Positions 1 to 64,000 of a stretch of DNA of 64,000 bases are shown here, in pieces. Every line of letters begins with the position of its first letter. Within the stretch, counting starts at the first letter, position 1. The notes beneath the pieces are model-generated. The model did not search any database and was not told the origin of the DNA. It saw only the letters and a program-made list of their open reading frames with translations. The position numbers and the translations under genes are program-made. Origin of the DNA: Monosiga brevicollis MX1 (Eukaryota > Opisthokonta > Choanoflagellata > Craspedida > Salpingoecidae); the NCBI RefSeq assembly GCF_000002865.3, contig NW_001865044.1, positions 773,282 through 837,281 on the forward strand, given 5' to 3'.

Positions 1-7240
<7,240 letters not shown>

Positions 7241-7804
7241 GATAATGATCAGGCAAGCTCAAGCCCAGGAACCACTACGTAGCTGCCTACTCGTGCCAAA
7301 GACAGGAGTAGCACACGTCAGCCCCCGCTCCCCTCTGCGCGCACTGCCAGTCGGGAAGAACGACGCGGTGTTGCGAGTGAAGAAAGAAATACCACACACA
7401 CGTGTGTGTGTGTGTGTGTGTCTCTCTCTCTCCTCTCCGCGTGTTTGCAAGTTAATTTATGGGAATGTTGATTCAAAATTAAAGAAAGTGTTCGGCTGAT
7501 TACGACAACAAACGAATCAGAAAAAAGCTGTTTTGAATTTGAGGTCGCTCAGAGCGCACACAGAAAAAACGACAAGCAGAAGGAAAAGCACTAGTAGTGA
7601 GCGCAGAAAAGCCAATCAAAAGGAAAAAGGAGAGCATTCAAAAGCCATGCGCACAGCTCGAAGGCGTAGCAAGGCAGGTAGGGTAGTGTGTACTATTGTA
7701 GTGTTTTGCTTAAACCCTCGCGTGTTCGCGCAAGGACTGGGCCTTCGGAAAGGAAGGCCAAAGGGCTAAATCATTAAGCCCGAGGGCGACGAAAGGTCCA
7801 ATGT
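7241..7804. other. Spacer between HEATR1 start and arginine kinase stop
   Basis: No gene seen. It must hold the HEATR1 promoter and 5' UTR and the kinase 3' UTR. A short compound repeat, (GT)n followed by (CT)n, lies at about 7398-7434. The stretch 7450-7700 is A-rich and has no frame with protein-like composition. Confidence 0.6.
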
Positions 7805-9575
7805 TTACTGCAGCTCCGAAGGCAGAGGCTTGCCCTCGGCCAGGGCCTTCTCGGCAGCAATCAAGGTGTTGACACCATCGATCATGGTCTGCACGAGCTG
7901 CACCTCCGACTTGCCGAGACGCTCCTTGTTGGAGAGATCGTAAACACCGCCGTCACTCTCGCTGTGCTCACCGTGAATGCCACGGGGCTGGAGGCGAAGC
8001 TTGGCGCACCACTTCTTAAAGTTGGGGTGGGCGCCGACCTTGGGAAGCTGCACGTGCACGGAGGCACGCATGCCAGTACCGCAGTTGGTGGGGCAGCTAT
8101 GGATGTAGCCGAGATGATCGTTGTGGGCAAACTCACGGCCCGCTGCCTTGACTTGCTCCTCAATGGCACTGATACCGCGCACCAGGCGTTCAAAGACCTG
8201 CTTGGCGTCACCGCCGCTTTGCATGGAAATGATACGCATTTGATCCTCCTCGTTGACCCAGACGAGGAAGGTCTTCTCGTTGTTGTGGAAGATGCCACGG
8301 CCCTCTGGCCAGTCGCGGTTGGCACCAGCCGACTCCAGGAAGCGGTCGCCCTTCTTGAAGAGGAAGTGGTCAGCCACCAGCTGCTTGCGGTCCGCCTCGC
8401 TCATGCCGTTGAGAGGGAAGTACTTGCCAGCCAGGTCGCCCTTGAGATTGGCGAGACCCTTGGTGACGAGTGACTCGACCTCACGGCGCTGAGCACGCGA
8501 ACAGCCAGGGGAGAGACCGAGACCACGAATGTTGCGGCCCACACGGATGCGAGTCGAGAGCACGTATTTGCCTTCGGGGTCAACGGTGCCCTTGAGCTTG
8601 GCGGCGTCAAGGTCCGACACGTGCTTGTCTGAGGGCTTGTAGCCGCCGTGATAGTCCTCGATAACCGCGTCGAACAGCGGGCCGAAGACCGAGTAGCACT
8701 CTTCGTCACCAGCATATAGGCCCACGCCTAGTCGGTAGGAACAAGGGAGGAGGGTCCGGTGACAAGTGTGGGGTGAGGAAACCACGACATTCCCCGCGGC
8801 AGGGTGCAACGCGGCGCTGAGGACACACCGGAATCGGGATTGTCCACGCCTGACTGGATGGCACGCTCAAGAGTGAAGCCGTTGGGCGTAATCTTGTCCT
8901 TGAGCTGCTCGTAGACGTCAACGGTCAGATGCTTGGAAAGCAAGGACGTGCAGCCCTTGGGAAAGTAGGGAAAACCAGCGCCATACTTCTCCTATGCATG
9001 TCAAGCAAATCAGCAAAATCAATCGCACAACAAAATACGCACAACACAAAAACAAATTTGAAGAATAATATTATTCTTATGTTCATCAACGGCAGCCGCC
9101 TAGATGCTCAACTCTTACCTCCTTGGCACCACCAGTCTTGACACCCAGTTGGCGCTCGATACGCTTGACACGATCGACAATGTCCTAAAGCAATGAGCAA
9201 GCGCGCCGGTGTCAAAGTGAGGCCAGATCGTGTCGTGCTCTCGTTGTCAAGGTCAGCTGATGCCACTGGCAGAGAGAGCCTCGACAATGGCAGAGGCCAC
9301 CACCACGATCAGGAGCAGACCAGGAGAGGTGGCGAGAGGGCACAGAGACACAACTCACCTGAAGCAAAGCACCAGACTTATCCTCAGTCGTGGCTGTGGC
9401 GCCAAAGGCAACGGCACCGGCAGCCACACCAGCACCCACTGAAACACAACAAGCGATCAATGTGAGCGAAAGCCAGTGGATGTCAGTCATGTCAGTGACA
9501 GATGGGACTGATGCAGATGAAAAGGGCAGCTTTACTCGTACCTTTTAGGGCAGAACGAATGGCAGCGCTGACCAT
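7805..9575 (-). CDS. Guanidino (phosphagen) kinase, arginine-kinase-like loops, putative mitochondrial
   Basis: Reversible transfer of phosphate from ATP to a guanidino compound, most likely arginine. Five exons splice cleanly in phase: 9542-9575, 9359-9438, 9119-9184, 8829-8991 and 7805-8727, giving 421 residues. Seen: the GS loop (PDSGVGLYAGDEE), STRIRVGRN, NNEKTFLVWVNEED, the active-site cysteine in CPTNCGTGMRASVHV, and the specificity loop RGIHGEHSESDGG with its glutamate. The short GS loop and GEH-S-E loop are of arginine-kinase type. The RDWPEGRG and LGKSEVQLVQTMIDGVN segments look more like creatine kinase. The N-terminus (MVSAAIRSALK followed by an Ala/Gly-rich hydrophobic run) resembles a mitochondrial presequence or inner-membrane segment. 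Substrate cannot be settled by eye; lombricine or taurocyamine kinases share similar loops. Confidence 0.92.
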
Positions 9576-10197
9576 GACGACGGTTTAACAGGGCAGTGGG
9601 CACACAAGAATCTGATGAACAAGGTCTTTTTGGATGAGCCAACAGGAAAAAAAATGCCCGGTACCGACCAGCGATCGGATCAGTCACGAGTGTGTGCCCC
9701 ACCGAACTTCTTCCTGCTTCCATGCTAGCAACCATATCCTAAGGTAAGCGCTCCCTCCTGATTGAGGTTGTGGACGACAAGGGTGGGGTCAAGAAGGTCT
9801 GAAGGGCGGACCGACCTGGACCATCTTTCCGCCCAAACCCAACGACACGAGGCACAAGGGACGAGCAATGATGAGCTCAGGCGGCTTCAAGTCGCTGATC
9901 CACCAGCCAGGGTCTCCGCCCGCTTCCATAGGAAAGGGGGAGGACGAGCCGGGTTGGGGGAGCGGGCGAAGGGTGTGTGTGTGGTTGGGTGAGTAAGGTG
10001 GCAAGCTTAACGGAGAGGCATGGGTGTGGTCGTTGGCCCACCAGGAAAGAAGAAGCACACCCTCTCTCTCTCCTCTGGCTGCGGAAACGTGAATTGTTTA
10101 AAATGCAAAAGATGCTCAAAAATGATATCGTCGTGCACAGGATGACACAGGAATACATATGCTCACTCTATTCGTCTACTGCAATTTGCTTCTTGCC
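9576..10197. promoter_or_regulatory. Divergent intergenic region (phosphagen kinase / SELENOT)
   Basis: About 620 bp between two outward-pointing start codons, so it should contain both promoters. I see no clear TATA box or repeat. Short open frames here (for example 9532-9735 minus) have no recognisable similarity and I do not call them. Confidence 0.4.
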
Positions 10198-11255
10198 ATG
10201 GCGCGCGTCACCGTCACAACTGGGCTGTTCGGGCGTGCCCGGCAGCGCCTCGGAGGCCTGTCCCTGCTCGTCATGGCCGCGGCCCTGCTTGGCATGGTCT
10301 TGCTGGCTCCATGTGCTGAAGCTGTCCCGGGCAGTGATGTCCTCATTGAGTTTTGGTGAGTCTGAGCCAGCCTGGCATGGTGCGAGCGGCGTGAGCAAGC
10401 GCTCCTCGTGCATCTCACGGTCGCGCACCCGTTGTGCTGCATTCTGAACATAGTACCTCGTGAGGCTACGCCAACGCCTTTAGGCAAATTGCACAGCACC
10501 TAAAGGTTTGCTCATCCTGTACTTCGAGAACTGGTGGCGTTGACAGCGCATGGCCTTTGACTGTCAGTACCTCACTTTGGGTCGTTTGCTTGGCAGGCTC
10601 GCCATCCCCACTTGACAATTCAGGGCGCCAACGCCGAGCCGCCTGCCTGGCGACAGAGTCTGGCGCAGTTTTTGCAGCTCGGCATGTGGCTGGGCTTTGG
10701 CCTCTTGTTCATTGGTGACTGGCTCTTTGCCCAGCTCAACATGCGGCCGCCCGAGTTCTACGAGACGCTCAAGGCCAACAAGGTACGGTCCGGCCACGGC
10801 GACATCAACCACTGGGAGGTGGCCGTCCCAACCTTGCCTCCAATGACCACAGCCGGAACTTGTGTGGCCCATCTTTGCCCCCTCGGGATCTCCTATGCCA
10901 GTTTTACCGAGCCATACAGCAGAGATCGGTGGCGCGTCAAGGCTCACGTGGTTGTTGCTCTCGGTTGGTAGATTACGGCCTTTGCCGTTCTCTTCTTTGT
11001 GGGCAGCACCGTGGCTCAGAATCTTTTAACCACGGGCGCATTTGAGATTTATGTGGATGGTTCGTGAGGGCATGACACCCCGTTTGCGCGCGCACACGCA
11101 CACACCTCTCATTCGTTTTATGGTGCGAGTGAGGGAACTCACGAGTCGTGGATGCTTGTCGACTCGCCGCCTGCGTAGGTCGGCTGGCCTGGTCCAAGCT
11201 GGAGCAAAATCGCTTGCCTTCATGGACCGAGCTAGATCAGCTCATCGATCCGTAA
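10198..11255 (+). CDS. SELENOT: Selenoprotein T (SELENOT), Sec encoded by in-frame TGA
   Basis: ER thioredoxin-like oxidoreductase of the Rdx family. Exons: 10198-10355, 10454-10505, 10597-10782, 10972-11059 and 11179-11255. All phases agree and give 186 residues including Sec (human about 195). The redox motif C-T-S-U is split by intron 1: the Cys codon joins TG from exon 1 with T from exon 2, and TGA at 10461-10463 is read as Sec, followed by GYANAFRQIAQHLK. Later hallmarks are LTIQGANAEPP, a hydrophobic membrane stretch (LGMWLGFGLLFIGDWLF), LTTGAFEIYVDG and the C-terminal LAWSKLEQNRLPS block. The N-terminus is a signal peptide. An upstream ATG at 10159 is in frame, but 10198 (MARVTV) gives the better signal sequence. 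A SECIS element follows 110 bp after the stop. Ordinary gene finders would truncate this gene at the TGA. Confidence 0.95.
10461..10463 (+). other. Selenocysteine (TGA) codon of SELENOT
   Basis: The TGA is in phase with both flanking exons and sits exactly where the CxxU selenocysteine of selenoprotein T is expected, followed directly by the conserved Gly-Tyr pair. Confidence 0.93.
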
Positions 11256-11362
11256 TTCTCCTTCACCTTGTCCTTGCGGCTGCATGTCTTCGTTCCAGAT
11301 TTTGCCGCGCATAACTAGACCCCGTTGAGCCATGGCTGGTTTGGTTGGGTGCTTGCCCCCCT

Positions 11363-11413
11363 TTGTGACGCTCACGAACGAAACAGCTCATTGCTGGTTC
11401 GTGGGCTGATTTA
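11363..11413 (+). promoter_or_regulatory. SECIS element in SELENOT 3' UTR (type II-like)
   Basis: Seen: a 5' quartet strand TGAC at 11366-11369, then a 10-bp helix between GCTCACGAAC (11370-11379) and GTTCGTGGGC (11397-11406) with one G-U pair. The apical part starts GAAA, with the unpaired adenines expected of a SECIS, and is capped by a CAGC/GCTG mini-helix. The 3' quartet strand is TGAT at 11407-11410. This matches the eukaryotic consensus TGAN...AA...NGAN and directs Sec insertion at the upstream TGA. Confidence 0.9.
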
Positions 11414-12436
11414 GCATGTTGTTGCCGAACATGGCTGCTGCTGTGTACCCCGCTGGGATGCAGCCGGTTCGACCTTTGTTTCATGCTGGGTTACAAACTC
11501 CATCCATTCTGCGCTTGGACCTGAACGGGCCCGACTCGTTTCCACGATCCCATGCCTCAACATTCCATGTTAAGGCAGATAATTGACGCTGTTGCGACAC
11601 CAAAACAGGATCTGATACCTTTCTTTTGATACGTCCTTGGCAGAGTAAGGCACTTCGTAATGGAGTCATAACGTCTCATAAGGACCGGAAGACTGACTGG
11701 CATCGCCATCATGCCAAGGCATTTAGGCGTTTGGAGGCTATCGCTGAATTTGAATCGTCTGAAGCAGTGGGAAAATTTTCTCACTACTGTCTGAATCATG
11801 GAAAAAAACATTTCGCATCTCAAGCCATCTCGAGGTGCTGGCTTGTCTGCGCTGGTTTCTCCTGTATTTTCTTTAGATTTTAAAAATTATCAATGATCAT
11901 GTATGGTAAAGAGTTTTGGTGGCTGATTGACGTCGGATTGCTGTTAGCTCGGTGCGCCGGTATCAACATCTCATATCACTGCTGCCGATGCTCAAGGTTC
12001 GCGCTCGCCCTTGGCCGCTTCATCATCTACATCAGCATGTGAATCAGTTTTCAAGAATTCATAGGAACATTTGAGGCCAAATTCCCTTTTGCAACAATAT
12101 TCATTCTGAACGTTACTATTTTCGCGCGCACTGTTGTGGAAGCATAAACAGTCTGGGGTATTTTGGGCTCGGTATTCGCTTCCTTCAATTGATTCCATTC
12201 GGGGGAACGGGGGGTTCTGAGCACGTCAAACACATGAAACACTGAGAAGCCGCCCCCACCCCCCCAACAGATGCCCCACCCGCCCGAAAAAACCAAAAAA
12301 TACAAGACACACGAGCCTATTCAAGCCTAAATTAATGCAAAGCAGAAAAACTGAATTGCAATCAAATTTGGAGACACAAGTGGTACTCCTTGACACACGC
12401 ATGAGTCAGGTAGGACGTCGCCTGTTGAGCCGAGCG
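11414..12436. other. AT-richer spacer, no gene seen
   Basis: Between the SECIS of SELENOT and the stop of a convergent WD40 gene. Base composition is clearly less GC-rich than in the genes. A C-rich run (CCCCCACCCCCCC) lies near 12256. Minus-strand frames such as 11557-11823 lack protein-like features. Confidence 0.5.
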
Positions 12437-14729
12437 TTAGTAAAGCAGCAGGCGCTGGCCCGAGATGAGGATGCGCGTGCCGAGCATGGCGCAAAGCGGG
12501 GCATCAGCAGTGACGTCACAGGTCCAGCGGCGGAGACCATGATCTTCATGGACCACGATGCTCTTCATGAGCACATCGCCATCCTCAGCAACCGACACGA
12601 TGCGAGCCGAAGTAGTAGCCACGGCCATGCAACGTGGAACGGGCTCGTTGGGGCGGCCATGGTCCCAGACGGAGCTCAACTCACACGACTTGGTCGCCCA
12701 CTCTAGGCGCCAGGCAGACACCGAGCCGTCTGAGCTGGCTACCACGGCAAAGTGACCAAGACTGGAAGTGAGCCAATCAGCATCGTTCAGGCGACCGCGA
12801 CCTAGCTCAAAGCGGGCATATAAATGCAGCTGTGCCTCGCGGCGTTCCAACAAAGCCAAACAGCCATCGGCCCCAATGCTCACGATGCGGGTGGGAGACC
12901 AAAAAACGAGACGGGTCACCCAGTGTTCGTGACACTTGACCGTGCTCAGCGAGGTGGTGCTGCGGTTTCCGGGCCGCCACAATCGCACCGTCTCGTCACC
13001 GGCGCCGCTGATCAGGTAACCCTCGCAGTAGGCCAAACATCGAATCCAGCCAAAGTGGCCCACTAGTGTCTGCAAGAGCTGCGCCTGGCCGCGTTCGCTG
13101 TCAAAGTCCCAAACGCGCACGTGATGATCGCGACTGCCTGAAAAGACGTGCCAGCGGTGGCTGTGCGGCGGTACGTGCAGGGCAAGCGCCGACACCGTCG
13201 TATCGTGGGCACGCCAGGCATGCAAACCCAAGCAGCGCTGACCCGCCACCTGAAACAAACGCAGGTCGCCGTTGGCCAGGCCCACGGCAAAGACATCACG
13301 GCCCGTGGCTAGGCTATGCACGGGGGGCTGATCCTCATTGAGCACGACGCGGGGAACGGCCAGGGTGCTGTGAAGAGCAACCAGTGCCTGTGCGCCTGCG
13401 GGCGTTAGTCCAAGGACGTCAGCGTACATGGTCACGAGCTGGGCGGCCAGGTGTCCAATCGAAGTCAGCAATGCTTGTTGGTGTTCTCGGGCCAAGCGCG
13501 CCAACTCGAAGGCCGCATCCTCATCGGCGGCTGCCACCTCATCCAGTACGTGCTGGGGAAGTCGTTGCTGCTGACGGGCGTGCAGGGCGGGTAGAGCTTG
13601 GGCTGCACTCGTCAACCATGCCGTTGCCTCGGCGGCAATGGCTGGTGGCGCGCAGAGTTGGGTGCTAAGACCAGCACGGAGCGCCAGGAGAGCGGAGGCC
13701 GCTTCGTCGTTGGCCCAGCAGGCGTGCCAAGCAGTGCGTGCAAGCTTGGTCGCTGCGTCGAGTAGGCGTTCGATGAGGTCGGCTTCAAAATCCTCTTCAA
13801 GCTCGGGATTCGGCTCTGGCTGCCCCAGAGTTGCAGCACCCAGGAAGAGACTGGAGCGCCGGCGACCAGGGCGAGGGGATGCAGCTGGAGAAGCTGAAGG
13901 TGATGGCGAGGGTGACGGGGAGGGGGACCGACTGCGATCGCGGTTGATGCCCAAGAGGCTGCGCCGACGGAGTCGCGGAGTCGTAGGCGTGAGGTGGTGT
14001 GCGGCGGCCATGGCTTGCTCATGTTTCTGGCGTTGTGCAAGCTGGTGGTGGCGAGATATGAAAATGGTCATGGCGAGCTGGAGAAGGTGCAAACAGCGGT
14101 GAAGCTCGTAGCGATGCAATTGGCGCAGTAGGCGTTCGCTTGCAGCTGGCCCACGGCGTCGGGCGCACTCGTCACGAATCCGAAGGGCCAGGGCAAGCCA
14201 GGACTGGCCCGTGGCGGGGATGTCAAATAACTAGGGATTTCGCATGCCAATTACAAGTCATGGGAATGGTCGTGGTAAGATGGGTAAAACCAATACTGAT
14301 AAGTGGAATGTGGAAAAAGTGAGCAACACCGAGAACGAGCTGGGCCGGGATCCTAACGGTCAAGGAGCTCACCGTTGCAATGCTGGTGAGCGTGTGACGG
14401 GAGGGCAGATTGACGGCAGGCGGACGCGGGGGGAGCTGGGCACGAGAAGCACGGCGTGAAGGGCGCGGGGAGGCTGCTGCTGCGGAGGGAGGCTTCTGCT
14501 TGGTGGTGACGGGAGGTTTGACGGGCTCAAGATCGACGAGAAGTTCCTGAGCCAGGAGTACTGCCAGCTGCGGTGTCACAACATCACATTGAAGGCTGCG
14601 AGCCGCGTGCAGCTTGGCCTCGAGCGCCTCCTGCTCTGGATTGGACTCGTCTCCAACGCCACTCAGTGCCCCCGAGGCGGGCAACTGATGCTGGCGACCA
14701 GCCGTATAGGCCGCATAGCGCGTCGCCAT
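12437..14729 (-). CDS. WD40-repeat protein with Ser/Pro-Arg linker
   Basis: Two exons, 14373-14729 and 12437-14230, joined in phase, give 716 residues. The N-terminal third is predicted helical, with a proline/alanine-rich segment and a striking run of Ser-Pro repeats (RDRSRSPSPSPSPSP, near 13,910-13,945) that resembles SR-type phosphorylation sites. A helical region follows, then about six WD40 blades in the C-terminal half. Recognisable blade ends include SGSRDHHVRVWDFD, SGAGDETVRLW and ASSDGSVSAWRLEW. WD40 propellers are protein-interaction scaffolds; I cannot assign an orthologue. It is divergent from the receptor kinase gene across a 950-bp spacer. Confidence 0.82.
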
Positions 14730-15436
14730 GGGAGGATGAGGCCGTGTCTAATCCCGACAACACCCTGAGGGCTAGTCAGAAGTGCCAACGGCCAGCACAC
14801 TGCGCGAAATAGTCTGCCAAGCGGCCAATTCTTAACCGTCTGCCTCCTAGCTATTTCTTCCGTGCCTCCATCTAGCAGCAAGCAGCAAGCAGCAAGCAGC
14901 AAGCAGCAAGCAGCAGCAGCAGCAGCAGCAAGGGGCAGTCCAAATGATCCCGTGTGTGCCCCAAGCAGGCCGACAGCAGCGTGCAAAGTACACTGGGAGG
15001 AACAAGAGTGAGGCAAATGGCCACAAGCAGCATCTCGCTACTCTCTCCCACTCTCTGCTGGAAAGGGATGGAATAACATCTGACATTCACTTACACGTTT
15101 CTGAAAAACAACGACGTAATTTTACATTGTCAGGGTGTTGACTTCTGCAATAACTTCAAAAGACACTGCACCAATTCACTTGGCACCCGCATTGTTTGTT
15201 GGCCGAAACAGCCACCACCCCCGACACCAGTCAGGGGACCTAAACAAGATCTTGTCTTCCGGTCGGTAGGGTCGACGGATTGGTGTACATGTACGTGTGT
15301 GTGTGTATGTGAGAGAGAGAGAAGACACTTGAGAGAGAGAGCGAATTGGTAAAGGTGGGAATCCATGTAGCACAACTACCACATGTAGAGAAGGAGAGAG
15401 AGAGAAATAAAGAGCAAAGACACAAAGGAAAAGCAC

Positions 15437-15468
<32 letters not shown>

Positions 15469-15680
15469 CGGTTTCCAGTTTTTGTCCATGAGCATTGGAT
15501 TAGTACACGTATTTCGATGGCTTTGAGCATGTGACCCGACCTGCCTGGCTCTGCCCCTGCCCTGTCCTGCAACGAGGTTGACGGTGGGGCTGGACAAGGG
15601 GTTTGGCCCGCGACCTGGATGGCCTTTTGCTTGTCTCCCTCACGAGCGGCCTCGTTCAGCCATTCGACATTTTTCTCACC
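14730..15680. repeat. Divergent spacer with AAGCAGC/CAG repeats and (GA)n tracts
   Basis: Spacer between the WD40 gene (minus) and the receptor kinase gene (plus). It contains a seven-base AAGCAGC tandem array running into (CAG)n at about 14874-14931, a GT/GA-rich stretch at about 15295-15345, and a pure (GA)n run at about 15440-15468. No gene recognised. Confidence 0.8.
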
Positions 15681-18600
15681 ATGAGCAACCGTCCCTGGGC
15701 ATCGAGGCTGCCAGGCTGGGGCCTGCTGTGCATCACCTTGGTGCTCCTTTGTTGGCCACTCGCTGCCCAGATCGACATGCCGGGCTGTCCCAAACATCTT
15801 ATCGACCCCGCGGATGGCTTTGGCTTCCTCTGCTTTGACTGCGACAAGCCCATGCTCTTCAATCGCTACATCCCCGTGGGCGCGACTTGCGTGCTCAGGC
15901 CCACATCGAATCTGACCGACTCTTGCAGAGAGAACGTTTATTGGACCAAGTTTACTTGTGCTCGTGATAACCGTTTCTATCTCGACCCAAGTGGCGTCAT
16001 GTCTGATTATTTCTCGGCCGTCAACTGCGTTGTTTCCTGGTCGGCGGCCTCAAATCGTCCCAGCCTGGATTGCGACGGTTCTGGTCTGCCGCGCTTACAA
16101 AAGCTCACTTCCCTTCCGTATGGCGGTGCCCCTGCTGACTTGGAGCATCTACGCGTCCGCCATCATCGTGTCATGGACATTGCCTTTGTAGATACATACG
16201 GCTTGGCCAATTTGACCAGCTTTGACGTCAGCAACAATCGAATTACAGAGCTGGGCGTCGGCGCGTTCTCCTACTTGATGCGACTCAGCCATCTCAATCT
16301 TAGCTCCAATCGGCTTACCGTTGTCACCCCTCGCGACCTTCCCATGCTCCAAAATCTGCAAACTCTGGACCTCAGCTCCAACCCGCTTCAAACCATCCGT
16401 ACCGACCTTTTGCTTGCCCCCATGCACGCCGACTGCACCTCCATACGACTCCCTTCGGCCTGCGGACCAGTCCCCGGCTGCCATGCCCTTCTTCCAGGAC
16501 CACCCGCCGCTTCAACCAGAGCCACCACCGAAGCATTATCCACCTCCACCACCGTTGTCGGGGCGACAACCTCTGTTGTCACATCAAACACAACCGCCGC
16601 CTCCAGTACTCCGGCCTTTGCCCAAGACTGCCACGTGGTTAGCCATGCCTCGCACTGGCCTTGCGCCGCTGCTCACGGACAAGAGCCAACAAGCTTACCT
16701 TTCCATCAGCTCTGCGATGGTCACGTTGACTGTGCCGACGCCTCGGATGAGCAACAGTGTGAGCAGCTATGGGACACAACAGGCATTGACGTGCTTGATG
16801 ACTGCACGGGAAGCCGCTTCCATGCCAGCTGGCGTTACGGTGTTTTCTTCGGACGGCCTCTTGATGAGATGGCCGTCTACCCCTGTCTCTATGTTTCCCA
16901 CCTCCCGTACACGGTGTTTGTGGCTGACGTCTTTGTGTTGATCGACGACAACGTTCCGCAGTGGCGGGGTCCTTACATTGCTGTTGCGCAGGCCGTGGTT
17001 GATTTCTACCTAACTCGGCATCGGCTCCTTGCCAACGGCACCGCGTTTGGCCACGAAATTGGCATCGATCTGAAGCTGGATAATCTCCAACTGCCATTTC
17101 CAAGCACCGCCTTCAGCACCCTCATGCCCGCTACGACCGCCCGCATAGCGGTACAAAGTAGCTCGGGCAGCAATCTCCTCTCCCTGGCCGTCATCCTACC
17201 CATCGTCGTGGGTTTATGTGCGCTCATTCTAGGTCTGATCTATGAGCGACGCCGGCGGCTTCAGCGTCGGTTCGTTTTCATGCTTGTCTCTGTGCTCCAG
17301 CCCGGTCGACGCTCTTCCCTTCACGCATGCTTTCGGCTCGATAAACTACAAACCTGTGCGGCCGAGACCCTCCTCATCTTGACAATGACATGTCTGACAA
17401 TAACATGGTCATATCTGTATGGGTCTCATCGAATATCTGAAATGTCTGCAGTTTATTGACGCAGCAACTCGGCGAGCAAAGCAACGATCTTCTTGAGGCG
17501 CGGTGAGCCGTCTCAATCCTGTTGTCTCGGCTATCACCACCCGCCTGCTTTTTCCCGAGTCCCAATACCTGCGGTCGATGTGACTTTACCAAAACGGGGC
17601 CAGGTGCCTCGGATCAAGCTGCAGTTCTCATTGAATTCTTGGATGGCCACCCGTTTTTTTGGACGCCATGGACTTAGCTTGATGCAAGCTTTGAGAGCAA
17701 GCGGAGCCGCTGACGGAAATCACACAGACGTGCTGGCCAAGTTGCAGGTACGCCTTCTCGTCCTCGACTCACCGTTTCGGCCTGCTTTGTTCGGGACGCT
17801 TGTCACATGCTCTTGTTTGTGGGAAACGGATGGTGCCGATACACAGGCGTATGAACTGGATGCTGCAAGTGTCGTGGTTGATGGCCCGACGCTTCACCGT
17901 GGCAACTTTGGTATAGTGCGCAGAGGCCTTATCTGTGCTACGCATGAAGACATTGTTGCCAAATGCCAGGCTACTGGGCTTTCTCAGGCTGCCATCTTGC
18001 TGGAGGTCTGTGTGTGTCTGGGGCTTCAAAATTGCCCTTCCTCTATGTGTGTGGAGAGTGTGTGCTCAAGCATCCTGTTTGGTATTGTTCATGCGATCTC
18101 CCGAACAAAAACACGATTTGTAGACAACCATGCTCATGTTGGCTCAAAGTCCCAACGTCGTGGGGCTCAAAGGATTTCTGCGCAACGGAGATTTGGGCTT
18201 GATGCTCTGTCTCGAATATTGTGCAGGTGCGCGCCTCTTTTTCCGCACCAGCTGTGAAGTCAGGGCCGAGCCCTGAGCAACGAGCCACATACACCAAAAA
18301 AGGCCTGCGAGCCTTGCTGAATGCTGCTGGGCAAGCGTTCTGATATCGCCTTGTCCTGCCTAATCCCAGGGGGCAATCTGCTCCAAGTCTTACGAGGCTC
18401 ACGAGCTACCTCTAGCCTGAGCCCAAGGCATCTGCTGCAGGCCTCGCTGCAAACCGCACGCGCCCTACAGTACCTGGTATGAATGAGTCCAGACAGTGTC
18501 ATCCGCAGCATTTCCCATGGCTTCCACTCTTGAGTGCTCCGTGTTTTGATTGGTGCTAAACTCAATGGATATGCTTTTTGGCAGAGTCACTTGGGGATGA

Positions 18601-19190
18601 TACATCGCGACGTGGCTGCGCGCAACATTCTTGTGCGCTCTGTCAGCGACCATGGCTTGCAGGTCAGCATGTGCTCGTGACAATGCTGGACTCTGGGTGT
18701 TTGTCTGTCACATTCACGTCCTCGCCGCCGTTCAACAGGCTGCTTTGGGCGACTTTGGGCACGCACGGCTGGTGGGGCGTGATTCAACACCCTCCATTAA
18801 CCAACAGAGCTCGGGACTCGGCAGTACCGTTTCAACGGTGCAGGAGTCGAGTCCAGATGAGTATTATCGCCAAGCTAGTTTGATCGAGACGGCAGCACGG
18901 TGGCAGCCACCGGAAGTGTTGGCACAAAGCCTGTTCACATTGGCCAGCGATGCGTGGTCTTTTGGTGTTTTGTTGTATGAAATATGGACGTTGGGCCAGG
19001 TACCGTACGGTGATTTAGTTCGCGAAGCAGATGTTGTAGCCGCCATCCTTCAAAACGGACGGCGACTCCCCGTGCCTCCACGCCTCGCTGAATTGCCCGA
19101 TCGTGTTTCCAAGGTTTGTCACCCCTTTGCCACTCGACATGTTACAGCAGACCCCCTTTTCTCCTGCATCCTGTCGTTCTTATTTCATCT

Positions 19191-19231
<41 letters not shown>

Positions 19232-19438
19232 TTCGCCAACCTTGCTCATTTTGTTCTGCTTCTTCTTCGATCCTCTATGGTCGGGTCGGGTGCAAACACT
19301 GGCGCTGGTGCAGATGTACCAAAGGTTGCAGGAAGATGTTGCACCTCGGCGACCCGGTTGGCAGGCGGTGCTCCGCGAGCACACCCTGGCTCTGCAGACC
19401 CTGACTTATCCTGATCCCCACGTCAATTCAGAGGCTTA
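15681..19438 (+). CDS. Receptor tyrosine kinase with LRR and LDLa ectodomain
   Basis: Start chosen at 15681 (MSNRPW) because it gives a clean signal peptide ending near LAAQ. The ectodomain has a Cys-rich N-terminal cap, three or four leucine-rich repeats (LTSFDVSNNRITELGVGAF, LSHLNLSSNRLTVV, LQTLDLSSNPLQTI), a Thr/Ser-rich stalk and an LDL-receptor class A module ending CDGHVDCADASDEQQC. A further Cys-containing region leads to one membrane helix (LAVILPIVVGLCALILGLIY) and a basic stop-transfer. The kinase is split over exons near 17850-18005, 18130-18228, 18371-18477, 18583-18663, 18739-19113 and 19314-19438. Seen: LHRGNFGIV, VAK lysine, MIHRDVAARN (the HRDxAARN signature of tyrosine kinases), LGDFGHARL, activation-loop tyrosines DEYY, and RWQPPEVL. 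The juxtamembrane exons (17270-17750) are uncertain, with two competing frames. The first glycine of the nucleotide loop is His, so activity should be tested. Confidence 0.88.
19193..19228 (+). repeat. Poly-T tract (36 bp) in receptor kinase intron
   Basis: Uninterrupted T run just upstream of the last kinase exon, inside the intron between about 19113 and 19314. Confidence 0.97.
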
Positions 19439-19691
19439 AGCTCGATAAAGATCCCAGCTCGATACCAGACCCATTTGAAGTAGACTTTCTTGTTGCTGCA
19501 AGCGGTTGCTGTGAGATCGGTTTACGCTGAGCGTGGCACGATGGCAATTGAATGGTTTCATCCGCTTTGGAAACACATGGTGCGGCATTACGGACGTTCT
19601 TGCGATCTTAGTCTTCCGACCTTTTTTTAAATTTTTGATTTTTTTCGCATGCAATTCTGATCAGATACGAGATATACGGTACAAGGCGTTT

Positions 19692-22600
19692 CTACATGTC
19701 AGTGAGCGCACGCTCCAGCATTTCATCTTCAGTCTCATCGCTCGTTGGGGCAAGGAGGGCGTCGATTTCACAACCAGCATCGGCATTGTCATCGATGGCC
19801 GGCTCGGCCGGCGGAGTGTTGTCGTCGTTGAGGTGCTCGAGCAAGCAGGTGGCCAGGTTCTCGGGCACGCCTTCAAAGGTGAGCGAGTCTCGCAGGTCAT
19901 CGAGAGGAAAGGGCGGCTGATACACGCCCCAGTTGACCAGGCTAGAGGATATTTTGTCCTTCTTCTTTCTCATCAGCTGTACCGTCTCCGAAGCCACGTC
20001 CAAATGAAGTTGAAACAGTTCTTTCAGATCTTTGGTGGAGAAGGCCTGCTCCGTCTCCTTGTCCTCCATGACAGTCGTCCCGAGGGCCGATTTGACAATC
20101 TGTCGTTGGTAAATCTTTTCCTCAATGGTGCCGGTGGCGACCAGCCGGTAAATGAACACGGGCCGGGTCTGACCCTCTCGCCAAATTCGTGCCATGGCCT
20201 GCAGGTCGTGGCTCGGGTTCCAATCGGTGTCAAACAGAACGAGGCGGGAGGCGCCCACAATGTTGAGGCCCACACCACCGGCCTTGGAGCTCATCAGAAA
20301 GACAAAGTCGTCGTGGTGACGCGCATTGAAACGGTTGACCATCTCAAGTCGCTGGTGCGTGGGCGTCGAGCCTTGCAGGCGCAGAAAAGGCCAGCCTTCT
20401 GCCTCACAGAGCAATTGCAGGATGTCTAGACAGCGTGTTGAGTTGGATACCAGCAGCGCTCGCTCGTCCGTTTTCTCACGCCACTGACGCAGCATGTGTC
20501 GCACTAAAGCCACCTTGCCACTGCCCTCTAGCAAGGTCGTTCGTGCCGCCACGTCATTGTCATCTGAACCGGGCAGCAATCGGCGCACGTCCTTGAGAAC
20601 GCGATCAAAGTCCGAGTCGGCCACATCTTCGGGTTGCCGACCTGCCACGGCATCATCCTCATCTTCCTCATCATCATGGGCGGCAGGCGCGACACTCCCG
20701 TTCCGCTTCTTCTTGGCACTGGCAGACTGGCGCCCCGCAAGGAGGCTAGGGGCATTGCATAACATGCGCAGTGCTGCAATGACGAGCAAGTGTCGTGTGC
20801 CACCACGCACGGCGTTCATGCATGAGCGCACAAACTGGGTGGCGATAAGACGCTGGTATAGCTGTAGCTGAAGAGGCGTGGGTTGGCAAAATACAACGTA
20901 ATCGGTCTTGGGGGGGAGGTAGGCCGCATTCACTTCCTTTGTTCGGCGTAACACAAACTCATGGATCGTGCGATTCAGCTCTTCCGCTCGAGCTTCACCC
21001 AGATCCTTTTCAGCCGGTGTCGCATCGTGCTGCCGCGCTCGCACAATGGGTGTTTCGTATAGACGCTTAAATTTCTGCACGCCGCGGGCACAACGGAGAC
21101 CGAGAGAAACCAATCATGAGGGACAGCCAAAAAGCAAACGAATGCATGCACTTGCACATGCACATGTACACGCAGCAGGGGAATGATATCGCATCACTGA
21201 CTGCGCTGGAGCCAAAGAGGCCTGGGTTGACAAAATCGACCAGGGTAAAAAACTCTTGCAGGTCGTTTTGCACGGGCGTGCCGGTCAAGGCAATCCGTCG
21301 CCGAGTCGCGAGGCCAGAGAGAATGCGGGTGGTCTTGGCATTGGCATTTTTGAGACGATGCCTTGAACCACGCGTAGAGACGAACAAATACGGATGGGCA
21401 TCGATGACAGACACAAAAAATGGGGGAGAGAAAGAAGCAAGACCAAAAGTTGAGGTGTCCTGCAATCATCACGTGCGGCCGCCCAAGTTGATTGCATATT
21501 CGACGACTCACGCTTCATCGCAAATGACAACGTCGAATCGCACTTGCTTGAGCAGGTCCATGCAGCGCAAATACATTTCGTAGGACACAATAACGACCTA
21601 TCAAGCACAGCAGCAGCAGCAGCAGCAGATTGTCAGTCACAGCAAATCACATTTGAGTGACCCATTTTTTCGACAAACCAATGCTGGCACGAGTCGGGTC
21701 GAGCGATACCGGAAAAGCCTTTGCCTGTTGGACGTGCTCGAGCTTATTGGCAGAGGAGATGGCAAAAGTCTTGATGCGCTCGACTCCGAGCCACTTGCGA
21801 AATTCCTGACACGCCGACCGCGGAAGGTTGGGGTGACAGGCACAGCATGATCGTTGGCACATGTTACGGATTTGACACGTGCTGACGGGCACGGCAGGTG
21901 GCTTAGAAAGCAGCGTTTGGCGTACCGCTTCCCAGTTCTTGACCAAGCTGCCGGGGCAAATGATCAGCGCACGCTGGCAAAGGGGCTTGCCGTCAAAGCC
22001 CTGCTTGAGCAGGGTCCACACTACCGAGATACACTGCAGCGTCTTGCCGAGACCCTTGAAATAGGGAAAAGGAGGGGTCATCGGGAGGTGTCAAGTCAGA
22101 GGCCACCATGCTCAATGCATGCGAATATTTTGAAAATGGGTAAAGACTGAAAACCAAATTCTGGAAGCAAGACGAACCATGTCATCAGCCAAAATACAGC
22201 CGGTGCCCTCCAAATCGCTCTTGCAGCCGGCTACGCATTCAATAACGAATCGCACGCCTTCGCGCTGAAAGATACAGGCAAGGGTGAGCACGTCACCGAC
22301 TTCAGGATTGGTAAGCGTCGATGCTACCCATCAGCATCCTACCTGATGGGGACGCAGGATCGTGGACAGGTGGGGGTCTACCACCAAAGGGACGCATGAT
22401 GGGGCCGCCATCTGCACACGGCATGAGGCAGCACGTTGATCAGCAGGCGCATACGCATACAATGCAGACGTGTAGATGGGAATGCACTCGCACCGGTGGA
22501 GGCTTGAGGACGAGGGCACCGGGCTGATTGGGATCATAACGGGGCTTGAGCTGCTTCACACTCTGCAGGGAGTGCCGCAAGCCCCGAGCATGGCACAGGA

Positions 22601-23660
22601 TAGGTGAGACGGCGAAAAGCAATTTAGCAGAAGCAGTGCCTGCTGAAAACACACGGCTTCGGCATTGCTGCTCTTGTGACCGACTGCTTTAAACGTCTTC
22701 TGCTTCATAACTGGCTTGCCTAAGCAGGAGTTGGCAGCAGCAACCAGCATGGTCAGAGGAGAGCAGCGTTACAATTGGCTCATAAAAGCTTGCACGCCAA
22801 CTCGGATCATGAGTCAATGTCGCTGGATGACACACGTGCGGTCAGGGTTGCCGAAGACACGGAGGCGGTGCGGAAGCAGGCACCGCTCTCGTAGCGTTTG
22901 CGTTCAATGGTGCCCATGATCTAGACATTGAAAGCGGGCGATTACAATGAACAAAGACGGAGGCACCGCAAGGCCAGGCCTGCAGACCAGCAGCCTGATA
23001 CCAAACTTGGCAGCCTGATACCAAACTTGGCAATTGTGACTCTACGTACCTCGATAATCTTGCCGGAAAAGTTGAGAGTCTCGCCATCTTGGAGGGACAC
23101 GAGGTCGGCCGGCCGCAAGGTTGAGCTCTTGCCGATTTCCTTTGCTTCAAGATCCTGAAGGATGACTGTGGAGCCTTTAACGGAGAGGACGGCATCACCT
23201 ACAACCACACCGTGTACATCCGTGTGTCACGAGGCACGATTTCTGCTCATGACACGGCATCTGAACAAGGGTCGGAAACGCGACGGCAGCGATAACACAT
23301 TCTGAAATGGATCTTGGTCGACAAACCTTGCCAGCTTTTGTGCTTCTTTCGGGAATACTTGCACCAAACGCAGGAAAAGTGCCGCCAGGTCGGCGCATCC
23401 GCGTCAGCGGCACCGTTTGTGCTGGTGGCTGCTGCCTTGGCCGGAGTACCCGTGGCAACATTTGAGCTCGGGTGGGCTGGCCGGACCATGAACTTGCTCC
23501 GCTTGGGTAGGGGCGGGGGCCCAGCATTGGCGCGTTCATGCAACGGCTTGGTTGCGAGCGCTACGGGGGGTGGTTTACTGACTGCAGTCTTAGGGGTAGC
23601 GACCTCAGTTGTAGCCTGCGTGGGGGTTGCAGCAGGCGCGAGGGGCTGGCGAAAGCGCAC
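19692..23660 (-). CDS. RAD54B: RAD54B-like SNF2-family DNA translocase
   Basis: SWI2/SNF2 ATPase that works with RAD51 in homologous recombination. The N-terminal exon (about 23315-23660) has the RAD54B-specific block [17 protein letters not shown]. The next (about 23047-23208) continues [20 protein letters not shown] and [12 protein letters not shown], as in RAD54B rather than RAD54. Smaller exons carry [26 protein letters not shown] (Walker A), [50 protein letters not shown] (Walker B) and [15 protein letters not shown]. The last exon, 19692-21074, holds the second helicase lobe: [29 protein letters not shown], the arginine fingers in ARIWREGQ, and [11 protein letters not shown]. An acidic insertion near 20,650 separates the two parts. 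The start at 23660 is the first good ATG, but an upstream exon is possible. It converges on the receptor kinase gene, with 250 bp between stops. Confidence 0.9.
21605..21627. repeat. Short (CAG)n run in RAD54B intron
   Basis: CAGCAGCAG run of about eight units within an intron of the minus-strand RAD54B gene. Confidence 0.85.
22991..23030. repeat. Perfect 20-bp tandem duplication in RAD54B intron
   Basis: CAGCCTGATACCAAACTTGG occurs twice head to tail (22991-23010 and 23011-23030), next to the exon at 23047. Confidence 0.97.
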
Positions 23661-24248
23661 ATTGGTGTGTTAGAGGTGGTGGTGAGCGCTCGACGATGGC
23701 AGGGGAAGATTGCCGGCCACACACCTGGGAGCGCACAGGGGTTCGAAAAGCTCCTGCACCGGGCCGCCGGGCCGACGGCGCATGCGAGCGACGCATGGGT
23801 ATCGTTACAAGATGGCCGTCAGACCAAAAAGCAAATGCATGTCGGTGGCTGCCTGTTGACTTGCAAAAGCGCGCCAAGGATTTGTCGACACTTTATCTCA
23901 TCGAAAAACGGTCAGAAACGGTTTTTTTTCTTCTTGACAAAAACACAAAATTTTTGAGCACATGTAAACGACACAGATTTTGTTGACGCAAGGCACATCT
24001 CGCCAAGGCTCATCAGGCTCATCAGGCTCATGTCCGAGTGATTAAAATGCACAAACACATCAATTACAAAAGGGACAATCAACACGGAGAGACCATAGAT
24101 CAGAACAGAATGGCAGAGGCGAAGTGAGATGGGCTCCGGGGTACTACAAATGAAGAGCAGCCTGCGGGCAAAGCATGCCGGCCAATTGGTTGATCGAGTT
24201 GCCAAGGAAAATGGTGGGCATTCTGGTACGAGCAAGGGGAAGGGGCAC
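23661..24248. other. Spacer between RAD54B start and CK1 stop
   Basis: Contains the CK1 3' UTR and RAD54B promoter or an unseen first exon. Includes a small imperfect nonamer repeat (GGCTCATCA, about 24008-24031). No independent gene seen. Confidence 0.45.
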
Positions 24249-26499
24249 TCAGGGACCGGGAGCTGCCGTGGCACCAGCCACAGCACCGGCGCTAGCCCGA
24301 CGAGAAGCTTGGTTCTTGTCAGAATCATCCTTCTTGTCCCAGTCAAAGATGCCGTCCATGGCGTAGCCTTTCTTCTGGAACAGCTTGCTGCAGAATGAAG
24401 AAGCGGCACAAAGCAAAGTTGAATGAAAAATAAAACAAAGTGGGGCATGATTAAAAATAAAACCCTCGTTAGCTCTCCTCCAGCAGGTCTGAGCAACCCA
24501 TTCTTTTCTTTGGTTTTCAAAGCACACAACAATGAGCAAGAGGCATTGTCAGTCTGACCGGAACAGATCGCGTAATCGGTCGTATTCGGGTTGCTCCTCG
24601 AAGTGCAGTGCGCGGCAGTAGGACAGATAGGATTCAAACTCGCTTGGAAAGCCGTCGCAGAGCTCCTTGATCTGAGGGCACATGGCTATGAGTCTGACTC
24701 GGCAGGAAGGAAGCAACAACACTGGCTCTGAAACGCTGCTTTATATGTGCTTTGTCACAACCGATTGCACAGGACGAACCGGAGTCGCAATCTTTTTCTC
24801 CATGATCTTTTCGTATTTCTGCTTCTTGGTCTTGGCCTTGATGCCTTGCCACGGCAGCGCGCTGTGGACCAGATTGGGATGAGTGGTGAATACGCGCGGC
24901 TCCACAATGATTGAGTGGCGCTTCAAGGACACCTACCCGCGCAAAAAGTAGAGAAGCACGTAGCCGAGCGACTCCATGTCGTCTCGGCGTGCCTGCTCAA
25001 CGCCCTTGTGCGTGTTGATGCTGGCATATCGCGCGGTACCTAATCAAAAGCGCCACAAGACAACATTAGCAGAAGAAGAATGCATCGGCAAAAGGTAAGA
25101 ACATTTTCAAGCCCGAGTGCGATTGAGGACGGGAACGAACCCGTGAGCTGCTTGTCCGTGCGGTAGGCGATGTGTTGGCCGGTCTTGGGGTCACGGTAGC
25201 GCTTCGCCAAGCCAAAGTCGATGACGTAGACCTGTAGGCATGACGCAAAGACGGCTAATCAGGAGGTGCTCAATGGACCGGCCAAGTGAAGCAGCATGGG
25301 ACCACATACCGTGCTAGCCCGCTTGTCCACGCCCAGCAAGAAGTTGTCGGGTTTGATGTCCTGACAGAGTTAGAGAAAAAAAAAAACCATGAAAGTGAAT
25401 CAACGAGATAGCAAGAGTAACAGTCACGATTGAGCCTGCACTCGAGTTCAAGGCGTCAACTTGGGGGAAAACAAAAAGGAAAGGGGAAAGAAAGAAAAAA
25501 AAAAAAAAAAAGTGACCGGCAAGACCACAGCGGGACGTGGGGGACCCTACCCGATGCAAAAAGTGGCGCGTGTGCACATATTCCAAGCGTTCGATCATCT
25601 ATGAAAGAATGGGAGCCCCGATGCAATGGTGTCAGCCAGGGACAACGGGCTGAACGCTCAAGCTGAAATTTGTTGAAGCAAGGACCAGAATGGAGGCACC
25701 TGGTCAGCAAGCATCAGAGCCGTCTTGAGGGTAAATTTGCGCTGGCAGTAGTTGAAGCAGTCCTCCAGGCTGAACCCAGTATCCACAGCATTGACAGCAC
25801 GGTGAGTGTGAGAATGTGCATATCAGATCTAGGTCTGACCTGGTCTGTCACGAAAACGGGGTCAGCACGATATGGTGAGCACTGACCTCGGCCCGAGGAG
25901 CTCCATGACCAAAACATAATAGTCATCATGTTGTCCAAAAAAGCGCACGCGCGGGATGCCTTCGCCACCGTGAAGCAGGCGATAGAGCTTGCCCTCATAC
26001 TGCAATTGCGGGTAGTTGGCGTGCACCGACTCGAGTTTGACAGCCACACGCTACATTCAGAGAACAGACAGCAGAGCAAAGGCTGCGATGTAAGCGGGCG
26101 GATAGCAACGCGGCGTTGAAGTCATGGCCCATGTCCATTCCCACCCAAGCCACGCCAGCGGGTCATTCATTGTATGTGCTGCGGAGCGCGAGCTCCGGAA
26201 TGTGCCGAGGTAGCTTGCTGGCCCCCTTTCCCTCGTCAAAATTGGACGACTCATGGACTCTCATATCTCATATCTCGCCATCCCTCTCTTTCGGGCCCAA
26301 TGACGAGGGGTAGCAAAGGGGTGGGTGGATCGAGGGCGAGCGATATAAGGTTTCAAGGGCTGCAGCGACATACCCGGCCACTGGTCAGGGAGACGCCAAG
26401 GTAGATCTGACCAAAGCTGCCGCTGCCAATTTGGCGCATGAGCTGATAGCGCCGACAGACGACGAGGTTGGCCGGCACCTTGGGGTGGGCGGTCGCCAT
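24249..26499 (-). CDS. Casein kinase 1 family Ser/Thr kinase
   Basis: Ten exons splice in consistent phase: 26374-26499, 25887-26050, 25700-25769, 25551-25598, 25310-25360, 25141-25231, 24937-25039, 24780-24861, 24559-24671 and 24249-24387, giving 328 residues. Seen in order: [12 protein letters not shown] (nucleotide loop), RVAVKLE (lysine), [22 protein letters not shown] (catalytic loop, split by an intron after HR), [14 protein letters not shown] (DFG), the CK1 hallmark [20 protein letters not shown] (in place of the usual APE), and GALPWQG. The tail is short and Ala/Gly-rich. CK1 kinases phosphorylate primed acidic sites in Wnt, clock, trafficking and DNA-damage pathways. The length and short tail are closest to the alpha-type group, but I do not assign an isoform. 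Confidence 0.94.
25495..25511. repeat. Short poly-A run in a CK1 intron
   Basis: A-rich run of about 17 bases (17 A) within the intron between the CK1 exons at 25310-25360 and 25551-25598, which reads as poly-T on the sense strand. Confidence 0.8.
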
Positions 26500-26900
26500 G
26501 TTGGCAGCTCACAGGCCAGCACGATCGAGGGGCAGCGTCTGATGGAGAGACGACACCGCTTGCACCAGGGCCTATGGTATGGGCAGATGAAGGTATGTGT
26601 TGTCTGCTGAGGACGTTGCTTCAGCTGGCGCCGACGGCACTCCGACAGCCCTCACTCGCTGCAACGAGGAGCTGACGCCAAGAGCAGGAGCCAAGGACCA
26701 GGAAGGGCTTTTGTGTTAATGGGGTCGTTGTTGAGGGTGCAGCGTTGGGGGCCTCCAGCCTTGTCCAAGACCTGAGGGTGCGTGTGATAGAGACGATAGA
26801 ATGTGTGACAGCAATGCGACCCAGTCAGCAGTCCACGGCACGTCTCGACCCGACGCGCGCGCAAGGTTGACCGCGTCGCGCAGTCGAGATGAATGAGAAG

Positions 26901-26960
<60 letters not shown>

Positions 26961-28627
26961 GTTTGAGAGAGAGAGAGAGTTTGAGAGAGAGAGAGAGAGA
27001 GAGACTGATACAGAGACCGAAGGACAGATACAGAGACAGAGAGAGGGGCAGAAAGAGAGAGGGACAGATCCAGATGAGAGAGGGGCAGAAAGAGAGAGAG
27101 GGGGAGAGAGAAACAGAAAGAGAGAAGAAACAGCAGAGACACAGGGGAATAGCACAACTACACAAAGAGAGTGTCAAACCGGACGTGTGTCTAACAGGTG
27201 GTAGCGCTTTACGGCAATACTACATGTACTGGCTTACCGTCTGATTGCGTTTTGATTGGTTGGTTGACTGGTTGGGTCGGAGGCGGCAGCGGCGGCAGCA
27301 GCATTTGGCGTGATAAAGCTCGGGAAGCATCGGACTTGAGCATTACAAGTAAAGCAAAGAGATGGCTCGCTGCTGATAACTTTGGCCACGGGCCTGACCA
27401 CATCAAGGCAGACGAGGGCCGCAGAGCACCTTCCGGCAAGCAACAGATGGTAGCACCTGACACCGTCAAGGCCCTCTGCCCAAGCAACGGTTTCCATGTG
27501 GTAGCGCGTTTGCAAGCTTTCCTGTTCCAACACGAATTCCGATCTGGCAGTTGGTGTGTGGAGACGTGATATGCTCGTCTTGGAGCAGATTGGGCCTCGC
27601 CGTTGATCGTGGCACGCCAGGTGCTGACACGAGAAGCCTGCCCTCTTCATCAAAGGACTGCCGAAACAGGCTCTCACCTGTCAATAGCATTCATTCCTAG
27701 TCCCGCAGCTGAGCCATCCAAACCTCCCGCCACCCCCTCCTACCCCCACCTTTTTTTGGCGGGAAAAGAGTGTCATCATTTTGCTCGCACATTACGCGAG
27801 CAGTATCACCATCACCATCACCACCAAATACAAAGAGAGAGAGAGAGAGAGAGAACAAAAGCAGTCGAGTTTTCCCAACACGACAACACGACAACACGAC
27901 ATCAACACCCGACAAGCGCCGACCGACGACCGACGACCGACGACGAGCGTCGACAGAACGGCTTGGCTTGCTTGTGCGGTTGGCTCGTTCCGTTGGCCGG
28001 CTGAGGTCTTCAAGTGCCCTGGACCTGACTGAATTCTACGGCAGTTTGTGCGTGGTTGAGCCAAGGCACCTCTTGGATTGAGCACATCGTTGTTAGGCGT
28101 CTACGTATCAGCCTTGTTCTCGTGTCCCCGTCGGCCGATCCATCCTGGCTTGTCCACTTATTCTGGTGCGTTGCTGCTTGTGTTTGTCGGAAATTAATAA
28201 GAAAGGGCGACCAAGAAAGAACGACGCTCGCTGTTCTAGGATGATCCCTCTGCGCCCACCCGGGCTGGGTAGGGGGAGCAAGTCTGCGGTCGTTGCGTTG
28301 CAAGGGCGTGGTGCCACCCAGCTACCCCGTGACATCTGACCCTGCTGCTTGCACGGTTTGCCAGGATTAGCGCATGTGGAAAGCAACACCAACGTTTCTT
28401 CCCATCCCGACATTCCAGTCAACACACAGGAGAGCAGGTGCCCAATCAGAATCTAGCACAGGACTCCGACCGTCTCACATTTCTCCAGCCTCGGGCCAAA
28501 CAATTTCGTCTACTCCTCGTGCCACCCGTCAACCTTGTTCTAGACTTGGCCGTCGGTGCACTTGCCAGCGCGACGGTGGGATCTCGCCTGGTCACTTGAT
28601 GGTGTACCTGTGGCACCCGCTCAGAAC
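26500..28627. repeat. 2.1-kb divergent spacer with long (GA)n-rich tract
   Basis: Spacer between the outward-facing CK1 and LtrA-like genes. From about 26901 to 27135 the plus strand is almost all purine (GAGAGA with TTTGAGAGA, CAGA and GGGGCAGA variants), and a second short (GA)n lies at 27833-27855. A (CGAC)-rich patch lies near 27,920-27,955. A minus-strand frame at 27466-27690 is open but not protein-like. No gene recognised; 5' UTR exons could be here. Confidence 0.7.
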
Positions 28628-31535
28628 ATGGCCGACCCACACTTTTCACGCTCCGCGAGCACCTCTGTGAGGTCTGCCGTCACCCCTACCGCCTTGGACG
28701 ATGTCCAGCCGTTTCGCCAGTCTCCCTCCCCGCCACCCACAGCGTCAACCCCGATCAACGGCTCAGTACCGGCAGCACTCGGTGCTCCAACAGAGTCGCC
28801 CCCTCAAACAACTGACTCGGCCCACAGTAATCCCACCGCTCCAGACGCCCCCGCACCTTCGGCAATGTCGGTTGGCACCAACGCCCAAAAGGCAGACTTA
28901 TTGCCCAAGGCCGATCGCTCCTCTCCCAAAGCAAACTGGGAAAAGCAGCCGCGCTGGATCCAGCATCTGAATCGCCTCTCTGCCATCAAGCTTCCCGTCA
29001 AGCTCTTTTCTCGCCGCCCGCTGCGCCTCCACCAGACCGTCGTGAGCCCCGAATACCTTCACGATCCACTGCACAAGGAATACATTTTCCACGAGGTCGG
29101 ATTCGTCTCTGCCCTCGCGTACCCACCTCTTGGCATGTTTTTTTTTTTTTTTTTTTTTTCCGAGAACCTGTTCTCCTCTGCTCATGGCCTTTGCACAACA
29201 CCCCACAGCACGCTGAAGTTTCAGCCGGAGAGCTCTTCTACGATCTCGTTTTCGTTGCGGTTTGTCATTGCCGCAGCCTACATCCCCGCACCCATCCGGT
29301 GGCCAGCCTCATGACAGCCCTGCCTGACGATGTAGATTGGCATTGAGTTGGGCCATTTTCTCAAAGCTGACCTCAGTGGTGCTCGTATTATTGAAACAAT
29401 TTTGATCTTCGCAACCTCCTGGATCACATGGTTTCACACCAACATTATGCTGGTCGGTGCAAACATGATCGATGGGCCCATCCTTTCTTCCAGTTGCTTC
29501 CACACGCGTGCACACACACCACAAGGCCTCTTCCTCATGACGCTGTCGACCCCCTCTTTTCATGGGCTTGGGTTCTTCTTGGCTTGCTCATCAATGTGGC
29601 TCTTTAGACTCGCTTCCACATTGGCACGCCGTATTCAATTTTGGTCTTCCTCATCATGCTTGGCACGCTCGGCCACGCTATTCATGCCGTCAATCAAACG
29701 GAAGACGATCTCGAAACGGGCTTTGGCAAGAACGACGACCTCATCTTTGGCTCCCTGCTCCTAACGCGCATCTGCTTCCTTTTCATCTGTACGCCGACCG
29801 CATCAGATTCTTTATTCTTGATCAAACTCCTTTTGTGGCCATGGTCTTACAAAGTTGTTTTTGTGTTTATTTTTTTTTAATTTTTTGGGTGTGTGTTTCC
29901 TTACCCTCACCTCTTCCCTCTCACAGATATATTCATCTATGCCAAGATTGATCTTGCCCGCCCCATGCTCAAGAAGTATTCCTTGTTCTTCTTCTTGTCC
30001 TCGATCCTATTGATCGTGGCCACTGCTGTGCCAGATACCGAAACAGCCTTTGCTTGCTGGATTCTGATGCTGGCAGTGGAGATTTTCATGTATCCCATCA
30101 CTCTGCTGACGACGCCGCACGACTACCAGCTAACGGTGCGCCATGCCTCGCGAATCAGCCAAGGGGCGAGCACGGCACAGAAGCGGATGTCACGGCGGGA
30201 ACGGAAAGGGGAGGAAGCACACAGAGCGCGCGAGCGGGCATCCGATCTCCTATAGATCTCTTGTCAGCAGCAAAAAGCCCGAATCACTCGTTCCCCTCGC
30301 TCAACCACACTCGCATTCTAATTGCTCCGTTGTGGCCGGTTATCCTTTTCTTTTGTAGGTGAACACGGCGCATCTGCTCGAGCGCAACCAGCTTTGGGTC
30401 ATCCTCATTCTCGGTATGTGCGGCAAGAAGGGCTGGCATTTGCATTGGCGCCGGCCACTTCGCTGTGTTTTTGCCCAGTCTCATGCTGCCTGTGGCTCTG
30501 GGATGGCAATGCGCAGGCGAGTCGATCATCTCCATCGCCACTGCGCAACACACGCGGGACCTAGAGTACTACGTCGTTGCCATCGGCTCTTTCCTTATTG
30601 CCTATTGGCTGATGCGTTTTCACAACTACTCTCAGGTCTGGCTTGTCGGTCTATTGCAGTTTTATTTATTTATTTATTTTTTTATTTATCTTTTTGTTCC
30701 GGGTTTACGCCGGCTCTATCAACAGCAGCGGCGGAGTCCGCCACGCTCATCCGTTATGCGCTCTGTTTCTGCTCCTGCGTTTTGCACAATTCTCTTTGCA
30801 TAACGGCCTTTTGTGACTGGCAGCACTTGTTCGACGAGCGAGCCGAGGAACACGCGCTCGATCACAGTCCTTGGATGGGGTTCATCTTCGACTTGCTTCA
30901 GCTCATTATTACGAGTGGCATGCTAATCATGGCCGTGGGCATCAAGTTTGCCATTACATACAACGGCAAAAATGCTTACGGTGTGACCCCTTCCCCTGTG
31001 GCAGCGCGATGATGTGGCGACGCTGACCCCGCCGTTATCTCCTTGGTTGCGCCTCTTGACGGCACACCGTGGCCTTGTTTTTTTTTCAGGTTACCACCAA
31101 GAATACGCCTGGACCTTGACAGTGTCTCTCGGTGTGACGCTGATTACCATGAACTTATCCCGGGTTTGCCACAAGCTGCGTCCGTTAAAGGTCTGCGGCA
31201 AAGAAACTGGTCGTTATACCGTCATTGGCATCGAGGTGCGTTACTGGGATTGCTACCAACCAACTTTTCTTTTGCTTCGCCCAAGCCATGCTTGCGTGAA
31301 CCTACCTGCCCGCACATGCGCCTGCGTCTCACTGACGGTGTTATGGCATGCAGCTGGTCTTGAGCATGGCCGTGATTCCTCTAGCAGCGCTTATTGAAGA
31401 TGCACACAAGGTGTATGAAATCAACGCGACCACTGGCGAGGAGGAGTATTACTATGAGGGAGGCTCGGTGTTTCAGGCCGTCCACCTTATTTTGGTCCTA
31501 ACAGGTTCGAGTTGTGGACTTGATGTCTCTCTCTC

Positions 31536-31592
<57 letters not shown>

Positions 31593-33505
31593 CGTGTTAA
31601 GGAGTAGGTCCTTTGTGCATTTTGTTGCATGCAGAGTCTCTGACGCGGTCATGGGTTTTGCATGTTTCTAGTCATTGTCGGTTTGCTGCTGCTGCTCGAG
31701 ACACGTGTCAAGGCGGCAGACGACGACCAAGCTCTTCGCGAGGATTTCCAACAGTCCAAGGCAACACAAACCGAGCTAACCTCGTTCTCCAACCTCGAAC
31801 GGTCTGTTGCTTGCGGCTCGCCGTTACTCATCTGCGATTTGGCACTCACCCTGAACGGTGCATGGTGAATTTGGCTTGTGCGGGTTTGCTGGAACAGGCG
31901 CCAAGCGCAAGCACTTGCCGTGCGTCGCCAACGCGAGCAGGAACATGCAGACAGTCACCATCATTGGTATGTTCCTGTCTTTTACTCTGCCCCCGACTGT
32001 CCCCGGCTCTTCCTGGCTGTGTCGGCTCCTGATGCGCCCATCGCTTCTGCTGTACCACTGTTTCGTGCTCAACCCGCCGTCACGGTCTGGCTTAACCGAA
32101 CAGGTACAACTTTTGGCGTCACCACCATCGCGATCACTCGCCGTCGAGTCCTGGCGTACACAGCCATCGCTTTCGTTTCTTCAATCGAAGCCGGGGTAAT
32201 CTATCCCTATCACACGACACCGACTTGGCCAGCCCCGAGTCTGGTTACGGTTGGTTCGACAATGAGAGCTCAATATCAAGCGCTGAGGCCACTCGCCTGT
32301 GGCGTAACCGTGCTGGGCTCAATTCCAAATTTACATGCATCCTTGTTCGACCATTTATAGGACGGCAAAGCAGCATCACGCACCGTTCCGCGTCTGATTT
32401 GCAAGATGCAAGCATGCGCTCGCAGCCTCGAAAACGCAGCGGTCTGCGCTCCTCTGCGTCCATGCCATCCTTCCAGCCCGAGGAGCCAGAAACTCCAAAG
32501 GGTGATAAGCCCAAACAGGTGCGTCGAGCGCGCACAAGGTTATGAAACATAAGCCAAGCCAGTTCGTTCTATCAAGTCATGTGCATGCCACACATTGTCT
32601 GCTAACCTTGTTTGTGGACCGCTGATGTTTAGCTGGGCTTTTATGCTGGGGCAGAGAGCACCACCTCGCTGGATCAGGCGTCAAGTACCGAGGATCTGCA
32701 TTTGCAGCTCGGTCAGGCCGAGGGTGGACCGGGCTTCGGCCGCTCTCGCAAGCCACGCACTTCCCTCATTCCGCGTCTCAGCAGTGTCTCCGAGAGCATG
32801 CACGAGGTGCGCTTCCCCCCCCCCCCCCCCCCAACTTTTTACGTGCATTGTCTTGGCTCATCCTCTTTTCTCCCCCGCTTCTTATCGATTTTGGGTTATG
32901 TGGCACCGTCAAACTAGCTGGATCAGCAGGCGCACCTGGCACCCGCAGAGTCGCTCAGTAACGTGTCTCGGGGCAGCGTGGACAGCGACGGAGGCGTGGG
33001 GTTGAACCTCACTATGGCGACTCGACCTGACGCATCCGACCTGATCGAACAGGATCCTGAACAGCTTTCCACGCGTGGCAAGATGGCCGTGCCACCTCGT
33101 CGGGCCATGTCGCTCGGCACGACTGAGCGCGAGCGCTCGCAATCCGCCGTGTCAGCCATGCAGCGCATTCGTCGCCAACGCGCGCAAGTTGAGCGACTGC
33201 CGTCGGTGGGGTCGGGTGAACTGACGCGCAACGATCACAGTAGCGCATCCCTTCGACGATTTAGCCTCTTTCATCGAAGCAATCATCCCTCCACGGACAA
33301 TTTCCTGCAGGAAATGGAGGACGAAGTCTTTTACATTGCGGAGGAAGGTCCCGATCCAGTTGGTGGTCCCGCCCCCACCAACAAGACCGAGCTCGCCCTC
33401 AACGGCGAATCATTCGACGGAGTTTTCATTGACATCCAGGTGCACGACCAGGACCAGCCACAAGCGGCGCATGAAGCAACGTTGCGTAGCAGCAGCGAAG
33501 CATAG
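28628..33505 (+). CDS. LtrA-family multipass membrane protein with long Ser-rich cytosolic tail
   Basis: Start at 28628 (MADPHFSRSAST). The first exon (28628-29095) is a Ser/Pro-rich, probably cytosolic N-terminus. Next exons carry the LtrA (low temperature requirement A, PF06772-type) core: AGELFYDLVFVA (29209-29259), then RIIETILIFATSWITWFHTN (29336-29452) and TPYSILVFLIMLGTLGHAI (from 29608). YAKIDLARPMLKKY (from 29929) follows, then the family hallmark ERNQLWVILILGESIISIA across 30359-30550, then more hydrophobic helices to about 31720. In all roughly 10-12 membrane helices are visible. From about 32100 to the stop the protein is hydrophilic and rich in Ser, Arg and acidic residues (RKRSGLRSSASMPSF, RPRTSL-like and PPRRAMSLGT sites), typical of a regulatory tail. 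The biochemical role of LtrA proteins is not established. Internal exon ends after 30,100 are approximate. Confidence 0.82.
29138..29159 (+). repeat. Poly-T tract in LtrA-like intron 1
   Basis: Run of about 22 T bases between the first (ends 29095) and second (starts 29209) coding exons. Confidence 0.9.
31539..31594 (+). repeat. (GT)n microsatellite in LtrA-like intron
   Basis: About 45 bp of GT ending in a short GCGC run, inside the intron following the LILVLT-encoding exon. Confidence 0.95.
32815..32832 (+). repeat. Poly-C tract in LtrA-like intron
   Basis: About 18 C bases just 3' of a splice donor in the region encoding the Ser-rich tail. Confidence 0.9.
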
Positions 33506-34621
33506 GGCTTTGTGTAGCCTTGTGGTTGAGTCTCCTTTCCCCCCTCGGCGTCCGCACCTTTCTGCATCCCCTTGGGAGCTACAGATCTTGTTATAGCCTG
33601 CCTTAACCGAGTCTTACTGATTTTCTTTTGGATAGTTGGCCACTTGTTGCGCGTGTATCTCGAGCAACTTGATGAATTTCTGGTCATTCCATCTTTTTTC
33701 CCTTGAGTTTTCTGTTATTCGATTCTAGCTTGCGCTCGCCGCATTCATGCCATAATGTCAATCTATCGACCACGGCAAAGCCTTTTCTTCTATCCCAGCA
33801 TCTCAATGAAGAAGGCCCCCTCTCAAAACTGCACATGTTCTTGCGCCACGTTTGGGTACCGCGACACAGCAAAAGTCACCTCACACACGAAGCGATCCAG
33901 ATGGCTTGACTGGCTCCAAGACCATCAGACGCCTCCATGATAGTCGGCAGGAGAAACTGCAGGCGGAGGCAATGTTCTATCAAATCCCACATGCCAGTGG
34001 TGCATGTTGTAGTGGTAGTATCATCAAACGTGGGGGTTTCGGCTTTTAGTCCTCTTTATGCCAGGATGCGACCACGTACAGCCACCACCGCCTCTACTGC
34101 CACCACCACCACCACCACCACCACGTTTCTTGTTGTGAAACAGCAATTGTCAGCACATGGTACAATTTGCTGTCCGCAGTTTTGTGAGCGTTCATCAAAA
34201 CAGTCAACCGGTTGACGCGTGCGCAACCGCGCTTGCGCGTTTGGTCGGGGTGCAGGGATCACTCTCAGTTTGCATCGTAAACCAGCATCTGTACAGTGAG
34301 TAGGGTGTGTCTGGGTGTGGCTTGCTAGGCAGCGATGAGCCGTTGGCAAGCGCCGTTCATCTGAACGGGTCTGCACCTTGCCAGCACCGCCAGTGTGGAA
34401 TCGTTGCATTTTTTTTGGGGCTGCGCTCGACGTGGAGTTGACTTGTTGGCGTCGGCGTCATTTGATTGCTCTTGCATAGCCTGCTGGGCCTGGACCTGGG
34501 CATGGCGCTTCACTGGTTTGCAGTGCTCAACTCAACACATCGACGTGTCTGGTCAGCCCTTTCTTCAGCTTGCTCGACGTGTAGCAGCAGCAACGTTTTG
34601 CGTCAACGGGCACGGACCATC
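33506..34621. other. Spacer upstream of MalZ-like gene
   Basis: About 1.1 kb between two plus-strand genes. It holds a (CCA)n run at about 34098-34122. An in-frame ATG at 34466 would extend the MalZ-like protein by 52 residues with a hydrophobic start, so part of this spacer may be coding. Confidence 0.5.
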
Positions 34622-36495
34622 ATGACCAGCCCAGGCTCCCATACACCAGCCATGGCAGCCACAGTGGCCACGCCATCAGTGCACACCAAGCTTCCCTTTG
34701 CGTTTCATGGCCAAGATGCGTTCTGGGTGCGTCCAGCGGGAGAGACCTTGCAGCTGCGCATGGCCACGGATGCGTCTGCTCAGCTCAAAGGCGTCTTTGT
34801 CCGTCTTGAGGTGGGTCTCGCAGTGAACCTCACATCAACCAACGAACGTATTTGCACGCTTGACTGGCAACGTCGTTCGTGCCTTCATATTTCCGTGAAT
34901 TTGACTGGCCCTAACTGCAACCCGGGCCTTGCGCCAATCTACTAGCCGGATAACGAGGAACATCGGGTCCCGATGGAGCTTGAGTCGACGAGCAACCGTC
35001 TGAACTACTGGGTGGCCACCGTGCCCTGCAATCGCGGTCAGTAGCGCCTGCATTTCTCTTGGGAGGACAGCGAGAATTAAAATAAAACTCGATGACAGCT
35101 GAAAGCCTGACAGAGTGGCTCGCTCTGTTGGTTGTCTTGTGGTGGGTTGCGTAGATCGAGCGCAGACGCACTACGCCTTCAAGATCTTGCTTCCTGACCG
35201 TCAGATTTGGCTTGATGCTAGGGGCATGTGGCCCCGCATCCCAGGTCGTGAGACGCACTTTTGTTACTGTTCGAGCACGCCGCCCACCTGGATCTACTCG
35301 CAGATCTTCTACCAAATATTTCCGGACCGATTCTGTAACGGCAAGGATTCGCTGAGCGTCCGGGAGGGCGAGTACACCTACTTGGGTGCGGCAGTGTCAC
35401 GGCGCGAGTGGGGGGCCTTGCCCCGCTCCGATGATGAACACCGCTGCTCTGAGTTCTTTGGCGGTGACCTGGTGGGCGTGCGTCAGAAGCTCGATTACAT
35501 CCAGGATTTGGGCATCACCGCTCTGTATTTGAACCCAATCTTCACCTCGCCCAGCAACCACAAGTATGACACGGTGGACTATTTGTCGATCGACAAACAT
35601 CTCGGTGGTGAAGAGGCTCTTTTGGCCTTGCGTGCAGAGACGAAGGAGCGAGGCATGAAGCTGGTGCTAGATGCCGTGCTCAACCACACGTCCTCTCACC
35701 ACCCTTTTATGGATCGCTACGGTGAGTTGGGCGTGCACGACTTCGGCCGCCCCAAAGGGCTGCCTCATCGTTTCGGCTTCATCCCGAGTTGAAACAACCT
35801 CGCTAGGTGAACACGGCACCGAAGGCGCGTATGGCAATCCCGCCTCTCTATATCGCGGTACGCAGTGTGTGATGTGTGTGGTGTGGGTTGTGGGTCGGGG
35901 GGAGAGGGTCAAACTACGGAACGCAACTTGGTGGGCCGATGTAGAGGTTGGGCCAACGTGCTCACCGTGTCTGGACAGAGTTTTACTTTTTTCAGGGTGA
36001 CGACTATGTCTCCTGGCTGGGCTATCATTCGCTGCCCAAGCTCAATCTGGCCAATGCCAAGGTTTGTCTCGCCCTAACGATTCGTGGCAGCATTTTGTGC
36101 CCAAAGCTGAACGGACTGCCGTCCTGGCCATCGGCGCGCTGTATGCCAAATAGGTGCAAGAGTACTTCTGGCTTGGCGATCAGGCCGTGGTCAAAAAGTA
36201 TTTGCAAAAGCCTTATGACATTGATGGGTGGCGCTTTGACGTGATTCACAGTGAGTCCCTTACTTTCACTGCATTGATTTTGATAACTCCTCACTCCGGA
36301 CCGCTTGCCTGCGTGTTGGGTTGTGCACTCAGTGCTGGGCGAGGGGGATACGGCGCGCAACAACAAGCTCTACGTTCAACAGCTGCGCACAGCTGTCAAG
36401 CATGCACGCGCCGACGCCTGGTTTTTGGGCGAGCACTTTTATGAGGCCACGGCCTGGCTCCAGGGGTCAGTTGCGTTGGTGGGGATCATGTCACG

Positions 36496-36572
<77 letters not shown>

Positions 36573-37491
36573 GACGTTTGGTTGGGTGCTGCAGCGATCT
36601 CGAGGACGGCGCCATGAACTACTACGGCTTTGCCCATCCGGTCCGGGCTTTTTTGGCGCAGCAAGACTTGATTTTCGAGCCCGTGCATGTGACGGGCAAG
36701 GAGATGGCGGCATGGCTGCGCGAGGCGCGGGGCAAGATTCCTTGGGCCAACGTTCTCTCCCAGCTCAACTTGCTAGACTCGCACGATACGCCACGCTTTC
36801 TGTGGCTGCTCAAGGGCAACAAGGCACTCATGCGCTTGGGTGTTGGGCTACTCATGACCTACCCGGGGGTTCCCTGCATTTACTACGGTGACGAGGTGCG
36901 TCAATTGGGACGGTTTGGTACCCTCGACTGACGGGAAAGGGGCAGCCCATCGGGTGCTGCTGGAGAATGTTTGATCTCGTTGCCACTCGTGTCATGGCAT
37001 CATGTTGGGTTGGGTTGCAACGTGGCCTGTAGGTGGGGCTCGAGGGAGGACCGGACCCCGATTGCCGCCGGTGCTTTCCCTGGCACGACGAAGGAAGCTG
37101 GGACCAGGATCTACTCGGCTATTATCGAACCATGACCGGGCTCAGGCGGGCTTGGCCGGTACTGCAAACGGGAGCCATGCTGGATCTCGACGCTGGGCGA
37201 GATACGTACGCATTTGCGCGTTTCCTCAAGGGAGAGCACGTCGTGATTGTTGCCCTGAATCGCAACCCGCACCAGACAGCCCAGATCACGGCTCTGGTCT
37301 GGCACTTGGGCTTGCCAGAGGAAGGAAGCCTGCAACAAGTTGATCTGAGTCCTTCGGCCCCAAGTCGTGCCCCCGGACGCGAAGCCGCAGCAGATGGCGT
37401 GCGGCACACTGGCGAAATCTCCTATCGTGACGGCACCCTAAAGTTGTCAGTGCCACCCGCCTCGCTTCTTGTGTTCGAGTATCGGTTCTAA
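34622..37491 (+). CDS. malZ-like: MalZ-like maltodextrin glucosidase (GH13)
   Basis: Alpha-glucosidase that releases glucose from maltodextrins in the bacterial MalZ family. Nine exons join in perfect phase: 34622-34810, 34946-35036, 35155-35721, 35807-35857, 35979-36061, 36154-36250, 36333-36465, 36595-36895 and 37033-37491, giving 656 residues (E. coli MalZ about 605). Seen: an N-terminal beta domain, IFYQIFPDRF, FFGGDLVGVRQKLDYIQDLG, YLNPIFTSPSNHKYDT, LVLDAVLNHT (region I), GWRFDVIHMLGEGD with the Asp nucleophile (region II), WFLGEHF with the acid/base Glu (region III), LLDSHDTPRF (region IV), and YPGVPCIYYGDEVGLEGG. Alignment to MalZ from memory is near colinear, including the MLGE..ARNN segment. 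No clear signal peptide from 34622, so probably cytosolic. Many introns show it is a settled eukaryotic gene, not contamination. Confidence 0.93.
36498..36570 (+). repeat. (GT)n microsatellite filling MalZ-like intron 7
   Basis: About 73 bp of pure GT within an intron only 129 bp long (36466-36594), so the repeat makes up more than half of the intron. Confidence 0.97.
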
Positions 37492-37561
37492 TCCCGCCAG
37501 CATTGAAAATTGACACAAGCTGGACCTCAAACCCAGATCGTGAGTGCACTCGGGCGACTTT

Positions 37562-37598
<37 letters not shown>

Positions 37599-38302
37599 AA
37601 AAAAAAAGCCGAGTGCGACCTTGACACAGAGAGAAAAAAAGAGTGACTGCGTCCGGGAACGGTTCAGCCTCTGGTGCAGGGCGGGGAGCAAGCTACTGCA
37701 GCCGACCCTTCGGAGGCGTTGTCTATGGCGATCACTGTTTGTGCTTGGCCACATTAGGGGCGACAACGCCGGCGGCTAGCTCATCTCCTCGGGCTGTTCC
37801 ACGTCATGCGTGTTCTTTAATCGACGTCCATTGCATGCGAGCAACGGATCAACGAAGCATACAGTCTAAGCGTGACGCCACCCCGCTCCACACCAGCAGC
37901 CAATCCTTGATGGTTTCCTCTCGTACTCGATGAATTCCCGATTGACTGGGCACTCCCAACCTGATCTTGGGTATAAGTTTGACATATGAGTGATAATTTA
38001 AGGCATGCTGTATTTATATAAACCCCCTCTATCTTGTCAAGGGGAGGCAATGAAAATTCCTTATTTTTTCCGGACAAGGCGGAACGAGTTTTTAGCTCAA
38101 GAGGCGGCGGCGTCACTTCAGCAGCGCAGCCAAGGCAGTAGGCTGAATGGACTGGGGGTAACGAAAGAAGAGGCGACCTGGGTTGCAGGGGTAGCTGTGT
38201 GCTGGCTCGAAGAAGCTTGCCGCTGTTGCCTCCTTCGTTTCTTTTCGAGGGTTTGAAGAGGAGGTGGTGGGTGGGCTGCATCAATCCCGGCATCATCAAA
38301 AC
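37492..38302. other. Spacer between MalZ-like and EF-hand genes
   Basis: Contains a (GA)n run at 37566-37595 and a short purine-rich run near 37,600-37,640. Otherwise unremarkable; should include the EF-hand gene promoter. Confidence 0.5.
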
Positions 38303-39456
38303 ATGGCGGATGAGGACAGCAAGTTCTCTGCCAAGCAGCTCAAGGAGTTTCGCCTGGCATATGGTTCGTTCCCGATGACTCCCACGAGTGCCTCAGAAGG
38401 GATGCGGGCAGAGAGTTGGGATCGCAGAGTCTGCTCGTGTGCGCCGACCATGTTGATGGCAGGCAACTTGACCAGCGGTTCCTGCCGCACCTCTCGAGTC
38501 TCAACCTCTGATGCGTGATGAATGGGTACTTTCGAGCACATTTAGGTATCTATGACGAGGATGGTGACGGCAAGCTCGACTCTGACGCCTGCTGCAAATG
38601 CCTGCGCGCCTGTGGTATCCCCCTCACGGAGAACGCCATTGCCGTACGTCTGCGTGTCAAGACCATTCCCGCCCCCTGCCCTTCTGGAATCTGTAGCAAG
38701 GCGTCAATCTGTTTGTCCTTCAGCACCTTCACAGTTTGATGCTGTGATGGGCTTATTTGCAGAATATCACGACCGATCTCGACATTTATTCTGATGGCGA
38801 GGTGCGCAGCCGAGTCCAAAGTGTCTTGGGCATTTCCTGCCATTTCTCATTGTCTGTGCATGTGTCCACTCATTCATCCGCGTAGGTCAACTGGGATGGG
38901 TTTATGGCCTTGATGGAAGAGCACCACAAGCCTCTGCCCACAGAGAAGGAGCTCATCGCTGCTTTCAAAGCGGTCTGTTTATCGCGCAGCTTTTCTCCCT
39001 CCTGCCCTCTGGTGAAGGAGCATATCTTTTTTCTTCCTGTTTTTTTTTTTTTTTTTTTGTTCTTTTTTTTTCTCTTGAGCCATTTGCCCGAGCATAAAGC
39101 CCTCACCATTGCGTTCCACCTTGCTTGGGATTTGGGCTGCAACAGATGGATGAGGATGGCTCAGGTGCCGTCAGCCGCAGTGAGCTGAAGCGTTTCCTTA
39201 CTAACGTCGGCGAAAAACTTAGCGAAGACGAGGTCTGTGGTGGTCATCTGAATCCCGACCTGAGTTCTTGCGTTGCTCTCAAACCGCTCCACTCGTTCTC
39301 ATTCCAACCCCGCCTTTGTTTTGCTTGCTGTGTGGTCATGTGTTGTCGCAGTTCGAGCAAATGGTGGCCGACATTGACACAGACGGAGATGGTGAAATTG
39401 ATTACAAGGAGTTTGCCAGCTTAATGGCCAAATCCTCGTCCTACAGTGACTTTTAG
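38303..39456 (+). CDS. Calmodulin-like protein with four EF-hands
   Basis: Six exons in consistent phase: 38303-38363, 38546-38643, 38763-38801, 38886-38972, 39146-39232 and 39352-39456, giving 158 residues, about calmodulin length. EF1 (YDEDGDGKLDSD), EF3 (DEDGSGAVSRSE) and EF4 (DTDGDGEIDYKE) have canonical calcium-binding loops. EF2 (DIYSDGEVNWDG) lacks the usual Asp/Asn at position 3 and has Gly at position 12 in place of Glu, so it probably does not bind calcium well. The two lobes are joined by a short linker (EEHHKPLPTEKE). It could be a light chain, centrin-like or calmodulin-like sensor; I do not assign an orthologue. Confidence 0.92.
39040..39070 (+). repeat. Poly-T runs in EF-hand gene intron
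   Basis: Two adjacent T runs (about 39040-39058 and 39063-39070) in the intron before exon 5. Confidence 0.85.
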
Positions 39457-39887
39457 GTTTCATCTTGCCTATAAACTGCCGAGCTCCTCAAAGTGCCTTT
39501 GTTGTATCGCTGGTGTGGTTGAGATTCGTGACATCTCACTCTCGCTGAATGTGCAAAAAAACGTGCAAAATATACACCCCCTGTGAGCACGGCGTGGGGG
39601 ACAACCCACCCACGTGTTTTGATGTCAACCAACTCCCGGCTTCCTGGCATGTCTGCATGTCAAGCATGTACATGTCAATTGATGATGGATTATACTCATG
39701 CTGTCGGGTGAGTTCCAACTTGAGGGCAATTGTTAGAATGCTGCCAAGTAGCTTTCGTCTCGATACGTTGGAAGGTATCTGGATGGATTGATGTGTAGGG
39801 AAGCGAAAGTATCAGCACCGGTACCACCGGTGCCTCTGCAACAAATCCTTGAACTTCACTCCTTCCCTGGGCACCGACTTCTGCTCT
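39457..39887. other. Convergent 3' spacer
   Basis: 431 bp between the stops of the EF-hand gene and the TMX3-like gene. No gene seen. Confidence 0.5.
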
Positions 39888-42211
39888 CTAGTCGGCCTTC
39901 TTGCTCTGAGCCGACTTGGCGGCTTGTTCCACCTTGGCTTGAGCCTTGTCCTCACGGAACAGGGCCTGAAAGGCAACGATCATGGCGCACATGGCACAGA
40001 ATAGGGTCACACCCATCAAGATGGGTTGCTCGTCCCGGAGGTACACAAAACCGGCCATGATGGACTGCAGTTGCCTGCCCGATCGGGGGCAAAGCCATTC
40101 CCAACGTCAGATGGAGCGGGGCAACAAGTCAACTCGGGTGGCGCGACGGAGCGACAGGTCACGGCTCACATACTTTTCCAAAAAGCGGCTACTTGAATTG
40201 ATGCTGCTGCCCTCAACCTGCAAGTGGCCGGTCGAAGAAATCGCAAAAGCGTGCGTCAGGACCCTAGTTGTACCTGCAGTGGCAACAAATGCAGTGTGGT
40301 GCGAGCGAACCGACCTTGCCAGCCTTGACGTCGGCCAAGAAAGCTTGAACGGCCGCCGTATCAGCAACATCGCCGTCATACATGAAGAAGACCATGTTTG
40401 CTTGATCATGAACCTAGAATTGATCCAGAGCACGCAAGTGATACACTGAGCTGATGGGTGTGGCCATGCATGGGCGGATCGGGCATGCAAGCAAGCAGCA
40501 GATAGAGGCCACAGATGTTGTTTAGCCGCTCAAGCGGTGCACACGCACCACCAAAATGGGCAGCTGGTTTGTGTCTGCCTGCCAGATTTTGTTCACGAGA
40601 AAGGGGATCTACAAGGGGGGCAGGATGCCAAATGAGGGGCGAGCCCATGGCACAGGAGTTGCAGCAAGCACTGAAAACCCATGCAGCATTGCGCACCATT
40701 TTGGGTTGCATGAAAGCAAATTGTTGGTCCTCAATGACGTTGGCCAGCTTCAAAGCCTGCGCGGCCCCTGTGGAATCGGCGTCTTCCACCAGGAGCACGG
40801 CCACGCTGGGCGGATTCTTGTTTCCATAAAAACCACGTGCATTCTGCGAGTTGAACTCAAAGACGCGCGGGAAACGGTGCAACAAAGCCCACTGGCGCCC
40901 GGCATGCAATGTGTCACGGAAAAGGCGTGGCCAAAGATGATTACAGATACATGTCAGGTGTGAAACTGCGACAAGTCATGCAATGGCCTTACGTCTGCCA
41001 GATTCTCGGGTTCACCGGTGTAAGTCAAGGTTTCCTCATCCTTGCAGAGATAAATGCCGGGCGTCAGCGACAGGCCCGCATCCGCAACAACAGCAGGCGT
41101 GGCCACAGCGCAGGCCACGTTGGGCAGCATATCACCGGCAGCTAAGATGCATGACGGTGATGATGTCGTGAGATTTGCGGTGGCAGTGAAGAAGGTCGGC
41201 CAGGATGGTCGAGACAGGCACCATTGTTTATACCGCGTTCGAGGGCCGTGGCAGGTGCTTTGTCTTGCACGAACAGCACAAAAGGCGTTGTCTTGGCCGC
41301 GACCAGGCGGGTGGCAAGGTCGTCCTTTGAGCTCACGCGCGCAATCAGAGGCTTGTTANNNNNNNNNNNNNNNNNNNNNNNNNNNNNNNNNNNNNNNNNN
41401 NNNNNNNNNNNNNNNNNNNNNNNNNNNNNNNNNNNNNNNNNNNNNNNNNNNNNNNNNNNNNNNNNNNNNNNNNNNNNNNNNNNNNNNNNNNNNNNNNNNN
41501 NNNNNNNNNNNNNNNNNNNNNNNNNNNNNNNNNNNNNNNNNNNNNNNNNNNNNNNNNNNNNNNNNNNNNNNNNNNNNNNNNNNNNNNNNNNNNNNNNNNC
41601 CCCCCCCCCCCCCCCCCCAACGGAGGGAAAAATAATTTCACAACAAAAAATTGGAAAGCTCATGGGAGAAGCGATGAGATATAATAAGGGGGCCCAGAAA
41701 TCGGGCTCTAAACGCACTGCCGTGTTGAGTACAATCCACTTTGACCACGTTGACAGCCAAATCATCAGGAATGAGGCCATTGAGCTTGTCCCAAGTCGGC
41801 GCCAACTGCTTGCAGTGACCGCACCAGGGCGCTGTCGCGGAGGGTGACACGAACAGGACGATGCAGATGAGAGAAGCATGCCTCGATTCAGGCAATGGCA
41901 AGCACCAAATCTGCCAAAACCCACCATAAAACTTGACAAAGAGCGCTGTCTGCTGGCGCAGCGTCTCAAATTCCTCGGCATTGACTTGCTAGGAGCAGAG
42001 AACAAGTTGTGCCCACAATCAAGTCTCAGGTCAGTGACGTGGCGTGGCGCGCCGCGCTCGAGCCCGAGACAAAACCGCAGCTATGTTGGGTACCATGCGC
42101 ATTGGCACTGACCTGCGCAACCGCCTCCTCCGCGTTGACCGCCCGCAGCGACGTCAAGGCCACGAGGGCCACGAGAGCGAGGCTCCAGCCCGCCGCCGAT
42201 TGAAGCAACAT
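39888..42211 (-). CDS. TMX3: TMX3-like transmembrane protein disulfide isomerase (gap inside)
   Basis: ER membrane thioredoxin-fold oxidoreductase. The first exon (from 42211) encodes a signal peptide (MLLQSAAGWSLALVALVALT). An exon near 41935-41990 encodes NAEEFETLRQQTALFVKFY, and the exon ending near 41845 starts APWCGHCKQLAPTWDKL with the CGHC active site. An assembly gap removes the rest of this domain. Beyond it are further thioredoxin-fold pieces without a CxxC (TTPFVLFVQDKAPATA, LTPGIYLCKDEE, NPPSVAVLLVEDAD, MVFFMYDGDVADT). The last exon gives one membrane helix (ILMGVTLFCAMCAMIVAFQALF) and a short basic tail ending KKAD, a KKxx-type ER retrieval signal. This one-active-domain layout with C-terminal membrane helix and dilysine signal fits TMX3 best among PDIs. 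Internal exon borders are approximate. Confidence 0.78.
41359..41599. other. Assembly gap (241 N)
   Basis: Run of N within the TMX3-like gene, flanked on the right by 19 C bases (41600-41618). The homopolymer probably caused the gap. Frames crossing it are artefacts. Confidence 0.99.
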
Positions 42212-42462
42212 GATGAGCGGTGGTCAACTAATGCTGGCCGCAATCCTAACCCAATGACAATGCTGCTTTGTGAATTTCAACACCTGATCAACTGGCCCAT
42301 CACCCCAAGGACCCTGTCTTCACCACATCAATTCAGACAGCCAAGTGCCATTGCATTTGCCGCTCCATGCCGCCGCCGCCCCTCGCATGCACCCTCCAAC
42401 GACAGCAGTCCCTTGCTTACCGTTACCGTTGCGATAAAAATTGCCCACTGTCTAATTCCACG

Positions 42463-42539
<77 letters not shown>

Positions 42540-42553
42540 TGTATCTGTATCTG

Positions 42554-42590
<37 letters not shown>

Positions 42591-42796
42591 TGCCAATGTC
42601 AGATAAAATATTATCTGACATTGAGTGCCGCACCGAACAGGCTGACATGCTGATATTTTCCAAGCACTTGCGCAAGCGTCATGAGATGATGGGTGTGCCA
42701 GGCAGTCGGAAGATCCTGATGGTGCCCATCCCCTCCCCCCTGATCCTCGCATTTTCCAGCTGAATCTTGATTCGTTTCTTGCCACGGAGCAGCGTC
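42212..42796. repeat. Divergent spacer with (GT)n, (CTGTAT)n and (CT)n
   Basis: Spacer between the TMX3-like and peroxidase-like genes. A (GT)n tract at about 42466-42538 runs directly into CTGTAT repeats (42539-42557) and (CT)n to about 42588, followed by a 13-bp-arm palindrome. Confidence 0.93.
42594..42623. repeat. Perfect inverted repeat, 13-bp arms, 4-base loop
   Basis: Left arm CAATGTCAGATAA (42594-42606), loop AATA, right arm TTATCTGACATTG (42611-42623). It lies about 170 bp upstream of the peroxidase-like start and just 3' of the (CT)n run. It could form a cruciform or be a binding site. Confidence 0.95.
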
Positions 42797-44255
42797 ATGA
42801 CAGTCAAATCGCCTTGGCAGCAAGCTTGGTTTTGGCCTGCCCGTTGCTTCCGGGTTGTGGTGTTTGCACTTGTCTTGTTGGTGACGATTCATGTCAGCCC
42901 GGTCGACGCGCTGTGCACGCCTGCAGCTGTGGGATGCGTCTGCCAAACGCCGCAGATGACATGCAGCGCCTATCAGAACCTGGAAGCGCGCATCTTCAAC
43001 ATGTCACAGATGGAATTTGGTGACAAGCGCATCGCCAGTGGGCCACTCAAGCTTCTTTTTCATGATGCGGCCGAGCATGATCAACACGCGGAGGACCCGC
43101 TGGGCGTGGACGGCTGCCTCAATTGGGAGGATCCCATGAACGCGGAAATGGTCGACACCTACCAGGATGAAGATATCTTTGCCCTTGTTGACGACCTTTG
43201 GCTCAGCTACTGTTCTGAAATCTCCCGCGCCGACTTTATCGTCATGCTCGCGGCAGCTACCCTCCGCGCCTATGCAGGCGATATTCTCTATAATTACAAG
43301 TTCCCCTTTGCCCCCTATCTGGGGCGGACGGACCGCGTCACTTGCACCTATCGTGACTATGACCGCCTCGGCCTCTCGCGCCTGCCACGCCTCTCTCTTA
43401 ATGTTTCGCAGTCGGAAGTCGACCGCGTCCTCGTCGAACAAATGGGCTTGGCACCAGACCACGCTGCCACGCTCATGCAAGCACATGTGCTGGCCATTTA
43501 CAAAACACCCACCAACGCCATGTATGCCACCGTTGGCCAGGAAGGCATTTGGACCGACGGGCACATGCTTCGTCTCTTGACATCCACCTTCACACGTGTG
43601 TCTGCTTATGGGCAAATTTACCCCTTGGTGTACAACCTTCCTGACGATTACATCATGCGTTACGTCTGGCGCGCTGACGTGTCGCCCGCCGTTCTCGCGG
43701 CCGGCTATTATAGCCCTACCTTTTTCCTCAACCATGACATGCATCCCATCTTTCCAAACGTTTGGAACATCCACGAGGAAGGCGTTACCTGCGGTCCTCT
43801 GTTTGAGCTGACCAGCAAAGGTTCGTCCCGCTAGAGCAAAGCTGCACCCCCTTACCCGTGTGATGGCTCTCGCATGCCTTTCTTGAGACCAAACCAGGCT
43901 GCTCTCACCTCTGTGGGTCGTTGCCAACACAGGCACATTGCAGGCGCTACCCCGAAACGCGTCCAGTTCTTGCGAGGTGGACGAGGAACAGGTGCAGCGT
44001 CTCATCGAATACGTCTCCCTTCCCGGTCTGTTTTGGCAAAATTTCAGCCAAGCCATCACAGCTCTCAGCTTGGTGGGTGTCAATCAATCAGAGCTTTTCT
44101 GCCCTTGTGGTGGATGCAACCGCTCCTTCACCACCAACATCCAGAACTTGGCCAGCAGTAGAAATGAGGCAGTCCGACAAAAACCGTTTTCAGCCATCAT
44201 CCTTGTTCTCGTGGCCATGGCCATCGCGCTGCTGCTTGAGCAGGAGCATCAATAG
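42797..44255 (+). CDS. Secreted/membrane-anchored haem-peroxidase homologue with altered distal site
   Basis: Two exons, 42797-43820 and 43933-44255, joined in phase, give 448 residues. The start at 42797 follows an in-frame ATG at 42767; both give a signal peptide ending near VSPVDA. The body resembles the plant/fungal/bacterial haem peroxidase superfamily. It has a distal helix PLKLLFHDAAEHD with the catalytic His, GVDGCLNWEDP, ISRADFIVMLAAATLRAYAG (the VSxADxxxLAA block), and a proximal-helix candidate APDHAATLMQAHVLA with the haem-ligand His. In canonical enzymes the residue four before the distal His is Arg; here it is Lys. The C-terminus has several cysteines (CPCGGC) and ends in a hydrophobic helix (FSAIILVLVAMAIALLL), so the protein is probably tethered outside the cell. 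Activity is uncertain. Confidence 0.8.
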
Positions 44256-44386
44256 CACATCGTGCGCATTATCGATTGGATAAAGCTTGGCACGTGTGGA
44301 TAAAATTTAATGTATGATATTTGCAGGAATGCAGTCGAAGCCTTTCTCCTCCTTCAACTTTTGCTCTTGGGCGGCAAACCTTGGGT

Positions 44387-45659
44387 CTAGTCAATATCTG
44401 AGGCAGTGGCAAGCTTCTGCAGAGTGTGCAGCGCAAAGGGGCGGTAGCGTAGGGTTCGTAAGAGACTCTGCTCAAAGTAGAGTTGGCGTTCGAGGTCCCC
44501 GGGATGGAGCTCATTCATCTCCAAAATGGTCCTGCAGCCCCGACAAGACATAAAGGGAGTTGGCACGCAATGAATGTAGCAAACCTATCACACTGGAAGA
44601 GCACGAGTCTCAAGTTTAAGCGGAAAGGTCGAATCACACACCATGTGTCCCCTTGCGGTTGGCGGCCCACACGAGCGTAAAGTTCTTCGAGTCGCGTGTG
44701 AATCCGGTTCAAGTACTTGGGTAGAAACGCGCAAAACAAAAGTCAACGAATGATGTTGAAACCCCGTGGTTACAAATGACCACAATTCTTACGGGTTGCT
44801 GCAGACTTACTTGGAGCTCAGCATTGGGCACAACATCGAGGCCTGGAACACTCACACCCAGTTCACGGTGGCGCTCTTTCCGGGCCATGAGCTTCAAGTG
44901 TCGGGCTGTCGACTACATTCGGTGACAAATGAGGGGATAGACACATTGAGTACCGGGAACGAGAAGGGCGCACGTGGGCGGGGGACGAGGAAAGCAAGCG
45001 TCGCCGCGACACAAGTCAAGAAGTCGCATTCCGTGTTGAGGCGCCCCAAAATGGTTGGCGTTGCACTGAGCGCACCTGTTCAAGTTCTGCCTGGGCTTTG
45101 GAGTTGGCCATTGCCAGAGCCGCGCCTAAATCACGTCGCATAAAATGAACTTCAAAGCTACGGACAGGCCCACACGAATGTGGTGGCGAGAAGACGAGAG
45201 GCGCAGTGCAATGTATAACGAACTGGTTTTTGCCTCGCGCTCTAAGCGCCGGCGCTTGCTCTCTAGCAGCTCTTGTAACGCGCGTGCGCGCGCACCGACA
45301 AATTTCGGGGGGCTGCCGGTTTTGCATATGGTGAGTATCTGTCAATCGCTTGCATTCACGTTGGCGACGCTAAAACCATGCTCCGGGTCGACGTACTCAA
45401 CGTTTGTCGAGGTGGCACGCACATCTTGGACAAACCGCTTGACTGGGCTCGGTTCCTACAAGTCAGCACAGGGCAACGAGCCATGAGCACGGGGCGAAAA
45501 GCGACAAGCAAACGACCAAACCAAAAAAACGAAACTGCCCCTGCCAAGTGGCACACTGCCGATGGCACACCCATGAATGGCTCCTCGGGTCAAATGCCTC
45601 ACCACGTAAGAGGCCTCGGGCTGCGGAGAAGGCGGTACGTCGGAAGCGTGGACGGCCAT
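44387..45659 (-). CDS. Uncharacterised small helical/coiled-coil protein
   Basis: Not recognised. The minus strand has a chain of short exons with good splice sites and protein-like composition. The start exon (from 45659) reads MAVHASDVPPSPQPEAS. Next come EPSPVKRFVQDVRAT and VEYVDPEHGFSVANVNA (near 45352-45462), then ALQELLESKRRRLERE (near 45240-45320) and VHFMRRDLGAALAMANSKAQ (near 45078-45157). They continue with LKLMARKERHRELGVSVPG (near 44811-44910), YLNRIHTRLEELYARVGRQ (near 44640-44720) and a last exon LHPGDLERQLYFEQSLLRTL ending at 44387. The leucine/charged pattern suggests coiled coil. The stop is 131 bp from the stop of the convergent peroxidase-like gene. Exon ends are approximate. 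Confidence 0.6.
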
Positions 45660-45734
45660 TATGGAGGGCTCTTCGGGTGAAGGCGGTGTCTACGCTTGCA
45701 CAATTATTCATGCCATATCAATCGTTGGCAGTAT

Positions 45735-48410
45735 TCAGTTGTTGGATGGGGCATCCCTGGCAAATTTGGAACAAACATGGGGTGGTAACACGAGCGCGTG
45801 GCGACTCCGTTCAAGCTCTTGAAGCCTTTGCTTGAGGAGGCGCAGTAGATTCGACGATGGCAACAGCTTCCAGACTTCGAACGTGCTGTCATGGCTGCCA
45901 GTCAAAAGGTTGAGTCCATCGGCTGAAAAGCCTGCGTCAATGGGCAAAAATTGTCGCGGTTGAGTCGCGAAGGCACAATAAACCCCGAGAACGCCGTGGC
46001 ATTTCGCGAGAGCAGCGATCTCATGGAACGTACAAGTGGCAGTAACATAAGACGTGTGGGCCTGGAAGGAAAGGAGCAAACTGCGGGTGAGAGCATCGAA
46101 AAAGTCAATGTGCCCATCACCGGATCCAAGGCAGAGGATGCTCCCATCGTTGGAAAAGGAGCAAGTCCAAACCTGGGAGAGCATATGGTTGAATTGGTGA
46201 GACAGGTTCGAGGCAGCAGCACGGGCTTTCAAGGGCGGGTGTTGAACAATGGCTCAGAGGCAAAGGGGGCAGTCAAAGACTAGCGCATCCCGTCACTTTC
46301 ATACTCAAAAGGAGGGTTTTCGGCACTCACAGGAGAGCGTGTGTTGGCTTCCAGAACGGCCAGTTGGGTGCCATCAAAGGTGTCCCAAAGAATTACGGTG
46401 CCATCATGCGATGCACTCGCGAGCATTTGGCCATCCGGGGAAAAGCGCACGGCCACAACAGGGGCCGAGTGCCCTTCAAGCACGCGCTCCGGCTCCTGTT
46501 GCCCCAAGGGAGAGAGCTCGCGGGCCACGGGCGCTGTGGGTGCCTCTGCCGGGGCTGCATTAAAATATGCCAACTTTTGTGCTTTTTTTCGTGCGCGTGC
46601 TTCCTCCAGACGTTTCTGGGGAGACCACAAGGGCATGCATGACATGACGGCAGATATAGAAGGGCCGTGTGGCTTCCAGACACCAAGAAAGCCGGGGATG
46701 GCATAGAGGACACACCTGACGATCGCGCTGACGAAAGTTGGCACCAATATCTGATTCCTCTCGCGCCAAAATGGCAGCGAGCTTGCGTTGGACACGCGAG
46801 TCTGGCCCCAGAGTCCAGAGCCGGATCGTCGTGTCAAAGCTAGACATGGCCATCGGTCAGTTGTTATTGTTCACAGGCCAGGCGAGTGGATGTGATGGAG
46901 ATCCAAGCAAGGAGCAACTGTGTGGCATGCAACAACCCAACTCAAACCCACCTGCCCTCGGCCAGGACACCTTCGTTTGGTGCCAGATCGACGCAATAGC
47001 AGCCATGCACGGTGCCATGCTGAAGGTAGTCAAGAAGGTCACCGGTGCGAGCGTCCCACAGAGCCACGGATTCATCCAGAGAGGCAGAGAGCAGAATGTG
47101 GCCACTCGAACTGTAGCGCACTTGTCGAACGGCGTGCTAAAAATGCATTCAAACCATGAGAGACCAAAGACGAGGCAAAAGGCGGTGGCATCGAGCCCGA
47201 TGATTTGAGTGTGGCAAACCTTGTGATGACGGCATTCGTGAATGAGGCGCTGTTGTTTGGCATCCCAAATAGAGACAATGCCGGCTGAGCCTCCGGTGGC
47301 GAGGCGCGAGCCACCAGGGCTGAATTCAACCGTCAGAACAGAGCCTTGCTGAACACGAAGCTGGGCCGTAATGGTCTGATCGATCAGGTCATAGATGGCC
47401 ACGTGACCATCATGACAGGCCACGGCAGCCATGGAGCCGGCGGGGCTGGAAGCGACCGCCATGACGGGGGAATCCATTTCTACGGCCTGCATCAGTTCAG
47501 CCCCGTCGTCTTGCAAGCGCAGGTCTTGCGCACGGCTGATATCCATGCGAGGCTCCTCATCACTGGCGTTCAGATGAGAGCCTGCAGTAGCGGGCCGTCG
47601 CGGTGGGACCAAGCCACCGACTGAGTTGGTCGGGGGATTGTCAAGGACGCGCCTTGGGGTCGAGGTGGGGGCTGGGTGGTGGGGCCCAGTCGTCCTTGTG
47701 GTGAGTGGGGCGGTCGCGCGTGTGCTTGTGCTTGGTGGATTGGTTGTTCCCGGTAAGGGCGGGGGGCGCGACGTGGGCAAGGAGGGCCGCTGGGGAGCAT
47801 GTGCACCGAGGCTTTGAGCCTGAGCATCGACATTGTCAGGGATTGCCGTAACGGGTGCTGCAGCATGGGGCAGAGCAGTGGTGAGCGAGTGGAGGCTGCT
47901 GCGGGAGGAGCGAAGGCTGGGGATGGCTGCCGGGGTGATGGTGGTGGAACGGGGCCGGGCCGGGCTCAAGGAGGGGCGATTGTGGGCATCGGCATGGAAG
48001 CTTGCGGGCCGGCTGCGCGAGCGAGAGAATGAATTGGTGCGCGTTCTTAGGCGCCGAATCTGTTCGGCGTGAGCGTGGGGCGAGGCCGCGATGCGGGTGG
48101 CGGAGTTTGATAAGTCAACATGGGACTTGGACAAGCGGCCGGCATCGAACAAGCTAGGTCGCGAGGCAGGGTATGCCAGGGAAGGGGCAGAGCAAAGGCA
48201 CACGGAGGTGAGGTGGGGCGCGTGCAATGGGCAATGGGCAAAGGCCAATCTTCTGCATGTTGCCAACCCAGGACCCGGTGCGCGCGGGGAAGGCGGGGGA
48301 TGGGAGGCGGGGCGCGACCTGTTTGAGCGTGTGCGAGGTGATGTTGACGTGGAGGCCAGCGGCGAACCAAAGCCACCGTGAGAGGCGCGTCCACGCGGAG
48401 TACCACTCAT
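45735..48410 (-). CDS. WD40-repeat protein with long disordered Ser/Pro/Arg N-terminus
   Basis: Start taken at 48410 (MSGTPRGRASHGGF). Exon 1 (47220-48410) encodes about 260 residues of Ser/Pro/Thr/Arg-rich, probably disordered sequence, then the first blades (VMAVASSPAGSMAAVACHDG; VLTVEFSPGGSRLATGGSAG). Exon 2 (46952-47136) adds HAVRQVRYSSSGHILLSASL. The next has FDTTIRLWTLG followed by a helical linker (KRLEEARARKKAQKLAYF), then APVVAVRFSPDGQMLASASH. The last exons give VWTCSFSNDGSILCLGSGDG and FSADGLNLLTGSHDSTFEVW, with a basic helical tail. Six or seven blades are visible, interrupted by the charged linker. A short intron may be hidden within the N-terminal open frame (about 48,150-48,290). 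Orthology not assigned. Confidence 0.78.
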
Positions 48411-49561
48411 GTTGCACCTGGTGCGCACGGCTTGGCCTGCCGGGCTGGGAGCTCGCGAGCCGCTCGCCAAGGGCCCGGCCTGTCGAATGGATGAGAATGG
48501 GTGCACTTGCTGAGGACGTTGAACGGCGGCGCAACTGGCCGTTGGTTGGATTGAAGTGGGAAACCAGCAAACTGCCCACCATGCGTGCATGCAATGCATG
48601 GATGGCTAGGATTATATTTTATGGGGGTTAATTTATTCTGGAGATACGTCTGCTTGGAAGCCTACAACTCCTGGTTTTGCTTACAAGCCATTATTCTTCT
48701 TGGAACAGCAGCAACAAATACACGAAGGGGAACCGTGTCAGGGTTTCTCCCTTGTCCAGCTTGACCAAGTCAGCCAGCTGTGACCAAAACCACACTTTGA
48801 GACCAGTGACGGTGTTGTGGCTCAGGAGCTGCATCGCCTTTTTCCTTTTGTTCTTGGTCCGCAAAGGGTACGATGTTTGTGTCTCCGCCCCTCTAGTCTC
48901 TCAACCTCTCTAGCTCTCTCTCTCTCTCTCTCTCTGCTTCTCTCTCTCTCGTTCTCTCCCCCTATCTCTGCTCCCTCTCTCTCTGCTCTCTCTCTCTGCT
49001 CTCTCTCTCTGCTCTCTCTCTCTGCTCTCTCTCTGCTCTCTCTCTGCTCTCTCTCTCTGCTCTCTCTCTGCTCTCTCTCTGCTCTCTCTCTGCTCTCTCT
49101 CTGCTCTCTCTCTGCTCTCTCTCTGCTCTCTCTCTGCTCTCTCTCTCTGTGCTCTCTCTCTGTGCTCTCTCTGTGAGCTGTCGTTCGTGCTGATTTCGTG
49201 CGGCCACCCCGTCAGCCGCTGGAGTCTGGTCAGCTGCGTCTACCCCACCGTGTGTCGGACTTCCAACCACGATGTGAGAAGAAGGGTCAAGGGAGCCGCC
49301 ACTGGGGAACAGAAAGAGGGAATGGGCGTAGCATTCGTGGCAGCTTTCTGCTCTGCGCGTGCTCGAGTGTGACACAAACAAGAACGCACTGATGTTGGCT
49401 CTGTCTGTCTGTCTGTCTATCTGCAATGCTCGCTCAACCGACCTCGGCATTTGACCCCCTTTGGTTCATAGATCTCCTGCATTCGTGTCACCTCTGCTCA
49501 TTGATCTGAGGTGCCAGTGTCCCAGTCCCCCACCCACCCTCTTTCTCTTGCCGCCGCCGCC
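48411..49561. repeat. Divergent spacer with 260-bp CT-rich minisatellite
   Basis: Upstream of myosin X and of the WD40 gene. From about 48909 to 49172 the plus strand is a tandem array of CTCTCTCTCTG/CTCTCTCTG units, almost pure pyrimidine interrupted by single G, with a (TGTC)n trace at about 49402-49422. No gene seen. Confidence 0.9.
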
Positions 49562-52500
49562 ATGGCCCTCTTCGAACAGGCACGCTCCCCCCCCCCCCCC
49601 CCATCCCCTCATTCTACTATCCGGCTATCCGCTCCGTGTCGCACGACCATGTCGACTCTCGAGCTTTTTTGCAGCAACAGCATGCCATCCTGCGCCACCA
49701 CCATCTGATGCATGGGCTCGCCCGATATTCTGCACAGGGGTCGCGCGTGTGGATCAAGACATCGGAGCGGTGGTGTCCTGCAACCGCCGCCAGCAACGAT
49801 GGCACCAACACCGTCTTTGAAGGCGATGATGGCCAGGTACACGCCATTGCACCTTGACTATCCATATCATCCAGTCCTGGCATTGACACAAAGAGCAGTC
49901 CCAAACCACTCGACTGCCCGGTCTGTCTGGGCCTCACAACTCATGGCTGCACTGTCGTCGACATGACGTTTCGCAGTCATACACGGTCGGCAACGACCAG
50001 CTGGGCCCAGATACAGTGACGCACATGCATCAGACGAGCATTGAGGGTGTTGAAGACATGGCCAAGCTCGGCGATCTTCATGAAGGCTCACTGCTGTACA
50101 ACATCAAGCTGCGCTACAAGAAGGACCTTATTTACACCTACATTGGCTCCATCCTCTCGGCCGTCAATCCGTACAAGAGCCTTCCGGGCCTTTATGACGA
50201 TGCCAAGGTACAGTCAGCATATGATGAGGTGTTACCCAGTCTCTAAGACTACCCAGGCGCAGTCGTGGCGCATGCCTCACCAAGTGCCGCAAAATGTCTG
50301 ATCTGTCTCGTCAGATCAACGAATACGATGGCAAGGACATTGGCGAATTGCCCCCACACATTTATGCCATCGCCAACCAAGCCTACCGCTCCATGTGGAA
50401 AAAGTATGACCCTTGCACCCCCGTGTTGACCCGCATGCAAGGCCTGCATTCACGCGTCTCACCAAAACGGTCTTGCGTGTGCTTACCTTACCTCTCGCTC
50501 TCGGCGCTTTTGCGTCTGCTTCTCTTGTGTTAGCTCGGCCAATCAGGCTGTTTTGATTTCTGGTGAATCGGGTGCTGGCAAGACAGAGTCCACCAAGTTC
50601 ATCCTGCGGTACCTCTCCTACCAGAGTAATGACGTCAATAAGAAAAAGGGCAAGGAAGGTCGCAACTACGAGGAGCAGATTCTGCAGTCCAGCCCCATCC
50701 TCGAAGCTTTTGGCAACGCCAAGACCGTGTACAACAACAACTCGTCTCGGTATGTCTCGCCTTTTTGATTGGCCCAAGGCATCGCTTTTGTTGAAGACAC
50801 TCTCATTTCCTGGCTTTCCAATGTGACAAACCTACTCTCAGCTTTGGCAAGTTTATCCAGCTCAACTTTGCGGCAACCGGTGCCATCGAGGGCTGCAAGA
50901 TTGTGGATTATCTTCTCGAGAAGAATCGCGTACGTGTCATCTTAAGGCTTTTGTTCCTTGTTCTTGGAAAAAGCGCATCAGGGAAGACGGGATGACGGGA
51001 CACTGCTCTTGACATCAGACTCGAGCCTTCCCTGCCCGAATTTTGAGTTTGCCTTCTGTCCCCTCATGTCTCATGTCTGATGTGTTTCCAGGTGGTGCGC
51101 CAGAACGGCGGCGAACGTAACTTCCACATCTTCTACGCCCTGCTCGCGGGTGGTCTCGGCAGCAAGTTTGGTCTGTCTGCTGACCCCAGCCAGTACCGCA
51201 TCACCTCCATGAGTGGTACCTGGGATGTCGATGGCATTGATGACAAGGCGGATTGGCAGGCCGTGGAGCAAGCGTTCCGGACCATGAACTTCTCTGACGA
51301 ACAGATGTCGGACATTATCACCGTCGTCGCAGCCATTTTGCACCTCTGCAACATGAAGTTCACCACGGCCGGTGGTGCCCAGGTGGCCACCCAGGCTGTC
51401 CTTGAGCAGGTCTGCCAACTGCTCGGCATCGAGGAGGCTGGCTTGGCCGAAGTTTTGACTCAGCAAAAGCGTGTCCTCCGTGGCGAAGAGATTTACACCC
51501 CACTTGACGTGGACCAAGCCGCTGACTCGCGAGACTCGCTGGCCATGAACCTCTATGCCCGCACCTTCCGCTGGATTATCAGCAAGATCAACGTGTCCTT
51601 GCGTGGTGACGAATCCTTCCAGTTTGTGGGTGTCCTCGACATTTTCGGTTTTGAGAACTTTGAGTTTAACAGCTTTGAGCAGTTCAACATCAACTACGCC
51701 AACGAGAAGCTGCAGCAATACTTCAACCGGTGTGTCTTGAGCTTCCAACGAGCGTCCTTTTCAAAGCCCAAACATGTCGCACCTGATGCGCGAGACTGGT
51801 GCCTAATATTAACTGTTTGTGCTTGTTGTTTTTAGACACATCTTCTCGCTCGAGCAGCTCGAGTACAACCAGGAAGGTATTGACTGGAGTGACATTGACT
51901 GGTACGCCAAATTCCCGCGGCCCCTTGCGCCTGGTCCTCACTGAGACGTTGATGGACACTTTGACTCATGATCGCCTCACACAACCCCAAGGGTTGACAA
52001 CTCTGAGTGCCTGGATTTGATCGAGCGCAAGCTCGGCGTGCTGTCGCTGCTTGACGAAGAATCGCGTTTCCCACGTGGTACGGACGAGTCGCTGCTGATC
52101 AAGCTGCACTCGTCCCACGAGGAGGCGGCTCACTACGTGCGCCCTCGCGTGGCCAACACCAAGTTTGGCATTCGCCATTTTGCTGGCGAGGTCATGTATG
52201 ACGTGACAGGGCTGCTTGAAAAGAACCGCGACACCTTCCGCGAGGTGCGTTTTACGGCCCCGTAGCGACTCAAAAGAGGACAGAGACGTGACTTTCTACC
52301 GATCTGAAATGTGGAATGGGCGTGAGCTGCGTGCTTTGGTTTCCGGCCTTGCATATCCTTCTCCAACTGACCGACTCTTGTGCTTCTCGGATACGGTGTG
52401 GGCTGTCTCAGGACGTTGCCGAGCTGCTTCAAAACTCGTCCAACGATTTCATCTTTGACCTTTTCGAGTCGAGCACCGGCGCGAGCCAGAACAAGTCGAC

Positions 52501-52729
52501 TGCTCGCAAGAAACCCACTGTCAGCTTTCAGTTCAAGGAATCGCTGTCCTCGCTCATGGGTACTTTGGGCAAGGCCGAGCCCTTCTTTGTTCGCTGTCTC
52601 AAGCCCAACATGAAGAAGATTGCGGACCACTTTGAGGACGAGGTCGTCCTCAACCAGCTTTCCTACTCTGGTTTGGCCCGATGCATTTGCATTGTCTTGT
52701 CATCGTTCTTACCTTGGCGCTCTCCCTCA

Positions 52730-52769
<40 letters not shown>

Positions 52770-55700
52770 AACACACGCATACACACATGCAAATGAGACC
52801 AACCTTCCTCTCACCCTCGCTGTTCTTCAGGTATGCTGGAGACCGTGCGCATTCGTCGGGCCGGCTACCCCGTGCGTCGCAGCTTCGACGACTTTCTCTT
52901 CCGGTACAGTGCGCGCACCCCGTTCGCGTTTCTCCTTGCTCTTTGTGCACAAAAGAACAAAAGGGGCACTATGAGCCTTTTTGTTTTCTTTTGTTCTTGT
53001 TTTTTTGTTTTTTGGTTCAAGGTGTCACATGAAACAAGCTTGCCCTTTTAAAGCAAATTATGCTGCAAAAAAGGGTGTTAAACAACTGCGGACATGATGC
53101 AACTCTTTTACGCATAGTTCATCTGAACGACTATCTGTTGAATAATCATCACCATCTTTCGACTGATCCGCACAACTCCTTTTACACTGGCCCTTCCCGC
53201 TACCATCCGTTATCTTCAAGCTGACAATTTTGTTTTCTGTTCGTTTTTGTTTTTGATTTTTGTTCTCTAGGTATCGCGTGCTGTTGCAAGGGCTGAGCAA
53301 GGCCGAGGGCGCACCCGAGCAGAGCCGAGTCCTTCTGGGCACCTACGATCAGAACAACTGGCAGATTGGTCATAGCAAGGTTTTCATGCGCGAGGGTCTC
53401 GAGAATCGTCTTGAGAAGGACCGTCATGCACGCCTCAAGGCAACCGTTCAGAAGATTCAAGCCTTCATTTTCGGCTCTATCCAACGCCGCCGCTACATCA
53501 AGATGCGCAAGGCCGCCGTCCGTGCGCAGAGCGTCATTCGTATGTACCTCATTCGCGCGGAGCACCTTCGTCGTGTCAAGGCGGCGACTAAGATCCAGTC
53601 AGTTTATCGTGGCTACAAGGCACGCGAGCTTCGTGCTCAACTTGCCGAGGCAAAGCGCATCGAGGAGGAGCGCCGTCGCGAGGAGGAGCGCCGCCGCGAG
53701 GTGAGTGAGAGAGCCACGCAATCCAGATCTGCACATAGATCGGTGCCCTTATGCCGCCCCAATAACCCTCGACCTATGGTCACGGAGGCCGTGTTTCGTC
53801 TCAGTCTTGTTTTGTTTCATCGGCTCACATCTGGTCTGCTGTTGAATGCTAATCAGGAGGAGCGCCGTGCTGAATTGAAGCGCCTCGAAGAAGAGGCCCT
53901 GGCTGCGGCTGCTCAAGAGGCCGCGGAGCGGGAAGAGGCTGAACGTCGTTTGGCCGAGGCCAAGCGTCGTGCCGAAGAAGACCGTCAGCGCAAAGTCGAC
54001 GAGGAGCGTCAACGCCAGGAGGATGAAGCACGACGCATGCAAGAGGCCATGGCTCGGGCCAAGCAGCTCGAAGCTGAGCAGAAGCAGCGCGAGGAGGATG
54101 CCCGCCTGAAGGCCGAGGAGGCTCAACGCCTGCTCGAGGAAGCCGAGCGCATGAAAAAGGTGCGTCTATTTTTGTCTCTGTGTGCTGCGTTATGCCCGTT
54201 CGTCGCGGCAGCCATCGTGCATGCGCCTTCGGTTGAGCGTACAATGGCTCGCGGAAAGCTTGCTCCGCCCTCTGACGCATGCCATGTGCTTTTCAAAGAT
54301 TCAAGAGGAGGCCCGTAAGGCCGACGAAGCCCGCTTGGCCGAAGAAGAGCGCCAACGCCTCGAGGCGGCAGCGGCCGACGAGGCAGCGCGCCGCGAAGCT
54401 CAGTTTGAGGAGCAAGAGGAGGAGGAATACGAGGAGGAGGAATACAAGGAAGGCTATCTTGGCATTTTCCGTGGCATGCTCAAGAACCTCAAGCGTCGCT
54501 GGTGCGTGCTGCACGAGGGAACTTTCATGTGGTTCAAGGCTCGCCAGGACTTTATCCACGCTGGCTGGTTGACCAAGATTGGCGGCGGCACCTCAACGCT
54601 GGGCCGCAAGTCCTGGAAGCGCCGCTGGATGGCACTCAAGGGAGGTGAACTCCATTACATGCCCTCTCAGGAGGAACAGGCCACTGTCCTGGGCGTCGTC
54701 GATATTCAAAAGGCTGAAGCCATCACTGTAGAGGCCGATGCCCCCGGCAAGCGCGAGTTCTGCTTTGCGATTGAAACCTCCAAGCGCACTTACCTCATGG
54801 CCGCTGATAGCGAGCAAGAGATGCAAGAGTGGATCGAGATTCTCAACATGGTCAAGGGCAAGTCAGACGAGGAGATCAACGCCATGATGGCTCAGGCCCT
54901 GGTCAACCCTCGCCATGCTGAGGGGACCGTTGAGACAGAGGATATCCTCTCTGTAGGCCCCACCAACACCCAGGACGTGGAAGGCCACCCGTCTTTTGTC
55001 ATCATGACCGCTGAGCGCGTTCTCAAGTTTGTCGCCAAGGATCAGACTGAACTTGATGACTGGTGCCGCCTGCTGACCCCGCGCCGCCGCGAGAACCTGT
55101 CCCCAGACATCAACGATGCCTCAGTCACAGAGCGCGGCTGGATGCTCAAGGCCGGTGGCAAGGGCAATGCGTTTAAGCGCCGCCGCTGGTTCGTCTTGCG
55201 TGGTGACACCATCAGCTACTACAAGAACAAGGTACGACATCTCCGCACGCCGGCGCCCCAATCTTTTCTTTCTTCCGCTTTTTATAGCCACGTAGCCTGC
55301 TTGCCAGCCGATGGTGTATCTGCACGTCTGCGCCATGCGTACCCGCTTCTCGTTGGTGATCTGTGGTCTCACGCCTCCTGTTCGCCGTGTGCCTTGGCCT
55401 AGGATGATGATTACACGGTGGGCACCATCCCTCTGAACTCACTTTGCTCGGTCATCCCGCCGGATGAGTCGCTGGCACTGCAGCGCAACGACTGGACCTT
55501 TATCGTCCACAGCAAGCACAAATCGTTCTTCCTCACCTGCAAAACGCAGGCCGATTGCAATCGCTGGATCAACGCAATCCAGGACGTGATCGACAACTCG
55601 GCACAGATCGAGACGCCCATGGAGAAGCTCATTGACGAGCTCAAGATGGCTTCGCCCCTTGAGGTGGAGCAGATCTACAGCAGCCACCGCGTGCTCACCT

Positions 55701-57468
55701 ACACATCGTCGGCTCTGAAGTCGCCGCTGCTGCCCCTGCCCTATGGCGAGATTGTTGTGCCCAACGCTGATCGCCAGTACGAAACCCTGGCTGCCGAGGC
55801 CGTCAAGATCAGTGCCTCGCTCCTGCCCTCGTTTGAGGCTGGTAAGAGCAAGTACGGTACAACGGAGAACCCAGTCGATCTCATTAAGAACGTTGTACAG
55901 GCCGTCTTTGATGTCAACAAGCTCCGCAACGAGGTGTATTGCCAAGTCATTTGCCAGACGACCAATGCACCCAACCCCGGCTCGACGCTGAACATGACGC
56001 ACTGGCATCTCTTGGCGGCACTGTGCTGCTCAACTCTGCCCAGCCGCAAGTTTATTCGCTTCCTCAAGTTCCACCTCAAGCGTACCATGGACATGCGCGA
56101 GGAAGTGGGCGAGGACGTTGCCAACGTGGCCCAGTTTTGCCTTGACAGTATCAAGCAAACCAAGTCGCGCGACTTCCCGCCCTCCACCAAGGAGATTGAG
56201 GCCATCATGTCGGGCCAGGGCTTGACCGTGAGCGTCGGATGCGTAGGCTCACGAACGATCGATTTGCCTGTCAACAGCAGTACGACTTGCGGCAGCATCA
56301 TCAAGCGCGTCAAGGCCGAGCTGCAGCTCGAAGAGAGCCGCAACGGTTTTGGTCTTTTCGAGACATGTGGCTCCATCTCCAAGTTCTTGGAGGACAAGTA
56401 CTACGTCTCTGATGTGCTCAGCAAGTGGGAAAAGTACGAGGCGCACGGTCTCAATCCGGCCGAGGGAGGCTGGAAGCTCGAGTTTAAGCTTTTTGCCTTT
56501 TACGACCCCATGGCCCCGGATCTCTCGAAAACGGAGAAGGAGTTTTTGTTTGAGCAAGCCTACGAGGCTGTGATGAACCGCCGCTACCCGGCCAACGAGG
56601 ACACGCTGATTCAGCTTGCAGCGCTGCGCACCCAATTCGTGGTTGGTGACTACGAAGACGGGGCTTACATTTCGGATTTGGTCAAGGTCCATCCTGCCCA
56701 ACAGCCACAGCTCCTTGCCTCGGATTCTAGCAGCGGTGGAACGCTGAAGCGTGCGGGTACCATCATCAAGGGTACGCTCAAGGGCTTGGGCATGAACACG
56801 CTCCGCAAACTTCGCGGCGGCACCATCAAGAAGACGGGCGAGGTCTCGGACGCAGAGATGAAGAAGATCAAGGACAAGATTGTGGGCAAATGGAAGACCA
56901 TGCAGGTGTGTTTGCGACATAGGGCTGCAAGAATCGACATGCGTTCAGACTCAGTTCGTGTGGCAGCAATCAGAGGATGGGGTTTCATTTCTTATTTTAT
57001 TTTTTTATCTCAACTTGTTTGATTTGTGTTTCCTAGGGTATGAACAATGACGAGGCGCGTGAGGCCTACATGTCCATCATCCAAAGCTGGGAAGGCTACG
57101 GCAGCAACCTCTTTGAGGTGACTCAAACCGGCAAGAAGGATTGGCCCAAGGAGATCTGGCTCGGCATCAGCTTGGAAGGCGTCAGCATTTTCCCCGTCAA
57201 TGAGTACGTGTTGTTTCCGCTGATGACTCCTCCGATTGTTAGGCGCACAGCACTGATGACCACCACTCTTGACTTGCTGTGCACAGGCGGGAGCGGCTTG
57301 CCTTCCATCGCTACGAGAGTGTGCTCAGCTTCGGAGCCCCCGTACCCAACAAGTACAAAATTTTGGTTGAGGGCGATGGATCCATGGTCTTTGAAACCAA
57401 CATGGTGCTTGAGATTGCCAAGCTGATGAAATCATACATCAAGGAGGTGGTGAGCCGAAGGCAGTAGA
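49562..57468 (+). CDS. MYO10: Myosin X (MYO10): motor, 3 IQ, charged helix, PH domains, MyTH4-FERM
   Basis: Barbed-end actin motor of filopodia. A short first exon at 49562 (MALFEQ) is plausible but its donor is not canonical. Motor exons run from about 49740 to 53420: [11 protein letters not shown]-loop (near 50568), NNNSSRFGKF switch 1 (split by an intron at 50750), [18 protein letters not shown] switch 2 (near 51640), FFVRCLKPN, and the converter/relay [10 protein letters not shown]. Three IQ motifs follow ([38 protein letters not shown]; 53450-53640), then a highly charged Glu/Arg helix to about 54440. A PH domain begins [20 protein letters not shown] and is interrupted by a complete second PH (AGWLTKIGG...[12 protein letters not shown]) before it resumes, the split-PH layout known from myosin X. 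A third PH starts near 55135 (RGWMLKAGG). MyTH4 (about 55640-56210) and FERM (56215-57468) end the protein. Several introns include an (AC)n-bearing one near 52735. Confidence 0.95.
49589..49602 (+). repeat. Poly-C run after first myosin exon
   Basis: About 14 C bases, downstream of the proposed MALFEQ exon. Confidence 0.85.
52734..52792 (+). repeat. (AC)n microsatellite in myosin X intron
   Basis: AC dinucleotides, then ACGCAAACAC-type variants, in the intron that separates the exon ending near 52672 (LSYSG) from the [12 protein letters not shown]-encoding exon. Confidence 0.93.
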
Positions 57469-57965
57469 GCCCCTCGGCCGGTAGTGGGCGGTAAACTGTC
57501 AGTATTGCGGCTAGTTGGGCTGGTCTCACTGGCTCGGCGTTGAGAATTGCTCGACCGTATTTAGCCACTCGTCCCGAGTGCTCAAATCGGGCAAACATCT
57601 CTTACCTACTTTGAGTTGGGCCCTTTGCTCTTCTTTTTCGTCTTCTTTTCTCTTTCTTTTTCTCTGCTGGTTCGTTCTCGTGTGTGTACCTACCGTGCTC
57701 CTGATACCTCATGTAAATTTTCTATCTCTCGTCGTGTCATTTTGGGCGATCAAGACTGTGCTTTGGTCGCTTTGCAAATTGATGACGTGTAGCTCAAGTG
57801 GTGGTCGAGCATCAGATAAGCAGCCCGCTTATTCATCAGATGAACAGGTGGTTTCGAAACTTAATTTGTCGGTTTACTCAGTAGTTGTGGAGATTGCCGA
57901 AGAAGCTTGTCAAACAGGCCAGCCCGGCGGCAGGACACGGATCAAGCATTGACTTGAAACGGCCT
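57469..57965. other. Convergent 3' spacer (MYO10 / TMEM208)
   Basis: 497 bp holding the myosin 3' UTR; pyrimidine-rich at 57625-57680. No gene seen. A tRNA-like patch near 57790-57870 was considered and rejected. Confidence 0.5.
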
Positions 57966-57970
57966 TTATT
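57965..57970 (-). terminator. AATAAA overlapping the TMEM208 stop codon
   Basis: On the minus strand the end of the gene reads CGC CAA TAA AGG. The TAA stop is inside AATAAA, so if this hexamer is used the 3' UTR is only a few tens of bases long. Confidence 0.5.
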
Positions 57971-58809
57971 GGCGCTTCTTGCCGCCACGTCCCCGCTGGG
58001 GTGGGGGCATGGAAGCAGGCATGGGCGGTGGTGCAGCGCTGTTGTCGGGTAGGAGAAACTTGAACGCGAGAAAGCCCAAAACGACCAGCCAAACGAGGTT
58101 GACTAGCGCCGTGACTGGACACAGTGCCAAGGCAAAGACCGCGACAAGAAGAAGATCGAAGGCGTATTCTGCAATGCCTCCCTTGATGCTCAAGTCAGCG
58201 CCAGAAGTGCCGGTTGAGTGCATCTGTGGGAAAAAAAAAAAAAAAAAAAAACGCAAACGCAAACGTGAGCCATTGTGACATGGAAGTGGGCTAGATAGTA
58301 GCTTTTCCTTCTACAGCGCCAACATACCAGGGCCATGGTTGCAATCAGAACCAAGCCATTGCAGATGGCAGACACCTAAACCCGACAGCGAAGCAAATCA
58401 GGGCGGCATCAACAAGCATTTTCAACAAACAAGGACTACAGCGCGATCTCGAGGGGCAAGCCGTCACGACAGCGCTGGACAAACACTCATAAAGGAGGTG
58501 CCCATGAGGAACGTGAGCAACGTGAACAGAGCCTGCGCGAGTAAGTCCACCACAGAAGAGCGTGAGTGGGCTTCAATGACACTGACAACGCGTCGTTGCT
58601 GATCACTGAGCGATTCTGCCGACGCCCCCCGCCCTCCATCCTTCGCTCTTGTGTATCTAGCTCGGCGTTTGTTTGTTTGTTGCAGTCCGCCACTAACACC
58701 CCGCAAGCCCGTTGAATCCGCGTACCAGTCCACAGCCCGCTGCGATACGTGCGCTCTGTAGAATGCCCGCATTGCGAGCCACCAGCTTCTTCTGAGCCCC
58801 GCCAGCCAT
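57966..58809 (-). CDS. TMEM208: TMEM208/SND2 ER protein-targeting factor
   Basis: Component of the SRP-independent (SND) pathway for inserting proteins into the ER membrane. Four exons in phase: 58726-58809, 58485-58532, 58328-58375 and 57966-58223, giving 145 residues (human 173). Seen: the basic N-terminus MAGGAQKKLVARN, a first hydrophobic pair split over exons (ALFTLLTFLMGTSFM; VSAICNGLVLIATMAL), the family block TGTSGADLSIKGGIAEYAFD (human TMEM208 has a similar DLNMEQGMAEHLKD), two further membrane helices (LLLVAVFALALCPVTAL; LVWLVVLGFLAFKFLL), and a Pro-rich, basic tail ending RGGKKRQ. The stop codon lies within a polyadenylation-type hexamer. Confidence 0.9.
58236..58250. repeat. Poly-A run in TMEM208 intron 3
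   Basis: A run (about 58231-58250) in the plus strand, poly-T on the sense strand, immediately upstream of the last exon's acceptor, acting as its pyrimidine tract. Confidence 0.85.
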
Positions 58810-58961
58810 GTTGGAGTCGTGTGTGCGCGCTGTGCGCTGCTCTGCTTCACAATTGATTTCCTTACTCTCTAATTTCAACTTTTCTCTCTCATGTGGTAGT
58901 TGTGCGTTTCCTTTGTGTCTTTGCTCTTTATTTCTCTCTTTCTCAAACCGACCAAACCAAT

Positions 58962-59040
<79 letters not shown>

Positions 59041-59269
59041 CATAAGAACCAAACAGTCAATTTAGCTCGACTCACGAGCCCGCATGGAATATCGATGCCG
59101 ACAGTTGGTATGGGAGAATCGTTTTTGGTAGACTGGCATTCAAGATGTAGGGCATAGCTGTACAACCAGTCTGGCTCAGGCTAAAAGGTGGCGACTCTCC
59201 AACAGCCGTCGGCTCAAGTGCGGGAGAGCCGGTTCAAGCGTGTCTGCCACATGCAAGTCTTTTGTGAGT
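58810..59269. repeat. Spacer with (TC)n-(AC)n compound microsatellite
   Basis: Between the TMEM208 start and the stop of the coiled-coil gene. About 58966-59012 is (TC)n and 59013-59041 is (AC)n. No gene seen. Confidence 0.93.
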
Positions 59270-62200
59270 TCAACGCGAGTGCTGGGACACCTTGCTCACT
59301 ACCACCTCCCTGACTGAGGCGCTGGTGCGTAGGTCGCATCGAATCTGGCCCATTTCACCCAACGTTGGCGTACCGGAGAGCGTGGTCAAGAGGTGCGCCG
59401 CATGCTCCTGCTCGTGGCGCAGCCGCTCAGCGGTGCCAAACACGAGCACAGCCTGCTGCAACCTGTTGCAAAGGCACTCGTGAAGCCCAGGTATCTGATC
59501 TACAAGGAGGAAGCTTGGCCCACACTGCCGGACAACTAGATGCCAAGCTGGTTTTGTGGCACGTACCGTGCTTCGCCTGTGCGAAGGTCGCGATGCCCAG
59601 CAAGTGCCTGCTCCTCCAATGCCAAGGAGCGAAGGTCGCCCAACATCTCTTCCCGCACCTGCATTTGTTCTTCTTGTAACTAAGCCCAACACGTGTGTGT
59701 AGTGTGTGTAGTGTGTGTAGTGTGTGTAGTGTGTGTAGTGTGAGGCGAACGCAGAATAGCACCAGATTGGGAGGATGAGCAGGATGGGCCCTCATGACCA
59801 ACCGACCTTTTCATACTCCTCTGTTTTCGGACCATTGCGCTGGAGGTTCGAGGCGATTTCGGTCTTGAGGCGAATGAGATGTGCATGCTCATCCAACATG
59901 TGCTGTTCAAACTCTGCCTTTTCATTGGCCAAAACCCGAACCAGCGCCTCACTCTGCTTGTTATACGTCGCTGTCGACGCCATTGTATGATCCACCTACC
60001 GATACAAATGAGCAAGCCCCAAGGAAAAAAAAACATAACATAACATAACATAACATAACATAACATGACATGACATGACATGACATGACATGACATGACA
60101 TGACATGACATGACATGACATGATATAACAGAACAAAACAGAACATAAAAAAAACGCATGGCGAAGGCGCATTTAATGCGGGCAGATTTAATGCGGGCAG
60201 GCGGCTTTCGTGCGTGGTTGTAGTCTCCTGCATTGACAGGTCGGACCTTCTCAGTGAGCGTCGCAATCCGATCGTCCAAGGTCTCTGCCTCTGCTGCAGT
60301 GGCAGCCTGTTTAGCTTTCAGGTCTTCCGTGACGAGTGCTGCGTTGACCAGCTGTGTAACGACAAAAGGATGAGTCCAAGGTTTTTCTTGCTGCGCGGGC
60401 ATGCTGCATTGACCAGCACGCTTGCATGAACCCCTTCAATCTGTGCATCGTGCCAAATTTGGGCCCACCTTGTCGTTGAGATCGCGACGCTCCACGGGAA
60501 TGGCTTCGAGGACGGCCCGCACGGTATCGACTTCGCTCTGAACTTGTTGTAGCTCGGTGGCCAACTCCGCCTAAAGCCATCAGAATAAAAGTTAACGTGA
60601 TGCCGACGCGGATCTGATGTCTCCCATCGCAAGTCAAACATGCCTCTTTGGCAGTGGCCTTTGCAGAACGTTCTGCCAAATCACGCTGGACTTCGGCCAG
60701 CTGTGCCTCCAGATCCGCTTCTTCTGCCGCGATGCTGTCGTCTTCGGCTTGCAACTGCCCAGATCACAACAGGGGCAGCAGAAGTCAGACCTCAGTGGAA
60801 TTTGATGCAAGCGCAAGGCACGATCCAACACAAGAGGAAGCAAAATCGCACTTCATCCACCACACGCTGTTGCTGCTCGCAGACTCCTTTGGCCTCCTCG
60901 ATCTGCGTCATCAGGGATCCCAATTTTTCTGCAGAGAGGCCAGAAGACCGTTTTTAAGGCAAGAGTTCGGGCAATACTCGCGCAAATTCAGGATCAAGCC
61001 TTGAGAGTGTGAAGACCCGAACCTTCGCGCTCCTGTTCAAGGCGTTGATGGATCAATTTGGCCTCGCCCAAAGCCTCCCGATTGAGCTCGAGGTTCTCAT
61101 TCGTTTGCTGAATGTTGGTCTGAAGGGTAGCCAGGGTGTCTTGAGCCGATAAGATTTGTTGCCGTCGATCTTGGCGCGCCTGGACACAACAGGTATTGAT
61201 GGAAAAGCAAATAACGAAAGCAAATGGGCCGGGTTGATGAGCATGTGCACAAAAGAGCCCAGATGCAAGCCTCCATGAGTCGAAGGGAAGGTCGCTGCGT
61301 CACCTGGTGCACGTTGTCTGATACAAGCCGCACTTGGCGTTGATTCTGAAAGCATGCACCCAAGCATGGGAGTGAGGCGTTTATTGACTTGGGGTGAAGC
61401 ACATACACGCCGCGGCTGGCTGGGGTGATTTTCGGGTGCATTTGGCCCTCTTGCCAGAGCAATCCCAGACAAATCTCGCGATACCTGTTCAAAGTTTGCA
61501 AGCGCATCATTGTATTGCTTGGCAATACGCTCCATTTCTCTTTGTCTTGATTCCTTTTCTCTTTCCGAGGCCAGAACAGCCTGCTCTGCGTCATGTTGGC
61601 GCCTTTCCAATGCATCCAACGATGCCTGACAAAATAACACAAGACACAGTGATAAGCTCGATCCTGCGTGCCTCAGCTAAGCACACAAGTCTTTCTGCCA
61701 AGCCGAAAAAGCGCGTTATCGCGAAAAACCTTGGCATTAAGGCGTTCTGCCTCGCTGGCATGCATCCGCTCCAGAAGCGCCAGGCGTTGTGCATCTTCGG
61801 CTTCAATGGCCGCCTAAACCCAGTGCCGGGGGTGCCATGAGATCTGCCAGGACAGGGCAAATGCGAGGCGTCGGGCATCTATTTCCAGACCTGTTGCGCT
61901 TCGCGTAGCTCGTTATACTCGCTAAGTTGCATTTCCAGCCTGCCGACATGGACATGGTTGTGAGCCTTTTGCTTTTGATAGTGAGTCCGTTGGTCGTTGA
62001 GAAACAGCGAATATGACTGCTGATTTCAAGAGCGCACCCTTGTCGCAGTTTCTGGGTCTCCTGTTGTACGCGGGCAAGATGCCGCTCCAATCTGCATGAG
62101 GGATGAGGCGGGACATATGGCAGAAGGCGTGTCAAAGGTCAATCTGAAATTCACCCGCACATGCAAACGGAGGCCGCCTGCGCTCGTGCTACTGACTCTG

Positions 62201-62467
62201 CCACTTCGAGCCGGGCTTTGTCCCGAGCCTCGCGGCTGCGCTCAACCTCGCCCTCCAACATGGTACGCCGTTTAAGAGCCAGGTCAATTTTGCCTTGCAG
62301 CTCCCCGCTAAGATCACGGGGGGGTTCAACGCCTTGCTCGTTGTGCAGGGCCTGTTCGGCCTGTTGCAGAAGCCCCACGGCGTTGTGGTGACGCTCCACC
62401 TATAGTATTTGGCGACACGGTTGCCAATGCAAATTTGAAATCATGGGAAGAAGGGAACAAGGTACAG

Positions 62468-62498
<31 letters not shown>

Positions 62499-63595
62499 TG
62501 TGTGTGTGTCAAAAGGCCAGAGGCGCATGGGTCTGCATCTTGAGTATTCACGACGGTTCCGACATGCGTACATATTCGCGCTGGGTGTCGTTGGCAAGTT
62601 GTGTGAGTTGTTCAAACGCCTCGTGGGCCCTGTCGCGTTTTTCGTGGGCCTTGTCGCGGGCCGCCTCGTCGGCAGCACGAATTTGGGCCTCGTGGTCACG
62701 GCACTCGAGCTCAACGGCCAGGCGATCGTGGATGCCTTGAAATAGATGCTCCACCTGGGCGCGAAGCCGTTGTTCTGCACTGAGGTCATCGCGGGCATGT
62801 TGAAGCCGTGACTCGCTCTGATTGACTTGGGCTTTGAGTCGGCTAGCTTCCTGGAGTTCAGTCAGAAGTCAACATGAGACTGCTGCGTCCACCACCGCCA
62901 TGGGGAGTCACGATACTGGAGCAGCGAGATCCCACGGCTGGAGCGGCACAGAGAAGAGGCTTGCGAAGCATCACCACGGGCAGCCCAATAATGGCCATCC
63001 AACTGGACAAGAGGTCCAAAAACTAACCTCACGAAGTTGGCGGCAATTGCGGTCTAGGATAATGCGCTCGTTGCGTGCGGCTGCCGCAATCTCCCGCTCG
63101 CGATAGGCCAGGTAGTGTACCAAACGCTGGCCAATGGCATCACGTTCATGGGTCCAGTGATCCCATCTAGCAATATGCATGGGCCATGCATTAGCGCGGG
63201 GACATGGCTCACATTGGAAAACCAAGCAGAGTCGCCACGCACTTTGCCTGGTATCGGGACAGCTCGCTGAGACAGCCTTGCAGTAGCTGGCTTGTCTCTG
63301 CCAGGCGTTGGCTCAATGTGACGTCTTGAAACCGAGGTGCTTGACGCTATAGCATGTCATGGGTGGGGTGGCGGGAGGGTGGCAGCTTGGTGAACTTGGC
63401 TGTGGGTAGCCATGCACGCGGCAAACCAAGACGAGGAGAGGAGGAGAAGGAGGAGCGTGGGGAGGGACGCACCTGATCCAGGTCAATACTCTCCTTGCCA
63501 TAGACGGCTATGGTCAGAGCAGATCGAGCTGTGCTTTGCATCCGATCAAAATCCTCGACCCGGATCTTATACATGTCGTGTGCTTTGCTTCCCAT
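59270..63595 (-). CDS. Long coiled-coil protein
   Basis: Not recognised at orthologue level. Start exon (from 63595) encodes MGSKAHDMYKIRVEDFDRMQ. At least a dozen short exons then give almost continuous heptad-like helix. Examples are VTLSQRLAETSQLLQGCLSE (near 63250-63340), HERDAIGQRLVHYLAYRERE (near 63090-63150), RLKAQVNQSESRLQHARDDL and LAVELECRDHEAQIRAADEA (62550-62850), and KRRTMLEGEVERSREARDKA (near 62190-62400). Others are RQHDAEQAVLASEREKESRQ (near 61480-61630), RRQQILSAQDTLATLQTNIQ (near 61023-61180), AAEEADLEAQLAEVQRDLAE (near 60650-60760) and FEQHMLDEHAHLIRLKTEIA (near 59810-59980). The last exon ends at 59270. No globular domain seen. In a flagellate a ciliary or basal-body role is possible, but that is inference. 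Exon borders are approximate. Confidence 0.75.
59693..59742. repeat. 9-bp tandem repeat (GTGTGTAGT)n
   Basis: Five near-perfect copies within an intron of the coiled-coil gene. Confidence 0.92.
60032..60125. repeat. Pentanucleotide array: (ACATA)n switching to (ACATG)n
   Basis: About seven ACATA units followed by about twelve ACATG units, each block homogeneous, in an intron of the coiled-coil gene. Confidence 0.95.
62470..62508. repeat. (CG)n-(GT)n compound microsatellite
   Basis: A short GCGCGC run followed by (GT)n, intronic in the coiled-coil gene; alternating purine-pyrimidine, so a possible Z-DNA former. Confidence 0.9.
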
Positions 63596-63874
63596 GGCGT
63601 CCGTTGGTCGGTTGGTCGGTGGTGCTGCTGCTACGGGGCCCTTGGGCTCACACTTGAGATGACAAGCGATGATGACCGCACCAGAAGAATATCATGACCC
63701 GTGCGTAAATGTCTTGGTCATGCTGCCAACTGCGCCAGATCCCAGTCCAATTCGCTCTGCCTCTCCCCGTGCACTCCACCGCCAGCCAGCTATTGGCCAG
63801 CCCCACACCATTCGGCCCGCTCCCGCTCCCGTTGCCCTGCTCCTCGTCGCCAAGTAGATGCGACGCGACTTGAA

Positions 63875-63912
<38 letters not shown>

Positions 63913-64000
63913 TCCGTCTGACAATACTATCTGACAATTTGACTGGTTTCCAAGTTGACAACAGCTGTTGTCAGCTTCGGCTCGTCAAGGCTGCTACCAA
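63596..64000. other. Upstream region of coiled-coil gene, poly-C/(CT)n
   Basis: Promoter side of the coiled-coil gene to the window end. A C run at 63877-63886 passes into (CT)n to 63911. No gene seen. Confidence 0.6.

Follow-up and report, generated by a model that had tools for sequence, protein, structure and literature searches.

A predicted selenoprotein T gene with an in-frame TGA in Monosiga brevicollis, and the selenocysteine machinery genes of its genome

A locus of Monosiga brevicollis is very probably a functional selenoprotein T (SelT) gene, and its active-site "stop" codon most likely reads as selenocysteine (Sec), because the genome carries genes for making and inserting that amino acid. 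The locus lies within a 64,000-nucleotide stretch of DNA (G000:C51:773282-837281), here called the window, and the genome searched spans 39.5 Mb in 57 contigs. A Munc18 exon fragment of this genome is identical over 56 residues to PDB 2XHE, which PMC3693963 identifies as the Munc18-syntaxin 1 complex of M. brevicollis. As a member of a known family the gene is unexceptional, and we give a full model of it in spite of an active-site codon that looks like a stop; the interest is modest and lies chiefly in correcting a published statement on tRNA-Sec.

The selenoprotein T gene

The predicted gene has five exons on the forward strand (window 10198-11255; Table 1), with introns of 98, 91, 189, and 119 nt, all GT..AG, and a coding sequence of 561 nt for a product of 186 residues. 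The TGA is its sole internal stop, the other 185 codons being open. The initial annotation had claimed that splicing between exons 1 and 2 places the TGA in frame as C-T-S-U, that the downstream exons keep the selenoprotein T frame, and that the redox motif is divided by intron 1; when the spliced coding sequence is translated, the coordinates prove correct, the frame stays open through to the TAA, and intron 1 (phase 2) falls between bases 2 and 3 of the Cys codon (TG/T), splitting the motif. The predicted splice junction (10355/10454) reads TG followed by TACCTCGTGAGG.

Table 1. Features of the SelT locus (window coordinates) and of Sec-related loci elsewhere in the genome (contig coordinates)
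Feature	Position	Strand	Description
SelT exon 1	10198..10355	+	Hydrophobic N-terminal segment (putative signal/anchor), presumed first beta strand, bases 1 and 2 of redox Cys codon
SelT exon 2	10454..10505	+	Remainder of C-T-S-U-G-Y motif plus residues 3' of motif
SelT in-frame TGA	10461..10463	+	Predicted selenocysteine, residue 56
Alternative AG acceptor in exon 2	10482..10483	+	Exon would start at 10484 and skip the TGA in frame; candidate rival splice form
SelT exon 3	10597..10782	+	Contains the insertion's first hydrophobic segment
SelT exon 4	10972..11059	+	Second hydrophobic segment, GAFEI strand
SelT exon 5	11179..11255	+	Ends in TAA stop, 11253-11255
SECIS core	11366..11410	+	TGAC, 10-bp helix, GAAA bulge, 4-bp mini-helix, TGAT
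SECIS core parts	11366-11369; 11370-11379 / 11397-11406; 11407-11410	+	TGAC; helix; TGAT
tRNA-Sec	G000:C55:481253-481338 (L001:1501-1586)		65.7 bits, cut-off 47; anticodon TCA by ARAGORN
SelW	G000:C48:783270-782687 (L041)	-	C-G-A-U, TGA one base before intron
SPS2	G000:C47:113293-111462 (L038)	-	In-frame TGA, K-G-U-G-C-K-V-P-Q
GPx	G000:C56:1134328-1134480 (L042)		N-V-A-S-F-U-G-E-T across splice, TGA-bearing
Sep15-like gene	G000:C52:431935-432320 (L045)	-	Appears to have Cys (C-N-C)

Assignment to the selenoprotein T family, also made in the initial annotation, agrees with the profile searches, in which the predicted protein scores over the curated cut-offs of both Pfam Rdx (59.9 bits, cut-off 22.6, E 2.7e-16) and NCBIfam CXXU_selWTH (73.7 bits, cut-off 34.2, E 1.1e-20), and the C-x-x-U motif that marks members is present as C-T-S-U, with TGA at the Sec position. 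The Rdx match runs over residues 48-185 for 72 profile positions. An insertion divides the domain into a CxxU half and a GAFEI half, and two hydrophobic segments (residues 91-110 and 133-151) lie in it. A further hydrophobic segment lies near the N terminus, where the 19-residue hydropathy reaches 2.42 within residues 16-46. A hydrophobic insertion between the halves distinguishes the architecture of SelT from that of SelW, and the genome's own SelW, at 86 residues, is without one. A PF10262 search of the genome did not match the SelT gene in the window; the splitting of the domain by introns is the probable reason. No relative turned up among viral contigs, where three stretches fit a pattern and none was confirmed. 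We found no description of this gene in the portions of the open-licence full-text literature available, and published selenoproteome surveys may list it.

Several other genes or candidate genes lie in the window. An ATP:guanido phosphotransferase of the arginine/creatine kinase type (251.3 bits) is at 7805-8866 on the reverse strand, and the others are on the forward strand. At 15582-19404, one ORF has LRR matches and a match to LDL-receptor class A just under cut-off, and a later ORF has a protein-kinase domain, making this a receptor kinase candidate. An ORF at 42764-43834 weakly matches haem peroxidase PF00141, under cut-off. Within 51047-57022, the ORF at 55403-57022 contains PH, MyTH4, RA-like, and FERM_M domains, and the ORFs from 51047 onward resemble what we take to be a myosin motor.

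The predicted SECIS element

A stem-loop 3' of SelT has the anatomy of a eukaryotic SECIS, with a GA quartet (TGAN, NGAN), a long helix, and apical adenines, and it lies on the strand of the gene, in its 3' region. The 10-bp helix, TGAC/TGAT quartet, and apical adenines had all been proposed from a first reading of the DNA, and each is where it was placed, with 110 nt separating the TAA stop from the quartet. The apical A's sit in a bulge, like those of Form 2. Rfam SECIS_1 (RF00031) matches 11357-11418 with 25.0 bits, under the gathering score of 35 that sets membership (E 0.11, for the whole library and 4 kb of sequence). From its anatomy and context, we predict that the element works like a SECIS.

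A SECIS-shaped pattern has a single occurrence on the two strands of the 64-kb window; the average over 150 random sequences of window length (first-order Markov) is 0.11. This comparison is flattering, given that the pattern was written after the element had been seen. Folding energy by itself sets the element only modestly apart: its z-score is -1.86, and 8 of 200 shuffles reach an equal or better energy. With E allowed up to 1, the element is the sole SECIS_1 match between 9000 and 13000. A genome-wide RF00031 search missed the window's own element, so it gives no genome-wide background for SECIS matches; its sole return, on contig C34 (19.4 bits), was set aside, there being no SECIS_1 match at that place at E up to 5.

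Selenocysteine genes in the wider genome

The initial annotation had deduced a working Sec pathway from the SelT gene and had named the absence of tRNA-Sec or eEFSec as evidence against it. Both are present, as is SBP2, and together with SecS and SPS2 they make up the Sec-decoding trait in this genome, so that genes for synthesis as well as decoding are found; the PSTK candidate is weaker. The tRNA-Sec has a TATA-like box at about -29. In control searches, all 14 prokaryotic genomes gave loose tRNA-Sec matches and five of them matched over the cut-off. A second match in Monosiga (C57, 37.6 bits, under cut-off) is a tRNA-Ser according to ARAGORN and was rejected.

Among the protein genes, the N-terminal part of eEFSec matches eEFSec (5izk) with E 4.8e-67, and more weakly archaeal SelB (E 2.1e-29) and EF-Tu (E 3.3e-16); for its C-terminal part, eEFSec_4th gives 77.2 bits (cut-off 27). 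The C-terminal part of SBP2 matches with E 1.7e-22. SecS is represented by five collinear matches over cut-off, which when joined give E 1.7e-56; in three of the five there is a single stop, which we attribute to matches running on into introns. The SPS2 fragments match selenide, water dikinase 1 (E 3.3e-34), the TGA aligning with the Thr of that chain (KGTG). The joined eEFSec and SPS2 pieces fall under the NCBIfam whole-protein cut-offs (selB and selD), which is to be expected of partial proteins. The PSTK candidate consists of two collinear weak matches, and the joined fragments have selen_PSTK_euk as their best family at 70.3 bits, under the family cut-off of 382.

The selB search returned 16 matches in all, and those read in translation beyond eEFSec itself were set aside. 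Judged by their translations, these include matches on C21 and C45, to which we give no family name, as well as C49:434204, which we take to be EF-1-alpha-like, C55:69540 (presumably EF-Tu-like), C30 and C49:372498 (both presumably EF2-like), C43 (presumably eIF2-gamma-like), C54 (which we take as eIF5B-like), C55:2543542 (IF-2-like, we assume), and C52 (presumably eRF3-like). Likewise, an L7Ae match (L022) was not taken as SBP2, being judged similar to what we assume Rpp38 to look like, and a kinase at C56:1407977 was not taken as PSTK, being presumably KTI12-like.

We inspected SelT, SelW, SPS2, one Sep15-like gene, and three places with GPx matches, two of which were read. SelT, SelW, SPS2, and one GPx have TGA at the redox position; the second GPx has Cys there. 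The Cys of the Sep15-like gene presumably stands where animal Sep15 has Sec, and the genome thus mixes Sec and Cys forms. SECIS_1 matches lie near three of the four TGA-bearing genes (SelT, SelW, and SPS2), all under the gathering score of 35. The SelW match (24.2 bits; L041:2106-2170, reverse strand) is on the same strand as the gene and 517 nt past the stop; that of SPS2 (21.7 bits; L038:2078-2141, reverse strand) is on the same strand and downstream of the exons. For the TGA-bearing GPx, the 1.5 kb following its matched exon yielded no SECIS_1 match.

Predicted core folds of the SelT, SelW, and SPS2 elements place the adenines under a mini-helix, in either a bulge or an internal loop, with the SPS2 core fold begun at an upstream TGA rather than at the quartet. 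Folding energies do little to set the SelW and SPS2 elements apart, since shuffles equal them in 58 and 41 of 200 cases, respectively. For SelW, the 73-nt stretch has a best fold of another shape, and the SECIS shape arises only from folding the core by itself. The SelT and SelW elements have the stretch CCCCTTTGTGACG in common, up to the quartet. Both SelW and SPS2 elements have an apical C-AAC-C, compared with the AAR quoted in PMC2746813.

A 2018 study (PMC6188563) reports that both choanoflagellate genomes were screened and that no tRNA-Sec was found. The Monosiga tRNA-Sec (65.7 bits), together with the machinery genes, corrects that remark. According to PMC5330540, the sensitivity for tRNA-Sec is 67.5% with tRNAscan-SE v1.23, 96.2% with ARAGORN, and 98.8% with RF01852, and the low value for tRNAscan-SE v1.23 could explain the miss. 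The same source gives specificities of 83.0% for ARAGORN and 90.2% for RF01852; these two alone are thus no proof of the Sec trait, and the protein genes matter. A phylogeny in PMC2746813 (2009) already included Monosiga SBP2, which implied the trait earlier. Provided that Monosiga retains SelT, SelW, SPS2, and a Sec-containing GPx, the common ancestor of choanoflagellates and animals probably used selenocysteine, and its use was probably not lost in the Monosiga lineage; given the earlier SBP2, this is expected rather than surprising.

Alternative readings and relation to known systems

An in-frame TGA would terminate translation in most genes, and the SelT codon could be a real stop or a lesion of decay, leaving a recent pseudogene or a source of truncated peptide only. 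We regard this as extremely improbable: the lone stop falls exactly at the Sec position of the family in an otherwise open frame, the splice sites are intact, a SECIS lies 3' of the gene, and SelW, SPS2, and GPx likewise have TGA at redox positions. That the stem-loop is a chance hairpin, with the real SECIS elsewhere in the 3' UTR, is very unlikely. Its SECIS_1 score below the Rfam gathering score and the 8 of 200 shuffles that fold as well are what such a hairpin might give, but the TGA quartets, perfect 10-bp helix, and A-rich bulge co-occur once against the 0.11 expected (for a post-hoc pattern), the element lies 110 nt 3' of the stop on the strand expected, and SECIS_1 matches nothing else in 9000-13000 at E of 1 or less.

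Splicing could also remove the TGA, if the main mRNA used the acceptor before 10484 and encoded a protein without C-x-x-U. Exon 1 joined to 10484 does stay in frame and stop-free, and the acceptor (GCCAACGCCTTTAG, followed by G) looks usable; however, the 30 nt bypassed encode the catalytic motif, which would be deleted, and the Rdx match starts at residue 48, ahead of the motif so lost. A SECIS would be purposeless with the TGA spliced out, and the genome retains the genes of the Sec machinery as well as TGA in other redox motifs, all of which leaves this reading highly improbable. Outright skipping of exon 2 breaks the frame, and retention of intron 1 meets a stop at once. There is a similarly slim chance that the gene yields both a Sec form and a selenium-free, motif-less form through the choice of acceptor in exon 2 (start 10484); were this true, the intron inside the redox motif would be a selenium-dependent switch.

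If the SelT TGA is read as Sec, as we favor, then Ser-tRNA-Sec would be phosphorylated by PSTK and converted by SecS, with selenophosphate supplied by SPS2. SBP2 would bind the kink-turn of the SECIS and recruit eEFSec with Sec-tRNA-Sec, and the ribosome would read the UGA (codon 56, in the C-x-x-U redox motif) as Sec. Animal SelT is an ER protein, and by analogy with it the Monosiga product may be a membrane-anchored thioredoxin-like oxidoreductase.

The best sequence match to the predicted protein among solved structures is MIEN1/C17orf37 (Rdx12; PDB 2ljk, E 1.8e-07), which belongs to the same sequence family and matches in two parts, a CxxC half and a GAFEI half. Unlike Monosiga SelT, it has Cys at the Sec position, and in its 117-residue chain the matched parts nearly adjoin, so that it is without the hydrophobic insertion. 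The SelT element shares with eukaryotic SECIS elements (RF00031) the quartet, as GTGAC / CTGAT, the long helix, and the apical A's; it differs in having G before the TGA, where the consensus has A. With SELENOT (the SelT/SelW/SelH, Rdx, CXXU family), Monosiga SelT shares a C-x-x-U-G-Y motif near the start of the domain, the GAFEI and W-S-K-L-E motifs of its second half, the N-terminal hydrophobic segment, and the hydrophobic insertion separating the two halves. It differs in having C-T-S-U where vertebrate SelT has C-V-S-U, and the position of intron 1 within the Cys codon may be a further difference.
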